This document shows positions 1-61,817 of a DNA stretch of 61,817 bases, in pieces (position 1 is the stretch's first letter; every line of letters begins with the position of its first letter). The notes under the pieces are model-generated. The model did not search any database. It saw only the letters and a program-made list of their open reading frames with translations, and had not been told where the DNA came from. The translations under genes and the position numbers were made by a program. The stretch is from the NCBI GenBank assembly GCA_018052735.1, contig JAGPMT010000013.1, positions 1-61,817 of the forward strand. Reading direction: 5' to 3'. The stretch comes from Phycisphaerae bacterium (GTDB taxonomy: Bacteria; Planctomycetota; Phycisphaerae; Sedimentisphaerales; Anaerohalosphaeraceae).

Positions 1-2
1 GC

Positions 3-146
3 GGGCGGTTTATCCCGTATCCGGCCCGCTGGCTGAGCGGCCGGCGGTGGGAGGATGAATGGACTCCCGACCCGATGGAGGGCCTGACCCGTGCTGTCAG
101 CCAAGAGGAGCTGGACAGGATTTTGGGAGCCAAATGGTATGCGTGA
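3..146 (+). CDS. Replication-organizer-like protein, C-terminal end (partial)
   Basis: This open frame enters from the left edge and ends at a TGA at 144-146, giving 47 residues. It contains the stretch RFIPYPARWLSGRRWEDEW. A Pro-x-Trp-Leu-x-x-x-Arg-Trp-Glu-Asp-Glu pattern is, from memory, typical of the C-terminal end of phage-type and chromosomal replication organizer proteins with an N-terminal helix-turn-helix. The frame overlaps the start of the following ATPase gene by 8 bases (ATG at 139), which implies translational coupling and a shared role in replication. The domain that would settle the family lies outside the window. Confidence 0.6.
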   Translation, partial: GRFIPYPARWLSGRRWEDEWTPDPMEGLTRAVSQEELDRILGAKWYA

Positions 147-1506
147 GCCGCTGACTGTCAACAGCAATGCAGAGGCCGCCCTGCTGGGCTCAATGCTGCT
201 GGACAAGAGCTGCATTCCGGCGGTCCGCCAGATGCTGGCCGGTCCGCAGGCCTTTGCCAAAACCCAGCATCAGATGATCTACGAGGCCTTGTGCGGGCTG
301 TCAGACCAGTCGGACGGCTGGGATTTGGTGATTATCCGTGATTGGCTCAACAACGCCGGCAAGCTGGAGGCCGTCGGCGGGGTGGAGTACCTTGTCAAAC
401 TGGCTGAAAGCGTGCCGTCGGCGGCCAATGCGGTCTATTATGCCCGTCTGGTCAGCCAAGCCGGCAGGCGGCGTCAGATTGCCCGTCAGGCCCGCTGCCT
501 GCAGGAGGCCGCTTTGACAGCCGGCAATGTGCTGGAGACCCTGCAGGGGATTCAGAAGGATCTGGCCGAGCTGACAGAGCAGTGGACGGCCAGCCCCGCT
601 GACGGCGCCGCAGCGGTGGGTCAGTTGCTGGAGCAGACCATCCGCCGGCAGCGGCTGGCGATGCCGTGGCCAACGATTCAGAAATTGACCCACTGTCTTC
701 AGCCGGGAGCCATTACCATCCTGTGCGGCAGTCCGGGAGCCAGCAAGTCGTTTATGGCGCTGCAGCTGCTGACGTCCGTCATCGACAGCGGCCAGCCGGC
801 AGCGGTCTTTGAGCTGGAAGACAGCCGCGGTCTGCACCTGCTGCGTCTGCTGGCACAGCGGACCAACAGGCCCGAACTGCTCAATCCCGACTGGGTGGCC
901 GCCCATCCTGACCAAGCCGACAGCGCCTGTGCCCAGCAGGCCGACTGGCTGCGGAAAATGGGCACAGCCGTCGAAGCCGACGGCGGCGGACAGACCGTCT
1001 ACGGCCAGCTGGAAAACTGGCTGCTGCAGCGGGCACGGGCGGGCTGCCGGCTGCTGATTATCGACCCCATTACCGCTGTCCAGCACCAGAGCCGTCAGAT
1101 CTGGGACGAAGACAACCGCTTTCTGCAGACTATCAAACGCTGGGCTGTGCAGTACGGCACGGCGGTGGTGCTGGTGTCGCATTCGGTCAAGGGACAGTCG
1201 CTGCCGGGGCTGGAGTCGCTGGCCGGCGGGGCCTGCTTTTCCCGCTTTGCCCAGACGATTCTGTGGCTGGAAGCGCACGAGCCGAAAAACAGCCCCGTGC
1301 GGTTTGCAGTCGGCACCGATACGCTGCCGCACAACCGCACGATTCATATCCTCAAAGCCCGTCTGGGCAGCGGGCACGGACTTCGCATCGCAGCCGATTT
1401 CGAAAACACCCTGACGGTTCGGGAATACGGGATTATCCTGCGGCCCCAATCTGCACAGACATTAAAAAAGCAAGAAGTTGTTGAAAAACAACCTGTTTGG
1501 GGGTAA
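139..1506 (+). CDS. DnaB-N-domain/RecA-like replicative ATPase (helicase-type)
   Basis: The protein has about 455 residues. Residues 1-145 resemble the DnaB helicase N-terminal helical domain (NAEAALLGSMLLD near the start, then VGGVEYL). The C-terminal half is a RecA-fold ATPase with Walker A GSPGASKS at about 197-204, Walker B LLIIDP at about 305-310 and a VLVSH motif near 345, as in DnaB or RepA-type AAA_25 proteins. A GTG at 91 is also possible. I prefer ATG 139, which has GGGAG upstream and overlaps the preceding stop codon. Pairing with the upstream organizer-like gene suggests a helicase plus loader cassette like those of phages, although no structural phage gene is seen here. A DNA-repair or plasmid-type RepA role cannot be excluded. 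Confidence 0.75.
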   Translation: MREPLTVNSNAEAALLGSMLLDKSCIPAVRQMLAGPQAFAKTQHQMIYEALCGLSDQSDGWDLVIIRDWLNNAGKLEAVGGVEYLVKLAESVPSAANAVYYARLVSQAGRRRQIARQARCLQEAALTAGNVLETLQGIQKDLAELTEQWTASPADGAAAVGQLLEQTIRRQRLAMPWPTIQKLTHCLQPGAITILCGSPGASKSFMALQLLTSVIDSGQPAAVFELEDSRGLHLLRLLAQRTNRPELLNPDWVAAHPDQADSACAQQADWLRKMGTAVEADGGGQTVYGQLENWLLQRARAGCRLLIIDPITAVQHQSRQIWDEDNRFLQTIKRWAVQYGTAVVLVSHSVKGQSLPGLESLAGGACFSRFAQTILWLEAHEPKNSPVRFAVGTDTLPHNRTIHILKARLGSGHGLRIAADFENTLTVREYGIILRPQSAQTLKKQEVVEKQPVWG

Positions 1507-1578
1507 ATAGGAACGGTGAAAGTGCCGATAACGGCAGAACAGATGAACCCTAAAGCAACCACAAGCAAAGGACCGATA

Positions 1579-2214
1579 ATGCAGAGTTATTCCAATATCC
1601 CGAGTCGGCTGATGCAGCCCATCGAGCCGCACGTGCAGATGCCGGCCTATCAGCGGATGCGCGAGATGACGCTGGACGATCTGCTGCTGGAAAACCGGAT
1701 CGTCTTTATGATTGGCGAAATCTCCTACCGGATGGCCACGGAAGTGATTATGAAGCTGCTGTATCTGGACAACCTCAAGCGCGGGGTGGAAATCAGTCTG
1801 TACATCAATTCCCCCGGCGGCAGTGTGGACGACACGATGGCCATTTACGATACGATGCGGTTCATCGGCTCGCCGGTGGCGACCTACTGCATCGGGCGGG
1901 CGCAGTCCGGCGCCGCGGTGATACTGGCCGCCGGCACCAAGGGCCGCCGCCACGCCCTGCCCCATGCCAAAGTGATGCTTCACCAGCCGTGGGGCGGCGT
2001 TACGGGGCAGGCCGAAGACATCCGCATTCAGGCCGAAGAGATTGTCAAGGCCAAGAAGATGATTAACGAGCTGCTGGCCAAGCATACGGGATTGTCGCCG
2101 GAGCGGATCGCCGAAGAAACCGAGCGCGACAAGTATCTGACCGCCGAAGAGGCCCTGCAGTACGGCCTGATTGACGACGTCCTGAAAGAACAGGAAGACA
2201 AACCGGCATCCTGA
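1579..2214 (+). CDS. clpP: ATP-dependent Clp protease proteolytic subunit, ClpP1
   Basis: This 211-residue serine protease subunit forms heptameric rings that degrade substrates unfolded by ClpX, ClpA or ClpC in the cytosol. YINSPGGS is present, and the catalytic triad is complete: Ser110, His135 (MLHQP) and Asp184 (TERDKYL). The nucleophile sits in an unusual AQSGAA context instead of the common AASMGA. An in-frame GTG at 1516 would add 21 residues. ATG 1579 is preferred because AAAGGA lies 6-7 bases upstream and the protein then has the usual length. It lies 12 bases before a second clpP with which it probably forms a mixed tetradecamer. No chaperone gene is adjacent. Confidence 0.9.
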   Translation: MQSYSNIPSRLMQPIEPHVQMPAYQRMREMTLDDLLLENRIVFMIGEISYRMATEVIMKLLYLDNLKRGVEISLYINSPGGSVDDTMAIYDTMRFIGSPVATYCIGRAQSGAAVILAAGTKGRRHALPHAKVMLHQPWGGVTGQAEDIRIQAEEIVKAKKMINELLAKHTGLSPERIAEETERDKYLTAEEALQYGLIDDVLKEQEDKPAS

Positions 2215-2226
2215 TGAGGAATGGAT

Positions 2227-2862
2227 ATGGGACACAACAGCCATTTAGTACCGATTGTAATCGAACAGACCGGCCGCGGCGAGCGGGCTTATGACATTTA
2301 CTCCCGTCTGCTGAAGGACCGGATTGTGTTTCTGGGCGGGCCGGTGGATGACGATGCGGCCAATCTGATTATCGCCCAGATGCTCTTTTTGAGCAACGAA
2401 AACGACGAGGCGGACATTCACTTCTACATCAATTCCCCCGGCGGGGTGATTACCGCAGGTCTGGCCATCTACGACACGATGCGGTTTCTGCGCTGTTCGG
2501 TGGCGACCTACTGCGTCGGTCAGGCCGCCAGCATGGCCGCAGTGCTGTTTGCCGGCGGCAGCCGCAGCAAGCGGTTTATGCTGCCCAACAGCCGCATCCT
2601 GATGCATCAGCCGCTGATTTCGGGCGTGATGGAAGGAACCGCCACCGACATCGAAATCGAGGCCCGCGAAATCCTGCGAATCCGCAAGCGGCTGTACAGC
2701 ATCTTGTCGGAGCATACCGGTCAGGAAACAGCCAAGATTGAAAAAGACTGCGACCGAAACCTGTGGCTGGAAGCCGAGGAAGCGGTGGCCTACGGTCTGG
2801 CCGACAAGATTCTGCAGAAGGCCCCGCAGGTCAGCCGCAAAGACACACAGAAAGGAGAGTAA
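2227..2862 (+). CDS. clpP: ATP-dependent Clp protease proteolytic subunit, ClpP2 (Asn in place of catalytic Asp)
   Basis: This 211-residue ClpP is closer to the canonical form than its upstream neighbour, with VPIVIEQ and [13 protein letters not shown] at the N-terminus and [12 protein letters not shown]. The nucleophile is Ser102 ([10 protein letters not shown]) and the histidine is His127 (LMHQP). Aligning by eye with Escherichia coli ClpP without gaps puts Asn178 (DCDRNLWL) where the catalytic Asp171 of mature ClpP should be. An S-H-N triad is known from Listeria ClpP1. ATG 2227 is chosen over 2221 because GAGGA then has a proper 7-base spacing. It is co-transcribed with clpP1 and followed 8 bases later by a lipoprotein gene. 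Confidence 0.9.
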
Positions 2863-2870
2863 TACCAGCG

Positions 2871-3485
2871 ATGCGGCCGGGCGTACTATACGGGGTGTGT
2901 CTGGCGCTGACGGCTCTGGCCGGCGGCTGCGGCTTCGGGCGGGCAAGGACGCCGTGGGACGACCTCAAAGCCCTGCAGACCGAGAAGACCCAGATGGCCA
3001 TGCAGATGGAAACTCTGGAGGCCGAAAATGCCCGGCTCAGGCAGCAGGCCGAAACACTGGCTGCTCTCGACAAGCCGCTGCGGCTGGAAGCACTGGATAC
3101 CTTGTCCAAAATCCGCATCGGACGGTACACCGGTCTTTATGACAAAAACGGCGACAAGGCCCCCGATGTGCTGGCGGTGTATGTGGAGCCGCTGGATACA
3201 GCGCAGGATTATATCAAGGCCGCCGGCACCTGTACGGTAGCGGTTTGGGATTTGAACGCCGAAGGCCCGCAGGCCTGTCTGGCCAAATGGACGCTGTCGC
3301 CTGCCGAACTGCACACCCATTGGGGCGGGACTGTATTTATGGCCTATTACCGGCTGGAGTTTCCCGTCGCCGGCTGGCTGAACGGCAGGCATGAGGAATT
3401 GACTATCAAGGTCGATTTTACCGATTATCTGACCGGCAAGGTCTTCAGCGACCAGCGGGTCATCAAAACCGCCCTGCTGCGCTAG
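2871..3485 (+). CDS. Predicted lipoprotein with short coiled coil, function unknown
   Basis: The 204-residue product begins with a short signal peptide ending in a lipobox-like ALAGGC, so it is probably lipid-anchored. Residues about 30-65 (QTEKTQMAMQMETLEAENA) form a coiled coil. The remainder is a beta-rich domain with DKNGDKAPDVLAVYVEPLD and VDFTDYLTGKVF. I do not recognise the family with certainty. ATG 2871 has AAAGGAGAG upstream, and the frame is open further upstream only because it runs across the end of clpP2. It is the last gene of the clpP cluster, and a 6-bp GCCGGC hairpin without a T-run (3485-3503) follows its stop codon. Confidence 0.75.
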   Translation: MRPGVLYGVCLALTALAGGCGFGRARTPWDDLKALQTEKTQMAMQMETLEAENARLRQQAETLAALDKPLRLEALDTLSKIRIGRYTGLYDKNGDKAPDVLAVYVEPLDTAQDYIKAAGTCTVAVWDLNAEGPQACLAKWTLSPAELHTHWGGTVFMAYYRLEFPVAGWLNGRHEELTIKVDFTDYLTGKVFSDQRVIKTALLR

Positions 3486-3579
3486 CCGGCTGTCTGCGCC
3501 GGCCCTTGTGCTGTGTTTTGGCGGCCTTTTCGCTGCGGCAATCCGCAGGCAGAAATGTGCGCTGCCGGCTGGTTTCTGT

Positions 3580-3608
3580 TTGCACGGTGCGGCAGCTTTC
3601 TATATAAT
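3580..3608 (+). promoter_or_regulatory. Sigma70-type promoter for bfr
   Basis: TTGCAC at 3580-3585 and a perfect TATAAT at 3603-3608 are separated by 17 bases. The bacterioferritin start is 56 bases downstream of the -10 box. Confidence 0.75.
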
Positions 3609-3663
3609 GCCTCTAATCGGTACGAACCAGACGGAAAACAATTCAGCAAAAAGGAGATGAATT

Positions 3664-4200
3664 ATGGCTGCCCAGCAATCTGCCCGACAGAAGGTTATCG
3701 AGGTCTTGAACAAAGCCCGCGCGATGGAACTCCATGCGATTCATCAATATATGAACCAGCATTACAATCTGGATGATATGGACTACGGCCAGCTGGCGGC
3801 CAATGTGAAACTGATTGCCATCGATGAAATGCGGCACGCCGAAATGCTGGCCGAACGCATCAAGGAGCTCGGCGGCGAACCGACAGCCGAAAAGGCCGCC
3901 AAAGTCAAACCCCAACAGCCGGTCGAAGCCATCTTTCCCTTTGACAGCAAACTGGAAGAGGACACGATTGCCGCCTACAACCAGTTTCTGCAGGTCTGCC
4001 GTGAAAACGGCGACAGCATCAGTATGAAACTTTTTGAAACGCTGGTCGATGAGGAACAGGCGCATTTCAACTACTTTGACAATGTCGATGACCACATCAA
4101 GAAACTGGGCGCTTCTTATCTGGCACAGATCGCCGGAACGCCTGCCGACACCGGCGGACCGTCGAAGGGATTTATTGCAGCCCAAGGCGGCGGAGCATAA
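3664..4200 (+). CDS. bfr: Bacterioferritin-type ferritin
   Basis: This 178-residue four-helix ferritin oxidises and stores iron in a cytosolic 24-mer shell. The di-iron ligands are visible as Glu22, Glu55, His58, Glu98 or Glu99, Glu131 and His134 (EExxH pattern in DEEQAHFNYF). Met56 in DEMRHAE occupies the position of the haem-ligating Met52 of bacterioferritin, so intersubunit haem is likely. The C-terminal Gly-rich extension after residue 155 is longer than usual. AAAAAGGAGATGA precedes the ATG. The gene is monocistronic, with its own promoter and an intrinsic terminator. No ferredoxin (Bfd) gene is adjacent. Confidence 0.9.
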   Translation: MAAQQSARQKVIEVLNKARAMELHAIHQYMNQHYNLDDMDYGQLAANVKLIAIDEMRHAEMLAERIKELGGEPTAEKAAKVKPQQPVEAIFPFDSKLEEDTIAAYNQFLQVCRENGDSISMKLFETLVDEEQAHFNYFDNVDDHIKKLGASYLAQIAGTPADTGGPSKGFIAAQGGGA

Positions 4201-4229
4201 ACAGCACTTTTCAGACCTTCAATTGCACC

Positions 4230-4268
4230 AAAAGTCCTGTCCGGTTCAATCCCGGCGGGACTTTTTTC
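4230..4268 (+). terminator. Rho-independent terminator of bfr
   Basis: AAAAGTCCTG at 4230-4239 pairs with CGGGACTTTT at 4256-4265 with one wobble. An inner CCGG/CCGG stem extends it, and a T-run follows. It begins 30 bases after the bfr stop codon. Confidence 0.85.
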
Positions 4269-4313
4269 TTTCATTTTTGCATAAGCCATTTATTTTGCGG
4301 GACTTATAATTTC

Positions 4314-4342
4314 TTGCAGCCGGCTGCATCATCCAGTATAAT
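4314..4342 (+). promoter_or_regulatory. Sigma70-type promoter for the KamA-family gene
   Basis: TTGCAG at 4314-4319, a 17-base spacer and TATAAT at 4337-4342 lie about 73 bases upstream of the coding start. Confidence 0.7.
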
Positions 4343-4414
4343 GGCATCGGCACCCGAGGGGAAACCGGCGTATTGTAAATGCAATGTTAACCTGCAAAAT
4401 CAAGAGGCCACACG

Positions 4415-5536
4415 ATGAAATACTATCGAAATCTCTGTGATCTGGGCACACTGTCCCCTGCCGAATGTGCTGCATTGGAACCGGTTGTTCAACAGTATGC
4501 CTTTCGGGCTAATGCGTATTATTTGTCGCTGATTGACTGGCACGACCCGGCCGATCCCATCCGCCGGCTGATTATCCCGTCGCTTGACGAACTGGCCGAA
4601 AGCGGCCGGCTGGATCCGTCCGATGAGCAGAGCTACACGATTCTGCCCGGACTGGAGCACAAGTACAACTCGACGGTCCTGCTGCTGGTCAGCAATGTCT
4701 GCGAGGGCATCTGCCGCTACTGCTTTCGCAAGCGGGTCTTTATGAAGCCCGGCCAAGAGCTGCTGCGGGATGTGGACGGGGCAATGGCCTACATCGGGGT
4801 CCATAAGGAAATCACCAATGTGCTGCTGACCGGCGGCGACCCGCTGGTGCTGACGGCCGGCAAGCTGGAGGCGATTATCTCCCGGCTGCGGCAGATTGCG
4901 CACGTTCAGATTATCCGCATCGGCACGCGGGTTCCGGTCTTTCATCCCGACCGGATTCTCGAGGACCCCGAGCTGGCGGATCTGATCAGCACGTACAGTC
5001 TGCCGGCTAAAAAAATCTATGTGATGAACCATTTCTGCCACCCGCGCGAGCTGACGGACAAGGCCTTGGCCGCCTGCGACTGTCTGCGGCGTGCGGGGGC
5101 CGTCCTGACCAATCAGTGCCCGCTGATTCGCGGGGTCAACGATGATCCGGATGTGCTGGCCGAGCTGATGCAGAAGCTGTCATTTGCCGGCATTGTGCCG
5201 TATTATCTGTTCCAGTGCCGGCCGGCGCTGGGCAATTATGCCTATGCGGTGCCCATCGAGGAAGGCTACCAGATAGTAAAAGCGGCCAAGTCGAAGGTTT
5301 CGGGGCTGGCCAAACGGCTGCGGTATGTGATGTCGCACGCCAGCGGCAAGCTGGAAATCATCGCCGCCACACGGCATCGGGTGTTTTTCAAATATCACCG
5401 CGCCGCCGATGACGCCGACAGCGGACGGATTATTGTCTGCCGCTCCAATCCGCAGGCCCGCTGGCTGGACGATTATGAGGAAATACTCGAAACCTCTCCG
5501 ATGGGATTTCGCTTCCGCGGGTATGGGCCGGAATAG
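4415..5536 (+). CDS. KamA-family radical SAM protein (lysine 2,3-aminomutase-like)
   Basis: The 373-residue protein has the radical SAM cluster motif Cys96-x3-Cys100-x2-Cys103 followed by FRKR, a GGDPLVL segment for SAM binding, and Lys312 in SHASGKLEI, which is the probable PLP-binding lysine. In lysine 2,3-aminomutase two aspartates bind the substrate amine, one in QCD and one seven residues before the PLP lysine. Here those places hold QCRP (Arg269) and Val305, so lysine is unlikely to be the substrate. The zinc-binding C-terminal extension of classical KamA is also absent. The gene has its own promoter, and its stop lies 4 bases from the stop of a convergent membrane-protein gene. The substrate cannot be deduced. 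Confidence 0.85.
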   Translation: MKYYRNLCDLGTLSPAECAALEPVVQQYAFRANAYYLSLIDWHDPADPIRRLIIPSLDELAESGRLDPSDEQSYTILPGLEHKYNSTVLLLVSNVCEGICRYCFRKRVFMKPGQELLRDVDGAMAYIGVHKEITNVLLTGGDPLVLTAGKLEAIISRLRQIAHVQIIRIGTRVPVFHPDRILEDPELADLISTYSLPAKKIYVMNHFCHPRELTDKALAACDCLRRAGAVLTNQCPLIRGVNDDPDVLAELMQKLSFAGIVPYYLFQCRPALGNYAYAVPIEEGYQIVKAAKSKVSGLAKRLRYVMSHASGKLEIIAATRHRVFFKYHRAADDADSGRIIVCRSNPQARWLDDYEEILETSPMGFRFRGYGPE

Positions 5537-5540
5537 GGCC

Positions 5541-6164
5541 TCACAGCGCCGTGACGTACCCGACAATCGCCGCCAGCACGCCCAGCACAAACAGCAGCAG
5601 AAATGTCAGCTTGACCACAGTCGGCAGCAGGCGGTTGTCGTCGCGCTGGTACATGATCCCGCCGGAGGTCACCGTAGGTTTGTTGACCGGCAGCGGCTTG
5701 ACCGATACCCGTGACGGCACCGCAACACGCAGGGCCTTGTACAGCAGGCGAATGAAGTGATACACTACACACGAGCCGGTCCAGCCGGTCAGCCATACGG
5801 CCGCATAGCCCCCGACAGCACCGGCCGCCCCGCTTACCCCGCACAGCCCCCAGTAGCCCCAGCGGGGAATCGTCAGCCAGAATCCTTTGACCGGAGCAGC
5901 CGCCGGTTCAGGACCTGCAATATGCTCTTCCGCCCGGTCTATCAGTTCCTCATCAACCAGCGGCTTGACCGTGCTTTTGAATAGGGTTTGGTTCAGTTTC
6001 AGCAAAGCCGCCTGCTCTTGATAAGTCTGGCTCTGCCGGGCGTAGTCCTGACGGGCACGGTCCGATAAATGCACCACGGCAAATGCCCCCAGACACGCTC
6101 CCAGCAGCGCTCCGAACAAGGATAGAGATTGAATGAACTCTTTATCTTCGTGTCGTATCGGCAT
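5541..6164 (-). CDS. Small membrane protein, function unknown
   Basis: The 207-residue product has a first transmembrane helix at about 13-33, a charged and Gln-rich segment (RQDYARQSQTYQEQAALL), a hydrophobic Gly/Ala-rich central region around residues 105-135 and a final helix near the C-terminus (LTFLLLFVLGVLAAIVGYV). Three membrane segments are therefore likely. No catalytic motif is visible and I do not recognise the family. ATG 6164 is preferred over TTG 6176 because GAGGTGG lies directly upstream with proper spacing. It is transcribed divergently from dctP and converges on the KamA-like gene. Confidence 0.65.
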   Translation of the reverse strand: MPIRHEDKEFIQSLSLFGALLGACLGAFAVVHLSDRARQDYARQSQTYQEQAALLKLNQTLFKSTVKPLVDEELIDRAEEHIAGPEPAAAPVKGFWLTIPRWGYWGLCGVSGAAGAVGGYAAVWLTGWTGSCVVYHFIRLLYKALRVAVPSRVSVKPLPVNKPTVTSGGIMYQRDDNRLLPTVVKLTFLLLFVLGVLAAIVGYVTAL

Positions 6165-6209
6165 AATCCACCTCAATAAGCCATTGTCTCTGCATAAACT
6201 ATAACAAAT

Positions 6210-6237
6210 GGCCGGCAGAACAGCAGGCCGGACAGAA
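6210..6237 (+). promoter_or_regulatory. Direct repeat upstream of the dctP promoter, possible regulator site
   Basis: GGCCGGCAGAA at 6210-6220 is repeated as GGCCGGACAGAA at 6226-6237, a 16-base period, ending 10 bases before the -35 box at 6248. Direct repeats in this place often bind activators. No regulator gene is adjacent, so this is tentative. Confidence 0.3.
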
Positions 6238-6247
6238 AATAATTTTA

Positions 6248-6276
6248 TTGAAATAATATCTCACGGCTTGTAATAT
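6248..6276 (+). promoter_or_regulatory. Sigma70-type promoter for the TRAP-pyk operon
   Basis: TTGAAA at 6248-6253, a 17-base spacer and TAATAT at 6271-6276 lie 33 bases upstream of the dctP start. Confidence 0.6.
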
Positions 6277-6309
6277 TACCAAAAACCAGTATTTGCAAGG
6301 ACGATGCCT

Positions 6310-7332
6310 ATGGATAAAAAGAGCGTGTCTTTCTTCATTGTGGGGATTCTGGCCGGCATTCTTATCTCCGTCGGGGGCTTTACGTGGTATGTGCGCAGCG
6401 CTGCTGTCGGGGGCGGGCAGCGAAATGAGGTGCTGGTGCTCAAATTAGGACACGGATTGGACCCGTCGCATCCGGTCCACAAAGGAATGGTCTATATGGC
6501 CGAGCGTCTGAAAGAGAAATCCGGCGGGACGATTGAGCTGCAGATTTTCCCCGGCGGCATTCTCGGCTCGGAAACGGAGTGCATTGAACTGCTCAAAAAC
6601 GGCGCCTTGGCGGTTACCAAAGTATCCACCGCCCCGCTGGAAGGATTTCTGCCGGAGATGGGGGTTTTCAGTCTGCCGTATGTGTTCCGCAACGAGGAGC
6701 ATTACTGGAAGGTGCTGACCAGTCCGCTGGGCCGGAAACTGCTGCAGATGGGCGAGCCGGCCGGTCTGCACGGATTGTGCTACTATGACTCCGGCAGCCG
6801 CAATTTCTACACCACCACCAAACCTATTCTGACGCCCGATGACCTCAAGGGGCTCAAAATCCGCGTGCAGAACAGCAAGACCTCGATGGATATGATTGAA
6901 GTGCTCGGCGCGGCCGCAACGCCGGTTTCGTGGGGCGAGCTGTACACCGCCCTCCAGCAGAAAATGGTGGACGGGGCCGAAAACAATCCCCCCAGTTTTG
7001 TCACCAGCCGCCATTTTGAAGTCTGCAAGTATTTCTCCTTCAATGAGCATACGCGGATTCCGGACATCCTGCTGATGAGCAAGAAAATCTGGGACACGCT
7101 GACGCCGGCCCAGCAGCAGTGGATTCAGGAGGCCGCCGACGAATCATCGCTTTACCAGCGTCAGCTCTGGAAGACAATGACAGCCGAATGCATCGAGACG
7201 ATGAAAAAGGAAGGCGTGCAGCTATTTTATCCGGATACCAAGCCGTTTGAAGAGAAGGTGCAACCGCTGCTGCGCCAGTATGAGGGGACTCCAATCGGCG
7301 ATATTGTCCGGCAAATCAGGGAAATACAATAA
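6310..7332 (+). CDS. dctP: TRAP transporter solute-binding protein (DctP family)
   Basis: The 340-residue protein captures an organic acid outside the cytoplasmic membrane and delivers it to the DctQM permease. An N-terminal hydrophobic segment (about residues 5-27) followed by WYVRS acts as a signal or anchor. The fold markers are KLGHGLDPSHPVHKG, EIQ-type IELQIFPGGILGSE, and GLKIRVQNS, whose Arg in IRVQ is the conserved carboxylate-binding residue of the family. AAGGA at 6297-6301 favours ATG 6310 over ATG 6304. The stop overlaps the dctQ start by one base. Sugar acids or C4-dicarboxylates are typical ligands, but the sequence alone does not identify which. Confidence 0.9.
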   Translation: MDKKSVSFFIVGILAGILISVGGFTWYVRSAAVGGGQRNEVLVLKLGHGLDPSHPVHKGMVYMAERLKEKSGGTIELQIFPGGILGSETECIELLKNGALAVTKVSTAPLEGFLPEMGVFSLPYVFRNEEHYWKVLTSPLGRKLLQMGEPAGLHGLCYYDSGSRNFYTTTKPILTPDDLKGLKIRVQNSKTSMDMIEVLGAAATPVSWGELYTALQQKMVDGAENNPPSFVTSRHFEVCKYFSFNEHTRIPDILLMSKKIWDTLTPAQQQWIQEAADESSLYQRQLWKTMTAECIETMKKEGVQLFYPDTKPFEEKVQPLLRQYEGTPIGDIVRQIREIQ

Positions 7333-7850
7333 TGGGAACATGGCTTCGACGGATTAAAAAAGGTCTGCAAACCCTGCTGGAATGGGGGGTCATTGTCATC
7401 ATGGCGATTCTGGTGCTGGATGTGCTGTGGGGGGTTTTTTCCCGCTATGTCCTGAAAGCCCAGAGCCGCTGGACGGAAGAGCTGGCCATCTTTCTGCTGG
7501 TTTGGGTGTCGCTGCTGGGGGCCAGCGTGGCGTATGCATCCAAGTCGCATCTGGGGGTGGATTATTTTGTTGGCAAGCTGGACCGCCAAGCCCAGCGGCT
7601 GGCGGAGCTGCTGGTTCATCTGGCTGTGGCGGTGTTTGCCGCCTCGGCCTTTGTCGCAGGCGGCTGGGCGCTGGTATCCAAGACATTGGCCGCCGGCCAG
7701 ATTTCGCCGGCACTGGGCGTCAAGATGGGCTATGTTTATCTGGCGGTGCCAATCAGCGGGGTATTCTTTCTGATTTTTGCGGCTGAAAATATCGCTGAAC
7801 TGTTCGCCGGCAAGCCGACTGCTTCCGCGATGCAATCCAAGGAGAACTGA
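7332..7850 (+). CDS. dctQ: TRAP transporter small permease (DctQ family)
   Basis: The 172-residue protein is the four-helix membrane subunit that joins the binding protein and the large permease. Hydrophobic helices lie at about residues 17-37, 48-70, 92-112 and 132-155. The family's R-W-x-E-E-L-A signature appears as RWTEELAIFLLVW. The start overlaps the dctP stop (TAATG) and dctM begins 3 bases after its stop, so the three subunits are translationally coupled. Confidence 0.88.
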   Translation: MGTWLRRIKKGLQTLLEWGVIVIMAILVLDVLWGVFSRYVLKAQSRWTEELAIFLLVWVSLLGASVAYASKSHLGVDYFVGKLDRQAQRLAELLVHLAVAVFAASAFVAGGWALVSKTLAAGQISPALGVKMGYVYLAVPISGVFFLIFAAENIAELFAGKPTASAMQSKEN

Positions 7851-7853
7851 TCC

Positions 7854-9149
7854 GTGGAAACACAGGTATTGATTCTGGTCATCAGTTTTACAGTCCTTCT
7901 GCTGATGAATGTTCCGATTGCTGTCTGCATCGGGCTGTCCACCCTGCTGACCTTTTATTCCATCGGCGATATTCCCACCGCCTATACCGTCGCCCAGCGG
8001 ATTTCGATGGGCATTGCCAGCTTTCCGCTGCTGGCGATTCCGTTTTTTATTCTGTCGGGCATCCTGATGGGCGAAGGGGGCATGGCGCGGCGGCTGATTA
8101 ATTTTGCCGGCTCGGTGGTTGGATGGCTGACCGGCGGGCTGGGCTATGTCAATACCCTGACATGCATGATGTTCGGCTCGATTTCCGGTTCGGCGGCGGC
8201 GGCTGTTTCGTCGGTGGGCGGCTTTATGATACCGGAGATGAACAAGCAGGGCTACGACAAGGCGTTTAATGTAGCCGTCACCACCACCGCTGCGACAACG
8301 GGCCTGCTGATTCCCCCCAGCAATGTGATGATTGTCTATGCGGTGGTTGCCGGCAATGTCTCGGTGGCGGCGATGTTTATGGCCGGCGTGCTGCCGGGGA
8401 TTCTGGTGGGGCTGGCAATTATGCTGACCTCGGGCATTATCAGCCATATCCGCGGCTATCGGGCATCGGATACGGTATCTGTCCGCCGGATGGCGGGGAC
8501 ATTTCTGGAAGCCCTGCCGTCGCTGCTGCTGGTGGTTATCGTGCTGGGCGGCATTCTGGGCGGCATTTTCTCGGCTACCGAAGCGTCGGCCATCGCCGTG
8601 GCCTATGCCTTTATTCTGGCGGTGGTGTTCTACCGCGAGGTCAAGCTGAAGGACCTGCCGCGGATTCTGCTGGAATGCGGCCGCACTACCGCTGTGGTCA
8701 TGCTGCTGGTCGGCTGCAGTCAGGCGATGAGCTGGATTCTGGCCTATGAAAATATTCCGCAGAGCGTCAGCGCCTCGCTGCTGAAAATATCCAGCAACCC
8801 CATTGTGATTCTGATGATTATCAATGCGCTGCTGCTGGTGGTGGGCACCTTTATGGATATGACGCCGGCGGTGCTGATTTTCACGCCGATCTTTCTGCCG
8901 GTGGTTGCGGGATTGGGGATGAATCCGGTTCATTTCGGCATTCTTCTGATTGCCAATCTGTGCATCGGGCTGTGCACGCCGCCGGTGGGCACGTGCCTGT
9001 TTATCGGCTGCGGCGTCGGCAAAATCAGCATTGCCAAGGTGCTGCCTTCGATGATTCCGTTCTTTATCGCCATGATTGGCGCCTTAATGGTCATCACCTA
9101 CTGGCCGCAGCTGTCGCTGTGGCTGCCGGGTCTGATGGGTCTGCTGTAA
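7854..9149 (+). CDS. dctM: TRAP transporter large permease (DctM family)
   Basis: The 431-residue permease is the cation-driven translocating subunit, with about 12 hydrophobic segments. Family markers include MNVPIAVCIGLS, AIPFFILSGILMGEGG, GSISGSAAAAVSSVGG and TPPVGTCLFIGCG. It starts at GTG 7854 with AAGGAG 9 bases upstream. It follows dctQ closely and precedes pyruvate kinase by about 32 bases with no terminator between them, so the transporter and the glycolytic enzyme probably share one message. Confidence 0.92.
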   Translation: METQVLILVISFTVLLLMNVPIAVCIGLSTLLTFYSIGDIPTAYTVAQRISMGIASFPLLAIPFFILSGILMGEGGMARRLINFAGSVVGWLTGGLGYVNTLTCMMFGSISGSAAAAVSSVGGFMIPEMNKQGYDKAFNVAVTTTAATTGLLIPPSNVMIVYAVVAGNVSVAAMFMAGVLPGILVGLAIMLTSGIISHIRGYRASDTVSVRRMAGTFLEALPSLLLVVIVLGGILGGIFSATEASAIAVAYAFILAVVFYREVKLKDLPRILLECGRTTAVVMLLVGCSQAMSWILAYENIPQSVSASLLKISSNPIVILMIINALLLVVGTFMDMTPAVLIFTPIFLPVVAGLGMNPVHFGILLIANLCIGLCTPPVGTCLFIGCGVGKISIAKVLPSMIPFFIAMIGALMVITYWPQLSLWLPGLMGLL

Positions 9150-9181
9150 AAGCCGTAACAAAACAACCGGTTTGCATGAGA

Positions 9182-10609
9182 ATGGGAATAGTGAGCAAAA
9201 CAAGCATCGTCGCCACACTGGGGCCGGCTTCTTCGGACGCGGCGGTTCTGGAATCGCTGGTGCGTCAGGGGATATCGGTGTTCCGGCTGAATTTTTCGCA
9301 CGGCACTTTGGAAACGCACGCCCAGACGCTGGCGCACATCAGCCGCATCCGCAAGAGTCTGCCGTATGAAATCGCCGTGCTGGGCGATTTGTGCGGTCCG
9401 AAAATCCGTCTCGGGCAGGTCGAGCCGCAAACCGTTCTGGAGCAGAACACCGAGGTCCTGCTGTCAGCCGGCACAGCCGTCGGCACGGCGGCTCAGCTGT
9501 TTACCGATTTTGAACCGCTTGTCAGGGATGTCCAGCCCGGACAGCGCATCTTGATAGATGACGGCCGGCTGGTGCTGCAGGCGGCAGACAAGACGGCCGC
9601 CGGCATCCGCTGCCGGGTGCTGACAGGCGGGCCGGTTTCCAGCCGCAAAGGCGTCAATCTGCCCGATACCCGTCTGTCGATACCGCCCATCACCGCAAAA
9701 GACTGGCAGGATGCCGACTGGGCCATTGAAAACCAGCTGGATTATCTGGCGTTAAGTTTCGTCCAGCAGCCCGATGAGATTATCCGGCTCAAAGAGTATC
9801 TGGCTTCCAAAGGATCCGCCATCCGGGTCATCGCCAAGATTGAAAAGCCGCTGGCGGTCGAACACAGTGAAGCAATTATCCGCGTCTCGGATGCGGTGCT
9901 GATAGCCCGCGGCGATATGGGTGTGGAAATGGATTTGGCGCAGGTGCCGCTGGTGCAGAAAAAGATAGCGGCTCTGTGCCGGCGGCTGGCCAAACCGGTG
10001 ATTGTCGCCACGCAGGTTCTGCAGTCGATGATTGACAATGCCTCGCCGACCCGCGCCGAAGCCGCCGACATTGCCAACGCCGTGATGGACGGAGCCGATG
10101 CCCTGATGCTGTCGGGGGAAACGGCAGTGGGCCGGTACCCGCTGGCGGCAGCGGCGGCCCTGTCGCATATCTGCCGCACAACCGAGCGGTTTCTGGAAGC
10201 TAGCGGCGGGGAGCGGGCGTCGATGGAAACTTCGCCCGAACAGACCGAAAAGGCAGCTGTCGCCCGTGCTGTTGCCCAAATGCTCGATGAGATCCGCTGC
10301 GCCTGCATTGTGGTCTGCACAAAGACCGGCCAGATGGCGCACCTGCTGAGCAAAGCCCATCCGGATGTGCCGGTTGTATCGCTGTCGGCCAACCGGCTTC
10401 TGGCCCGCCAGCTGGCACTGTGCCGCGGCGTGATCAGCATTTATCAGCCGGCTGTTTCGGCTTATGACGACTGGATCCGGCTTGTTGAACGGCTCCTGCT
10501 GGCCAACAGATGGGCTTCCGCCGGCGATAAAGTCCTGCTGATTCCCCCGCTGGACCTGCTGACTGCCCAGACCAGCGGTGCACTGATTCTGCATACCCTT
10601 GCAGCATAA
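9182..10609 (+). CDS. pyk: Pyruvate kinase
   Basis: Pyruvate kinase transfers phosphate from phosphoenolpyruvate to ADP, the last step of glycolysis, in the cytosol. The 475-residue sequence shows KTSIVATLGPAS at the N-terminus, FRLNFSHG, the B domain (about 75-165), the active-site signature IAKIEKP, the Mg-site ARGDMGVE and SGETAVGRYP. The C-terminal regulatory domain is complete. Starts at ATG 9176, ATG 9182 or GTG 9191 are all possible, and 9182 is chosen by family length. It is the last gene of the dctPQM unit and is followed by a strong terminator. The link may tie catabolism of the imported acid to pyruvate formation. Confidence 0.95.
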   Translation: MGIVSKTSIVATLGPASSDAAVLESLVRQGISVFRLNFSHGTLETHAQTLAHISRIRKSLPYEIAVLGDLCGPKIRLGQVEPQTVLEQNTEVLLSAGTAVGTAAQLFTDFEPLVRDVQPGQRILIDDGRLVLQAADKTAAGIRCRVLTGGPVSSRKGVNLPDTRLSIPPITAKDWQDADWAIENQLDYLALSFVQQPDEIIRLKEYLASKGSAIRVIAKIEKPLAVEHSEAIIRVSDAVLIARGDMGVEMDLAQVPLVQKKIAALCRRLAKPVIVATQVLQSMIDNASPTRAEAADIANAVMDGADALMLSGETAVGRYPLAAAAALSHICRTTERFLEASGGERASMETSPEQTEKAAVARAVAQMLDEIRCACIVVCTKTGQMAHLLSKAHPDVPVVSLSANRLLARQLALCRGVISIYQPAVSAYDDWIRLVERLLLANRWASAGDKVLLIPPLDLLTAQTSGALILHTLAA

Positions 10610-10638
10610 GCCCGCTGCGTTGGGCGGCGGTTCTGCTT

Positions 10639-10685
10639 CCAGCTCAGCCGCCGGATAGCCGCCGGCTGATGCGCTGGTTTTTTTT
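10639..10685 (+). terminator. Rho-independent terminator of the TRAP-pyk operon
   Basis: CCAGC (10639-10643) and TCAGCCG (10644-10650) pair with CGGCTGA (10663-10669) and GCTGG (10673-10677). Eight T residues follow. It starts 29 bases after the pyk stop. Confidence 0.85.
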
Positions 10686-10695
10686 CTCGACTCCG

Positions 10696-10724
10696 TTGAG
10701 AAGCTGCCGTCGCGGGCGTATAAT
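10696..10724 (+). promoter_or_regulatory. Sigma70-type promoter for the secreted glycosidase-like gene
   Basis: TTGAGA at 10696-10701, a 17-base spacer and TATAAT at 10719-10724 lie 32 bases before the coding start, which has AAAAGGATGG as its ribosome binding site. Confidence 0.8.
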
Positions 10725-10756
10725 ACCGCCAGTCAAAGACAAAAGGATGGACGCTG

Positions 10757-12850
10757 ATGAAAAAAATATATCTTCTGCTTCTGTTTGCCGCCGGAGCAGC
10801 CGGCGGGGCAGCCATTGACCGCTTTGCGCTGGTCAGCCGGCATACTATTACCCTGACGCAATTGGACGCCTTCGCGCCGCTGTCGGTCGGTAACGGGCAT
10901 TTTGCCTTCACCGCCGACATCACCGGCATGCAGACCTTCCCCGCCGCCTATGCCAAAGGCATCCCGCTGACGACGATGGCCGAATGGGGGTGGCATTCCT
11001 TCCCGAACACCGAAGGATACAAGCTCGACGATACCTTTGTGCAGGTCGATACCTACGGCCGGCCGGTGCCGTACAACAGCAACCAGAAATGCCCCGCCGC
11101 GGATTACCTGCGGGCCAATCCGCATCAAATCACGCTGGGGCTGGCGGGGCTTGCTCTGACGCGAAAAGACGGCAGCACCGCCGGTCTGGAAGATATTGCC
11201 GCCATCGAGCAGCGGCTTGTTCTCTGGCAGGGATTGCTGACCAGCCGGTTTGAACTGGAAGGCGAACCGGTTGCGGTGGAAACCTGCGTTCATCCCAAGC
11301 TGGATATGGTTGCCGTCCGCATCCGTTCGCCGCTGATAGCCCAAAAACGGCTGGCTGTGACGCTGCGGTTTCCGTATGCGGCGGGAACATGGGGCCCCGA
11401 TCCGGCGGACTGGTCATCGCCGGACAAGCACAGCACGCTGGTTGCCGTCCGTGCGGCGGACCGGGCGGTTTTTGAGCGGATTCTGGATGACAAGCATTAT
11501 TACTGCTATACGGCTTTTTCCAACAATACCCAGCTGCAGCAGACCGGCCCCCATACATATCTTTTCGTGCCGCCGGCCGGCGATGCATTCGATTTTTCGG
11601 TTCTCTTTGACCCGGCTGCCGGCATACCGCAGATGCCCGATGCCGCGGCGACGCAAGCGGTGTGTGCAGAACACTGGAAGGCGTTCTGGACATCGGGCGG
11701 TGCAATCGATCTGTCCGAAAGCAAAGACCCCCGCTGGAAGGAATTGGAGCGGCGGATTGTGCTGTCGCAGTATTTGACGGCGATTCAATCGGTGCAGAAG
11801 TATCCGCCGCAGGAAACCGGCCTGACCTGCAACAGCTGGTTCGGCAAATTTCATCTTGAAATGCACTGGTGGCACAGCGTGCATTTCGCCCTGTGGGGGC
11901 GTCTGGAGATGCTCGAATCGGCGCTGGGGTGGTATCAGGAGATTCTGCCGGCGGCGCGTCAGATTGCCCAGCGGCAGGGATACAAAGGCGTCCGCTGGCC
12001 GAAGATGACCGACCCGTCAGGGCAGGACTCGCCGTCGGGGATTGGACCGTTTCTCATCTGGCAGCAGCCGCATCCGATTTACTATGCCGAGCTGGTGTAC
12101 CGCCAAAAACCGACGGCTGAAACGCTGGAGCGGTTCAAGGAAATTGTGTTTGAGACGGCGGAGTTTATGGCCGACTTTGCCCACTGGGACCCTGTCAGCG
12201 AAAGCTTTGTTTTAGGCCCGCCGGTCATCCCCGCTCAGGAAAACTACAAATACGATGCAACCCGCAATCCGACCTATGAGCTGTGCTACTGGTACTGGGG
12301 TCTGCAGACAGCCCAGAAATGGCGCAGCCGGCTGGGACTGGAGCCGCAGCCGCGGTGGCAGCATGTGCTGAACAATATCGCCCTGCTGCCGATGCGGGAG
12401 GGCATCTATACGGCCGTTGAAACCGAACCTTATACCAACCGCTCGGACCATCCCTCGATGCTGGCGGCGCTGGGAGTGCTGCCGCTGACGCCGCCTGTGG
12501 ATGCCGCCGTGATGAAAAAGACAGCGCAATGGGTCTATGAAAACTGGCAATGGGCGGATACATGGGGCTGGGATTATCCGATGCTGGCGATGACCGCCGC
12601 GCGGGTCGGTCTGCCGGAACTGGCTGTTGATGCCTTTTTTATCGAATCGAAAAAGAACCTCTACTGGCCCAACGGCCACAACTACCAGCGAGAAAACCTC
12701 CCCCTATATCTGCCCGGCAATGGGGGTCTTCTTGCCGCAGTTGCGATGATGGCCGCCGGCTGGGACGGCTGCCCCGACCGCCCCGCTCCCGGCTTTCCCG
12801 ACAACGGCCAATGGACCGTCAAATGGGAGAACCTCCAAAAAATGCCCTAA
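10757..12850 (+). CDS. Secreted glycosidase-like protein, probable (alpha/alpha)6 barrel
   Basis: The 697-residue protein starts with a signal peptide (MKKIYLLLLFAAGAAGGAA). The N-terminal part, to about 300, looks like the beta-sandwich of six-hairpin glycosidases (PLSVGNGHFAFTADITGMQ). Residues about 330-690 are Trp-rich and helical with TCNSWFGKFHLEMHWWH, DPSGQDSPSGIGPFLIWQQPHP and WGWDYPMLAMTAAR, as in GH65/GH95-like barrels. Glu and Asp residues in those stretches are candidate catalysts, but I cannot assign a CAZy family. It is monocistronic with a consensus promoter. Periplasmic or extracellular breakdown of an oligosaccharide is the likely role. Confidence 0.7.
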   Translation: MKKIYLLLLFAAGAAGGAAIDRFALVSRHTITLTQLDAFAPLSVGNGHFAFTADITGMQTFPAAYAKGIPLTTMAEWGWHSFPNTEGYKLDDTFVQVDTYGRPVPYNSNQKCPAADYLRANPHQITLGLAGLALTRKDGSTAGLEDIAAIEQRLVLWQGLLTSRFELEGEPVAVETCVHPKLDMVAVRIRSPLIAQKRLAVTLRFPYAAGTWGPDPADWSSPDKHSTLVAVRAADRAVFERILDDKHYYCYTAFSNNTQLQQTGPHTYLFVPPAGDAFDFSVLFDPAAGIPQMPDAAATQAVCAEHWKAFWTSGGAIDLSESKDPRWKELERRIVLSQYLTAIQSVQKYPPQETGLTCNSWFGKFHLEMHWWHSVHFALWGRLEMLESALGWYQEILPAARQIAQRQGYKGVRWPKMTDPSGQDSPSGIGPFLIWQQPHPIYYAELVYRQKPTAETLERFKEIVFETAEFMADFAHWDPVSESFVLGPPVIPAQENYKYDATRNPTYELCYWYWGLQTAQKWRSRLGLEPQPRWQHVLNNIALLPMREGIYTAVETEPYTNRSDHPSMLAALGVLPLTPPVDAAVMKKTAQWVYENWQWADTWGWDYPMLAMTAARVGLPELAVDAFFIESKKNLYWPNGHNYQRENLPLYLPGNGGLLAAVAMMAAGWDGCPDRPAPGFPDNGQWTVKWENLQKMP

Positions 12851-13004
12851 AGGAACGCAGGCATTCTGCAACTGCTGGGAGGGAATACCCGTGCGCGTCT
12901 CAACCAAGCGCGACGATTTATCCCCAACCATCTGACAGCCGCTTGTCAATAACAGCCCCGCCAACGCTGCCTGCTCATCGTTTTTATCAATCTATCTACA
13001 TAGT

Positions 13005-13721
13005 TTATTCATATGCCGCCTTCAGCGCGGCCTTCAAATCAATCGTCCCTTCATAGAGCGCCCGGCCAATAATGGCTCCTGCCACGCCGGCACGCTTAAG
13101 CGCCTTAACATCCTCTACCGTCGTAACACCCCCGGCCGCAACGACAGGCAGTTCGACCGCCTCCACCAGCTGCCGCGTCCGCTCGATATTGGGTCCGGCT
13201 AGCATGCCGTCCTTGCTGATGTCGGTGTAAATAATCGCCGCCAGCGGCAGATCGGCGGCTTTTTTCGCAAATTCCAGCACGGTTTGGGCGGCCTCTTCCA
13301 GCCAGCCCTCGGCAGCCAGCGTGCTGCCGCGGGCATCCAGCCCCAAGACCAGTTTGTGCGGGTATTTTTCGGCCATGCGGCAAAACCAGTCAAACTGCTT
13401 GACAGCGCTGCTTCCCAAAATCAGCCGGGTTACGCCGGCCTCGAGCATCTGGACAATCGCCTCTTCGGTGCGTATCCCGCCGCCCAGTTCGATTTTCATC
13501 GGCACCTGTGCGGCAATGTGTGCCACCGTTTCAGCATTGACCGGCCGGCCGGCCTTGGCGCCGTCCAAATCGACCAGATGCAGCCAGACAGCGCCGGCCT
13601 GATAAAACTCCGCCGCCTGCGCAGCCGGATCATCCCGATAGGTAATCTGCCTGTCGTAGCAGCCCTGAATCAGCCGGACGCACCGGCCGCCTATGATATC
13701 GATTGCCGGAAGGATATCCAC
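13005..13721 (-). CDS. hisA: Phosphoribosylformimino-AICAR-phosphate isomerase (HisA)
   Basis: HisA isomerises ProFAR to PRFAR in histidine biosynthesis. The 238-residue TIM barrel has the expected ILPAIDIIGG with Asp8 as one catalytic residue, VDLDGAKAG, IELGGGIR phosphate-binding loop, GLDAR (Asp129) and YTDISKDGM (Asp167). The GTG at 13721 is chosen because homologues start at this point and because it lies 4 bases after the stop of the upstream ACT-domain gene. It is the final gene of the iorAB-paaK operon, while hisB and hisC are more than 30 kb away in the window. Confidence 0.92.
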   Translation of the reverse strand: MDILPAIDIIGGRCVRLIQGCYDRQITYRDDPAAQAAEFYQAGAVWLHLVDLDGAKAGRPVNAETVAHIAAQVPMKIELGGGIRTEEAIVQMLEAGVTRLILGSSAVKQFDWFCRMAEKYPHKLVLGLDARGSTLAAEGWLEEAAQTVLEFAKKAADLPLAAIIYTDISKDGMLAGPNIERTRQLVEAVELPVVAAGGVTTVEDVKALKRAGVAGAIIGRALYEGTIDLKAALKAAYE

Positions 13722-13725
13722 GGTG

Positions 13726-14163
13726 CTACAACTCGTATAGCTGCTGGCCGGAAACCACCTTAAAGCCGTAAGCGGCGATGGCCTCTTCCAGATTGACCTG
13801 TTCGGGATTTTCAAACTCCATAAAGCAGATGCCCTGCCGGTCTTTGAGTGACACAAAGCCGTAGGCGTCCTTGATGTTGACGCCCCGCTCCAGCAGGGCT
13901 GTTGTCAGCTTGTCCAAGTTGCCGGGCTGGTCCTGTTCGGCCACCACCGCCAGCACCTCTTTGAGCACACAGGCAAAACCGCGGTCGGCCAAAATCAGCT
14001 GGGCCTTTTCGGGCTTATCGACAATCATTTTCATCAGGCCGAATTCGCCGCGGTCCTGAATGGTAAACGCCCAGATATTCAGACTGTTTTCCAGCAGCAC
14101 ATCGGAAATGGATTTGATGCGTCCGGGACGGTTTTCCAGAAAAATCGTTAATTGCTTGGCCAT
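13726..14163 (-). CDS. Tandem ACT-domain protein paired with PaaK (copy 1)
   Basis: The 145-residue protein consists of two ACT domains (about 3-70 and 72-140), recognisable from LTIFLENRPGRIKSISDVLLE and the repeat VAEQDQPGNLDKLTTALLE. ACT domains bind amino acids. In this context a ligand such as phenylalanine, tyrosine or tryptophan is plausible but is inference. It follows paaK copy 1 by 17 bases and precedes hisA by 4. A second paralogue occupies the same position after paaK copy 2. There is no catalytic or DNA-binding domain, so it is likely an allosteric partner of the ligase. Confidence 0.82.
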   Translation of the reverse strand: MAKQLTIFLENRPGRIKSISDVLLENSLNIWAFTIQDRGEFGLMKMIVDKPEKAQLILADRGFACVLKEVLAVVAEQDQPGNLDKLTTALLERGVNIKDAYGFVSLKDRQGICFMEFENPEQVNLEEAIAAYGFKVVSGQQLYEL

Positions 14164-14180
14164 AGTTTCCCTCTGTAGCG

Positions 14181-15491
14181 TTAGAGTTTTTCCCGCTGGT
14201 CAACCACGCGTTTGGCCTTGCCTTCAAAGGCCGGCAGCGCGCCGGGTTCGTGCAGTTCGATATGCGGATTGATGGTGATAGACGCCCGCAGGCGGTCGCG
14301 GATTTTATTCTTCAGGGCTTCCAGAGCATTCAAATCGCCGGTGAACATCTTGGAATAAATCTCCACCTTGACCGTCAGCTTGTCCAGCGCGCCGGCGCGG
14401 GTCAGATGAATCATATAATTGGTGCCGACTTCCGGGATGGACATAATCACTTCCTCAATCTGCGAGGGGAAGACATTGACACCGTTGATAATGAGCATAT
14501 CGTCGGTTCGTCCCTGAATGCGCGACAGGCGACGGTGGGTGCGTCCGCAGGGACAGGGTTCGGGATGCACAAAGGCCAAATCGCGCGTGCGGTAGCGCAT
14601 CAGAGGCATTGCCATCCGCACCAGATTGGTCAGCACCACCTCGCCCAGCTGGCCGTCGGGCAGGACCTGTCCGGTGGCCGGATCAATGATTTCCAGAATG
14701 TAGGCATCTTCCCACAGGTGCATATCCTGCTTATAGACGCACTCAAAGGCGACGCCGGGGCCGTTCATCTCGCTGAGCCCATAGGAATTGTAGGCGTCGA
14801 TGCCGAACAGCTCCTGCAGCTTCTGGCGGGTGTTTTCGGAATAGGGTTCGGCGCCGAGAAACGCTTTTTTCAGATGCAGATCGCCGGGCTTGACGCCGAA
14901 CTCGTCCAGACGCGAATGGATATGCAGCAGATAGCTGGGGGTGATGTGCAGCACGGTGGTTTTAAAATCCTTCATCACCTGCACCTGCCGCTGGGTGTTT
15001 CCGCCGCCGATGGGGATGACGGTCATCCCGACGCGTTCGGCCCCGTAATGCAGGCCCAGACCGCCGGTAAACAGGCCGTAGCTCATCATATTCTGAAACA
15101 CATCCTTCCGCGTGCAGCCGGTGGCGGTGATGCTGCGGGCCAGCAGATCGGTCCAGGCATTGAGGTCTTCCTGCGTCAGGTAAATAACCGTTGGAATGCC
15201 GGTGGTGCCGCTGGAGGAATGAATGCGAACCACCTCGTCCATATCCACCGCCAGCAGCCCGACAGGATAATTCTGCCGCAGGTCATCTTTGGTCGTAAAG
15301 GGCAGTCTCTGCATATCCGCCAGCGAGCGGAACTGGTCGGGGCTGGTGATGCCCGCCCGCGACAGGCGCTTCTGGTAAAAGGGGGTTTTGAGCGCTTGGG
15401 CGATGATGCTGCGCATCCGCTGAATCTGAAGCTGCTCCAGAACAGCGCGTTCCATCGTTTCGGCCTGACGATTCCAGTAAGTCATTTCCAT
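14181..15491 (-). CDS. paaK: Phenylacetate-CoA ligase (copy 1)
   Basis: The 436-residue AMP-forming acyl-CoA synthetase activates aryl acetates to CoA thioesters through an adenylate. The P-loop-like motif SSSGTTGIPTV, YGLSEMNGPG, the YRTRDLA motif and the C-terminal GKAKRV region are present, and the length is normal for PaaK. It shares the layout of copy 2 (433 residues) but differs throughout, so the two are old paralogues. It sits in the iorAB operon, downstream of an ACT gene (34 bases) and upstream of another (17 bases). Phenylacetate, indoleacetate or hydroxyphenylacetate are the likely substrates. Confidence 0.9.
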   Translation of the reverse strand: MEMTYWNRQAETMERAVLEQLQIQRMRSIIAQALKTPFYQKRLSRAGITSPDQFRSLADMQRLPFTTKDDLRQNYPVGLLAVDMDEVVRIHSSSGTTGIPTVIYLTQEDLNAWTDLLARSITATGCTRKDVFQNMMSYGLFTGGLGLHYGAERVGMTVIPIGGGNTQRQVQVMKDFKTTVLHITPSYLLHIHSRLDEFGVKPGDLHLKKAFLGAEPYSENTRQKLQELFGIDAYNSYGLSEMNGPGVAFECVYKQDMHLWEDAYILEIIDPATGQVLPDGQLGEVVLTNLVRMAMPLMRYRTRDLAFVHPEPCPCGRTHRRLSRIQGRTDDMLIINGVNVFPSQIEEVIMSIPEVGTNYMIHLTRAGALDKLTVKVEIYSKMFTGDLNALEALKNKIRDRLRASITINPHIELHEPGALPAFEGKAKRVVDQREKL

Positions 15492-15525
15492 TGCTGATTC
15501 CTGAAGCGTTTTTTATGCTCTTTTT

Positions 15526-15957
15526 TTACAGCCCTTTGATATCCCGCTGGCCGACAACCTTGATATGATTCTGGCTGAGAACCTGATGGGCATATTCAGG
15601 ATTGTCGAAACGAAAGACCAGCAGGGCATTTTCGGAAAACTTTTCGATAAATCCGTACATGTATTCGACATTGACATTGTGGTCCGACAGAACCTTCAGC
15701 ACTTCGGCCAGCCCACCGGGCTTGTCGGGCACTTCGACAGCCACCACCTCGGTCTGGTTGGCTGTAACACTGTTGCGGCGGAACAGCTCGACGGCCTCGG
15801 CCGGCTTATCGACCACCATCCGCAGCACGCCAAAGCTTTCGGTTTCGGCAATTGTCAACGCCCGGATGTTGATGCCGGCCTTGCCCAGCATCGAGCAGAT
15901 TTCGTACAGCCGCCCTTTGCGATTCTCCAGAAATACGCTGATTTGTGTGATTTTCAT
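15526..15957 (-). CDS. Tandem ACT-domain protein paired with PaaK (copy 2)
   Basis: The 143-residue protein has two ACT domains, recognisable from ITQISVFLENRKGRLYEI at the start and VEVPDKPGGLAEVLKVLSD in the middle. It is homologous to the ACT protein at 13726-14163 and follows paaK copy 2 by 18 bases. The conservation of a ligase plus ACT pair twice in one operon argues that each ACT protein works with its own ligase, perhaps sensing the parent aromatic amino acid. No other domain is visible. Confidence 0.82.
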   Translation of the reverse strand: MKITQISVFLENRKGRLYEICSMLGKAGINIRALTIAETESFGVLRMVVDKPAEAVELFRRNSVTANQTEVVAVEVPDKPGGLAEVLKVLSDHNVNVEYMYGFIEKFSENALLVFRFDNPEYAHQVLSQNHIKVVGQRDIKGL

Positions 15958-15975
15958 AACACGGTTCCTTTCTTT

Positions 15976-17277
15976 TCACAACTGCCGCTTGTCAATAACA
16001 CGCTTGGCCTTGCCCTCGCTGCGCTGGATGGTCTTGGGTTCGACCAGTTTGACCGTTACGCCGATGGACAGGACGGCCTCGATTTCCTTCTTAATCTTCT
16101 GCTCCAGCGCATGCATCCGCTTGATTTCATCGGAGAAGATTTTCTCGTCCACCTCGACCATAATCTCGACCTCGTCGAGTTTGTGGGCCTGCCGGTCAAT
16201 AACAATCTGGTAATGCGGATGGGTGCCTTCGATGCCCAGCAGGACTTCTTCAATCTGGGACGGAAAGACATTGATGCCGCGCACGACAATCATATCGTCG
16301 GTGCGTCCCTTAATCTTGCTGGTGCGCGGGCTGGTGCGTCCGCAGCGGCAGGGCTGGGTGGTCATGGAGACGATATCCCGCGTGCGGTAGCGAATCAGCG
16401 GAATGCCCTGCTTGGTCAGCGTGGTGATGACCAGTTCGCCGTCCTGCCCTTCCCCAACAGGCCGGCCGGACTCGGGGTCGATGATTTCCGGGTAGAATAC
16501 ATCCGAATAGATATGCAGGCCGTCTTTGTAGTGGCACTCCTGCGAGACGCCGGGGCCGATAATTTCGCTGAGGCCGTACACATCGGTTGCCAGCATATTC
16601 CACGTCTGCTCAATTTCCGTGCGCATCGATTCACTCCACGGCTCGGCTCCGAAGATGCCGATATTCCAGCTGGCCGCGCGCGGATCCATGCCCATCTCGC
16701 GGGCTTCCTCTGCCATATACAGGCAGTAGCTGGGTGTGCAGCAGAGAATCCGCGGCTTGAAATCCTGCATGATTTTCAGCTGGCGTTTGGTTTGTCCGGA
16801 GGAGGTCGGGATAATGGTCAGTCCCATCTTCAGCGCCCCGTAATGAAAGCCCAAACCGCCGGTAAACAGGCCGTAGCCGTAGGCAATCTGGACGGTGTCA
16901 TCCGTCCGGGCGCCGGCACAGCAGAGGGTGCGTGCCATGACTTCGCTCCACAGTTCGATATCATCGCGGGTATAGCCGACCAGTGTTGGGTTGCCCGTTG
17001 TGCCGCTGGAGACGTGGATTTCCACCAAGTCGGTGCGCGGCACAGAAAACAGGCCGAAGGGGTAATTGTCCCGCATATCCAGCTTGGTGGTAAACGGCAG
17101 TTTGGTAATGTCGTCAATTGAATGGATGTCCGACGGGCTGATGCCGTGGTCGTCAAATTTCCGGCGGTACACAGGACATTTTTCATAGACATAGCGGCAC
17201 AGCTTGACCAGACGTTCGGACTGAAGATTTTTCAAATCCTCCAGCGGCATTGTTTCGACAGGTTCGTTCCAAATCAT
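15976..17277 (-). CDS. paaK: Phenylacetate-CoA ligase (copy 2)
   Basis: The 433-residue adenylate-forming ligase carries VSSGTTGNPTLVGYT, VYGLSEIIGPG, YRTRDIVSM and a C-terminal GKAKRVIDK. It should convert an aryl acetate released from aromatic amino acid oxidation into its CoA ester, or run in reverse to form ATP. It is the first ligase after iorB (81-base gap, the largest in the operon, which might hold an internal start or processing site). Differences from copy 1 suggest the two act on different side chains, but this is inference. Confidence 0.9.
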   Translation of the reverse strand: MIWNEPVETMPLEDLKNLQSERLVKLCRYVYEKCPVYRRKFDDHGISPSDIHSIDDITKLPFTTKLDMRDNYPFGLFSVPRTDLVEIHVSSGTTGNPTLVGYTRDDIELWSEVMARTLCCAGARTDDTVQIAYGYGLFTGGLGFHYGALKMGLTIIPTSSGQTKRQLKIMQDFKPRILCCTPSYCLYMAEEAREMGMDPRAASWNIGIFGAEPWSESMRTEIEQTWNMLATDVYGLSEIIGPGVSQECHYKDGLHIYSDVFYPEIIDPESGRPVGEGQDGELVITTLTKQGIPLIRYRTRDIVSMTTQPCRCGRTSPRTSKIKGRTDDMIVVRGINVFPSQIEEVLLGIEGTHPHYQIVIDRQAHKLDEVEIMVEVDEKIFSDEIKRMHALEQKIKKEIEAVLSIGVTVKLVEPKTIQRSEGKAKRVIDKRQL

Positions 17278-17358
17278 ACGTCCACTCCTTGATAAGACAG
17301 GATCTTTTCTTATTGCTGCAACATCAGGCGTCCGGCCATGCGGAAGACAGCCTGAATC

Positions 17359-17844
17359 TTATTTTACAAGAGCTTTGGCCCGCTGGAAAACCTGCCTGTT
17401 TTCGTCGCGAATCTTGGGCGAAAAGACCGTTTCCATCGCCTTCTGCCAGCCGGCCTCCGAGATAGGCAGAAAGACGCTCAGCACGCCCATCAGGGCGGTA
17501 TTGACGTGCTTGGGATTTTCCACCATCGCCTCGGCCTGCTGGAGATAGCCGGCCAAATCCGTGCCGCCGGGCTTGAGAAACATCACCAGCCGGGGATGCT
17601 CATCCAGATGAAAGCACAGCAGAAAATCAGCCTGACCGGGTCCTATCAGCGGCGCATAGATTTTCCTGCCGAAGCGGACATGGGACTCCACCGAACCGCC
17701 CCGCTGGCTCATCCCGTGGACTTCCGATTTCTTGACATGCCAGCCGTCGTACATCGCCGCCCAGCCCAGCAGCTCGGAGGCCTTGATAATCCCCTGCCCG
17801 CCGATGCCGCCGAATGTAATATTATAGCAATCCTGTTTTTTCAT
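17359..17844 (-). CDS. iorB: Indolepyruvate:ferredoxin oxidoreductase beta subunit
   Basis: The 161-residue gamma-type subunit (2-oxoacid oxidoreductase gamma/beta-C fold) begins YNITFGGIGGQGIIKASELLG, the standard GGxGGQG motif, and contains VHGMSQRGGSVESHVRFG. It binds CoA-proximal parts of the IorAB complex, which oxidatively decarboxylates aryl pyruvates to aryl-acetyl-CoA. At 161 residues it is somewhat shorter than the roughly 190-200 usual for the family. It starts 16 bases after the iorA stop. Confidence 0.9.
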   Translation of the reverse strand: MKKQDCYNITFGGIGGQGIIKASELLGWAAMYDGWHVKKSEVHGMSQRGGSVESHVRFGRKIYAPLIGPGQADFLLCFHLDEHPRLVMFLKPGGTDLAGYLQQAEAMVENPKHVNTALMGVLSVFLPISEAGWQKAMETVFSPKIRDENRQVFQRAKALVK

Positions 17845-17860
17845 CGTCTGTACTCTGCCT

Positions 17861-19417
17861 TTACCGTTTTATGAGTTTGCACGGGTGTTTGGCAATAATG
17901 ACCGTCAGGGCATCCTCGCTGAGGCGCCGCCGAACCAATTCTTCCAGCTGCCCGACATTGCCGGCCGGATCCATCACATCCACATTATCCGCCCCGCAGG
18001 CCAGACACAAGGCCTTCAGGTCCAGCGTCTTGGTGGGCTGGCCGCGGATGGTCAGGCCGGTACCGGGGTGATTCTGTCCGCCGGTCATTGCGGTCGTGGA
18101 ATTATCGAGGATAAAGATAATCCCCTTGGCCTTGTTGTAGGCGGCGTTAATCAGACCGGTAATGCCGGCATGGATGAACGTGGAATCGCCGATAACACCT
18201 ACAATTTTCCCGTCGGGGTGAGCACGGCGCAGGCCTTCGTTGAAGGTGACTCCGGCTCCCATACACAGGCAGGTATGCAGCGCCGAGGTCGGCGGCAGCG
18301 TGCCCAGCGTATAGCAGCCGATATCGCCGGCCACAAACAGTCCCAGTTTCTTCAGCACGGAAAAGGTTGCCCAATGCGGACAGCCGGCACACAGCCGGGG
18401 CGGACGTGCCGGCGGCAGCTTGACAGCCTTTTTCGGCCGGCCGGCAATCACATCCTCTATCACGCCGGGGCCTAATTCGCCCAGACGGAACGATGGATGC
18501 CGGAATACGGCCTTTTTGATGCCCAGCTGGCGAATGTGGTCTTCGATGAAGGGGTCCAGCTCCTCCACCACGACCAGTTTTTTAACCTTGCCGGCAAACG
18601 CCTTGATTTTGGCATCACAGAACGGATAGAGGAAACCCAGTTTCAGGAAGGACGCATTGGGCCGGGCTTCTTTGAGATAATAATAACTGACACCGCCGGC
18701 AATAAAACCCACCGATAGGTCATTGAGTTCCATCTTGTTGAGCCGGCTCCGTTCCGACAGCTTCTGCAGCTTGAGCTGGCGCTGTTCAACCAGCGCATGC
18801 CGCTGACGGGCAAAAGCCGGCACCATCACATATTTCTGTATATCCGGCTTCAGGGGGCGTTTTTCTGCCGGCCGGCGCTGGCCCAGCAGCACATCTTCCT
18901 TGGAGTGGGACACCCGCGTGGTCATTCGGAGGATCACCGGCGTATCGTACTTTTCGCTGATGGCGAATGCCTCGGCCACAAACTGCTTGGCTTCCGCGGG
19001 ACTGGCCGGCTCCAGAATCGGCAGTTTGGCATAAATGCCCGCCCAGCGGGTATCCTGCTCGTTTTGGGACGAATGCATTCCGGGATCATCGCAGACAACC
19101 GCCACAAAGCCGGCATTGACGCCGGTGTAAGAGGAGGTCATCAGCGGATCCATCGCGACATTCAAGCCCACATGCTTGCAGGCAAACAGGCTGCGTACGC
19201 CCCCGACAGCGGCGCTGTAGGCGACTTCGTAGGCGGCTTTTTCATTGACGGACCACTGGACATCCAGTTCGGGATACAACGCCAGCGATTCGAGAATTTC
19301 GGTGGACGGGGTTCCCGGATAGGCGCAGGCGACCGTCAGGCCTGCTTCCCAAGCCCCGCGTGCCAATGCCTCATTGCCGGAGAGAAATGCCTTCTGAACA
19401 GATGTTTTTTTTGCCAT
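17861..19417 (-). CDS. iorA: Indolepyruvate:ferredoxin oxidoreductase alpha subunit lacking the ferredoxin domain
   Basis: The 518-residue alpha subunit binds TPP and oxidises aryl pyruvates. It shows LSGNEALARGAWEAG and AYPGTPSTEI at the N-terminus, CAGCPHWATF, and the TPP motif VGVIGDSTF with N-Y-N-K-A-K-G following. Family members usually continue for about 70-100 residues into a two-cluster ferredoxin domain. This protein stops after IIAKHPCKLIKR, with iorB starting 16 bases later, so there is no frameshifted continuation. Electrons must leave through another carrier not encoded nearby. It is the first gene of the seven-gene operon. Confidence 0.9.
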   Translation of the reverse strand: MAKKTSVQKAFLSGNEALARGAWEAGLTVACAYPGTPSTEILESLALYPELDVQWSVNEKAAYEVAYSAAVGGVRSLFACKHVGLNVAMDPLMTSSYTGVNAGFVAVVCDDPGMHSSQNEQDTRWAGIYAKLPILEPASPAEAKQFVAEAFAISEKYDTPVILRMTTRVSHSKEDVLLGQRRPAEKRPLKPDIQKYVMVPAFARQRHALVEQRQLKLQKLSERSRLNKMELNDLSVGFIAGGVSYYYLKEARPNASFLKLGFLYPFCDAKIKAFAGKVKKLVVVEELDPFIEDHIRQLGIKKAVFRHPSFRLGELGPGVIEDVIAGRPKKAVKLPPARPPRLCAGCPHWATFSVLKKLGLFVAGDIGCYTLGTLPPTSALHTCLCMGAGVTFNEGLRRAHPDGKIVGVIGDSTFIHAGITGLINAAYNKAKGIIFILDNSTTAMTGGQNHPGTGLTIRGQPTKTLDLKALCLACGADNVDVMDPAGNVGQLEELVRRRLSEDALTVIIAKHPCKLIKR

Positions 19418-19553
19418 AGTGTTCCTGCCGGTTTCTCAATGCCTCTGCATTCTGGTTTTAAGCTGTTAAACGTACCCGATTTGGCCGCCGGGGTCAAGGA
19501 TGCAAACAGCATTTTTTACCGGCAAAATTACAAAATGCCCCTGCTGCGGCGCA

Positions 19554-19582
19554 GAAAAAAGGCCCGGCATACATACCGGGCC
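19554..19582 (-). terminator. Rho-independent terminator of the symporter-porin operon
   Basis: GGCCCGG at 19561-19567 and CCGGGCC at 19576-19582 form a 7-bp GC stem with an 8-base loop. Six A residues at 19555-19560 read as a T-run on the minus strand. It follows the porin stop by about 40 bases. Confidence 0.88.
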
Positions 19583-19623
19583 GTAAGGAGATCAAATACG
19601 CTTGTAGATGCGTGATTTGACTT

Positions 19624-21099
19624 TCAGAATGTCCATTCAACACCGATACGGGCAAAGTAGGCATCATCCTGACTGGGCTCCTCGTAATAGCTGCCCGGAA
19701 TGAAGTAGTCAATTTCAAACAGCGTCCGGAAGTTCTTGCAGCAGCTGTAGGTAGCCACGGCGCTGATCATCTGGCCGCGGAAATTATTGCTGCCGTCAAA
19801 AGTCAAGGCATTCTGCGGACCGCGGGCCCCCGTAAAGGTATTCTCATCAGCCCACATCAGGTTGTAGTCGGTAGCAATCGTCCACACAGCGGTGGGCTTA
19901 AAGCTGTGTCCGAATCCGAGGCGGTGGAGATTGGTCACATTGCCGATGCCATCGCCTTCAAAGGTCCACAGATACGACTGCAGGTCGCGGCCCCTCTGGA
20001 ACTGCGGCCAGTCGCCCCAGAGCGAATCAAACTGCTCATCGGCGCTGGTTTCGGGATCATCGCCGGAAAGGTATTCATAGCCGACATGCAGTTCGTTATT
20101 CCAGGAGTCATTAAACGCATACATCAGCTTGCTGTTGCCGCCAAGGGCCTGCAGGGTATCGCCTTCGCGGTCGCCCCACTGCTTGGCCACTTCTGCCGAA
20201 TAGCTCCAGTGGTCATCCAGCTTGCCGAAGAAGCGGGTGCCGACTGTATGAATATCCGCATCCACGCCGTAGCTGGGTCCTTTATAGTGATTGGCCCAGT
20301 CGGAGCTGTCATCGTTCTTATAGATGTAATACAGCTCGTTGGACAGCGTGTCGCTGAGCTTGTTGGTCCAGTAAGCGATAAAGCCGCGTTCATCATTATT
20401 CTGTGTCAGATGCCGCCGGTCCTGCACTGCGTGATGATTGAACGGCTTGATGTACTGCTCCTCGTCATCGTACTGCTGGATATAGATCAAATCGAGCTTG
20501 CTGGTGTCGGTCAGGTCGTACTGGGCACGGATGGCATCAAAGAACATCGTCCGCGAGCCGTCGCCGGGCGTGCCGTCCAAGACCAGCCAGCCGGTCCCTA
20601 AGACAATTTCCTGACGGCCAACCGTCAGCGTCAGGGGCAGGTCAAAGGCGTTGCGGAACTGCAGATTCATAATGTCAAAGAGGGCCTCATCAAAGTCGTA
20701 ATTCTTCTCGGTAAAAAAGGAGGTAAAGGTATGATCCGGTGCACAATGCCCCCAGAACTCCCACGTCAGACGGGTATTGAAGGTTACCTCATCGGATACT
20801 GCCCACTTGGCCGACAACCGGGTGCGGTACCGCTGCCAATGAAAATTGTTCCAGTCCTGTCCGATGCCATCACCCCATGTTTCGTTCAAACCAAACAGGT
20901 TGCTGGTATAGACCTCGCGCAGGCGAATATCCAGCCCCATCTCCACGCCTTCCATCGGGTGATGAAATTTGTCCATCCAGTCCGTATCGATTTCATGCCA
21001 GTGCTTGGCCGGCTCAGCTGTCTGGGCAGCCATCGCAACGGCAGCGGCAGCAACAAAGACGGTTAAGACCAATCCTGCAAACAACTTCCCTTTTTTCAT
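19624..21099 (-). CDS. Outer-membrane beta-barrel protein, alginate-export (AlgE-like) type
   Basis: The 491-residue protein begins with a signal peptide (about residues 1-26, ending AVAMA-A). The rest alternates aromatic and polar residues as in a large beta barrel and ends in Trp-Thr-Phe, the aromatic C-terminus recognised by the outer-membrane insertion machinery. TVGRQEIVLGTGWLV and FFDAIRAQYDLT are characteristic of the alginate-export family. ATG 21099 is preferred because GGAG precedes it, while an upstream frame extension lacks a signal peptide. It is the last gene of an operon with a sodium:solute symporter, so it probably admits the same solute through the outer membrane. Confidence 0.85.
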   Translation of the reverse strand: MKKGKLFAGLVLTVFVAAAAVAMAAQTAEPAKHWHEIDTDWMDKFHHPMEGVEMGLDIRLREVYTSNLFGLNETWGDGIGQDWNNFHWQRYRTRLSAKWAVSDEVTFNTRLTWEFWGHCAPDHTFTSFFTEKNYDFDEALFDIMNLQFRNAFDLPLTLTVGRQEIVLGTGWLVLDGTPGDGSRTMFFDAIRAQYDLTDTSKLDLIYIQQYDDEEQYIKPFNHHAVQDRRHLTQNNDERGFIAYWTNKLSDTLSNELYYIYKNDDSSDWANHYKGPSYGVDADIHTVGTRFFGKLDDHWSYSAEVAKQWGDREGDTLQALGGNSKLMYAFNDSWNNELHVGYEYLSGDDPETSADEQFDSLWGDWPQFQRGRDLQSYLWTFEGDGIGNVTNLHRLGFGHSFKPTAVWTIATDYNLMWADENTFTGARGPQNALTFDGSNNFRGQMISAVATYSCCKNFRTLFEIDYFIPGSYYEEPSQDDAYFARIGVEWTF

Positions 21100-21148
21100 G
21101 CTGTTCTCCTTTACTAAAATCCTGAAAATTTCTGTCTGCAACTGACGG

Positions 21149-22954
21149 CTATATTCCTTTGAAACATTTATCCAGATGCTCCTTGGACGGCGGCTGGGTC
21201 AAGGCGCTGACAACAATGGCGGCAAGAAACGAAACCGGCAGCGCCACCAGCAGCGGATCCACCACATCCCAGTTGGGACAATCGGCAAGAATCGAGGTCT
21301 TGCCGCCGGTAATCCACTGGACCAGACGCATCGATTCGGCTTCTTTGGCCTTCACCAGCAGCAGCCAGAAGGCCGTAATAATAAAGCCAATCAGCATCGA
21401 CCAGATGGCGCCGGCTTTGGTCATGCGCCGGAAGTAAATGGCTCCCAGCAGCGACGGCAGAAACGCGGAGGCACACAATCCGAAAAAGATGGATGTCGCA
21501 CGGGCAATAAAGGTGCTCTCACGTGCATAGAAACTGATAATCACAGCATAAATAATGCCAATGATGATGCCGATGCGCGTGATATTGGTGCTGGCTCCGT
21601 GAGCGCCGGTAATCTGCTCATAGACATCCCGCCCAATGCTGGTACCGACGGTGTGAAACTGGCTGGACAGCGTGCTCATGGCCGCCGACAGCAGCGTCAG
21701 CAGAAACAGCAGGCCGAACCATTTGGGCATGGCGCTGACGATATAGGTTGGAATAATCTCATCGGCAGTGCCGCCGGCATAGACGATGGAAATGCTGCGG
21801 CCTTGACGGATTTCGACCGGCTGGCCGTCGATTTCTGTGCGATCCACCGCCTGACCGAATAGCTTGACGGGGGCGATTTTTTCGGGCACATCCGCCCAGA
21901 CGCCGGTGTCGCCCTTTTTCATTATTTGCAGGACTCCCAATCCCTTTTCGGCATCGAGCATTTTTACCACGCGGCCGCTCAAGGGCGCTCCGTTTTCAGA
22001 AAAATAGGCATTGGACAGCGCCCCGACAGTGAACGCTACCCCGGTCATGACCAGAATAAACACGCCGCCGATCAGCACCGCACGGTTCAGCTCTCGCCTG
22101 CTTTTGACCGTCATGAACCGCACCACCAGCTGCGGCTGTGCCAGCACGCCGATACCCACACCCAACACGATGGTGCCGATGACGGTCCACCATAAATCGT
22201 ATTGGCGGTCGCCCCAGCCGAAGGCCGGCATGGCCGTCCAGCCGCGATGCCCTATAGCAGACAGTTTGCCCGGAACCAGCGGGGCAAGAGCAGAAAGCTT
22301 CTGATGCCCTTCAATCACTCCCCCTACCTTTACGTAGCCGTAAATCAGCAAGGCAAACATCCCGATAAACATAATCGAACCCTGCAGGGCATCGGAGTAC
22401 ATCACTCCTTTAAGACCGCCGACAATCACATAAGCGGCAATAATCACCGAAAACAGCAGCAGCGCTGTCGGATACTCCATATTGAACGACTTGGCGACAA
22501 AAACGCTGCCGCCGATCAGCACCGCCGCGGCATACAAGGGAATAAAGAGAAAAATAACAGTCCCGGCAAAAACCTGAATAAATCTGCTTTCAAACCGGCG
22601 TCCAAGAAATTCAGGGAAGGTATGCGCATCGAGATGATGGCCCATCATTCGGGTACGGGGGGCAATAAACACAAACGCCAGAAAAATCCCAACAAAGATG
22701 TTGCAGAAGGTCAGCCACAGCAAGCTCATTCCAAACAGCCCCGCCACGCCGCCGAATCCGACAATGGCACTGGTGGAGATAAAAGTCGCCCCATAGCTCA
22801 TCGCCATCACAAAGGGGTGAACCTGCCGGCCAGCAATTAAATAGTCGGCGGCGCTTTTGGTGCGCATATACCCTAAAATTCCCAGATAAACAACCAAAAG
22901 AAGATAAATCAGAACAACAATAATATCCCAAAGACCAACAGCTTGCGCTAACAT
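21149..22954 (-). CDS. Sodium:solute symporter (SSS family)
   Basis: The 601-residue inner-membrane transporter has roughly 13-15 hydrophobic helices. SSS markers are seen in ADYLIAGRQVHPFVMAMSYG, AYVIVGGLKGVMYSDALQG and the SAAMSTLSSQFHTVGTSIGRD segment. A hydrophilic insertion of about 90 residues (around 325-415, rich in DGQPVEIRQGR-type sequence) interrupts the helices and is unusual for the family. GGAGG 5-6 bases upstream picks ATG 22954 over ATG 22966. A 56-residue accessory protein is encoded 42 bases upstream and a barrel protein 49 bases downstream. The solute is unknown. Confidence 0.9.
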   Translation of the reverse strand: MLAQAVGLWDIIVVLIYLLLVVYLGILGYMRTKSAADYLIAGRQVHPFVMAMSYGATFISTSAIVGFGGVAGLFGMSLLWLTFCNIFVGIFLAFVFIAPRTRMMGHHLDAHTFPEFLGRRFESRFIQVFAGTVIFLFIPLYAAAVLIGGSVFVAKSFNMEYPTALLLFSVIIAAYVIVGGLKGVMYSDALQGSIMFIGMFALLIYGYVKVGGVIEGHQKLSALAPLVPGKLSAIGHRGWTAMPAFGWGDRQYDLWWTVIGTIVLGVGIGVLAQPQLVVRFMTVKSRRELNRAVLIGGVFILVMTGVAFTVGALSNAYFSENGAPLSGRVVKMLDAEKGLGVLQIMKKGDTGVWADVPEKIAPVKLFGQAVDRTEIDGQPVEIRQGRSISIVYAGGTADEIIPTYIVSAMPKWFGLLFLLTLLSAAMSTLSSQFHTVGTSIGRDVYEQITGAHGASTNITRIGIIIGIIYAVIISFYARESTFIARATSIFFGLCASAFLPSLLGAIYFRRMTKAGAIWSMLIGFIITAFWLLLVKAKEAESMRLVQWITGGKTSILADCPNWDVVDPLLVALPVSFLAAIVVSALTQPPSKEHLDKCFKGI

Positions 22955-22996
22955 ATAAACCTCCATTATTGTAGAAGAGCCAACAGGCAGGAATTC

Positions 22997-23167
22997 TTAC
23001 AACTCCTGTTCGGTTTTCTTTTCTTCAGCCGCCCACTTGATATCATCCGGATGGACAGATTCCTCCCCCCTATTCCAGTTTATCAGTCCCCAAATGACAC
23101 ACAGAAGTGTACTTGCGATGCATAAAAGGTAGGCCGCTAAAACTCCTTTGTCCTCAATCCCGAGCAT
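22997..23167 (-). CDS. Symporter small accessory protein (56 aa)
   Basis: A 56-residue frame read from ATG 23167 begins MLGIEDKGVLAAYLL and contains one membrane helix (about 9-31, LCIASTLLCVIWGLINW), then an acidic cytosolic tail ending EEKKTEQEL. GGAGATG lies just upstream. Short one-helix partners with an MLGIED-type start and a GLINWNRG end are known immediately upstream of SSS symporters, so it likely stabilises or regulates the symporter. It is co-transcribed with the symporter and porin genes. Confidence 0.82.
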   Translation of the reverse strand: MLGIEDKGVLAAYLLCIASTLLCVIWGLINWNRGEESVHPDDIKWAAEEKKTEQEL

Positions 23168-23197
23168 AACATCTCCTTTTCACAATGCCAGACCCAC

Positions 23198-23220
23198 AAA
23201 AAAAAGACATTAAGTGTCTT
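23198..23220 (-). terminator. Weak hairpin plus T-run in the leader of the symporter operon
   Basis: AAGACA at 23204-23209 and TGTCTT at 23215-23220 form a 6-bp stem, followed on the minus strand by at least 8 T residues. It lies about 30 bases upstream of the accessory-protein start. It may be an attenuator or the terminator of the amidohydrolase gene. Confidence 0.4.
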
Positions 23221-23283
23221 CTAATGAATGTTTCTGTGAATAATAACCTCTTTTTGCCGAAAATCAAAAAAAAATACTGATTT

Positions 23284-23310
23284 TGTATAATTTTCGTCAT
23301 TTTTGTGCAA
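23284..23310 (-). promoter_or_regulatory. Possible promoter for the symporter operon
   Basis: On the minus strand TTGCAC (23305-23310) and TATACA (23284-23289) are separated by 15 bases, shorter than optimal. The region is strongly AT-rich and about 115 bases upstream of the first gene. Confidence 0.35.
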
Positions 23311-23314
23311 ATCA

Positions 23315-23330
23315 GGTGAATTTTTTCACA
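23315..23330 (-). promoter_or_regulatory. CRP/FNR-type operator candidate
   Basis: GGTGA-N6-TCACA matches the CRP half-site pattern TGTGA-N6-TCACA at 9 of 10 positions. Its centre lies about 45 bases upstream of the predicted start point, the place of a class II activator site. No CRP gene is in the window. Confidence 0.4.
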
Positions 23331-23381
23331 TTTTTTGATTTTTATACATATGCAAATTCACAACAAATGCATCCTTGAACA

Positions 23382-24182
23382 CTATTCTTCAAGCAGACGA
23401 GCAGCGTTTTTATAAAAGAACTTTTCGGCAATATGAGGCGGCAGATTCAGCTTTTTATAGGACTCCATTGTTTCTGACTGATCCGTCCAAGGGGAATCGG
23501 TTCCAAAAAGAATGTGGTCTTCCGAATGCCGCATCAGCATCTGTTTGGTTCGGCTTGCCCCAAGGTATTCTATGGACCAAGAAACTTCCATATAGATGGG
23601 TTTGCCCAGCAGCAGGTTTTCTACCTCCTCCCACTGCTGCCAGCCACCCAGATGGGTTGCAATAAGCTGCAGAGACGGAAACCTTTCCAGAAGTGTAAGG
23701 ATTTGCCGCGGCGAGGCGCGTTCAATCCGCTCAAAAGCGATGTCGTAGCCGGTATGAACGGTCACAAGGAGTCTGCTGTCGCAGACAGCCTGCCAAAACG
23801 GAAACAACGCTGAATCGTCCAGAACAAACGACTGATAGTAGGGGTGCAGCTTAAGCCCCCTGAAGCCGGCTTGGGCAATCTGTGCCACTCGTTCGACGGC
23901 CAGCGGATCTTGCGGATGAACCGAAGGAAACGGGACAATGCGGTCGGAGGCAATCTGACAGCACCAATTAAAAATTGACTCGAACTGGACAGGGCGGGTT
24001 GCAATGCAGCACAATACGCTTTTTTCAATCCCGTTGGCATCCATCGATTTCAGTAGCGAGGCCAGTTTGCCGTCTAAAAAAGAGCGAACCTCGGCACACT
24101 CGGCCTTCAATTGCGCCATCGCCCTGTCGGCCAGCGCATCGGGAAATGCGTGGGTATGAAAATCAATGATTTTATCCGTCAT
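23382..24182 (-). CDS. Amidohydrolase family protein (metal-dependent hydrolase)
   Basis: The 266-residue TIM-barrel hydrolase has DFHTHAFPDAL near the N-terminus (HxH metal site), GLKLHPYYQSF, LVTVHTGYD, IATHLGGW and the final metal aspartate in LFGTDSPW. These are the marks of the amidohydrolase-2 subgroup, which hydrolyses or decarboxylates small cyclic or aromatic acids. The substrate is not predictable. GAGGAGG upstream decides for ATG 24182, since a longer frame adds 25 residues without family similarity. It is monocistronic or follows cspA, whose terminator lies just upstream. Confidence 0.85.
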   Translation of the reverse strand: MTDKIIDFHTHAFPDALADRAMAQLKAECAEVRSFLDGKLASLLKSMDANGIEKSVLCCIATRPVQFESIFNWCCQIASDRIVPFPSVHPQDPLAVERVAQIAQAGFRGLKLHPYYQSFVLDDSALFPFWQAVCDSRLLVTVHTGYDIAFERIERASPRQILTLLERFPSLQLIATHLGGWQQWEEVENLLLGKPIYMEVSWSIEYLGASRTKQMLMRHSEDHILFGTDSPWTDQSETMESYKKLNLPPHIAEKFFYKNAARLLEE

Positions 24183-24212
24183 CGCACCAATCCTCCTCGT
24201 ACGGATGCAAAT

Positions 24213-24248
24213 CAAAAAAAAAGGCCCGGCGTTAGTTTCCCGGGCCTT
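24213..24248 (-). terminator. Rho-independent terminator of the cold-shock gene
   Basis: AAGGCCCGG (24221-24229) pairs with CCGGGCCTT (24240-24248). The A-run at 24214-24222 gives a T-run on the minus strand. Confidence 0.9.
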
Positions 24249-24269
24249 CGAATTCACAGAACAAGCACG

Positions 24270-24473
24270 TCAGCAGGGTTTTACCTGCGTTGCTTCCATT
24301 CCTTTTTTGCCCTGTGCGGGTTCAAACTGGACTTTCTGGCCGTCCTTTAATGTCCGAAAACCCTCCGCAATGATATTGGAGTGATGCACAAACAAATCAG
24401 CTCCTCCATCCTCCGGAATGATGAACCCAAAACCTTTTTTCTCGTCAAACCACTTAACCGTACCCACTGCCAT
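24270..24473 (-). CDS. cspA: Cold-shock domain protein
   Basis: The 67-residue protein is a single OB-fold RNA-binding domain. [15 protein letters not shown] contains RNP1 and DLFVHHS is RNP2. It melts mRNA secondary structure in the cytosol. ATG 24473 has AAGGAG upstream, and translation from further upstream would add unrelated residues. The leader of about 200 bases holds two hairpins, one abutting the ribosome binding site, as expected for a temperature-regulated csp message. A strong terminator follows. Confidence 0.95.
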
Positions 24474-24484
24474 AAAACTACTCC

Positions 24485-24501
24485 TTGGGCTTGCAGCCCA
24501 A
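24485..24501 (-). promoter_or_regulatory. Hairpin abutting the cspA ribosome binding site
   Basis: On the minus strand TTGGGCT-GCA-AGCCCAA forms a 7-bp stem with a 3-base loop. Its 3' arm directly touches the GGAG that precedes the cspA start, so it could tune initiation with temperature. Confidence 0.5.
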
Positions 24502-24531
24502 TTGAAACTATTTCCCTTCACTTTTTTTCAA

Positions 24532-24560
24532 GAGTCGTCCCAAAGGGAAAAAGGCGACTC
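24532..24560 (-). promoter_or_regulatory. Second leader hairpin of cspA
   Basis: GAGTCG (24532-24537) and CGACTC (24555-24560) form the base of the hairpin, with CCC/GGG pairs above. It lies about 60 bases upstream of the start codon in the untranslated leader. Confidence 0.45.
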
Positions 24561-24685
24561 CTTATAACTCAAACTCAATTAGACCTCTATAGTCTTGAAA
24601 AGGCAAACAAAATTTTCATAATTTTTTTTATTTTTCTCTGTCCTGCCTTAACAGGCAGGCAAAAACTTTCGGTCGATTGCCCATT

Positions 24686-25117
24686 CTACTGGATATCCCA
24701 ACCGGTTTTGGAACGCATTTTTTTCAATTCAGAACGTTCTTTTTTATTGTGCAGCCGGCTTAAGATTGCCTGCCGGGGGACAGCTGTCTTTTTTCGCACC
24801 CGCACCGGTTTGAGAGCCGATGCGATCATCTGTGCTATTTTTTTCATTGCCGCCCTGCGGTTTTCCATCTGGCTGCGGTATTGGCTGCAGGATACTTCCA
24901 AAACACCCTTCTTATCTATTCTGCCCTTCCACATTGTATATAAACGGTTTTTTTGATTATCCGACAGACAGGCACATGCCGGAATATCGAGAAAAATCTG
25001 CACACGGGTATTGAGCTTGTTGACATTCTGACCGCCGGGGCCGCTGCTGCGGGTATAAAAAATCCTCAAACAGCGAGCAGGAATAATAAGCTGCGGATTA
25101 ACAGCAAGGTCTTCCAT
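24686..25117 (-). CDS. arfB: Alternative ribosome-rescue factor ArfB (peptidyl-tRNA hydrolase)
   Basis: The 143-residue protein releases peptides from ribosomes stalled at mRNA ends. The GGQ catalytic motif is at residues 28-30 in SSGPGGQNVNKLNTRV, as in class I release factors. The basic C-terminal tail (about 100-143, RVRKKTAVPRQAI then NKKERSELKKMR) matches the tail that occupies the empty mRNA channel. It follows the response regulator by 42 bases on the same strand. A 6-bp CCTGCC/GGCAGG hairpin without a T-run lies after the gene. Confidence 0.9.
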   Translation of the reverse strand: MEDLAVNPQLIIPARCLRIFYTRSSGPGGQNVNKLNTRVQIFLDIPACACLSDNQKNRLYTMWKGRIDKKGVLEVSCSQYRSQMENRRAAMKKIAQMIASALKPVRVRKKTAVPRQAILSRLHNKKERSELKKMRSKTGWDIQ

Positions 25118-25159
25118 TATTTATGGGACGAAGTCCCCCGACAGCATCTTTAATTTTTT

Positions 25160-25846
25160 TCAAAGTATAAATCGATATCCTTTGCCGTGTATGGTCTTAA
25201 TCAGCGTACGTGATTTGCCGAGTTTTTTTCGCAATGCCGCAACGTGTACATCGACAATACGTGCGTTGGCGTTTTGTTCAGCCGGAGCTGCCTGTTTGAG
25301 CAATTGTTCCCGCGAAAGAATGTTTCCCCCCGCCTTGAGCAGTGCCAGCAGAATATTGAACTCGGCGGGGGTCAAATCCACAGGATTGCCCTCGACAAAT
25401 ACCTGCCGCTGCTCTGGAAAGACTCTTACCGGTCCGGCTTGGAGATTTTCCCTGACGGCTGCTGTGTCAGCTGGATAGACCCGCCGCAGGACAGCATCCA
25501 TCCGGGCCAGAAGCACCTTTGTGCTGAACGGTTTGGTTATATAGTCATCGGCCCCCACACTTAGGCCGACAATAATATCCGTTTCGCTGTCTTTGGCCGT
25601 CAGCAGAATAATCGGGATGCGGGCAGTTTTGGAATCGTTTTTCAAGCGGTTGGTCAGCTTGATGCCGGAAATATCCCCCAGCACAATATCCAGCAGAATT
25701 AAATCCGGCGGCTCTGCGGCAATCATCGACAAGGCCTCGGCCCCGCTGGCGGCTGTCCGCACGATATACCCTTCCTGACTAAGGGCTATACTCAGCAGTT
25801 CGAGCAAATCTCTCTGATCGTCAACAACAAGAACTTTTGCGTTCAT
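25160..25846 (-). CDS. OmpR/PhoB-family response regulator, orphan
   Basis: The 228-residue regulator has a receiver domain (about 1-120) with the acidic pair Asp9-Asp10, phosphoacceptor Asp53, Thr83 and Lys105 all in place. A winged-helix DNA-binding domain (about 135-228) ends TIHGKGYRFIL. No histidine kinase is adjacent, so its sensor must be elsewhere. A perfect inverted repeat lies just upstream of its start and may be its own operator. The downstream gene is arfB. PhoB is the nearest familiar relative by eye, but phosphate control is not shown. Confidence 0.88.
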   Translation of the reverse strand: MNAKVLVVDDQRDLLELLSIALSQEGYIVRTAASGAEALSMIAAEPPDLILLDIVLGDISGIKLTNRLKNDSKTARIPIILLTAKDSETDIIVGLSVGADDYITKPFSTKVLLARMDAVLRRVYPADTAAVRENLQAGPVRVFPEQRQVFVEGNPVDLTPAEFNILLALLKAGGNILSREQLLKQAAPAEQNANARIVDVHVAALRKKLGKSRTLIKTIHGKGYRFIL

Positions 25847-25869
25847 GGAAAAACAGATTTTTCAAGAAA

Positions 25870-25890
25870 TTAACAGTAAATCGCTGTTAA
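25870..25890 (-). promoter_or_regulatory. Inverted repeat upstream of the response regulator
   Basis: TTAACAG (25870-25876) and CTGTTAA (25884-25890) are perfect 7-base arms with a 7-base loop. It lies 24 bases upstream of the regulator start and about 75 bases after the gatB stop. It could be an operator or a weak gatB terminator. Confidence 0.4.
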
Positions 25891-25965
25891 TGTATCGGTA
25901 TTTGCTGGATGGGACTGTAATAAATCATCGAATGCAGGACAGCATTTAACGGCATTCTGGAGGGA

Positions 25966-27423
25966 TTAAGCATTTAATTTGCGATTTAAGATTTCACTTA
26001 CAATTTTCGGATTGGCCTGCCCTTTGCTTTTTTGAATGACCTGTCCCATCAGGAATCCCAGGGCCTTTTTGGCCTTTTTCGGATTGCTTCTGGCATCTGC
26101 GACGGCCTGAACATTTTCTGCCAGAACGGCATCCACAAGGGTCTCAATTTCGCCGGCATCGCTTTTCTGAAGGAGATTTCGCTTTTCAGCAATCTGCACC
26201 GGATCGCCGCCATGGGCGGCGATTTCCTCGAAGATAACCGCCGCCGAAGTTGCACTGATTAAACCCGCATCGGTCATTTGAGCCAATTGGGCCAGCTGCT
26301 GAGCCGACAGGCCCAGCTGGTCCACCCGGATGCCCCTTTCATTGGCCAGCTTCAGGCCGGTCTGGGTCAGCAGGTTGCAGATGCGCTTGGGATCTGCCTG
26401 CAATGCCGCCGCTGCATCAAAAAATTCTGCCGTCGCCCGATCGGCTGTCAGCACACCGGCGTCGTAGGGACTTAATCCGTATGCCTGAATAAATCGCATC
26501 TGCATCTGCAGCGGCAGTTCGCACAGGCGTGCTTGAATCGCCGTCAGCCACGCCTGATCCACTTCAACCGGCACAAGGTCCGGATCGGGGAAATAGCGGT
26601 AGTCATGGGCTTCTTCTTTTTCCCGCTGGAGAACGGTTGTCTGCCGCTCATCGTCCCAGCCCCACGTGCTTTTGTTGCCCATCTGAAGCGTTCGGCCTGT
26701 CTCTAAAAAGTCCTCCAGCTGCCGCTGGACTTGGCAGGCAATACTGCGTTCAATAGCCCGGAAACTGTTGAGGTTTTTGATTTCGCTGATTGGGGTTTTG
26801 AACAGCTGGCCGTTACGGGTAATATGAAGATTGACATTCGGCTCGAAACGCATATGCCCTTTCTGCATATCGGCCTCGGAAACCCCCAGAAAGCGGACGA
26901 TCCGCTGAAGTTCGCGGGCTAACGCACCGACCTCTTCGGGGCTGTTCATATCCGGTTCGGTTACGATTTCCAGCAGCGGGGCACCGGCGCGGTTGAGATC
27001 GATGGCGGAAAAGTTGCCGAAGCTGTGGACGTTCTTGCCGGCGTCTTCTTCCAGATGGACGCGGCGGATGCGGATTTTTTTGGGCTGGCCGTCAGCAGCC
27101 GGAATTTCGATATATCCGTGCTGGGCAAACGGCAGGTCATACTGACTGATTTGATAATTCTTGGGCAAATCCGGATAATAGTAGCTCTTGCGGTCCCATT
27201 TGGTAAAGCGGGCAATCCGGCAGTTCAGCGCCAGCCCTGTCAGAATAGCAAACTCCAGCGCCTGCTTATTCATCACCGGCAATGCCCCCGGCAGCCCCAG
27301 ACAGACCGGACACACATGCGTGTTGGCCGCATCACCGTAGGCCAGCCGGCAGCCGCAGAACATCTTGGTCTGCGTGGCCAGATGGACGTGAATTTCCAAT
27401 CCTACGATTATCTTGTATTCCAT
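25966..27423 (-). CDS. gatB: Aspartyl/glutamyl-tRNA amidotransferase subunit B
   Basis: GatB phosphorylates the side chain of misacylated Glu-tRNAGln or Asp-tRNAAsn and accepts ammonia from GatA. The 485-residue protein begins YKIIVGLEIHVHLATQTKMFC, contains CPVCLGLPGALPVMN, the metal/ATP region (HLEEDAGKN) and the C-terminal YqeY-like domain ending VSEILNRKL. The gene starts 12 bases after the gatA stop. Together with gatC and gatA it indicates that this organism lacks at least one direct Gln- or Asn-tRNA synthetase route. Confidence 0.95.
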   Translation of the reverse strand: MEYKIIVGLEIHVHLATQTKMFCGCRLAYGDAANTHVCPVCLGLPGALPVMNKQALEFAILTGLALNCRIARFTKWDRKSYYYPDLPKNYQISQYDLPFAQHGYIEIPAADGQPKKIRIRRVHLEEDAGKNVHSFGNFSAIDLNRAGAPLLEIVTEPDMNSPEEVGALARELQRIVRFLGVSEADMQKGHMRFEPNVNLHITRNGQLFKTPISEIKNLNSFRAIERSIACQVQRQLEDFLETGRTLQMGNKSTWGWDDERQTTVLQREKEEAHDYRYFPDPDLVPVEVDQAWLTAIQARLCELPLQMQMRFIQAYGLSPYDAGVLTADRATAEFFDAAAALQADPKRICNLLTQTGLKLANERGIRVDQLGLSAQQLAQLAQMTDAGLISATSAAVIFEEIAAHGGDPVQIAEKRNLLQKSDAGEIETLVDAVLAENVQAVADARSNPKKAKKALGFLMGQVIQKSKGQANPKIVSEILNRKLNA

Positions 27424-27435
27424 GGGCTGTTTCCT

Positions 27436-28899
27436 TTACTGCCGCAGCGATTCCAGAGGGGGCCTGCACCGATGCCAGCCGGTTTCTTTTTCATGCATTC
27501 GGGCAATCCGCAGCAGCTTGTCTTCGGTAAACGGCGCCGAGATGATTTGCAGGCCGACAGGCAGATTCTGCCGGTCAAATCCGCAGGGGATACTGATGCC
27601 CGGCACGCCGGCCAGATTGACGGCAATAGTATAAACATCCGCCAGATACATCTGCAGCGGGTCATCGGTTTTTTCGCCGATTTTGAAGGCCGTGGTAGGA
27701 CTGACGGGCATCATCAGGCAGTCGGCCTGCTCGAAGGCCTTGGTAAAATCGCTGCGTATCAGATTGCGCACCTTGAGGGCCTTGAGGTAATAGGCATCAT
27801 AGTAGCCGCTGGAAAGAGCATAGGTTCCGAGCATAATGCGGCGTTTGACTTCCGGCCCGAAGCCCTCATCGCGCGAGCGGGAATAGACCTCGATATAATC
27901 GCCGGCGTTCGGGCTGCGGTAGCCGTAATGCACGCCGTCATACCGGGCCAGATTGCTGGAGGCTTCCGCAGTGGCAATGACATAATAGGCGCTGATGGCA
28001 TAGTCAAAATGGGGCATTGCGATTTCAACCAGCCGCGCTCCGAGCGATTGATAGACTGCCAGTGCTTCTTGTACAGCCTTCTGCACCGAACTGTCAGCCC
28101 CTTCCAGCAGAGAGGGGACAACGGCAATTTTCAGCCCTTCAACGGGCTTTTCCAGCTGTGCCGAATAATCACAGACAGGAATGTGGCTGACGGAGGTGCT
28201 GTCGCGGGGATCCCAGCCGGCGATGACGCCCAGCAGCAGCGCAGCATCGGCCGTATCCTGTGTCAGCGGTCCAATCTGGTCGAGACTGGACCCATAAGCC
28301 ACCAGCCCGTAGCGCGAGACCCTGCCGTAGGTGGGCTTGAGTCCGACAACACCGCAAAAGGATGCCGGCTGGCGAATGGAACCGCCGGTGTCCGAACCCA
28401 GTGCCGCCCCGCACAAACCCGCCGCCACTGCCGCAGCCGAACCCCCGCTGCTGCCGCCGGGCACACGCGAGATATCCCATGGATTGACCGTGCGCTTCAG
28501 GCCGGAATTTTCTGTGCTGGAACCCATCGCAAACTCATCCATATTGGTTTTGCCGATAATGACGGCATCGGCCTGCGCCAGCTTCTCTACCACATGGGCA
28601 TCGTACGGGGAATGAAAGTTCTCAAGAATCTTCGAGCCGCAGGTGGTCGTTCCGAAGGCGGTGCACATATTATCTTTTATCGCTATCGGCACACCCGCAA
28701 GAACACCCGCGGCTTGACCGGCGGCAATTTTTCTGTCCACAGCCTCGGCCTGCTCCAGCGCTCGATCCTGATACAGGGAAAGATAGGCCCCGATAACCGG
28801 CTCGTACATCTCGATGCGCTCAAAGACGGCCTTTACCGCTTCAACGCTTGTGATGTGCCGGGCCGCAATCCTGTCTCGAAGCTGGGTTAATGTATCCAT
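27436..28899 (-). CDS. gatA: Glutamyl-tRNA amidotransferase subunit A
   Basis: GatA is the amidase that releases ammonia from glutamine for transfer to GatB. The 487-residue amidase-signature enzyme keeps the Lys-Ser-Ser triad as Lys75 (IAIKDNM), Ser150 (PGGSSGGS) and Ser174 (DTGGS). The length is normal. It lies 12 bases upstream of gatB and 12 bases downstream of a lipoprotein esterase gene that interrupts the usual gatC-gatA order. Confidence 0.96.
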   Translation of the reverse strand: MDTLTQLRDRIAARHITSVEAVKAVFERIEMYEPVIGAYLSLYQDRALEQAEAVDRKIAAGQAAGVLAGVPIAIKDNMCTAFGTTTCGSKILENFHSPYDAHVVEKLAQADAVIIGKTNMDEFAMGSSTENSGLKRTVNPWDISRVPGGSSGGSAAAVAAGLCGAALGSDTGGSIRQPASFCGVVGLKPTYGRVSRYGLVAYGSSLDQIGPLTQDTADAALLLGVIAGWDPRDSTSVSHIPVCDYSAQLEKPVEGLKIAVVPSLLEGADSSVQKAVQEALAVYQSLGARLVEIAMPHFDYAISAYYVIATAEASSNLARYDGVHYGYRSPNAGDYIEVYSRSRDEGFGPEVKRRIMLGTYALSSGYYDAYYLKALKVRNLIRSDFTKAFEQADCLMMPVSPTTAFKIGEKTDDPLQMYLADVYTIAVNLAGVPGISIPCGFDRQNLPVGLQIISAPFTEDKLLRIARMHEKETGWHRCRPPLESLRQ

Positions 28900-28911
28900 A
28901 TCCTTATCCGT

Positions 28912-29649
28912 TTATCTGGACTTTGACAGAAGCCACTGATAGAGCTGGTCATTGCTGTAGGTCTGGGTCCAGGAATCGTGGTCTGCCTCTGGATAGACAG
29001 TCAGTTTTGCCTGTCCGCCGGCCCGATTGACCGCATCCACCATTTCCTGCGACTGCTGCACAGGCACCACAGAATCCTTGGCGCCGTGAAAAGCCCACAC
29101 AGGCACATCTTTGAGGTTTGCGGCAAGATACGGCAGACCTCCGCCGCAGATGGGGGCAATGGCCGCGAAACGCTCGGGATACATGCAGCCGATTGCCCAT
29201 GTACCGTAGCCGCCCATGCTCAAACCCGTCAGATAGATGCGGCGGGTATCCACAGGATAGCGTTCGGTGATTTCATCAATCAGGGCTATGACGGCCTCGG
29301 CCATGTACGGCCACCATTTTCCGGCGGGGCACTGCGGTGAAACAATAATAAACGGCAGGTCTTTTCCCTGCTCCACAAGCTTGGCCGGACCGTGGACTTT
29401 GACGCGGCTGACATCGCTGCCCCGCTCGCCTGCACCGTGCAAAAACACCAGCAGCGGCCAGTTTTTCTGCTCTTTCCCGTAATCGGCCGGCAAGTACAGC
29501 AGGTAATCCAATTGAACAGCCGTCTGCCGATGCAGGGTTTGAGGATGCTGCCCCGGCTGGGTTATTGTCTGTGCCTGTCTGCTCTTTCCCGTGCATCCGC
29601 TCATAATGCTCATCCCCGCTGCAACCAACAATGCTGTTTTGATGTTCAT
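28912..29649 (-). CDS. Lipoprotein alpha/beta-hydrolase (esterase/PHB-depolymerase-like)
   Basis: The 245-residue protein has a lipoprotein signal ending MSGC (Cys at about residue 19), so it is probably anchored to a membrane facing the periplasm. The catalytic Ser is in GLSMGGYGTW, an Asp follows in GAKDSVVP and the His in EADHDSW, giving a full triad. LLVFLHGAGERG forms the oxyanion region. Related enzymes are carboxylesterases and predicted peptidases attached to polysaccharide degradation. It is located between gatC (21-base gap) and gatA (12-base gap), although it has no evident role in tRNA amidation. Confidence 0.85.
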   Translation of the reverse strand: MNIKTALLVAAGMSIMSGCTGKSRQAQTITQPGQHPQTLHRQTAVQLDYLLYLPADYGKEQKNWPLLVFLHGAGERGSDVSRVKVHGPAKLVEQGKDLPFIIVSPQCPAGKWWPYMAEAVIALIDEITERYPVDTRRIYLTGLSMGGYGTWAIGCMYPERFAAIAPICGGGLPYLAANLKDVPVWAFHGAKDSVVPVQQSQEMVDAVNRAGGQAKLTVYPEADHDSWTQTYSNDQLYQWLLSKSR

Positions 29650-29670
29650 AGACCGTCTCCATTCTGCGGC

Positions 29671-29979
29671 TCACGCGCCGGAACTGTCATCCAAAATCCG
29701 GGGCACTTTAAAGTATTCCCCATACCGTTCCGGAGCATTGGCCAATGCCGCTTCATTCGGCAGTGAAGGCCGAGGCTGGTCATCGCGAAAGACATTATGC
29801 ACCGGCAGACAGTGCGCCAGCGGTTCGACGCCGTCGGTATTGAGCTGGCTGAGCTTTTCAATGTACGCAACAATGGCGCTCAGCTGAACACTGAACTGGC
29901 GGACTTCGTCATCGGTTAAATCCAGTCGGCTTAGAAGGGCCACCCGCCGTACCTGATTCTGGTCAATCTTAACTGCCAT
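29671..29979 (-). CDS. gatC: Glutamyl-tRNA amidotransferase subunit C
   Basis: The 102-residue GatC stabilises the GatA-GatB complex. It shows VRRVALLSRLDLTDDEVRQFSVQLSAIV at the N-terminus and the C-terminal RDDQPRPSL followed by APERYGEYFKVPRIL, both typical. It opens the gatC-esterase-gatA-gatB unit. It starts about 50 bases downstream of the rpmB terminator, so a separate promoter is expected, but none with a clear consensus is visible. Confidence 0.93.
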   Translation of the reverse strand: MAVKIDQNQVRRVALLSRLDLTDDEVRQFSVQLSAIVAYIEKLSQLNTDGVEPLAHCLPVHNVFRDDQPRPSLPNEAALANAPERYGEYFKVPRILDDSSGA

Positions 29980-30030
29980 CGGCTTGTCCCTGTTTGCTGA
30001 ATTCCGGCAATTTTACTGCAATCGGTCAAT

Positions 30031-30062
30031 AAAAAAGCGAGACTGTTCAAACAGCCTCGCTT
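30031..30062 (-). terminator. Rho-independent terminator of rpmB
   Basis: AAGCGAGACTGT (30035-30046) pairs with ACAGCCTCGCTT (30051-30062) with one A-C mismatch. The A-run at 30031-30036 is the minus-strand T-run. Confidence 0.82.
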
Positions 30063-30099
30063 GACGTGCGAATCTTAAAATACAGCCCTCTCCGGCGCG

Positions 30100-30366
30100 T
30101 TAGCTGGCTGCCTGTTGTTCTGGTTTCCAGCGGCGTTTGGGGGGTTTGACAACCAGTCCCATCCGAATGGCCTTAGCCGAAACGCGGAGCCGGCACGGTT
30201 TGCCGTCAACAACAGCCCGCACCTTCTGTACATTGGCCTTGAATTTGCGTCTGGTGACTCCCGTTGTTTTAATACCCACGCCGCCCAGATATTTGGCCTT
30301 GCCCCGGCGGGCAATGCTGCGGCCGGTTCTTGTTTTTTTGCCTAAAAAATAACATTCTCGTGCCAT
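30100..30366 (-). CDS. rpmB: Ribosomal protein bL28
   Basis: The 88-residue large-subunit protein reads MARECYFLGKKTRTG at the start, then TRRKFKANVQKVR and RVSAKAIRMGLVVKP, matching bL28. Only one of the usual zinc-ribbon Cys positions (Cys5) is seen, so it belongs to the zinc-independent type. A longer frame starts at 30441, but the family start is at 30366. It has its own promoter and terminator and does not neighbour rpmG. Confidence 0.93.
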   Translation of the reverse strand: MARECYFLGKKTRTGRSIARRGKAKYLGGVGIKTTGVTRRKFKANVQKVRAVVDGKPCRLRVSAKAIRMGLVVKPPKRRWKPEQQAAS

Positions 30367-30430
30367 AACAAACTCCCAATTGATTCTGCCTCTATCCAGC
30401 GGCTGATAAACTTTATTCCAAAGCCCCACA

Positions 30431-30458
30431 AATATAGACATTTGCTATGCTTTTTCAA
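30431..30458 (-). promoter_or_regulatory. Promoter for rpmB
   Basis: On the minus strand TTGAAA (30453-30458) and TATATT (30431-30436) are separated by 16 bases, about 65 bases upstream of the start codon. Confidence 0.6.
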
Positions 30459-30555
30459 GTCCTTTTTACAGATTTTTTTGCTTATCCTCTCATTTTAAGC
30501 TGCAAAAATTCATTTTTACTTGATTTTCAAGGTTATTTTCCTATTCTTGCACGGA

Positions 30556-31482
30556 ATGGAATCCAAAGCAGAAGACTTAAATAAAACCAAACGCGTCCTG
30601 ATTACCGGCTGCTCCAGCGGTTTTGGACTTCTGACGGCTGTTGAAGCCGCCAAAGCCGGCTTTGAAGTAATCGCCACAATGCGAAATCTGGACAAAAGCC
30701 ATCTCTTACGAGAAGCACTTCAATCGGCCGGCACAGCAGCCCAGATTGAGCAATTGGATGTTACGAGTCCAAGTTCAATTAAAAACCTGACAGACAAGGT
30801 AGGATATGTCGATATTCTGGTTAACAACGCAGGCATCCTCATTATGGGTTCATTTCTGGACCAAACAGATGCCGAAATGCGGAAGATTTTTGAAACAAAC
30901 TATTTCGGGATTGTCAATCTTACCAAGGCGGTTGTGCCGGCAATGATGGCACGCAAATCCGGTCTGATTATCAATATCGCCTCGCTGGCCGGTTTGGTGG
31001 GGCATCCGTTCAATGCCGCTTATGCCGCCAGCAAGCATGCCCTCATCGGATTTACCAAATCTATCCGGGTGGAATTAGCCCCCTTTGGAATCAAAACCGT
31101 ATCCATAGAGCCGGGGTATCACCGCACGGAAATCATCGGCGCCAATGCCAATCAGTCAGAAAACTTCTACAATCGCCAAAGCCCAATGTTTGAATGGAAT
31201 CGGGGTTTTCTGCGTGCAATGTTTGACGAGATTCTCCCTCGTGCCGGCCATCCGCAGGCAGTCGCAGACCTGATTGTGCGGATCATGACAAGTGAAAAAA
31301 TCAAAACGCATTATGTCATCGGCAGGGATGCACGGTTTGCCGCTACGATGCAATGGCTGGGCCTTGGTCCGTGGCTGGAGCGGAAAATCTGCCGAAAAAT
31401 CAAGCGGACTACCCGTTTGGAAAATAAGCGCCAAGCAGAGAAGAAAGCCCGACGAACACAAAAAGCATCTGAGCAGTCCTGA
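30556..31482 (+). CDS. Short-chain dehydrogenase/reductase with basic C-terminal tail
   Basis: The 308-residue SDR has the NAD(P)-binding motif TGCSSGFG, LVNNAGIL, the catalytic Ser in NIASLAG and Y-A-A-S-K (Tyr-x-x-x-Lys). After the Rossmann domain (about 10-260) follows a Lys/Arg-rich tail with RKICRKIKRTTRL and KQRQ-like repeats, which is longer and more basic than usual and might bind RNA, DNA or a membrane surface. TTG 30520 is an alternative start. ATG 30556 gives a normal N-terminus. It precedes a radical SAM gene by 2 bases, so the pair is one unit. Confidence 0.85.
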   Translation: MESKAEDLNKTKRVLITGCSSGFGLLTAVEAAKAGFEVIATMRNLDKSHLLREALQSAGTAAQIEQLDVTSPSSIKNLTDKVGYVDILVNNAGILIMGSFLDQTDAEMRKIFETNYFGIVNLTKAVVPAMMARKSGLIINIASLAGLVGHPFNAAYAASKHALIGFTKSIRVELAPFGIKTVSIEPGYHRTEIIGANANQSENFYNRQSPMFEWNRGFLRAMFDEILPRAGHPQAVADLIVRIMTSEKIKTHYVIGRDARFAATMQWLGLGPWLERKICRKIKRTTRLENKRQAEKKARRTQKASEQS

Positions 31483-31484
31483 TT

Positions 31485-32786
31485 ATGGCCAAACTGAAAC
31501 TGCTGTTGGTCAACCCGCCGATTTACGATTTTACGGCGTATGATTTCTGGATTAAGCCCTACGGCCTGCTGCAGGCAGGCGGTCTGCTGCGTTCGATTGG
31601 CCAGCTTTGGCTGTTTGATTATCTGGATCGGCTGCACCCGGCCTTTGATAAGGCAGTGTCTGCAAAAACCGATGCCTGCGGACTGGGTCCTTATCCGGAG
31701 GTTAAAATCCCCAAGCCCAAACCGCTGGACGATATCCCTCGCTATTACCGCCGGTTTGGGATGCCGCGGGGTGTCTTTCAGGATTATCTATTCCGCAACG
31801 GCCCTTTTGATGCGGTTTTGATACAAACAATGATGACATACTGGTATCCCGGTGTTCGGGAAGTAATCGACGATGTCCGTACCATCAGTCCGGGGGCAAA
31901 AATTATTCTGGGGGGATTTTATGCCGTCTGCTGTCCTGAGCATGCGCGCGGGCTGGGAGCAGATGCAGTCGTTTCCTCCGACGACCTGACAGCTCTTTGG
32001 CAGACACTCGGACAGACGCCGCCGGCAGAAACCTGTTTGCCGGCTTGGGAACTGTATCCCAGACTGCATACGGCTGTTCTAAAGCTGACTTCGGGATGCC
32101 CTTTTCATTGTTCCTACTGTTTCGTGCCGGTCAGCCGGACGCCATTTAAGATCCGCCCGCTGGAAGACTGCCTTGCCCAATTGCGGCAATTGGTCAGTCT
32201 GGGCGTCCGAAACATCGCATTTTATGATGATGCGCTGCTGTACCAGCCGGAAAAGATCCTGCTTCCGTTCCTGCGTTATATAGTCGAAAGGAAAATTGGC
32301 GTTCATTTTCATACCCCCAATGCCCTGCATGCACGCTTTATAACCGCCGAAGTCGCTGAATGGATGGTGCGGGCAGGATTCAGGACTTTTTATCTGGGTT
32401 TTGAAAGCCGCTGCGAACTGTTCCACCGCCGCACGGGCTCCTGCAAGGTCGCCGGCAACGAACTCGAACAAGCCGTCCAGCACTTGCTAAAAGCCGGCGC
32501 CAAAGGGCAATCTATTTGTGCTTACGAAATGTTAGGACATCCGCAAACCGATATTCAGCAGCTTGAAGATTCGATGCGGTTTGTCCATAGTCTTGGCATC
32601 CGAATTATGCTGTCGGATTTTTCCCCGATTCCCGGCACGCCGGATGGAGAATTATGCCGCACATATACCAACTTGGATGAGCCGCTTAATCACAATAAAA
32701 CGGCTTTCCCTATCCGCTATTTAGGAATTAAGAAAGTAAATTACTACAAGGACCTGTGCCGGAGATTGAATTCCTATTTGCATTGA
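31485..32786 (+). CDS. B12-binding-like/radical SAM protein
   Basis: The 433-residue protein begins LKLLLVNPPIYDF, the start of a cobalamin-binding-type Rossmann domain (about 1-175), followed by a radical SAM domain with Cys205-x3-Cys209-x2-Cys212 (SGCPFHCSYCFVP). The B12 signature DxHxxG is not visible, so the N-terminal domain may not bind cobalamin. Later motifs include FRTFYLGFES and SDFSPIPGTP, as in BchE-like enzymes that act on complex organic substrates. It is coupled to the SDR gene by a 2-base gap. The product is unknown. Confidence 0.8.
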   Translation: MAKLKLLLVNPPIYDFTAYDFWIKPYGLLQAGGLLRSIGQLWLFDYLDRLHPAFDKAVSAKTDACGLGPYPEVKIPKPKPLDDIPRYYRRFGMPRGVFQDYLFRNGPFDAVLIQTMMTYWYPGVREVIDDVRTISPGAKIILGGFYAVCCPEHARGLGADAVVSSDDLTALWQTLGQTPPAETCLPAWELYPRLHTAVLKLTSGCPFHCSYCFVPVSRTPFKIRPLEDCLAQLRQLVSLGVRNIAFYDDALLYQPEKILLPFLRYIVERKIGVHFHTPNALHARFITAEVAEWMVRAGFRTFYLGFESRCELFHRRTGSCKVAGNELEQAVQHLLKAGAKGQSICAYEMLGHPQTDIQQLEDSMRFVHSLGIRIMLSDFSPIPGTPDGELCRTYTNLDEPLNHNKTAFPIRYLGIKKVNYYKDLCRRLNSYLH

Positions 32787-32907
32787 TCTGGACAAGAGAA
32801 AAAGCCAATATAAAAATAATTTTTTCTTTTTTTAAAAAATTTTTTTGGAAAGAAAACATTACATTAGGGTATATGATAATTAGTAGTAGGATAAATTCCT
32901 ATTTGCA
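32769..32907. repeat. 14-base direct repeat flanking an AT-rich segment
   Basis: AATTCCTATTTGCA occurs at 32769-32782, spanning the end of the radical SAM coding region, and again at 32894-32907. The 111 bases between are very AT-rich with a long A/T palindrome-like stretch and no inverted ends. It may mark a small insertion or duplication. Confidence 0.4.
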
Positions 32908-32932
32908 AGATTTTGCGGTTTTAGGATTTAAT
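32903..32932 (+). promoter_or_regulatory. Possible promoter for pseudopilin gene 1
   Basis: TTGCAA (32903-32908), an 18-base spacer and TTTAAT (32927-32932) give a short leader of about 20 bases before the coding start. Confidence 0.4.
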
Positions 32933-32957
32933 TGCTGGAAAAAGTGGAGAATTATAA

Positions 32958-33767
32958 ATGAAAAAAAGATCCGCTTTTACTCTTATTGAACTGCTCGTTG
33001 TAATAGCCATCATTGCTCTTCTGCTCAGCGTGATTATACCTGCCTTGCGAAAGGCAAAAACGCAATCCAAAATGGTCGTTTGCAGAAGCAATATGAGAGG
33101 TGTCCAGACAGGTCTGCTGCTGTATCTGGAAGCCAATGACCAAAAGATGTTTCCGTACAGCGGCTGGCTTTGGATAAAGAAACTGGAAGCCCACGTCGGC
33201 GACTTGGACGAGATACGGTATTGTCCTGAAATTGTTGCAGGCGTCGATGCGGCGCTTCAAGCAGCCCAGACAGCCAATGCCAACCGCTGGGGAACCTCGC
33301 GTCAGCCATGGGTCTGGCGGCAGACAGATCCTGTCACCGGACAAATGCTTTATGAGGCCGGGGGATTAGGATTTAACGGCTGGCTGTATGGAAATGTAAA
33401 TACATGGGTGCCGGCAGGCATGGAAAACTATCCATACAAAACGATGTCCGAAGTTACAAGCCCCAGCAAAACACCCGTTTTTGCCGATGAAAACTGGGTT
33501 GATTCGTGGCCGCGAAATACAAATCAACTGCATCCCAACCTTCTGTCCGATCCGCAAACCTACTACAACACGGGGGATACCACAGGCGGCACATCCGACT
33601 ACGCAATGGGACGTTTTCTGGTCAATCGGCACTTCAATCTGCGAATTAATATTTCCTTCATTGATGGTCATGTCGAAATGATTGATATGAAAGACCTTTG
33701 GACATTGGCTTGGCATCGCGGAGCAAAGCCGAATTTTTCCATTACCCTGCCCAAAGCGAAAAACTAA
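32958..33767 (+). CDS. Type IV pseudopilin-like protein 1 (H-X-DG family)
   Basis: The 269-residue protein has a 6-residue leader ending in Ala before FTLIELLVVIAIIALLL, the prepilin-peptidase site and N-terminal helix. The remainder is a Trp- and Asn-rich beta domain. Near residue 225 it has His followed 10 residues later by DGHVE, one residue more than in the two neighbours. Such proteins are exported through type II or pilus-like machinery and occur in large numbers in Planctomycetota and relatives. The exact role of each is unknown. It is the first of three tandem paralogues. Confidence 0.85.
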   Translation: MKKRSAFTLIELLVVIAIIALLLSVIIPALRKAKTQSKMVVCRSNMRGVQTGLLLYLEANDQKMFPYSGWLWIKKLEAHVGDLDEIRYCPEIVAGVDAALQAAQTANANRWGTSRQPWVWRQTDPVTGQMLYEAGGLGFNGWLYGNVNTWVPAGMENYPYKTMSEVTSPSKTPVFADENWVDSWPRNTNQLHPNLLSDPQTYYNTGDTTGGTSDYAMGRFLVNRHFNLRINISFIDGHVEMIDMKDLWTLAWHRGAKPNFSITLPKAKN

Positions 33768-33894
33768 CGCAGCTTTGAAAGATACCGCCCTGTTTATTTC
33801 AATAGGCAGTTCTTGTATTGCATCATTTAAGGTATTATATATCTGCTTATGCTTTATATTCAGCGCGTTTGCAAATTTTCAGCAAAGCATCTGC

Positions 33895-33923
33895 TTGCTT
33901 TCTTGCAGATAAGCCTATATAAT
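33895..33923 (+). promoter_or_regulatory. Sigma70-type promoter for pseudopilin gene 2
   Basis: TTGCTT (33895-33900), a 17-base spacer and TATAAT (33918-33923) lie 56 bases before the ATG at 33979. Confidence 0.75.
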
Positions 33924-33978
33924 GGTTTAGCAAACGCTTTATAAACAATCATACTGCCAAAAACCGGAGACTATAAAA

Positions 33979-34848
33979 ATGAAGAAACATTCTGCCTTCA
34001 CATTAATCGAACTCCTCGTTGTAATTGCCATTATCGCTTTGCTGCTTGCTATTATCCTGCCGGGTTTGCGGGCTGCCAAGGAATTAGCATCCGGCGTGGT
34101 CTGTCAGAACAACCTCAAACAGCTGAATCTGGCATGGACATCGTATTATAACGACAACAACAGTCTGCTGGTGGGCGGTTCAAATTATTACAGCGGGACA
34201 CGGGCCACTCCCTACCGCTGGGTTGAGCCGCCGCTGCTGAAAGACACAGACAATCCCGAATTTGTGGGCATTGCACCGATGGCTCAGTATTCGCTTCAGA
34301 CCCGCAAAAACGGGATTCGTGCAGGCAAACTGTTCCCCTACACGCAGGATGAAGAATTGTATCACTGCCCCGGCGACCGGAATATCACCAAGCTGGAACC
34401 CGAAGCTATTTACCGAAGCTATGCCATTACAGGTCTAATGAACGGGGAAGACTTTATTGACCGCTACGCGGGCCTGTACTCGCCGATACGAACCCAGCGA
34501 ACCGCTATTGGAAAGACCCTGAATGTAGTAATTAAGTTTTCGGAAGTCCGCGCTCCGGGCAATAAAATTGTCTTTATGGAAGAAGATGTCGCCAGCAAAG
34601 CTACAAAGCAGTACTATAATGCAGGCGGATTTGTTTTATTGGGCGGCGGAGCGTTTGCATGGTGGGATTGGCCGGCCTATTACCACAACGACAGTAGCAC
34701 CATTGGTTTTGCTGACGGTCATGCCGAGCGGCATCGCTGGCGTGATTCCGATACGCTGAATCTGATAAAGGAAGGCAAGGCGGATCCGGATCCGGTCAAT
34801 AACCAAGACCTGCAATGGCTGGTACAGGGGTATATGCCCAAGCCCTGA
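33979..34848 (+). CDS. Type IV pseudopilin-like protein 2 (H-X9-DG family)
   Basis: The 289-residue paralogue begins MKKHSA before FTLIELLVVIAIIALLL, then CQNNLKQLNLAWTSYYNDN, the helix-to-sheet junction typical of the family. The H-X9-DG motif is at about residue 236 (YHNDSSTIGFADGHAERH). The conserved C-terminal domain suggests a secreted or surface pseudopilin rather than a fibre subunit. It has its own consensus promoter and lies 45 bases before the third paralogue, so those two are probably co-transcribed. Confidence 0.88.
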   Translation: MKKHSAFTLIELLVVIAIIALLLAIILPGLRAAKELASGVVCQNNLKQLNLAWTSYYNDNNSLLVGGSNYYSGTRATPYRWVEPPLLKDTDNPEFVGIAPMAQYSLQTRKNGIRAGKLFPYTQDEELYHCPGDRNITKLEPEAIYRSYAITGLMNGEDFIDRYAGLYSPIRTQRTAIGKTLNVVIKFSEVRAPGNKIVFMEEDVASKATKQYYNAGGFVLLGGGAFAWWDWPAYYHNDSSTIGFADGHAERHRWRDSDTLNLIKEGKADPDPVNNQDLQWLVQGYMPKP

Positions 34849-34893
34849 GGCTCATCCACACATTCACGAATAGCAGATGACGAGAGATGAAGA

Positions 34894-35760
34894 ATGAAAA
34901 GAAATCGTGCCTTTACACTCATTGAGCTGCTGGTCGTGATTGCCATCATCGCCCTGCTGTTAAGCGTGGTCATTCCTGCAATGAAGAATGCCAAACGGCT
35001 TGCGGCAGCGGCTGTTTGTCTGTCCAACGAAGGGCAGATGGTTAAAGCGTGGCTTATGTATGCCGAACAATATGACAGCAAATTTGTCGACGGCGACACG
35101 TCCGATGATTTGGTCCGGCCGGGCTACACCAACTACGGAAGCGGATATGTCTGGAACTGGGTTGGACGGCCCATGGGACCGGCCAAACAAGATATCAACG
35201 ACACGCTGGAAGACAAATTCCGCGGCTTCGAGGCAGGAGGTTTATGGCCGTTTATTCAGGCGCCGAAGGCCTACCATTGCCCTGCGGATTTGCGCCATTT
35301 GAGACGTGCCGTTTATCCCTATAACAGCACAACCGGCAATCCTCCGGGATTGTGGATCGGCGGCTATCGGACCTATTCCATCGGAAAGGTTTTGTCTGTC
35401 CGGCCCGCAAGCGGTTCGGGGGAAGACCGGGTTACTGTTTCAAAAGTATCGGAAATCGTCAACACCTCCGCAAAGATTGTCTTTCTGGAAGAAACCGACG
35501 GCTACGGCTGGAATCACCGAACATGGAATATGAATCTGCTGAGCCCGCAATGGGTGGACCCGTTTGCTATCCTGCACAACGACAGCAGCACATTCGCGTA
35601 TGCGGACGGCCATGCAGACCGACACAAATGGGTGGACCAGCAGACGCGGGATATGGCCAAAGCTCAGCAGAAGGGCTGGTCGGCGGTGGATCCCAAAACC
35701 GGCTCAACGCAGGATTACGACTGGTTCAAGCGGTCGTACATGCCCAAACAGTTCAAATAG
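34894..35760 (+). CDS. Type IV pseudopilin-like protein 3 (H-X9-DG family)
   Basis: The 288-residue paralogue starts MKRNRA before FTLIELLVVIAIIALLL, with CLSNEGQMVKAWLMYAEQYDS after the helix and H-X9-DG at about residue 228 (LHNDSSTFAYADGHADRH). It shares with protein 2 the C-terminal run YMPK. All three neighbours have Ala rather than Gly before the cleavage point. It is followed after 58 bases by the archease gene, with no terminator seen between them. Confidence 0.88.
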   Translation: MKRNRAFTLIELLVVIAIIALLLSVVIPAMKNAKRLAAAAVCLSNEGQMVKAWLMYAEQYDSKFVDGDTSDDLVRPGYTNYGSGYVWNWVGRPMGPAKQDINDTLEDKFRGFEAGGLWPFIQAPKAYHCPADLRHLRRAVYPYNSTTGNPPGLWIGGYRTYSIGKVLSVRPASGSGEDRVTVSKVSEIVNTSAKIVFLEETDGYGWNHRTWNMNLLSPQWVDPFAILHNDSSTFAYADGHADRHKWVDQQTRDMAKAQQKGWSAVDPKTGSTQDYDWFKRSYMPKQFK

Positions 35761-35818
35761 TTGTTAATCCCGCCGCCATCCGGCAGCTGCTGGCCGGCAG
35801 CTGTGTACAGGATTCAAT

Positions 35819-36229
35819 ATGTGGGAGCATTTTCATCATCAGGCGGATATCGGCATCCGGGGAATCGGACAAACACTGGACGAGGCGTTTGCCGAAGGGG
35901 CTACTGCTTTGATGGCCGTTATTTGTTCGCCGCAGCAGGTTCGGCCGGAAAAAGAGGTTGACATTTGCTGCCACTGCGACGAAAAAGACCTTCTGTTTGC
36001 CGACTGGATTAATGCATTGATTTATGAGATGGACGTTCGGAAGATGCTGTTCGGCCGCTTTGAGGTGCACATTGAAGACAGCTGTCTCAAAGCCAAGGCG
36101 TGGGGAGAACCGACGGACCCGAACCGTCACGAAACGGCGGTTGAAGTCAAGGCCGCTACCTATATGGAATTGAAGGTGTACCAAAATCCGGCTGGTCTCT
36201 GGATTGCCCAGTGTGTTGTGGATGTCTGA
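35819..36229 (+). CDS. Archease (RtcB cofactor)
   Basis: The 136-residue protein shows HQADIGIRGIGQTLDEAFAEGATALM, the acidic metal-binding N-terminus of archease, and FADWINALIYEMDVRKML in the middle. Archease accelerates guanylylation of the RNA ligase RtcB and widens its nucleotide use. The adjacent rtcB gene 15 bases downstream supports the assignment. Confidence 0.9.
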   Translation: MWEHFHHQADIGIRGIGQTLDEAFAEGATALMAVICSPQQVRPEKEVDICCHCDEKDLLFADWINALIYEMDVRKMLFGRFEVHIEDSCLKAKAWGEPTDPNRHETAVEVKAATYMELKVYQNPAGLWIAQCVVDV

Positions 36230-36244
36230 AAAAGGACGGTACAA

Positions 36245-37675
36245 ATGGATAGAAAACTGGTTAAGCGCCGAGGGGAGTACATATGGCTGCTGGAGCGAAG
36301 CGGGCCGATGCATGTGGACGGCATTATCTTCGCTTCCGAAGAATTAATCAGCCAGATGGATGATATGGTTGCCCAGCAGGTTCGCAATGTCGCATCGCTT
36401 CCGGGCATTGTGGAAGGCTCGTTTGCAATGCCCGATGCACATTGGGGGTACGGTTTCTGCATCGGCGGCGTAGCGGCTTTTGACCCTCAGGAAGGCGGCA
36501 TTATCAGTGCCGGCGGGGTCGGATTTGATATTGCCTGCGGGGTGCGTACGCTGCACACAGGGCTTAAAGAAGACCAGCTGCAGGGGCTGTGCCCGACGCT
36601 GGCGGAATCGCTGTTCCGGCATATTCCTGCAGGCGTCGGCAGCACAGGCAGCCTGCGGCTGACCAAGAGCCGTTTGGATGAGGTGCTGGCCGGCGGCGCC
36701 CGATGGGCGGTGGAAAACGGATTCGGGGACAAAGACGACCTGCGCTTTATCGAGGCCGGCGGCTGCATCCACGGTGCGGATCCGGCCTGCGTTTCGGATG
36801 AGGCCAAAAAGCGTCAGCTGGAGGAAATGGGCACACTGGGTTCGGGCAATCATTATCTTGAAATCCAAAAGGTTGTTGAGATTTACGACAAGCCGACAGC
36901 GGAAGCATTCGGAATTCAGGAAGGCGATATCAAAGTCAGCATCCATTGCGGCTCGCGCGGATTAGGACATCAGATTGGAACCGATTATCTCAAAAAAATG
37001 GCACAAGCGGCCAAACAGCACCATATCAACCTTCCGGAGCGGGAACTGGCCTGTGCGCCGCTGTCTTCCTCGGTCGGCAGGCAGTATCTGGGGGCCATGC
37101 GGTCCGGCATTAATTGTGCGCTGGCCAATCGGCAGATTCTGACGCATTTGGTGCGGGAGGTTTTTGAGCAAGTCTGCCCCAAAGCAGATATCCGCCTGCT
37201 TTATGATGTATCGCACAACACCTGTCAGGAAGAAGAACATCCCGTTGACGGGACAATAAAAAAATTGTTTGTTCACCGCAAGGGAGCCACACGTGCCTGG
37301 GGACCGGGCCGCAGTGAACTGCCGTCCGAATACCGGCCATTCGGTCAGCCGGTTCTGATTGGAGGTACAATGGGCACAAGCTCGTACATTTTGGCAGGCA
37401 CCGCCGAAGGCCGGCGGCTGGCGTTCGAATCGGCCTGCCACGGCGCCGGACGCAGCATGAGCCGCAACGCCGCCACCAAGCAGTATAACGCCAAAGACAT
37501 CATCGGCCGGCTGGCGCATCAGGGCGTTCTCATCCGCAGCCGGTCGATGCGGGGCATTGCAGAAGAAGCCCCGCAGGCCTATAAAGATGTCAGCCAAGTG
37601 GTCGAAGCCACCCACCGGGCGGGGCTGGCCAGAAAGGTCGCCAAACTCATCCCGCTTGTCTGTGTCAAGGGATAA
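36245..37675 (+). CDS. rtcB: RNA-splicing ligase RtcB
   Basis: RtcB joins 2',3'-cyclic phosphate or 3'-phosphate RNA ends to 5'-OH ends using GTP and manganese. The 476-residue protein keeps the metal ligands Asp95 and Cys98 (FDIACGVR), His203 (GNHYLE), His234 (SIHCGSRG) and His324 (VSHN). His399 in SACHGAGR is the residue that becomes guanylylated. AAAAAGGACGG precedes the ATG. It forms a two-gene unit with archease. The RNA cyclase RtcA and the regulator RtcR are absent here, so the role is presumably tRNA or rRNA repair. Confidence 0.95.
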   Translation: MDRKLVKRRGEYIWLLERSGPMHVDGIIFASEELISQMDDMVAQQVRNVASLPGIVEGSFAMPDAHWGYGFCIGGVAAFDPQEGGIISAGGVGFDIACGVRTLHTGLKEDQLQGLCPTLAESLFRHIPAGVGSTGSLRLTKSRLDEVLAGGARWAVENGFGDKDDLRFIEAGGCIHGADPACVSDEAKKRQLEEMGTLGSGNHYLEIQKVVEIYDKPTAEAFGIQEGDIKVSIHCGSRGLGHQIGTDYLKKMAQAAKQHHINLPERELACAPLSSSVGRQYLGAMRSGINCALANRQILTHLVREVFEQVCPKADIRLLYDVSHNTCQEEEHPVDGTIKKLFVHRKGATRAWGPGRSELPSEYRPFGQPVLIGGTMGTSSYILAGTAEGRRLAFESACHGAGRSMSRNAATKQYNAKDIIGRLAHQGVLIRSRSMRGIAEEAPQAYKDVSQVVEATHRAGLARKVAKLIPLVCVKG

Positions 37676-37801
37676 TTATCCCGCAAAACAACGACCGAAA
37701 ACGCCGATCGCCTTCTGCCGGCAAGAGACTTTACGCAGTCCAATCTGTCTGCCTGTGCGGATTTGCATTTTAAGGTCTCTGCGCCGGCCGGCGGCTGCTG
37801 C

Positions 37802-37830
37802 TTGACAGGGCCTTCCGGTTCTTGTAGATT
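37802..37830 (+). promoter_or_regulatory. Promoter for the kinase-like gene
   Basis: TTGACA (37802-37807), a 17-base spacer and TAGATT (37825-37830) lie 52 bases before the TTG start. Confidence 0.6.
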
Positions 37831-37882
37831 GCCTGTCTGCCAAGATGTGTTGGCTTCGGCATAAAAGAAAGGACACCGTCTA

Positions 37883-38674
37883 TTGAAGCGTTTGCGAAAT
37901 GATATGTATGCCTGCGGACAGTCGGGACTTCCGCAGGCGATTTACTTAAACGGTCAGAAATGGACATTGGAGACCGTGTTCAAACATGATTTTTTCGCCT
38001 GCACCGGCCGCTATCAATGCCACCTAAGCACGGAGAAGGTTGTTTTGAAAATCAGCCGCCTGCAGTCTTTTTTCGGTATTCCGTGTGCATGGCTGGGGCG
38101 GATGCTGCGCAATCACGAATTGACTATCCTGCGGCATCTGGCGGATATTGAAGAGGTGCCGCATATCATCAGGTCCTTTGGGCATAATGGGTTTCTTTAT
38201 TATTTCATTGAAGGCCAATCGCTCGATGAAAAACCGGCTGTGCCGGATGACTTTTTCTCACGGCTTCGTGCGCTGCTTGCTGCTATTCACAAGCGGGATG
38301 TTTGTTATATCGACCTCAACAAGCGGGGCAATATTCTGCTGGGCAAAGACGGCCGGCCGCATCTGATTGATTTTCAAATTTCACTGCATTTGCCCGGCAG
38401 GTGGTGCCGCTTTCTCCGCACCGCCATTCAGCGGGAGGATATGTATCATCTTCTGAAGCACCATCGCAAATTTCGTCCGGATTTGCTGACTCCAGAAGAG
38501 ACCCAGCGCTCGCGGCAGCCCAGCGGCCTGATTCGCCTGCACCGTTTAGCGGCGCATCCTTATCGACAGATTCGAAGAGCCCTGTTTCGGTTTCTGTACA
38601 AAAGCCGTATTTTAACTCCGGATGACAGCCACCATCGTACGCCCGAAAACGACCCTAACCGTTTTCTCCAGTAA
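37883..38674 (+). CDS. Small protein-kinase-fold protein (RIO/lipopolysaccharide-kinase type)
   Basis: The 263-residue protein has a kinase core: a lysine in VVLKISR (Lys56), an acidic helix residue in NHELTIL (Glu79), a catalytic loop YIDLNKRGN (Asp144 and Asn150) and LIDFQ (Asp163). The usual DFG is DFQ, as in bacterial heptose or Kdo kinase-like proteins. The basic C-terminus is rich in Arg and His. The start is TTG 37883 with GAAAGGA upstream, while an internal ATG at 37904 is a weaker choice. Phosphorylation of lipid A core sugar is one likely role. Confidence 0.72.
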   Translation: MKRLRNDMYACGQSGLPQAIYLNGQKWTLETVFKHDFFACTGRYQCHLSTEKVVLKISRLQSFFGIPCAWLGRMLRNHELTILRHLADIEEVPHIIRSFGHNGFLYYFIEGQSLDEKPAVPDDFFSRLRALLAAIHKRDVCYIDLNKRGNILLGKDGRPHLIDFQISLHLPGRWCRFLRTAIQREDMYHLLKHHRKFRPDLLTPEETQRSRQPSGLIRLHRLAAHPYRQIRRALFRFLYKSRILTPDDSHHRTPENDPNRFLQ

Positions 38675-38707
38675 TGCCTGCTGCCGGCAAAACACGCGAC
38701 AAAACAT

Positions 38708-38735
38708 TTGCTTTGAGGTCTTTTTTGGATATAAT
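38708..38735 (+). promoter_or_regulatory. Promoter for the glycyl radical enzyme unit
   Basis: TTGCTT (38708-38713), a 16-base spacer and a perfect TATAAT (38730-38735) lie 37 bases before the TTG start of the activase gene. Confidence 0.72.
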
Positions 38736-38772
38736 TTAACCCGATTGGCTTTCGGGGAAAGGAATTTAACCA

Positions 38773-39696
38773 TTGAATCTATCCAGTAAAAATCAGCTGC
38801 AGGGGATGATTTTTGACATCAAAAAGTACGCCATTCACGATGGGCCGGGCATTCGTACAACCGTCTTTTTCAAGGGCTGTCCGCTGCGGTGCAGCTGGTG
38901 TCATAATCCGGAAAGCTGGTCGGACAAGCTGGAACTGATGTTTCGTGCTGCCCGCTGTGTACGGTGCGGCCGCTGTGCACAGGCGTGTCCGCACGGGGCC
39001 ATTCGGATGGACGGCCTTCCTGTTACGGATGGCTCAGTTTGCCGCCAATGCGGAGCCTGTATTCCTGTTTGCGGACAGCAGGCGCGGGAAATCGCCGGCA
39101 GAAAGGTCGGTGTCGGCCAGATAATGGACGAAATTCTCAAAGATGTCATTTTTTATGATGACTCCGGCGGCGGCGTAACCTTCTCAGGGGGGGAACCCCT
39201 GATGCAGCCGGAATTTTTGGAAGCTCTGTTAGAAGAATGCAGAAACCGGGAGATTCATACAGCAGTCGATACATCCTGCTTTGCACCGCAGAGTGTGCTG
39301 AAAAAGATTATCCCGCTAACAGACCTTTTTTTGTGTGATATCAAGCACCTTGATTCTGAAAAGCATAAGCGTTTTACAGGTGTTGACAACAAGCAAATCC
39401 TGACAAACATTCGCTTTTTAGTCGAAAACGGCTGCACCATCATTGTTCGGATACCTGTTATCCCGGGTTTTAATGATACGGCTGAGGCGGTGGATGCGAT
39501 TGCCCGATTTGTAAAAACGATGAACACTATTCACCAGATTGACCTTTTGCCGTATAATAGCGGAGGCGTATCCAAAGCTCAGCGTCTTGGCGGCAGGATC
39601 CAGATTCTTCACGGACGCCGGCCTGATAAAGAGCTGATGGCTGAACTGGAAAATTGTGTTCGACAATACGGATTAAAAACAACTATAGGCGGATGA
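38773..39696 (+). CDS. Glycyl radical enzyme activase (PflA/HypE-like)
   Basis: The 307-residue radical SAM enzyme generates the glycyl radical on its partner. The SAM cluster motif is Cys36-x3-Cys40-x2-Cys43 (GCPLRCSWCHNPES). An inserted two-cluster ferredoxin domain has Cys62, Cys65, Cys68 and Cys72, then Cys90, Cys93, Cys96 and Cys100, as in activases of dehydratase-type enzymes. GGGVTFSGGEPL is the SAM-binding segment. It starts at TTG 38773 with AAAGGAA upstream, and its stop overlaps an ATG of the partner gene (ATGA at 39693). The enzyme requires anaerobic conditions. Confidence 0.92.
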   Translation: MNLSSKNQLQGMIFDIKKYAIHDGPGIRTTVFFKGCPLRCSWCHNPESWSDKLELMFRAARCVRCGRCAQACPHGAIRMDGLPVTDGSVCRQCGACIPVCGQQAREIAGRKVGVGQIMDEILKDVIFYDDSGGGVTFSGGEPLMQPEFLEALLEECRNREIHTAVDTSCFAPQSVLKKIIPLTDLFLCDIKHLDSEKHKRFTGVDNKQILTNIRFLVENGCTIIVRIPVIPGFNDTAEAVDAIARFVKTMNTIHQIDLLPYNSGGVSKAQRLGGRIQILHGRRPDKELMAELENCVRQYGLKTTIGG

Positions 39697-39698
39697 TT

Positions 39699-42059
39699 AT
39701 GAACGAGCGGGTACGAAAACTGCGTGACCAAAGTGTAAATACAAAACCCTATATCAGTGCGGAACGGGCTGTGCTGATAACGGATTTTTACCAAAGCGGA
39801 ATAGCCCTGCAGGTATCTGCGCCGGTCCTGCGGGGAATGGCGCTGAAGCATATTATGGAGCACAAGTCGCTGTGCATCAATGACGGGGAGTTGATTGTCG
39901 GCGAGCGGGGACCCGCCCCCAAAGCCACACCCACGTATCCTGAGCTGTGCTGTCATACACTGGAAGACTTCGAGGCGATGAGCCGGCGGCAGCGTACGTC
40001 ATTTGATGTCAGCGACGACGTCAAACAGGTGTATGCAGAAAAAATCATCCCCTTCTGGAAAGGCAAAACCATCCGGGAAAAGGTGTTTGCTTCGATGCAT
40101 GAGGCATGGCACAAAGCCTTTGAGGCGGGTGTTTTTACAGAGTTTATGGAGCAGCGGGCGCCGGGGCATGCCATTCTTGACGATAAAATCTACAAGCGCG
40201 GGCTGCTGGATCTTCAGGATGATATACGCCAGTCGCTGCGTCAGCTGGATTATTTCAACGATCCCCGTGCGTACGAAAAAGAGCAGGAATTGAAGGGCAT
40301 GAGTCTGGCCATTGATGCGGTCCTGACGCTGGCCCGCCGGTATTCCGAAGAATGTGCAAAATTGGCCCAACAGCAGACGGATCCCCAGCGCCGAAGCGAG
40401 CTGGAGAAAATGGCCGCCATCTGCCGGCATGTTCCGGCCTATGCCCCGCGCACCTTCCACGAGGCCCTGCAGGCATACTGGTTTGTGCATCTGGGAGTCA
40501 TTACGGAATTGAACGTGTGGGATTCCTACAATCCCGGCCGGTTGGATCAGCACCTTTGGCCGTTCTACCAGAAGGAAATCGGCGAAGGCACACTGACCCG
40601 AGAGCAGGCCAAAGAGCTGCTGGAATGCTTCTGGGTCAAATTCAACAACCAGCCGGCCCCGCCGAAGGTCGGCATTACGGAGGAGCAAAGCGGCACCTAT
40701 ACCGACTTTGCCCTGATCAATATCGGCGGGGTCGATCCGCAAACGGGAGCTGATGCGGTCAATGATGTGTCGTATCTGATGCTGGATGTGGTCGAAGAAA
40801 TGCGTCTGGTGCAGCCCAGCGCCTGCATTCAAATCAGTGCCAAAAATCCCGACCGCTTCCTCAAGCGCGCCTGCAAGGTCATTCGCTGCGGCTTTGGACA
40901 GCCGTCGGTTTTCAATACCGATGTGATTGTCCGCGAAATGCTCCACCACGGCAAAAGCATGGTCGACGCCCGCAGCGGAGGTCCCAGCGGCTGCGTCGAG
41001 ACCAGTGCCTTCGGCAAAGAAAGCTGCACGCTGACAGGCTACTGCAACTGGCCGAAGATATTGGAACTGGCCCTCCACAACGGCATTGATCCGCGTACCG
41101 GCATTCAGGTCGGCCCTGCAACCGGCAAGGCCGAAACATTTGACACCTTTGAAAAGCTTCTGGATGCGTACCGGCAGCAGCTGGGGTATTTTATCGACCT
41201 GAAAATACGGGGCAACTGCATCATCGAGCGGATCTATGCCAACTTTATGCCGGCTATGTTTTTATCCGTCCTGACCGACGACTGCATCAAGAAAGGTCTC
41301 AACTACCACAACGGCGGTCCGCGGTACAATTCCACCTATATTCAGGGGGTAGGGCTGGGCACGCTGACCGATGCGCTGGCGGCTGTCAAATACAATGTCT
41401 ATGACAAGAAAACCGTAACCATGGAAACGCTTTTAAAGGCGCTGAAAGCCGATTTCCAAGGATACACCGAACTGCACAATCAGCTGGAAGCCAGCCCCCG
41501 CTACGGCTGCGACAATGACTATGCCGATGAGCTGGCCTTGCGGGTATTCAATATTTACTACGACCTGATTAACGGCCGTCCCAACACCAAAGGCGGGCAC
41601 TACCGCATTAACCTGCTGCCGACAACCGTGCACATTTATTTCGGTCAGATAACCGGCGCCCTGCCCCACGGCCGCAAGGCGGGCTTGCCGCTGTCAGACG
41701 GCATTTCGCCCACGCAGGGCACCCGCTGTCCGGGACCGACCAGCATTATCAAGTCGGCTTCCAAAATCGACCATTCGCGGACAGGCGGAACGCTGCTGAA
41801 TATGAAATTCAATCCGCAGGTGCTGGAGGGGCCGGGGCTTGAAAAACTGGGGCATTTGATTCGCAGTTATTTCAAACTCGACGGCCACCATATTCAGTTT
41901 AATGTCATCCGCAAGGAAACGCTGCTGTCGGCACAGAAAAATCCTGCTGAATACAAAGACCTCATCGTTCGGGTGGCCGGCTACAGCGATTACTTTATCG
42001 ACTTGGGAACCGACCTGCAGAATGAAATTATTGCGCGGACAGAAATGACAGAAATCTAA
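39699..42059 (+). CDS. hypD: Glycyl radical enzyme, trans-4-hydroxy-L-proline dehydratase-like
   Basis: The 786-residue enzyme has the glycyl-radical loop RVAGYSDYF with Gly761 and the thiyl site GPSGCVETSAFG with Cys432 and Glu434. From memory HypD binds its substrate with Phe152, His160, Asp278, Ser334, Asp339, Phe340, Tyr450 and Thr645. The counterparts Phe149, His157, Asp275, Ser331, Asp336, Phe337, Tyr448 and Thr643 are all present with constant offsets of 2-3. HypD removes water from trans-4-hydroxyproline to give pyrroline-5-carboxylate. The starts ATG 39693 and 39699 are both possible, and AGGCGG favours 39699. No P5C reductase is nearby. Confidence 0.78.
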   Translation: MNERVRKLRDQSVNTKPYISAERAVLITDFYQSGIALQVSAPVLRGMALKHIMEHKSLCINDGELIVGERGPAPKATPTYPELCCHTLEDFEAMSRRQRTSFDVSDDVKQVYAEKIIPFWKGKTIREKVFASMHEAWHKAFEAGVFTEFMEQRAPGHAILDDKIYKRGLLDLQDDIRQSLRQLDYFNDPRAYEKEQELKGMSLAIDAVLTLARRYSEECAKLAQQQTDPQRRSELEKMAAICRHVPAYAPRTFHEALQAYWFVHLGVITELNVWDSYNPGRLDQHLWPFYQKEIGEGTLTREQAKELLECFWVKFNNQPAPPKVGITEEQSGTYTDFALINIGGVDPQTGADAVNDVSYLMLDVVEEMRLVQPSACIQISAKNPDRFLKRACKVIRCGFGQPSVFNTDVIVREMLHHGKSMVDARSGGPSGCVETSAFGKESCTLTGYCNWPKILELALHNGIDPRTGIQVGPATGKAETFDTFEKLLDAYRQQLGYFIDLKIRGNCIIERIYANFMPAMFLSVLTDDCIKKGLNYHNGGPRYNSTYIQGVGLGTLTDALAAVKYNVYDKKTVTMETLLKALKADFQGYTELHNQLEASPRYGCDNDYADELALRVFNIYYDLINGRPNTKGGHYRINLLPTTVHIYFGQITGALPHGRKAGLPLSDGISPTQGTRCPGPTSIIKSASKIDHSRTGGTLLNMKFNPQVLEGPGLEKLGHLIRSYFKLDGHHIQFNVIRKETLLSAQKNPAEYKDLIVRVAGYSDYFIDLGTDLQNEIIARTEMTEI

Positions 42060-42107
42060 TCCCCGCACAGGGCCTAAAAAGCCATAGGATGAGGAGAGAG
42101 AACCGGT

Positions 42108-43166
42108 CTATTCGTCTGTGTTCTCATCGAACAGCAAAGCATCGTCATCGGCCGGCTTCTGTTTTCGGACGTCTGCAAGTCCAAGATGTCGGCAGGCGGC
42201 GGATGTAATCTCGCGGCCGCGTTTGGTGCGGCGGACAAAACCGATTTGCAGCAGATACGGCTCCACCACATCTTCCAATGTGTCGCGCTCTTCGCCGAGA
42301 GTGGCGGCCAATGCCTCAATGCCGGCCGGACCGCCGTCATAGACCTTGACCAGCGCCCGCAGAAAACTGCGGTCTAACTCATCCAAACCCAGCGGATCGA
42401 TTTGCTCCATCCTGAGAGCATTTTCGACTATTTCGGCGGTGAGCTTGCCGCTGCCCTTGACCTGAGCATAATCGCGGACGCGGCGCAGCAGACGGTTGGC
42501 AATCCGCGGTGTTCCCCGGCTGCGGCCGGCAATCAATTCAAGGGTGCCGTTTTCGGCTTTCAGCTCCAGCAGTGCAGCAGACCGTTTCAGAATTTCGGTC
42601 AATTCGCCGACATTGTAGAATTCAAGATGATAAAGCATGCCGAACCGTCCGCGCAGCGGGGCACTCAGCAGACCGGCACGGGTTGTAGCCCCGATAAGCG
42701 TAAAACGCTTCAGGGGGAAATTAATGGTCTTGGCGTGCATACCGCTGTCCACAGTAAAATCGACCTTGAAATCCTCCATGGCCGGATAGATGAATTCCTC
42801 CACCGGAGCACTGAGACGGTGAATCTCATCAATAAACAGGACATCGCCGGTGTTGATATTGCTCAGCAGTCCCATCAGGTCGCCCTGCTTGGTAATGGCC
42901 GGCCCGGAGGTAACCCGGATATTGGCACCCATTTCATTGGCAATCACATGGGCCAGTGTGGTCTTGCCCAGTCCGGGCGGGCCGTAAAACAAAATATGCT
43001 CCAGCGGTTCGCCGCGCCGGCGGGCGGCCTGAATCGCTATGGACAGCTTGTCGCGGACAGGGGTCTGCCCGATGCATTCGGCCAGCCGCTGCGGGCGAAG
43101 AGCTATATTAAACTGCTCTTCTTTATCCCCGCCGGAATCTGCACTTAATACTCTGTCAATTGCCAT
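42108..43166 (-). CDS. ruvB: Holliday junction branch-migration helicase RuvB
   Basis: RuvB is the hexameric AAA+ motor that drives branch migration together with RuvA. The 352-residue protein shows Walker A GPPGLGKTTLA, Walker B LFIDEIHRL, sensor I IGATTRAGLL, the arginine-finger region and the C-terminal winged helix with RTKRGREITSAA. The C-terminus is extended by an acidic tail (DENTDE). It is the last gene of a hisCB-ispF-cysS-ruvCAB unit, 29 bases after ruvA, and its stop converges on the glycyl radical enzyme gene. Confidence 0.96.
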   Translation of the reverse strand: MAIDRVLSADSGGDKEEQFNIALRPQRLAECIGQTPVRDKLSIAIQAARRRGEPLEHILFYGPPGLGKTTLAHVIANEMGANIRVTSGPAITKQGDLMGLLSNINTGDVLFIDEIHRLSAPVEEFIYPAMEDFKVDFTVDSGMHAKTINFPLKRFTLIGATTRAGLLSAPLRGRFGMLYHLEFYNVGELTEILKRSAALLELKAENGTLELIAGRSRGTPRIANRLLRRVRDYAQVKGSGKLTAEIVENALRMEQIDPLGLDELDRSFLRALVKVYDGGPAGIEALAATLGEERDTLEDVVEPYLLQIGFVRRTKRGREITSAACRHLGLADVRKQKPADDDALLFDENTDE

Positions 43167-43195
43167 ACCGGTAATTCTTTATCTTGCTCAACGGT

Positions 43196-43822
43196 TTACA
43201 CTTCGACGCCCTGCTTGATGCGGTACACCAGCGGGACAAGCTCTTCGGCTGTTTTTATTTCCGGATGTTTGCGGCAGGCCAGCTCAATCAGTTCCATCGC
43301 CTCGGCCCGCTTCTCACCCCAAGCAATCAGGATTTCCAATGCCTCCATCTGGTAGGCACTAAAAGCCGAACGGCTTTGCGCAGCGGCGGTTTGGAGCGCA
43401 TAGGCCGTCAGCTTGCCTTTCAGTTCGGATGAGACCGTCTGTGCCATTTTTTTGCCGATTCCCGGCAATGTCGCCAGCAGTTTTTCGTCGCCGGACTCGA
43501 TAGCCGTAGCAATGCGGTCAATCGGCAAGGCCAGCGATTTCAATGCTTTCTTGATGCCCATTCCCTTAACGCCGGTATAAATATCGAAAAAGTCGCGTTC
43601 GAAGCGGCTCAGAAAGCCCACCATCCGCGGGATGAGGTTGCCGCCGCCCAACGTGCCTTCATAGTACTCAAAGGTACACAGCGTAACCGGCTGGCCGAGC
43701 CGATTTCCAAGCTGCATCACGGCATAGCCCGGCAGCATGACCTCATAACAGAACGATCCGGCCTGTATCAGGGCGGTGTCTTCGGTCAGGGATACAAGTT
43801 TTCCTTCAATTTGTGCAATCAT
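43196..43822 (-). CDS. ruvA: Holliday junction DNA-binding protein RuvA
   Basis: RuvA tetramers hold the four-way junction and load RuvB. The 208-residue protein begins MIAQIEGKLV, carries two helix-hairpin-helix repeats (YTGVKGMGIKKALK and LLATLPGIGKKMA) and ends with the RuvB-contacting domain after about 145. It is located between ruvC and ruvB with short gaps of 35 and 29 bases. Confidence 0.95.
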   Translation of the reverse strand: MIAQIEGKLVSLTEDTALIQAGSFCYEVMLPGYAVMQLGNRLGQPVTLCTFEYYEGTLGGGNLIPRMVGFLSRFERDFFDIYTGVKGMGIKKALKSLALPIDRIATAIESGDEKLLATLPGIGKKMAQTVSSELKGKLTAYALQTAAAQSRSAFSAYQMEALEILIAWGEKRAEAMELIELACRKHPEIKTAEELVPLVYRIKQGVEV

Positions 43823-43857
43823 CGCTTATAACCTGCGCTTATCTTCATTTATCGGCT

Positions 43858-44337
43858 CTAAACAGCCTGATGTTCGGATGCACAGCACAGGGCAATGGCT
43901 ATAGCATCGGCCACATCCGGCGGTTTGGGCACATCGGGCAGAGCCAGTACAGTCTGAATAGCCCGCTGCATCTGGCCTTTGTGTGCCCGTCCGTTTCCCG
44001 TCAGCGACTTTTTTATCCGCGTGGCCGAAAAGTTTTTAACAGAAGCCCCGCTTTCTGCGGCCTTCTGCAAAATAACCCCGCGTGCATGCCCCATCAGAAT
44101 CGCCGTCTGGGGATGCTTGTAGTGTGCATACAGCTGTTCGACGGCGACGATCTGCGGCCGATGGGCTTGCAGAATCTGCCCGATATCCGCCGCAATCTGG
44201 TTGAGCCGCTTTTCCAGCTCGGCTCGGCCGTCGGTACGAAATACGCCGGCTTCCACCAGCCGGGTATCCAGCCGTTTCCGCTCCACAACAGCATAGCCGC
44301 ATACCTGCAATCCCGGATCAATCCCGAGAATCTTCAT
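43858..44337 (-). CDS. ruvC: Crossover junction endodeoxyribonuclease RuvC
   Basis: RuvC cleaves Holliday junctions symmetrically. The 159-residue RNase H-fold nuclease shows [19 protein letters not shown] (Asp7), a Glu in VAVEQLYAH, and DVADAIAIALC with the last acidic pair. The length is usual. Its ATG overlaps the cysS stop by 4 bases (ATGA), which couples translation. Confidence 0.95.
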   Translation of the reverse strand: MKILGIDPGLQVCGYAVVERKRLDTRLVEAGVFRTDGRAELEKRLNQIAADIGQILQAHRPQIVAVEQLYAHYKHPQTAILMGHARGVILQKAAESGASVKNFSATRIKKSLTGNGRAHKGQMQRAIQTVLALPDVPKPPDVADAIAIALCCASEHQAV

Positions 44338-45821
44338 TGCCGTCTCCAGACTGTCCCTGCGGGGGTATCTTCCAGCACAATGCCGAATTCGGCCAGTTTG
44401 TTCCGTATCGTATCCGCAGCCGCAAAATCTTTTTTCTTCCGGGCTGCCTGCCGCTGCTCAATCATCAATCCAATTAAATGGTCCAGTAGCTGCTCATCAC
44501 CGCCGCCGGCGGACGGGTAGTCTTCTTTGACGATACCCAGTACATCGCCGCCAAGTCTGCGAAACTGCTCATCCACAGCCCGCAGCGTCTCCTGCGTTGG
44601 CTTTCCGGCCAGCGTTTGATGCGCCAGCTTGACCATCTCAAATATAACCGACAGCGCCACAGCAGTATTCAGATCGTCATTCATTGCCGCTTCAAATTTC
44701 TGCCGCATCGCCGCAAGCCGGCCGGCTGCATCGGTATTAACCTGTCCGGCAGGAGCCGTCCGAATCGCCTTGCGAACCGCCAGCACCGCCTCTGTAATGC
44801 GGTCATAGCCGCTCTGGGCAGCCGTCAGGGCCGCATCGGAAAAATCTATTGGGCTGCGGTAGTGGCTTTGCAGAATGAGCTGCCGAACCGCCAGCGGACT
44901 GTATTTACGGCTCAGCCGCTCGTGCCTTTCGACCGGGCAGACATCAAAAATCTGCTTGAGGGTGATAAAGTTGCCCAAGCTTTTGCCCATTTTCTGGCCG
45001 TCCACCGTGACCATATTGTGATGAATCCAGTAGCGGACAAACGGCACGCCGTTGGCGGCTTCGGACTGGGCGATTTCGCATTCGTGGTGTGGAAACTGGT
45101 TTTCGATGCCGCCGCCGTGGATATCGATGGTTTTGCCCAGATACTTCATGCTCATCACCGAGCATTCGAGGTGCCAGCCGGGATAGCCCCTGCCCCACGG
45201 GCTGTTCCACTGCATAATATGAGACGGCTCGGCCTTTTTCCAAAGGGCAAAATCTGCCGGATGCCGCTTCTGGGCATTAATATCCACCCGGGCGCCAGCC
45301 AGCATCTCGTCCACATTCCGTCCGGACAGCCTGCCGTAAGCGGGAAACTTGCTGACATCAAAATAGACCGATCCGTCGGCCTCATACGCATAGCCCTTGT
45401 CCAGCAGGATTTGGACCAGTTCAATCTGTTCGGGGATATGGCCGGTTGCCCGCGGACTGATGTCCGGCCGGAGACAATTCAGCGCATCCATATCCTCAAA
45501 GTAGCTGCGGGTATAATACTCGGCAATGGCCATCGGGTGCTTCTTCTCACGCTGGGCCTGCTTGGAAATCTTGTCTTCACCGGCATCGGCATCATCGGTC
45601 AGATGTCCCACATCGGTAATATTCTGCACATACGTTACCGCATACCCCAGATAGCGCAGATACCGCAGCAGCACATCAAAGCTGACATAGCTTTTGCCGT
45701 GTCCCAGATGCGCATGGCCGTAAACCGTCGGTCCGCAGACATACATCCCCACGCGGCCTTCATGGAGCGGCCTGAATTCTTCCGTTGTTCGGGTCAGTGT
45801 ATTATACAGCCGTACAGTCAT
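44334..45821 (-). CDS. cysS: Cysteinyl-tRNA synthetase
   Basis: CysRS charges tRNACys with cysteine. The 495-residue class I enzyme has the zinc and HIGH region [13 protein letters not shown] and the KMSKS motif as KMGKS ([11 protein letters not shown]). The Cys and His zinc ligands (Cys29 area, and [20 protein letters not shown]) are present. It overlaps ispF by 4 bases upstream and ruvC by 4 bases downstream. It belongs to an operon with a mix of housekeeping functions. Confidence 0.96.
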
Positions 45822-46327
45822 AATCTTCTCTTGATTCTGCGTCGCAGCATTATAACGGCAGTAGCGGCAATGGCCTCTCCCCGCCCTACTGCATCCAGTC
45901 CCTCGTTTGTTTTGGCCTTGATATTGACATTGGCAAAGTCGGTTTCCAAAAGGCCTGCAACCTGACGCTTGATTTGCCCTTTAAACGGCCCCAGCCGCGG
46001 AAGCTGGGCATGGATAACCACATCCAGATTCACCACTTCCCACTGGTGTTTTTTAACCTGTTCCCTTGCCCGCATGACCAGTTCGCTGCTGTCGGCATCC
46101 TTCCACTGCGGATCGGTATCAGGAAACAGCATGCCGATATCGCCCAGCCCGGCAGCGCCCAGCATGGCATCGATAACCGCATGCAGCACAGCATCGCCGT
46201 CGCTGTGTCCCAGCAGGCCCAGTTCAAACGGCACCTGCACTCCGCCCAGCATCAGGGGACGCTCTGGCACCAGCCGGTGGATATCCGTGCCGATGCCGGT
46301 CCGGTATTCGTAGTCCAGTCCATCCAC
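45818..46327 (-). CDS. ispF: 2-C-methyl-D-erythritol 2,4-cyclodiphosphate synthase
   Basis: IspF forms MEcPP in the MEP isoprenoid pathway. The 169-residue protein shows GTDIHRL with metal ligands Asp15 and His17, LGHSDGDAVLHAVIDAMLGAAG, and DIGMLFPDTDPQW. The GTG at 46327 is used, 3 bases after the hisB stop. The stop overlaps the cysS ATG by 4 bases. It is encoded apart from ispD, which is 8 kb away at 54694-55431. Confidence 0.94.
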   Translation of the reverse strand: MDGLDYEYRTGIGTDIHRLVPERPLMLGGVQVPFELGLLGHSDGDAVLHAVIDAMLGAAGLGDIGMLFPDTDPQWKDADSSELVMRAREQVKKHQWEVVNLDVVIHAQLPRLGPFKGQIKRQVAGLLETDFANVNIKAKTNEGLDAVGRGEAIAATAVIMLRRRIKRRL

Positions 46328-46330
46328 GCC

Positions 46331-46915
46331 CTACAGCACCCCCTTGGTACTGGGAAGCTGGCTGCCGGTAATTGCCGCTGCCGCCCCCAAGGCCTGACCG
46401 AGGGCCTTGAAAATCGCCTCGGCGATGTGGTGGCTGTTGGAGCCGTAGGGCACTTCCGCATGCAGGTTGAACTTGCCGGCGGTCGAAAAACTCCGCAGAA
46501 ATTCTTCCACACACTCGGTGTCAAACTCGCCGATTTTTCCGCTGGGAAACTGGGCATGGAAAACCAAATACGGTCTGCCCGAAAGGTCCACTGCCACAAC
46601 CGCCTTGGCATCTTCCATCGGCACAACGCTGTGCCCGTAGCGGGCGATGCCCTTCTTGTCGCCCAATGCTTCCAAAAACGCCTGCCCAAGGCAAATGCCG
46701 ACATCCTCAATGGTATGATGCGCATCGACCGACAGGTCGCCTTTGGCCTTGACAGTTAAATCCATCCGGCTGTGTTTGCTCAGATGCGTCAGCATATGGT
46801 CAAAAAACCCGATGCCCGTGTCAATCTCGTAGCAGCCCTGCCCGTCCAGATGCAGCTCTGCCCGGATATCCGTCTCATTGGTCTTCCGCCGGATTTCTGC
46901 CTTCCGTTTTGCCAT
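46331..46915 (-). CDS. hisB: Imidazoleglycerol-phosphate dehydratase
   Basis: HisB dehydrates imidazoleglycerol phosphate to imidazoleacetol phosphate. The 194-residue single-domain enzyme has RKTNETDIRAELHLDG, GFFDHMLTHLSKHS and VDAHHTIEDVGI with the manganese-binding His and Glu residues, followed by SNSHHIAEAIFKALG. It is monofunctional (no histidinol-phosphatase domain). The gene lies 10 bases after hisC and 3 bases before ispF. Confidence 0.95.
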   Translation of the reverse strand: MAKRKAEIRRKTNETDIRAELHLDGQGCYEIDTGIGFFDHMLTHLSKHSRMDLTVKAKGDLSVDAHHTIEDVGICLGQAFLEALGDKKGIARYGHSVVPMEDAKAVVAVDLSGRPYLVFHAQFPSGKIGEFDTECVEEFLRSFSTAGKFNLHAEVPYGSNSHHIAEAIFKALGQALGAAAAITGSQLPSTKGVL

Positions 46916-46925
46916 CTTGTTTTCC

Positions 46926-47966
46926 TTAATCCAACAATCTCTTCAATGCGGCCAGCATTGTATCATTCTGCTCGGGCGTGCCAACGGTAATCCGCAGCTT
47001 GTCTTCCAGACCCGGCAGTTCGAAATACCGAACAAAAATATTCTGTTCTGTCAAGGCATTATAAATCGCCTTCGCCTCTTTTTGAACACACCGTGCCAAA
47101 ACAAAATTCGTCTGGCTGTCCGGCACATCAAAGCCCAGTGCTCGAAGCCGGCCTATCAGCCGTGTTCGTTCCAGCTTGATTTTCCGGATATTGTCCGCAA
47201 AATACGCCTGATCGCTGACGGCCGCCGCCGCCGCGGCGATAGCGGCTGCATTAACCGGATAGGAATCACGCACTTTCATCAGTCCGGCAACCAGATTTTT
47301 ATGGGCAATCCCGCAGCCGAACCGCATTCCCGCCAGCGAATACCCCTTGCTCATCGACCGCAGGATGATGACATTGTCAAACTTTTTTACCAGCCGCAAG
47401 GCATTATCTTCGGCAAAATCCGCATAGGCCTCATCTATCAGCAGCACGCCGTTCAGATGCGCTGCCAGCCGTTCAAGGGCCTCTGCCGGCAGAAAATCGC
47501 AGGTCGGAGCATTGGGATTGCATACAATGGTCAGAGCCGCATTGATTTGGGCAAGTTCCGCCAGAGAACCGCCGGCATCGCGGCGGACTTCAATTGCCGG
47601 ACAGCCCTGCAGCTGTGCCAGCACCGGATAGAGCGAATAGGTCGGCTGCGCATACGCCACCGGCCGCTGGGCATCGCAGAACGCCCGAACGCAGATATTC
47701 AGCAGATCATCTCCGCCGTTGGTGCAAATAATGTTGTCCGGCTCAACCGCCCAAACTTCAGCTGCGGCCAAACGAAATGCCTGACCGAGCGGGTCCGGGT
47801 AGCGGCGAAGTTTCTCGGCGTCGAGGGTCTGAACCGCCTGTATCACACGCGGGGAGGCAGGATAGGGATTTTCATTGGTATTCAGCTTGACCACAGCGGT
47901 CGATTTGGGCTGAAAACCCGGCGTATACCCGGCCATTTGCTCAATTGTCGGACGGAAATATCCCAT
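46926..47966 (-). CDS. hisC: Histidinol-phosphate aminotransferase
   Basis: HisC transfers an amino group from glutamate to imidazoleacetol phosphate with PLP. The 346-residue fold-type I enzyme has LNTNENPYPASP, TNGGDDLLN, a PLP-phosphate region and the Schiff-base lysine in MSKGYSLAGMRFG (Lys207). Its start lies 80 bases after accD. It opens the hisCB-ispF-cysS-ruvCAB unit and is preceded by a TATAAT box. Confidence 0.93.
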   Translation of the reverse strand: MGYFRPTIEQMAGYTPGFQPKSTAVVKLNTNENPYPASPRVIQAVQTLDAEKLRRYPDPLGQAFRLAAAEVWAVEPDNIICTNGGDDLLNICVRAFCDAQRPVAYAQPTYSLYPVLAQLQGCPAIEVRRDAGGSLAELAQINAALTIVCNPNAPTCDFLPAEALERLAAHLNGVLLIDEAYADFAEDNALRLVKKFDNVIILRSMSKGYSLAGMRFGCGIAHKNLVAGLMKVRDSYPVNAAAIAAAAAAVSDQAYFADNIRKIKLERTRLIGRLRALGFDVPDSQTNFVLARCVQKEAKAIYNALTEQNIFVRYFELPGLEDKLRITVGTPEQNDTMLAALKRLLD

Positions 47967-47992
47967 ATTTTCTCCAGCTGTCAGTTTCGGGA

Positions 47993-48021
47993 ATTATACC
48001 CCCTTTGGGGCCGCAGCAAAA
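47993..48021 (-). promoter_or_regulatory. Possible promoter for the hisC operon
   Basis: On the minus strand a perfect TATAAT (47993-47998) follows TTTTGC (48016-48021) after 17 bases, or TTTGCT after 16. The spacer holds CCCC-AAA-GGGG, a small palindrome that might bind a regulator. The promoter lies about 27 bases upstream of hisC. Confidence 0.45.
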
Positions 48022-48047
48022 GAAGATTTTGCACAACTGGAAGCGGC

Positions 48048-48899
48048 TTATTTGCCGCAGTAGTCAATCAGCCGGCCGATTTCGCTGCGGAGATTTTTGC
48101 GATGGACAATCATATCGATGAATCCGTGCTCCAAGAGGAATTCAGAGGTCTGAAAACCTTCGGGCAGCTCCACTTTAATCGTCTGCTGAATAACGCGGGG
48201 TCCGGCAAAACCGATAAGGGCTTTGGGTTCGGCAATAATGATGTCGCCCAAAAGAGCAAAACTGGCAGCCACGCCGCCGGTCGTTGGATCAGTCAACACC
48301 GAAATATACAATCCCCCTGCCTGATCATAGCGAGCCAGCGCAGCACTGGTTTTAGCCATTTGCTGAAGAGCAACAAGGCCTTCATGCATTCGCGCGCCGC
48401 CGGAACAGCAGACGACCACCAGCGGCAGCGATTCCTCAATAGCCCTGTCCACCGCCATGCAGAACTTCTCGCCGACCACCATTCCCATCGAACCGCCCAA
48501 AAAACTGAAATTCATCACCGCCAGCATCACGCCGCGTCCCCGGATGAAGGCCTTGCCTGCCAGCATGGCCTCATGGGCGCTCATCTGGGCCGGATCGACC
48601 TGAATGCGGTCTTTGTAGCTTTTATCGCCCCATGTGAATTGCAGCGGATCGCTGCTGGCCAAATCCGAGCCGATTTCCTCAAACGACCCTTCATCGGCCA
48701 GCTGCCGCAGGCGGGTAACCCCGTCAATTCGAAAATGATACTGACATTCCGGACAGACGCTGAGATTCTCGTCCACTGTCTTGCGAAAGAGCATATTGCG
48801 GCAGGATGGACACGACAGCCACAGCCCTTCCGGCATTTCCCGGCGGGGTTTCAGCGAAAAACCATTCCAGCTTGCTTTTTTCTTTTTAACCATTTGCAT
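48048..48899 (-). CDS. accD: Acetyl-CoA carboxylase carboxyltransferase beta subunit
   Basis: AccD forms malonyl-CoA with AccA in fatty-acid synthesis. The 283-residue protein has an N-terminal zinc ribbon with Cys30, Cys33, Cys49 and Cys52, and the crotonase-type core (FLGGSMGMVVGEKFC, CSGGARMHEGLVALQQMAKT). The start is 3 bases after the rpe stop. accA and the biotin carboxylase genes are not in this window. Confidence 0.94.
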   Translation of the reverse strand: MQMVKKKKASWNGFSLKPRREMPEGLWLSCPSCRNMLFRKTVDENLSVCPECQYHFRIDGVTRLRQLADEGSFEEIGSDLASSDPLQFTWGDKSYKDRIQVDPAQMSAHEAMLAGKAFIRGRGVMLAVMNFSFLGGSMGMVVGEKFCMAVDRAIEESLPLVVVCCSGGARMHEGLVALQQMAKTSAALARYDQAGGLYISVLTDPTTGGVAASFALLGDIIIAEPKALIGFAGPRVIQQTIKVELPEGFQTSEFLLEHGFIDMIVHRKNLRSEIGRLIDYCGK

Positions 48900-48902
48900 G
48901 CA

Positions 48903-49595
48903 CTATTGCTGTAACGGAAAACGGCTGTCGGCCAAGGCCTTCCGCAAGGCGGCTATGGCCGCTGCACGATCAGTCCTGCCGAAAATCGCATTTCCGGCCA
49001 CAAATGTATCGGCGCCGTAATCGCGGGCCGTACCTATTGTAGCGGCATTGATGCCGCCGTCCACTTCAATCCGGACATTCGGCCCTGCAATCTGCCGAAC
49101 CCGACGGCATTTCTGAGCGGCCTTCTCAATAAAGGACTGACCGCCGAAGCCCGGATTAACCGTCATTACCAGCACCATATCACACAGCGGAGCAACCTTT
49201 TCAATCGTCTCCACCGGCGTCGGCGGATTCAGTGTTATGCCCACTGTAACTCCCATATCGCGAAGCATGTTGACAAAATCCGCCGGATTGTCAACCGTTT
49301 CAATATGAAAGGTTATATGGTCCGCACCCGCTTTGACAAACTGCGGCGCATAGGTTTGCGGATCGGTTATCATCAGATGCGTATCCAGCACCGCATCGGT
49401 GCATTGGCGAATCCATTTCACGACCGGAGGACCAATGGTGATATTCGGCACAAAATGCCCATCCATTACATCCAGATGCACCATGGTGATGCCTTCGTGC
49501 ATCACTTGTGCTATCTCCGAAGACAAGTTGGCAAAATCCGCACTCAGGATAGACGGAACAATCTGATGCGTTCCTGCTGCTGGCAATCTGCGCAT
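48903..49595 (-). CDS. rpe: Ribulose-phosphate 3-epimerase
   Basis: Rpe interconverts ribulose-5-phosphate and xylulose-5-phosphate in the pentose phosphate pathway. The 230-residue TIM barrel shows IVPSILSADFANL, VHLDVMDGHFVPNITIG with the metal His-Asp pair, NPGFGGQSFI and EVDGGIN. It lies 3 bases before accD and 86 bases after pgk. The intergenic space holds a long hairpin. Confidence 0.95.
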   Translation of the reverse strand: MRRLPAAGTHQIVPSILSADFANLSSEIAQVMHEGITMVHLDVMDGHFVPNITIGPPVVKWIRQCTDAVLDTHLMITDPQTYAPQFVKAGADHITFHIETVDNPADFVNMLRDMGVTVGITLNPPTPVETIEKVAPLCDMVLVMTVNPGFGGQSFIEKAAQKCRRVRQIAGPNVRIEVDGGINAATIGTARDYGADTFVAGNAIFGRTDRAAAIAALRKALADSRFPLQQ

Positions 49596-49620
49596 AACGT
49601 TTATACTGTTTCAAATGTCC

Positions 49621-49672
49621 GCAGAAGGCACAGAAAATCCAATCCCCAACGGCGGATTTTCTGTGCCCCTGC
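49621..49672 (-). repeat. Long inverted repeat between pgk and rpe
   Basis: Perfect 14-base arms GGCACAGAAAATCC (49627-49640) and GGATTTTCTGTGCC (49654-49667) are flanked by GCAG/CTGC. No T-run follows, so it is more likely an RNA-processing or stabilising hairpin than a terminator. It begins 10 bases after the pgk stop. Confidence 0.6.
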
Positions 49673-49681
49673 AGTGTGGGC

Positions 49682-50920
49682 TTACTTATCTTCGAGGATG
49701 TCGAGGCACTTAAACTTCTTGCCCTCAAGGAATTCCAGACTGGCTCCGCCGCCGGTGGAGATATGACTGACCTTGTCAGCCAGTCCCATCTGCATAACGG
49801 CGCTGGCGCTGTCGCCGCCGCCGATGACGCTGCGGGCGCCATGGGCGGTAGCATCGGCGACCGCTTTGGCGACGGCCTTTGTGCCGGCATCAAACGGGGG
49901 CATCTCAAAGACGCCCATCGGACCGTTCCAGACAATCGTTTTGGCTGTTTTGATTTTTTCAGCAAACAGCGTGGCGGTTTTGGGTCCGATATCCAGACCT
50001 TCCCAGCCGTCCGGAATGCTGCCTTCCACAACTTTATGTTCGGCATGGGCTTTGAACTCGGCAGCAATGACCGTATCCACAGGCAGCAGCATTTCGCAGC
50101 CGATCTCTTTGGCCTTCTGAATCAGCCCTTTGGCATTCTCGACGAAATCATTTTCGCACAAGCTTTTGCCGACCGTCTGGCCTTTGGCCTTGAAGAAGGT
50201 ATAGGCCATTGCTCCGCCAATCAGCAGGCAGTTGACCTTGGGAAGAAGGTTTTCAATCACTTTGAGCTTATCGGAAACCTTTGCGCCGCCCAAAATCGCC
50301 ACGAATGGCCGCTCGGGTTTTTCCACCGTTTCGCCGAGGAACTTCAGCTCCTTTTCAATCAGGAAACCGGACACCCGCGGCTTGTCTTTCATCATGCAGG
50401 GCACGGTGTACATCGACGCATTGTCGCGGTGTGCTGTGCCGAAAGCATCATCGACATACACATCCGCCAAATCCGCCAGCTGCTTGGCAAAGGCGTCTTT
50501 GGCAGCGCGGAGCGCCGGATCTTCCTTGGCGGCCTTATCCTTGATGACTTCTTCCGGATGAAACCGGACATTTTCGAGTACCAGCACATCGCCGGGCTTC
50601 AGAGCGGCGGCTTTGGCTTTCACTTCCGGCCCTACGCAATCGCCGACAAACTGCACAGGCCTGCCCAGCAGCTCGCCCAGCCGCTTGGCAACCGGCGCCA
50701 TTGAATATTTCGGGTCCGGAGCCCCTTCAGGCCGGCCCAGATGGCTCATCAGAATAAGCGCCCCCCCGCCGGCCAGCACATGCTGAATCGTCGGAAGCGC
50801 CTGCACAATACGGTTATCATTGGTGATATTCTGATTTTTGTCCAGCGGCACGTTGAAATCCACGCGCATCAGGACTTTCTTGCCTTTGACATTGATATCT
50901 GCAACAGTTTTTTTTGCCAT
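49682..50920 (-). CDS. pgk: Phosphoglycerate kinase
   Basis: Pgk makes ATP from 1,3-bisphosphoglycerate in glycolysis. The 412-residue two-lobed kinase begins [26 protein letters not shown], contains [19 protein letters not shown], the hinge region and the nucleotide motif ending [12 protein letters not shown] longer frame from 50965 has no family similarity, so ATG 50920 is used. The gap gene is 72 bases upstream, separated by a terminator. Confidence 0.95.
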
Positions 50921-50950
50921 AGTGGTTTTCCTTATCCAGCATCCGGGATA

Positions 50951-50980
50951 AAAAAAGCCTGTCATACAACAGGCTTTTTT
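50951..50980 (-). terminator. Symmetric terminator between gap and pgk
   Basis: AAAAAAGCCTGT (50951-50962) and ACAGGCTTTTTT (50969-50980) are perfect 12-base arms with a 6-base loop. The symmetry would let it terminate in either direction. Read-through would couple gap to pgk. Confidence 0.85.
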
Positions 50981-50992
50981 AAAACCCTTGAT

Positions 50993-52033
<1,041 letters not shown>

Positions 52034-52120
52034 TTACAATCTCCTTTAATTTAAAAATTGGTTAATAAAGGCATCCATCGATACACCATCTCCGCTTATC
52101 CGGAGACAAACAGAGCTACT

Positions 52121-52149
52121 AATGTAGAACCCAACAGGAACTTTGTCAA
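52121..52149 (-). promoter_or_regulatory. Sigma70-type promoter for gap
   Basis: On the minus strand TTGACA (52144-52149), a 17-base spacer and TACATT (52121-52126) lie about 87 bases upstream of the gap start. A 6-bp stem in the leader may stabilise the message. Confidence 0.7.
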
Positions 52150-52220
52150 GCAATATATACTAAATTATTGCCCGCAACTTAACAATTTTGTACTGGACTA
52201 TAACGATACATATTAACCTT

Positions 52221-53627
52221 TTAGATGCTTCTTAAAGGAGTTATCGTCATTTCCAATATTTTCGTTGTCTGCAAAGTGATTTTTGCCTGTTCGGATGCCC
52301 TGACTGGGGCTAACCAAAGTATCTTTTCTGCATCTGCAATAACGACAGTATTTTGCCGCGTTAACGTGTCCAGTCCGGATTTCAGGAGAAAACGGGCGGC
52401 TTTCTGTTCGCAGTCGGCACCAATTGGCCAAAACCGGTCGCCCTGCTGTCTTAAGCGTATTGTTATCGGGCCTTTGACTTTATCCGCATCGAACCACTCG
52501 GTCAAGGCGTTCTTGGTTTCAAAAAAATGCCGGCAGTCTGCCTCCTGCCGATTGAAAAGACGGGACGAAATCTGCCATTGTCCCCATTCCATGGTCTTTC
52601 CAATCTGGACAACGGCCGGCTCCAGAACCAGATTGCGGATTTGTTTGACATAGAAGAAATATCCCTTTTCAACAAATGCTTCGGCCGGGCCGGGCAGGGC
52701 GATTCTGGACTTTTGGGCACCTGCAAGCCGACGCATCGCCTCAAAATGCTCCCTCGAGTAATCCCGCAATCCGATGCCCAGCTGAACCGGCAGCCGCCGC
52801 AGAAGTTCATACATCACCCAAGGCGGGCAGGATCGCAGCCGGCTCTGCTCGATGACAAATCCCCCCTTTTCCCATCGTCCCTGTTGGCCAACGGATTGAG
52901 CCAGCTGTTCTGTTCGCTGCACAAACCGACGGCACTTGGCAGATAAGACAGACAGCCGTTCTGCTATGCAGCGGTCTTCCAATGCCGGCATCAGGCGAAG
53001 GCGAATTCTGTTTCGCGCAAACGCCGTATCGCGGTTTGTGGCATCTTCCCGCCAGTCCAGATGACGGCGTCGGCAATACCGGATAATCTCGCTCCGGCGG
53101 ACATTCAGCAGCGGACGGACAAACACTGTCCCGAAAATCTCTGAAGCCGGCCGAATGCCGCACAGACCTCGAAAGCCGGTTCCCCGCATCAGGCGGTAAA
53201 TCACCGTCTCAGCCAAATCGTCTTGATGGTGCGCCGCTGCCGCCGCATCGCAGCGATGTTCTTTTGCCATTGCCGCCAGCGATTCCAGCCGCAGGAAGCG
53301 TGCAGCGGTTTCAATGGAAAGCTTCTGGGCCGCGGCATACGACCGCACATCGACCCTCTGTACAGCCGCCGGCAGCCCCAGAGTGGCGCTGAAGCGGCGG
53401 ACAAAGTTCTCATCATCATCGGCTTCGCTGCCGCGCAGGCAATGATTGACGTGGCCGATAATAAAATCGCAAGTCAGGCGGCCTTCATCCCGAAGCCGGC
53501 ACAGCGCAGCAGCCATTGCAACCGAATCCGCTCCGCCGGAGACTGCCAGCAGCAGCCGGCTGCCCGGTTTTATCAGGCCTTCTGCAAGGATCCAATCGCA
53601 CAGGTTATCTTCAAACGCATCGAGCAT
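52221..53627 (-). CDS. tilS: tRNA(Ile)-lysidine synthase
   Basis: TilS adds lysine to the wobble cytidine of tRNAIle to allow AUA decoding. The 468-residue protein has the PP-loop SGGADSVAMA near residue 30, HCLRGSEADDDE, HHQDDLAETV, RPLLNVRRSEI and a C-terminal TilS domain that follows a long linker. ATG 53627 is preferred over the TTG at 53633. The gene ends about 190 bases from the gap start and lies downstream of a terminator. Confidence 0.92.
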   Translation of the reverse strand: MLDAFEDNLCDWILAEGLIKPGSRLLLAVSGGADSVAMAAALCRLRDEGRLTCDFIIGHVNHCLRGSEADDDENFVRRFSATLGLPAAVQRVDVRSYAAAQKLSIETAARFLRLESLAAMAKEHRCDAAAAAHHQDDLAETVIYRLMRGTGFRGLCGIRPASEIFGTVFVRPLLNVRRSEIIRYCRRRHLDWREDATNRDTAFARNRIRLRLMPALEDRCIAERLSVLSAKCRRFVQRTEQLAQSVGQQGRWEKGGFVIEQSRLRSCPPWVMYELLRRLPVQLGIGLRDYSREHFEAMRRLAGAQKSRIALPGPAEAFVEKGYFFYVKQIRNLVLEPAVVQIGKTMEWGQWQISSRLFNRQEADCRHFFETKNALTEWFDADKVKGPITIRLRQQGDRFWPIGADCEQKAARFLLKSGLDTLTRQNTVVIADAEKILWLAPVRASEQAKITLQTTKILEMTITPLRSI

Positions 53628-53655
53628 CGGCAACTAACTGTTTTCACGGATGCAA

Positions 53656-53686
53656 TAAAAAAGGCCTGTTACATCAACAGGCCCTT
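53656..53686 (-). terminator. Rho-independent terminator of the TPR-like lipoprotein gene
   Basis: GGCCTGTT (53663-53670) pairs with AACAGGCC (53676-53683). The A-run at 53657-53662 reads as a T-run on the minus strand. It separates the lipoprotein gene from tilS. Confidence 0.85.
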
Positions 53687-53710
53687 TGAATGTCTGCGGA
53701 CAGCATCTTC

Positions 53711-54532
53711 TTATTGAACCGGCTCAGCCGGAGCTTGGGGAGCTGTTTCCACTTCCGGAGACATAGCCGACATCGCCGCAATGCGTGCCTTGGCATATTC
53801 GACATTGTCCACATACCGAGACTCCCGGGCAACAGCCAATTGATACAGCGCCAAGGCCTGCGGACGCATCTTCAGCTTCTGATCCAGTACCTGTGCGGCG
53901 CGGAAGCGTGCCGGATAGGGCGTTGCATCATTCCACTGGAATGTCCGCTGATAATACACCGCCGCCAGTTCGTAGTTTTTAAGATATTCATAAATGCGCC
54001 CGGCCCGATAGGCGGCATCATCGATCTTATCGCTGGTCGGATACTGCTGAATCAGCTGGTTGAACAAGCCCAATGCCTGCTGCAGCTTGGCGCGATTGGC
54101 TACAATAATCATCCCGCCGGACTCATTGTAAAGCGAGGTCGCCTGCCGGTAGAGGGCATCTGCTTCAGCAATCGAATCGGAAGCTGTCAGGTTTTCGGGC
54201 GTCCACTCGGCCGGCTGGAGGTATTGGTATTTTACCATCTGGTCAAACGTCTTGATTTCTGTCTTGACCCATTGCAGCTTGGTGGCATTGCCGACAGAGC
54301 TGTAATAGCCCTCCAAAGCGTCCAGCGCCTGCCGGTATGCATCACGGGCGGCGGCCAGCTTTTCAACATAATCGACTTCCCCTGTGCCGGGTGCTAAGAA
54401 CACCTGACCCTCTGTGAGGGCGGGAATATCCTGCGGACCGAGAAGATGAGCATCGCGCTGGCGGGGATTTTCGCACCCTGTCAGCAGCATTGCAGGCACA
54501 ACCATAGCAGCGATAACACTTGTTCGCATCAT
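53711..54532 (-). CDS. Lipoprotein with TPR-like repeats
   Basis: The 273-residue product has a lipoprotein signal with lipobox LLTGC (Cys at about 20). Residues about 60-240 form helical repeats with ALGLFNQLIQQYPTSDKIDDAAYRAG and NYELAAVYYQRTFQWN, like TPR units in BamD- or YbgF-type proteins. The tail is Pro/Ala/Glu-rich. It probably serves as a scaffold in the outer-membrane or periplasmic space, but no partner is evident. It has a TTGACA promoter and a terminator of its own. Confidence 0.75.
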   Translation of the reverse strand: MMRTSVIAAMVVPAMLLTGCENPRQRDAHLLGPQDIPALTEGQVFLAPGTGEVDYVEKLAAARDAYRQALDALEGYYSSVGNATKLQWVKTEIKTFDQMVKYQYLQPAEWTPENLTASDSIAEADALYRQATSLYNESGGMIIVANRAKLQQALGLFNQLIQQYPTSDKIDDAAYRAGRIYEYLKNYELAAVYYQRTFQWNDATPYPARFRAAQVLDQKLKMRPQALALYQLAVARESRYVDNVEYAKARIAAMSAMSPEVETAPQAPAEPVQ

Positions 54533-54580
54533 AGCTTAACTCCTTTCGCTTTCAGCTTGATTCCTGTTCTTTGGGTATTA

Positions 54581-54608
54581 ACGATACCAGCTTTTGGCCG
54601 GCTGTCAA
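54581..54608 (-). promoter_or_regulatory. Possible promoter for the TPR-like lipoprotein gene
   Basis: On the minus strand TTGACA (54603-54608), a 16-base spacer and TATCGT (54581-54586) lie about 48 bases before the start codon. Confidence 0.5.
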
Positions 54609-54693
54609 GCATAATATACAGCGGGATTTTTGACCCGGAATATAAAAAATCGGCGATCGCAGCCTTTCAGAATTGACCTTTAGACCGGCGATT

Positions 54694-55431
54694 TTACCAC
54701 TGGGCCTCAATAAAAGGCCCTATGGGGCCTTCGGGTTTTGGCTTCGGCCGGGATTTGATGATGGCCTCGGCAATGGGAATATCGCTCTTTCGCGTGATTT
54801 TGATATTGGAATGATCGGTTTCGACAATGTACACAGGGCAGCCGGCGGCTTCGACTAATTGGGCATCGTCGGTGATTTTAGATTTATCCAGCGTGTCCAG
54901 TTTAGCGTAGGCGTCCTTGAGCAGCTTGGCGTCAAAAACCTGCGGCGTCTGGGCTTCATACAGGCCGGTCCGATCGACTGTGTCCACAATCTTGCCGTCC
55001 TGCACCTTTTTAAGAGTAGCCGTAACCGGGCATGCCAGCATCGCCGCTCCTGTTTCTTCGGCCTTGGCGAACAGGGCGTCCAGCCAGTCGCTGGTCAGGC
55101 AGCAGCGAACAGCATCGTGCACGGCAATCAGGTCGGCCTCGTCGCTGACCTTTTTGAGGGCGTTGGCGACGGTCTCGAACCGCTCGGCCCCGCCGAGACA
55201 AAGCTTGACGGCATTAAACCCCAGTGCCGCCCCCCACTTGATTTCTATCATTTCCTGCTCATCCGGCGGAATGGCCAGCAGAATCTGCACAACATCCTCG
55301 CGACCGGCAAAGAAATCGATGCTGCGCAGAAACGCAGGCCGGCCGGCCACATCCACAAACGGCTTTTTGCGGTCGCCGCCGAAACGGCTGCTCGCACCGG
55401 CGGCACAAATGATAACAGAAGCTTTTTTCAT
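54694..55431 (-). CDS. ispD: 2-C-methyl-D-erythritol 4-phosphate cytidylyltransferase
   Basis: IspD couples CTP to MEP in the isoprenoid pathway. The 245-residue nucleotidyltransferase has VIICAAGASSRFGGDRKKPF (the nucleotide loop with a Lys equivalent), VHDAVRCC and RTGLYEAQTPQVF, the expected substrate motifs. The length is normal. It lies about 130 bases downstream of the zinc-ribbon fusion gene and, unlike in many genomes, is not fused or adjacent to ispF. Confidence 0.93.
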   Translation of the reverse strand: MKKASVIICAAGASSRFGGDRKKPFVDVAGRPAFLRSIDFFAGREDVVQILLAIPPDEQEMIEIKWGAALGFNAVKLCLGGAERFETVANALKKVSDEADLIAVHDAVRCCLTSDWLDALFAKAEETGAAMLACPVTATLKKVQDGKIVDTVDRTGLYEAQTPQVFDAKLLKDAYAKLDTLDKSKITDDAQLVEAAGCPVYIVETDHSNIKITRKSDIPIAEAIIKSRPKPKPEGPIGPFIEAQW

Positions 55432-55563
55432 GGCATTCTTTTTTAGTCGGGATCAACAGAATTTACAAGAACTTTTTCACATACCGGCAAGGGCATATCC
55501 CTGCCCCGACGGCATCGATACAAAAACGCCGGCACCGCTGGGGGCGGCACCGCTGCGCTGGTG

Positions 55564-56469
55564 TTATTGTGCTGTCCACTTCAGCTTCGATTCCGCTGTC
55601 CACTTCAGCTTCGAAATGCGGTCTTGACGGACAAACTCGACATGGCCGTCAACAAAGGCGACATGGCAGCCGGAGGTAGCTCCCTCATCATGCCTCAGCA
55701 GCAGGTCCTCCGGCCCTCCCATCTGGTTGAACCGTTCCTTGCGGAGACGGCCATCTTGGTCATAGTGAAGCAATCCAGTTTGCCGCCGGATTTTTCCAGA
55801 TTCACTTTGAACCCCGCTTTCGAAGCCCTTGCTGGTCTCAAAAAGCATCACCATATCGGGCGGCAGACTATGCGATTTTCTGCCGGCGATATAGTTGTTC
55901 ATGGCATACGAACTTTCCCCTATAACAGCATCGGAAGCCGGACACACAAATGCCTGCGGCGACACATTCGCCTGCTCAATCAGCAAATCGCACCAATTTT
56001 CCCCCGGCAGCACATCTTCGTGACTATATGCATAAAAAATCATAGCCGCGGCTAATGCTTTCAAATTGGAGCTGCACATTGTCCGCTGGGCAATACTCTG
56101 TGTCTTATGCAAAGCCGGCAGCAAAATCGGCGTCAGCAACCCATTGAAAAAAGGGATAAAAAGAACCATCACCAACGGAATAACAATGCCCGTTATCGCC
56201 ATGCCGGTTCCTTTGAGGACGCCGCGCTGGCCGCTGATTTTGATTAAGGCGATAATGCCGCAGAGAATCGCCGGAAACGCCAAAATCGGACATAGGACAC
56301 AGGTCATGCACAGCAGACCCATCACCAAAGATGCTATCGCCAGCCGGCTGGTTCGGGGCTGCACGGCCGCCTGCTGCCCTTGGCCCGGTGTGCCCATCAG
56401 GCAAGTCCCGCAATTGACGCAATATACCGCCCCGTCGGAATTCTGAATGCCGCATTTCGTACAATACAT
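55564..56469 (-). CDS. Zinc-ribbon/DUF4190-like/pseudopilin-domain fusion protein
   Basis: The 301-residue protein has three parts. Residues 1-22 are a zinc ribbon (Cys3, Cys6, Cys17, Cys20). Residues about 40-115 contain two membrane segments with LKGTGMAITGIVI, as in DUF4190. Residues about 116-285 resemble the periplasmic part of H-X9-DG pseudopilins (LLPALHKTQSIAQRTMCSSNLKAL and VAFVDGHVEFV), but the cleavable FTLIELL helix is missing, so it stays in the membrane by the DUF4190 segment. It ends in a repeated SKLKWTA(E/Q). AAAGGAG precedes the ATG. Confidence 0.75.
   Translation of the reverse strand: MYCTKCGIQNSDGAVYCVNCGTCLMGTPGQGQQAAVQPRTSRLAIASLVMGLLCMTCVLCPILAFPAILCGIIALIKISGQRGVLKGTGMAITGIVIPLVMVLFIPFFNGLLTPILLPALHKTQSIAQRTMCSSNLKALAAAMIFYAYSHEDVLPGENWCDLLIEQANVSPQAFVCPASDAVIGESSYAMNNYIAGRKSHSLPPDMVMLFETSKGFESGVQSESGKIRRQTGLLHYDQDGRLRKERFNQMGGPEDLLLRHDEGATSGCHVAFVDGHVEFVRQDRISKLKWTAESKLKWTAQ
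55571..55614. repeat. 24-base tandem duplication at the 3' end of the fusion gene
   Basis: GCTGTCCACTTCAGCTTCGA occurs at 55571-55590 and again at 55595-55614. The 24-base period keeps the reading frame and duplicates 8 residues (SKLKWTAE and SKLKWTAQ). Confidence 0.9.
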
Positions 56470-56563
56470 ACCAGGTCTCCTTTCAGCACAATATCCTCAC
56501 TTCTCAGTGCTCACTTATAAATACTCTCACCCGAAAGCCGTTGCTGAAAATTCCGTACGAATT

Positions 56564-57325
56564 TTATGCCCGCATATAAAGTCCGCCGTTGACGGCCAGA
56601 TATTCGCCGGTGATAAAGCCGGCCGCGTCGCTTGCCAGAAACAAGATGGCCTTGGCCACATCTTCAGCGGTTCCGTTGCGTCCCAGCGGGGTCTGCAGGG
56701 CAGTTTCTCGTTTGCGCTGCGGGGTGGAAAATTTTTCATGGAAGCGGGTTTCAATCAGCCCGGGAATAACAGTATTGACCCGAATGCCGTAGGGTCCGAA
56801 TTCCTTGGCCATTGCAATGGTCATTGTATGGACGGCGGCTTTGGCGGCAGCATAAATGCCCGAACCGCCCCCGCCGCCGTGGTGTCCGGCCACTGAGCCG
56901 AGATTGACGATGCATCCTTTGGATTTCTTCAAATGCTCCAGCGCCTCGCGGGTCGCCAGAAACGCACTGCGAACATTGGTGGCAAACTCATCCTCGAAAT
57001 GCGCCAGCGGCATTCCTTCTATCGCCACCCGTCCCAAGAGTGTGCCGGCATTGTTAATCAGGATGTCTATCCCGCCGGCGGTCTTGACAAAGTCCGCCAC
57101 CAGCCGCCGGACCTGCTGTTCATCGCGCATATCTGCCTGCAGCAGACAGCCGTCGGAATACTTTTTTACCTCCGCCAGCGTTTTTCGGCCGCCTTCGGGC
57201 GTGCGGAAGCAATGCACCCCGACAAAACTTCCCTGCCGGGCAAACAGAACCGCTGTCGCTGCTCCGATTCCGCTGCTGGAGCCGGTTACCAGAACCCTTT
57301 TGCCTTTTAAATCTTCATATACCAC
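56564..57325 (-). CDS. Short-chain dehydrogenase/reductase (FabG-like)
   Basis: The 253-residue SDR has the cofactor motif TGSSSGIGAATA, LINNAGTLLG, the catalytic Ser in NLGSVAGH and Tyr-x-x-x-Lys in GIYAAAKAAV, and the C-terminal FITGEYLAVNGGLYMRA of the FabG type. It is an NAD(P)-dependent reductase of a 3-oxoacyl or sugar-like substrate. The start is GTG 57325 with AAGGA 8 bases upstream. It lies 16 bases after the PH-like membrane gene. Confidence 0.87.
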   Translation of the reverse strand: MVYEDLKGKRVLVTGSSSGIGAATAVLFARQGSFVGVHCFRTPEGGRKTLAEVKKYSDGCLLQADMRDEQQVRRLVADFVKTAGGIDILINNAGTLLGRVAIEGMPLAHFEDEFATNVRSAFLATREALEHLKKSKGCIVNLGSVAGHHGGGGGSGIYAAAKAAVHTMTIAMAKEFGPYGIRVNTVIPGLIETRFHEKFSTPQRKRETALQTPLGRNGTAEDVAKAILFLASDAAGFITGEYLAVNGGLYMRA

Positions 57326-57341
57326 AGTGCAATTCCTTCAG

Positions 57342-57833
57342 TCAGTCCGCGGCTTGTTTACAGACCGATTTTACTGCCTGCATAAAGGCATCGGGCTGCT
57401 GCGTGCCGACCAGAAACTTCCGGCCGTTTTTCAGCTCAATCTGAATGCCCTGATTGCCTTTGATGTTATAGGCGCCGCCTGATTTACCGCACCGGATGCC
57501 CCAGCCGCCGTATTCCGCAACCGGCGAATACTGACGGGCATATATTTTTTCAATCTCATCCCAGCCAATCTTTCGGCAGGGAAAATGCAGCGGGGCAAAA
57601 TAGATTTCTATCCGGTCCGGATAAACCTCGCTGACCAGCCGAAGCGAAGCCAGCAGAATATCCAGCAGCGCAGCCGCCAGCCCTGCAATCCCCAGAATGG
57701 TCTTGGCCGAAGGCAGCAATTCGGTTGTAAGTATCAGAAGCACAACTACAGCGGCTAAAACAACCGTTCCCGACAATAGAATCAACGATAAAAACCACGG
57801 CCATCGCTGGCTTTCTGTCCATAGCGGCATCAT
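57342..57833 (-). CDS. Membrane protein with PH-like domain
   Basis: The 163-residue protein has two N-terminal membrane helices (about 11-36 and 42-66), followed by a soluble domain with EVYPDRIEIYFAPLHFPCRK, EYGGWGIRCGKSGGAYNIKGN and ELKNGRKFLVGTQQPDAF. This pattern resembles a small PH-like domain family. Its function is not known. The start overlaps the rmuC stop by 4 bases (ATGA), so they are co-translated. Confidence 0.65.
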   Translation of the reverse strand: MMPLWTESQRWPWFLSLILLSGTVVLAAVVVLLILTTELLPSAKTILGIAGLAAALLDILLASLRLVSEVYPDRIEIYFAPLHFPCRKIGWDEIEKIYARQYSPVAEYGGWGIRCGKSGGAYNIKGNQGIQIELKNGRKFLVGTQQPDAFMQAVKSVCKQAAD

Positions 57834-58879
57834 TCTGCATCTCCGGGCAATTTGGTTTCGGCGTTTCCGGTCTGCTGTATCTGTTCCAGCTGCAATTGGA
57901 AGCGATTGAGCCTGCTTTGCCCTCTATCATACTGATTTTGGGCATTGCGAAGATGCTGGCCGAGAATGTCCCATGTCTGGCCGAATGCCTCAAAGTCCGC
58001 CGCCAGCCGCTGCAGATTGGCACGAATGGCAGCCGCCTGCTTTTCAATCTGCATCCCATGCAGCCCCATCACAATGGTCATCAGGTAAGCATACAGCAGA
58101 TTCGGCGAAACAGGTACAACTTTCCGGTCAAGGGCATAATGGAGCAGATCCAGACGGTCATTGTCGTATTTGATAATGGTTTCGTAATAAACATTTTCAG
58201 CCGGAATATACATCAGGGCAAAATCGAGCGTGCCTTCGTCCGGCAGGATATAACTGGCGGCAATCTTGTCGATGTGCTTGACAACATCTGCCTGAAACTG
58301 GCGGCGCAGCTTTGTCTTTTCGGCCTCATCCGGTGCGGCAATCATCTTCTCGAAGGCCGGCAGAGGAAATTTGGCATCAATCGGCACGGAAAAATCAGGC
58401 AGCCGAACCAGTGCATCCACAATTTTGCCGTTCGAAAAGGCATGCTGCAGGGTAAAACTGTCCGCAGGAAGAATTTTTTGCAGCAGCGACGCCAGCGAAA
58501 ACTCCCCTATCTGACCGCGAAGCTTGGGGGCGTTGAGGAGATTCTGCAAGGTCCGTATATCGGCGCCGATTTGAAGCAGGTGTTCGCTGTTGCCTTTGAG
58601 CTTGCCGATCTGTTCTTTCAGTTCGCCGAAGGTCTGCTGGCTGGCAGTCAGAAATTGGCTGATGTTTTCCTGACCCGACCGAAGACTCTTTTCAAGGGAT
58701 TGCCCCAGATTGTCCTGTTTCTGCCGAACCGCCTCAATCTGCTGCTGAAGAGCCGATACCGCCGCCGCCGACTGGGATGATTCCCTCCGCGCAGCATTGA
58801 TGGCCGCCAGAATCATCGCCCCCAGAACGCCGACACCGACAACAAGAAGTATTAAAACCGTTATCAGGACATCCGACAT
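57830..58879 (-). CDS. rmuC: DNA recombination protein RmuC
   Basis: The 349-residue protein has an N-terminal membrane helix (VLITVLILLVVGVGVLGAMILAA), a coiled coil (about 38-90) and the RmuC nuclease-like domain with GQIGEFSLASLLQKIL, LPDFSVPIDAKFPL, FALMYIPAENVYYE and SPNLLYAYLMT. RmuC limits inversions at short repeats. It lies 39 bases after the GH51 gene and overlaps the PH-like gene. Confidence 0.92.
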   Translation of the reverse strand: MSDVLITVLILLVVGVGVLGAMILAAINAARRESSQSAAAVSALQQQIEAVRQKQDNLGQSLEKSLRSGQENISQFLTASQQTFGELKEQIGKLKGNSEHLLQIGADIRTLQNLLNAPKLRGQIGEFSLASLLQKILPADSFTLQHAFSNGKIVDALVRLPDFSVPIDAKFPLPAFEKMIAAPDEAEKTKLRRQFQADVVKHIDKIAASYILPDEGTLDFALMYIPAENVYYETIIKYDNDRLDLLHYALDRKVVPVSPNLLYAYLMTIVMGLHGMQIEKQAAAIRANLQRLAADFEAFGQTWDILGQHLRNAQNQYDRGQSRLNRFQLQLEQIQQTGNAETKLPGDAE

Positions 58880-58918
58880 CGCTTAAATATCCTCATGCAG
58901 GCACTCTGCCTACTGCCT

Positions 58919-61447
58919 TCAGCGGGGCATTTTAACCCGAATAACAGTCAAAGAGCAAGGCGGAATTTCATACGCAAACTTCTCGGATACGTCCATCGGC
59001 CAAACCTGCGGCAGCACTTCGGGGGTCTGCCCAAAGCGGTTAACAGCCTCCGGCTTGCCCGTCAGGACAGTCCGAACGGCTTGAGCCCGGAAGCGGCCCA
59101 GCGTGCTCAAATCGATTTCAGCCGGCATTGCCTTGTCTGCCTTGCTGACAATTTTAATAATGACATCGCCGGTTTTGGCTTCCCGTACCGCCGAAGCGGC
59201 CAAATCCGGCGTTGGGACAAACCCCCTGTCAGTCAAGTCGTGTATCAGCTCGCCGTCCAGATAGCACTGGATGCGGTTATCGGCCATCTGGATTCGGATA
59301 TCGTACCAGCGGTTGGCTTCAATGCGGCCGGCCGCCGAGCGGCCGACGGTGCTTTTGCCGCCATCTGTAATCTTCTCGACCGCATGGCTTGTATTGTTCC
59401 AGCCGCCCAGATTCCACCAGTAATAATTGTGGGCATCTTTTGCCCCAAAGCCGATTAAAAATCCTTCCGCCCCGCCGGTTTTCATCGCCCGCAGCGTAAT
59501 GGTACAGTTATCCCCGCTGCATGCATACATCGACAATGCGGGCGTATCGGGGGCTGTCTGACGGTAAACGCCGTCGGCCTGCGTCCAGCGGCCGCTGAGC
59601 GTCTTCCAGCCGCTGGCGGGCTTGTCGAATGCCTCCTCCAAAACAACAGTTGGGCCGCAGACAACCTTGACATTGTCAAACTGCGCCTGTGTATTCCACG
59701 TTCCCAGCAATATGCCGCTGGGGCCGGCGGCAGACTTTTCCGTTGGCCGGACAGCCGCCGTGTTGACCGTTGTCGGCAGATACGCATCGCCCTGATTGAC
59801 GCTGAACAGCTGCTGGACATAGTAGTTAATCGAAGGCGTAATCGAGACATTGTCGAAATAGATTAAATCCGGCCGCCACTGCGTCCGTCCTTCTTTTGAC
59901 AGCAGCGGGGCATACGATGCCATCGCCGCCACATCGCCGTTTCGCTCCAGACTGGTCATATAAGCCGCCTCGGCCAGCGCCGAGCGGAGCGTATTAAGAC
60001 GGCCTTCATCGTGGGCGGCATATTCGCCCAGATACACTTTGGGACCGCTGCGCGGGTAGGCGTCATAACGCTGCAGATTGTCCCAGAACCAGCCCGGCGA
60101 CTTGTAGCCGTGCTCATCGACCATTGCCAGTTTTTCTTCTCTGGCAAACTGCCAGCCTTCGTCAAAATCCCGGCCGTCCGTAAACGGTCCGCTGGTTCCA
60201 ATGACCACAATATCAGGATACCGCGCTTTGACGGCGTCGTGAATCATCTTGAAGCGTTCTTTGAAGACCGGCGTAATGGCATCCTCGTTGCCGACTCCCA
60301 GATATTTCAGGTTGAACGGTTCGGGATGTCCGGCTGCGGCCCGCTTGGCGCCCCATTCGGAGGAGGCCGGCCCGTTGGCCCATTCGATAAGATCCAAAAC
60401 CTCCTGCACATAGGCATCCATCTGGTCCATTGGAATCCCCTGCTGGCCGCGGGGAACAAGGTTCAGGTAATTGCCGGAGTTCTGACAGCAGACGCCGGCC
60501 GGCACCACCGGCAGCGGCTCGGCGCCGATATCCTCGCAGAACTGAAAATATTCGAAATAGCCCAAGCCCAGCGATTGGTGATAGCGCCAGATGTTGCGCT
60601 GGGACTTCCGCTGCTCGACCGGCCCGATGGTATCTTTCCAGCGGTACATATTTTCTAAACCGTCGCCGTGGGCTACACAGCCGCCCGGAAAGCGGACAAA
60701 CTTCGGCTTCAAATCGGCAATCACCTGCGCCAAGTCCGGCCGGAGCCCGTTGGGGCGATTCTTAAAAGTCTTCTGCGGAAACAGCGAAATCATATCCAAA
60801 GCCAACGCGCCGGTGCCGCCGGCATATACCGTCAGATGTGCTTGGGATGCATCGGCGGCAGCCTCAATGACAGCCGTATGCTTGGTCCATACAGCGTTCA
60901 AATCCGTCCACTGGGCCTGCCCTAAAACCGCTCCATCCGGGCTTTCCAGCCGGACCGTAATCGGCGCCGGACTGCCGCTGACAACACGGGCAAACAGCGA
61001 GACATCGTATTTATCGCCGCCCTTGACAACCATTCCGTCGAAGCCGCTGTTGCGAAGGCCATTGCCTTGTCCGGCCTGACGAAGCGTCAAAACGGCATAA
61101 TGCGGATTGTTGGGGTGCAGGGGTGCATCTGTGCTGACGGACACAGAGGCCGCCTCGGGACTGCTTTGCAGAAGCTGCCAAGCCGTCAGGGCATTCCACG
61201 AACGGTTGTCGCCGCGGCTGTATTCAAACGAGCGGTTCTGCACAAGCTCTGCATACAGACCGCCGTCGGCAGCATAGTTAATGTCTTCAAAAAAGATGCC
61301 GAACAGCAGCGGGCTGATGGGCTTCGACCGGCCGGCATCAACGGAGATAACTGCTGTCGGCAGGGATTCCTGACCACCGCCGCCGGCACCGCAAACCGCC
61401 GCCACACACACCAAAATCATCCATAAAACCGCTTTTGCTTTGCTCAT
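58919..61447 (-). CDS. GH51 alpha-L-arabinofuranosidase with extra binding domains
   Basis: The 842-residue secreted enzyme removes terminal arabinofuranose from arabinan or arabinoxylan. After a signal peptide the GH51 core shows ISPLLFGIFFEDINYAADGG, KFVRFPGGCVAHGD, the acid/base Glu388 in GVGNEDA and the nucleophile Glu475 in YLGEYAAHD. A carbohydrate-binding-like insert lies at about 85-225 and a laminin-G or DUF1080-like module at about 570-745, splitting the C-terminal beta sandwich. AGGA selects ATG 61447. A consensus promoter lies upstream. Confidence 0.9.
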   Translation of the reverse strand: MSKAKAVLWMILVCVAAVCGAGGGGQESLPTAVISVDAGRSKPISPLLFGIFFEDINYAADGGLYAELVQNRSFEYSRGDNRSWNALTAWQLLQSSPEAASVSVSTDAPLHPNNPHYAVLTLRQAGQGNGLRNSGFDGMVVKGGDKYDVSLFARVVSGSPAPITVRLESPDGAVLGQAQWTDLNAVWTKHTAVIEAAADASQAHLTVYAGGTGALALDMISLFPQKTFKNRPNGLRPDLAQVIADLKPKFVRFPGGCVAHGDGLENMYRWKDTIGPVEQRKSQRNIWRYHQSLGLGYFEYFQFCEDIGAEPLPVVPAGVCCQNSGNYLNLVPRGQQGIPMDQMDAYVQEVLDLIEWANGPASSEWGAKRAAAGHPEPFNLKYLGVGNEDAITPVFKERFKMIHDAVKARYPDIVVIGTSGPFTDGRDFDEGWQFAREEKLAMVDEHGYKSPGWFWDNLQRYDAYPRSGPKVYLGEYAAHDEGRLNTLRSALAEAAYMTSLERNGDVAAMASYAPLLSKEGRTQWRPDLIYFDNVSITPSINYYVQQLFSVNQGDAYLPTTVNTAAVRPTEKSAAGPSGILLGTWNTQAQFDNVKVVCGPTVVLEEAFDKPASGWKTLSGRWTQADGVYRQTAPDTPALSMYACSGDNCTITLRAMKTGGAEGFLIGFGAKDAHNYYWWNLGGWNNTSHAVEKITDGGKSTVGRSAAGRIEANRWYDIRIQMADNRIQCYLDGELIHDLTDRGFVPTPDLAASAVREAKTGDVIIKIVSKADKAMPAEIDLSTLGRFRAQAVRTVLTGKPEAVNRFGQTPEVLPQVWPMDVSEKFAYEIPPCSLTVIRVKMPR

Positions 61448-61557
61448 AATCCTGTCCTTTATGCTTTCGGCTGAACCGCTGCCGGCTTGTTGCCAAATAC
61501 GGGAAAACGCCGCCGCGATGTGAACGGACTTGACACCGCCAGACTGCACGTCTGACT

Positions 61558-61585
61558 ATTATAAGCAGCGGATTGACGCGTGCAA
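61558..61585 (-). promoter_or_regulatory. Sigma70-type promoter for the GH51 gene
   Basis: On the minus strand TTGCAC (61580-61585), a 16-base spacer and TATAAT (61558-61563) lie about 110 bases upstream of the start. Further upstream CAGCCGCTT (61611-61619) and AAGCGGCTG (61632-61640) form a 9-bp stem without a T-run. Confidence 0.75.
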
Positions 61586-61691
61586 TCCAATTTTGGAGCC
61601 TGTCCGCAAACAGCCGCTTGAATCTCTGCTTAAGCGGCTGCGGCATCATCAAGAACAGCAGTTCCTGCCGACTGTGCGGCTGCTGCTTTCG

Positions 61692-61817
61692 TTATTCCAA
61701 CAGTGCGGCTATGTCCTCTGCGCTGAGCGGCGCATCGTAAAGCCGCAGCTGGTCCATCTGCCCTTCAAAAAACACCGTCCCCTGAATATTCGTCCCCACC
61801 TTCACATCCTGCGCCGA
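61692..61817 (-). CDS. LamG/concanavalin-like domain protein, C-terminal end (partial)
   Basis: A frame entering from the right edge encodes 41 residues and stops at 61692-61694. The end reads FEGQMDQLRLYDAPLSAEDI followed by AALLE, the standard last strand of a LamG-type sugar-binding domain. The rest of the protein is outside the window. It may belong to the same polysaccharide-degrading set as the GH51 gene. Confidence 0.75.
   Translation of the reverse strand, partial: SAQDVKVGTNIQGTVFFEGQMDQLRLYDAPLSAEDIAALLE

Follow-up and report, generated by a model that had tools for sequence, protein, structure and literature searches.

A pseudopilin-type exodomain carried by a zinc ribbon and DUF4190 anchor in place of the cleavable pilin start

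Introduction

Proteins of the DUF1559/H-X9-DG type make up one of the largest groups of paralogues in planctomycetes, with 68 members in Planctopirus limnophila (PMC10632474); the passages on them in PMC10632474, PMC2754498 and PMC5352709 state how large the group is or refer to it, and report no tested function. A non-pilin carrier of the exodomain is known in kind, since the section of PMC8567305 on the SBP_bac_10 proteins of Tuwongella immobilis describes members without a prepilin motif; three carry a signal peptide of the Sec/SPI type, and one protein that was identified has SBP_bac_10 only. There, too, the exodomain family is carried by something other than the cleavable pilin helix; that section mentions neither a zinc ribbon nor DUF4190. 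A second point of comparison is offered by modular pilins such as PilB of Streptococcus sanguinis, in which, according to the part of PMC8179133 that treats them, a cleavable pilin destined for the filament is followed by additional grafted modules.

Here we describe a protein of 301 residues encoded in a 61,817-nucleotide stretch of DNA from a Phycisphaerae bacterium (the window, meaning the whole stretch that was analysed). By profile it has the same alpha-1 helix and exodomain as the pseudopilins of the Planctomycetota (PF07596, TIGR04294). The pseudopilins in the window, however, have an FTLIE cleavage motif, whereas the 301-residue protein has a zinc ribbon and a DUF4190 domain instead, together with an H-X13-DG motif. 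Like the modular pilins it joins a pilin part to an unrelated module, but by the reverse design, the pilin exodomain being grafted behind a non-pilin anchor. It also passes the curated cut-off of the DUF4190 proteins (PF13828), with DUF4190 serving as an anchor only. Our literature search found no paper that mentions DUF4190 or gives it a function, and none on the combination of zinc ribbon, DUF4190 and pseudopilin exodomain; PMC11032199 contains none of the searched terms. The initial annotation of this DNA did not know the architecture from the literature, which agrees with the search as far as the full combination goes, but SBP_bac_10 proteins without a prepilin motif are already present in the section of PMC8567305 cited above.

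Results and discussion

Domain organization

The gene, the features of its product and the pseudopilins used for comparison are listed in Table 1.

Table 1. Positions in the window of the gene, its domains and related features.
Feature	Position	Strand	Basis
Gene for membrane-fixed pilin-like protein, 301 aa	55564..56469	minus	ORF, ATG at 56469
Shine-Dalgarno-like GAAAGGAG	56477..56484	minus	7 nt 5' of ATG, read from DNA
Zinc ribbon, residues 2-22, Cys 3, 6, 17, 20	56404..56466	minus	Pfam Zn_Ribbon_1 (PF13240), 29.1 bits vs cut-off 25
DUF4190 membrane anchor, residues 43-104	56158..56343	minus	Pfam PF13828, 40.9 bits vs cut-off 35
Continuous helix, residues 105-149, from end of last membrane helix into pilin alpha-1 (ILLPALHKTQSIAQRTMCSSNLKALAAAMIFYA)	56023..56157	minus	AlphaFold2; alignment at 99-151 with own-genome pseudopilins
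Pseudopilin-type exodomain, residues 150-293	55591..56022	minus	hhalign without alpha-1; structure model
H260-X13-D274-G275, variant of H-X9-DG	55645..55692	minus	TIGR04294 match; spacing measured
C-terminal direct duplication SKLKWTAE/SKLKWTAQ, residues 286-301	55567..55614	minus	24 bases, read from DNA
Terminator-like stem, 9 pairs and T-rich tail	55530..55552	minus	directly 3' of stop codon, pattern scan
Three cleavable H-X9-DG-type pseudopilins for comparison, 32958-33767, 33979-34848, 34894-35760	32958..35760	plus	FTLIELLVVIAIIALLL motif in all three

Both Cys-x2-Cys pairs of the zinc ribbon are present and the gathering score of PF13240 is passed; RanBP2-type zinc fingers are also among the Foldseek rows for the structural model, at E values above 1. 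The DUF4190 match is the sole one in the genome. SBP_bac_10/DUF1559 (PF07596) matches from residue 128 with 23.5 bits against a cut-off of 23.3, which is marginal by itself, and the NCBIfam H-X9-DG domain (TIGR04294) matches residues 266-281 with 23.8 bits against a cut-off of 19, covering profile positions 7-22 of 22 only. Among the 11 TIGR04294 matches listed for the genome, 5 of them over the cut-off, the window protein ranks best. Its initial description as an H-X9-DG protein stands at the level of the domain match but not of the literal spacing, which is missing, the histidine being placed 13 residues before D274-G275. Relatives mostly have H-X10-DG, and 25 of 47 distinct open reading frames from similarity-selected loci have that spacing alone. 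The zinc ribbon is probably cytosolic and the exodomain periplasmic, which is also where a pilin has it, because the basic loop KISGQRGVLKG that follows the second helix would lie inside by the positive-inside rule.

Retention of alpha-1 without the cleavage signal

The 301-residue protein contains no class III signal (G-[FM]-T-L-x-E, FTLIE-like), and there is no acidic residue in 84-118 that could stand for Glu5 of the mature pilin helix. Alpha-1 is nevertheless kept from about residue 105. The weak relatives of the protein in its own genome are pseudopilins with a pilin start motif, which align at about residues 99-151, and in the AlphaFold2 model a single 45-residue helix (105-149) joins the membrane anchor to the exodomain. 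The loss is confined to the class III signal, Glu5 and the front part of the pilin membrane segment, and the rest of alpha-1 continues the last membrane helix. The initial annotation had the whole pilin helix replaced; this is right for the cleavable front and needs correcting for the retained part.

Relationship of the exodomain to pseudopilins

With alpha-1 removed, hhalign aligned a profile of 21 relatives to a 16-row pseudopilin profile with 98.7% probability (P 3e-16), and the comparison with 7 pseudopilins of the window type gave 96.1% (P 3e-9); all 30 column-shuffled profiles run as a chance control reached at most 0.6%. The homology of the exodomain to pseudopilins is thereby confirmed as not due to chance, a claim carried by the sequence profiles. 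With the domain matches over their cut-offs and the class III motif missing, the 96.1% match bears out the central proposal of the initial annotation, in which a zinc ribbon and DUF4190 anchor that is not cleavable carries an exodomain of the pseudopilin type.

The AlphaFold2 model has a mean pLDDT of 82 and a pTM of 0.64, with pLDDT values of 88-98 over most of residues 121-210 and 92-98 over 251-290. Helix 105-149 is followed by short helices and by strands at 188-191, 206-212, 265-272 and 277-281, and the model closes with a helix. This is the element order of the pilin fold, with a long alpha-1 and a small sheet; VIA-align Z scores are low, and a Foldseek search of the PDB with the whole model gave no match at E <= 0.001, so that pilins surfaced only with VIA-align. 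Of the 13 chains with Z >= 2 in VIA-align, four are pilin or pseudopilin entries (8uhf, 9a1f, 1ay2 and 1oqw), with Z 3.9-4.2, rmsd 4.5-6.7 Å and 108-123 aligned residues; they are tied with unrelated rows, and two further unrelated rows, which cover residues 31-111 only, rank above them with Z 4.7. A profile search of PDB sequences gave 22 rows, 5 of them chains of pilins or pseudopilins, whose E values of 0.18-0.77 are not significant.

The pseudopilin at 34894-35760 was modelled as a control and shows a helix at 9-59, strands at 195-199, 231-236 and 241-245, and a helix at 249-259; all five rows listed for it by VIA-align are type IV pilins, with Z 2.3-4.5. The element order of the two models is similar, but the mean pLDDT of the control is 54 and the structural comparison is therefore weak on that side. 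The initial annotation had staked its proposal on a pseudopilin fold at residues 116-285, with which the long alpha-1 and small sheet agree. It had also looked to a comparison with the pseudopilins at 33-36 kb, where the element order is similar and the Z scores of 3.9-4.2 are about those of the control (2.3-4.5), all of them low and the control model being of low confidence.

Conservation of the short exodomain family

Relatives at E <= 1e-12 occur in 35 of 98 related genomes, its own counted. A scan of named genomes yielded 155 relatives and 80 loci were kept, nearly all named as Phycisphaerae, Sedimentisphaerales, Phycisphaerales or Planctomycetota; of 392 genomes sampled across the phylum, 9 have a match at E <= 1e-20, and 6 of these, including its own, belong to the order of the window or are closer. 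A class-wide count obtained with query A4 (292 of 298 genomes) was set aside, because true pilins match it via alpha-1. Residues C132, W159, C176, Y188, N191, F210, E211, N248, G251, G252, C268, L288 and W290, with others, are invariant in 26 proteins.

A short WCDLL-type exodomain is encoded by 47 distinct open reading frames, of which 20 have both the zinc ribbon and DUF4190, 7 DUF4190 only, 1 the zinc ribbon only and 19 neither, counts that come from loci picked by similarity and are not unbiased frequencies. The zinc ribbon is thus inessential to the family. A regex scan with inspection of its match found a genuine class III motif in none of the 47, which indicates that the short-exodomain family is fixed, or at least non-pilin, throughout. 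The single regex match is the start region of a non-pilin, counted among the 19 with neither anchor.

Other carriers of related exodomains

Related exodomains are found on several other proteins. A single frame in the chromosome of Phycisphaerales bacterium bin71 (L066:6972-8684) encodes an N-terminus with cysteine pairs, a Ser/Thr kinase (Pkinase, 3.3e-58), DUF4190 (1.8e-12) and the exodomain, and at L104:7776-9332 an anti-sigma-type zf-HC2 domain is followed by a pilin-like helix with SBP_bac_10 and then DUF4349; each of these two fusions was found once. When the DUF4190-exodomain part of L066 was used to look for further kinase fusions, 41 of 298 genomes had matches, the best relatives lying in open frames mostly of 230-440 residues, too short for a kinase. 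Two long frames (530 and 546 residues) were rejected as kinase fusions, their upstream part looking out-of-frame. The WCDLL exodomain also ends a large protein with LamG and beta-helix matches and a sub-threshold dockerin match (L057:1-1983) and a large GLUG-repeat protein (L058:3870-5585); in both it comes after a dockerin-like stretch, with no membrane helix recognised in front. DUF3352 precedes the exodomain in L154 and a metallo-beta-lactamase domain in L157. By analogy, such carriers suggest that the exodomain may serve for recognition or binding where no filament is involved.

Anchor exchange in the longer exodomain family

Similar heads on different anchors occur in a related family with a longer exodomain. 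A tandem array at L059:6330-9460 comprises one cleavable pilin copy and two zinc ribbon/DUF4190 copies whose heads are 62-74% identical to it; the protein with the pilin start GFTLVELLV and a zinc ribbon/DUF4190 copy on the same contig share 74% identity over 266 residues. L071 holds two pairs under different anchors, with 71.5% identity over 253 residues and 62.5% over 261, the motif being degenerate in one of its two pilin-like copies. The sample as a whole comprises 186 distinct open reading frames that match the exodomain profile, 60 of them classed as pilin-type, 77 as anchored by DUF4190, of which 46 also have a zinc ribbon, and 49 as other, again counts from loci selected by similarity.

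A tree of 59 longer exodomains (17 DUF4190-anchored, 42 pilin-type), cut to start near the conserved Cys of alpha-1, requires 8 changes between the cleavable pilin helix and DUF4190, of which 6 are forced by well-supported branches. A single-clade topology is rejected (AU p 6.9e-5), and a single change suffices in none of 200 bootstrap trees. The tree describes the longer exodomain family, not that of the window protein, and does not give the direction of the changes. A first tree with all 63 rows had 9 changes for the DUF4190 label, 7 of them forced; from the second we left out L176 for its very long branch, and L092 and two L099 rows for a long common branch and doubtful anchor class, while L088 was relabelled DUF4190 from its sequence. 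As judged from these alignments and trees, heads and anchors have been recombined in the longer exodomain family, with or without gene conversion, which could contribute in the tandem arrays.

Genomic neighbourhood

The window and L046, L048, L049, L051 and L052 share one arrangement, in which an ispD homologue stands downstream of the gene in the same orientation and a TPR lipoprotein gene and tilS come after it. L042 has the TPR lipoprotein and tilS in common with these loci, and gapA is next, as read from the sequence, in L042, L046, L049, L051 and the window. In L043, L047 and L053 the relative comes after mreB-mreC-mreD and a PBP gene, near rsmH, in a cell-wall cluster, and in L054, L064, L067 and L070 the exodomain gene is near mfd. 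Neighbours were identified with Pfam in the window, L043 and L054 and grouped by BLAST in the other loci. Among the conserved neighbours found (ispD, TPR lipoprotein, tilS, gapA; mreBCD; mfd), no secretion or pilus gene was recognised, and there was no regulator gene and nothing pointing to signalling. The genome (2.9 Mb) does have secretion or pilus machinery, with 18 matches above the cut-off to ATPases of the T2SSE family but a single match to prepilin peptidase (Peptidase_A24).

Proposed role

The 301-residue protein is best read, with modest confidence, as a membrane-tethered recognition head and not as a filament subunit. It would be fixed in the membrane and non-cleavable, with the zinc ribbon in the cytosol and the membrane helices supplied by DUF4190, the last of which would continue unbroken into alpha-1 and bear the small exodomain on the periplasmic side. 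Neither processing by the prepilin peptidase nor pulling into a pseudopilus would be expected, because a membrane domain precedes alpha-1 and both the class III signal and Glu5 are missing. From a fixed place in the inner membrane, the exodomain may bind the kind of partner or ligand that is also bound by other exodomains of the pseudopilin type in the group, and the zinc ribbon may contact something in the cytosol. A receptor role is plausible by analogy with the other carriers of related exodomains, among them a kinase, an anti-sigma-type zinc finger and enzymes of the periplasmic type. A strict transmembrane signal receptor, in which the exodomain senses a signal and the zinc ribbon relays it to a partner in the cytosol, much as might happen in the fusions with a kinase or an anti-sigma-type domain, is a narrower form of the same reading. 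The fusions in L066 (Pkinase, DUF4190 and exodomain) and L104 (zf-HC2, SBP_bac_10 and DUF4349) speak for it, but each is a single case, a regulator gene is not a conserved neighbour and many relatives have no zinc ribbon; in this strict form we regard it as unlikely.

The initial annotation had also raised an assembly factor, that is, a fixed pseudopilin that docks on other pseudopilins via the conserved alpha-1 and starts or regulates pseudopilus assembly at its base. What stands of this is the good conservation of alpha-1 from the membrane exit onward, where it resembles cleavable pilins, and with it the ATPase and peptidase matches of the genome. Nothing beyond the helix points to such a function, however: the front of alpha-1, which is the core of pilus assembly, has been replaced, the conserved neighbours include no recognised secretion or pilus gene, and related exodomains are also carried by enzymes or lack a recognised membrane helix, which makes this role distinctly unlikely. 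That the protein is a left-over pilin paralogue, deprived of its cleavage signal by a fusion and without any particular function, might be argued from the large and fast-changing character of the H-X9-DG group and from the deviating histidine position and C-terminal duplication of the window protein. The invariant residues across 26 proteins and the common place beside ispD, lipoprotein and tilS genes in loci of several MAGs indicate selection, and we consider this explanation quite improbable. Least credible of all is a cryptic cleavage, in which the prepilin peptidase would cut within DUF4190 after KGTG (residues 86-89) and free a pilin without Glu5. Lys-Gly-x-Gly is indeed followed by a hydrophobic helix ahead of alpha-1, and three of the four pilin rows of VIA-align have pilin residue 1 opposite residues 90-96 of the model; but KGxG belongs to the DUF4190 stretch itself in the family, position 5 is not acidic, and the leader would comprise 89 residues with membrane helices, so that we give this idea next to no weight.

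Taken further, the reading as a tethered recognition head leads to a broader proposal, which is possible though doubtful: the pilin exodomains of the phylum may be anchor-independent recognition modules, placed repeatedly either on cleavable, filament-borne pseudopilins or on anchors that are fixed and linked to the cytosol (zinc ribbon/DUF4190, a kinase or an anti-sigma-type zinc finger); membrane receptors and filament subunits encoded next to each other would then read the same ligand. A head that is swapped between cleavable pilin helices and fixed anchors is thereby separated from the filament, so that a search for its ligand can use a protein that is soluble or fixed in the membrane and needs no secretion machine. 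Should fixed and filament-borne heads turn out to share a binding target, the role of the entire DUF1559/H-X9-DG group would become testable.

Gene ends and flanking sequence

The stem 3' of the stop codon is no more than suggestive of a terminator, as the pattern scan found 3 sites where 3.6 were expected from shuffles. TRF at score 30 gave no row for the C-terminal duplication SKLKWTAE/SKLKWTAQ. Relatives are mostly without this duplication, their sequence stopping soon after a single LKW or LRW. Between an SDR gene and rmuC, positions 57342-57833 encode a predicted membrane protein of 163 residues with no Pfam match at E <= 1e-4.
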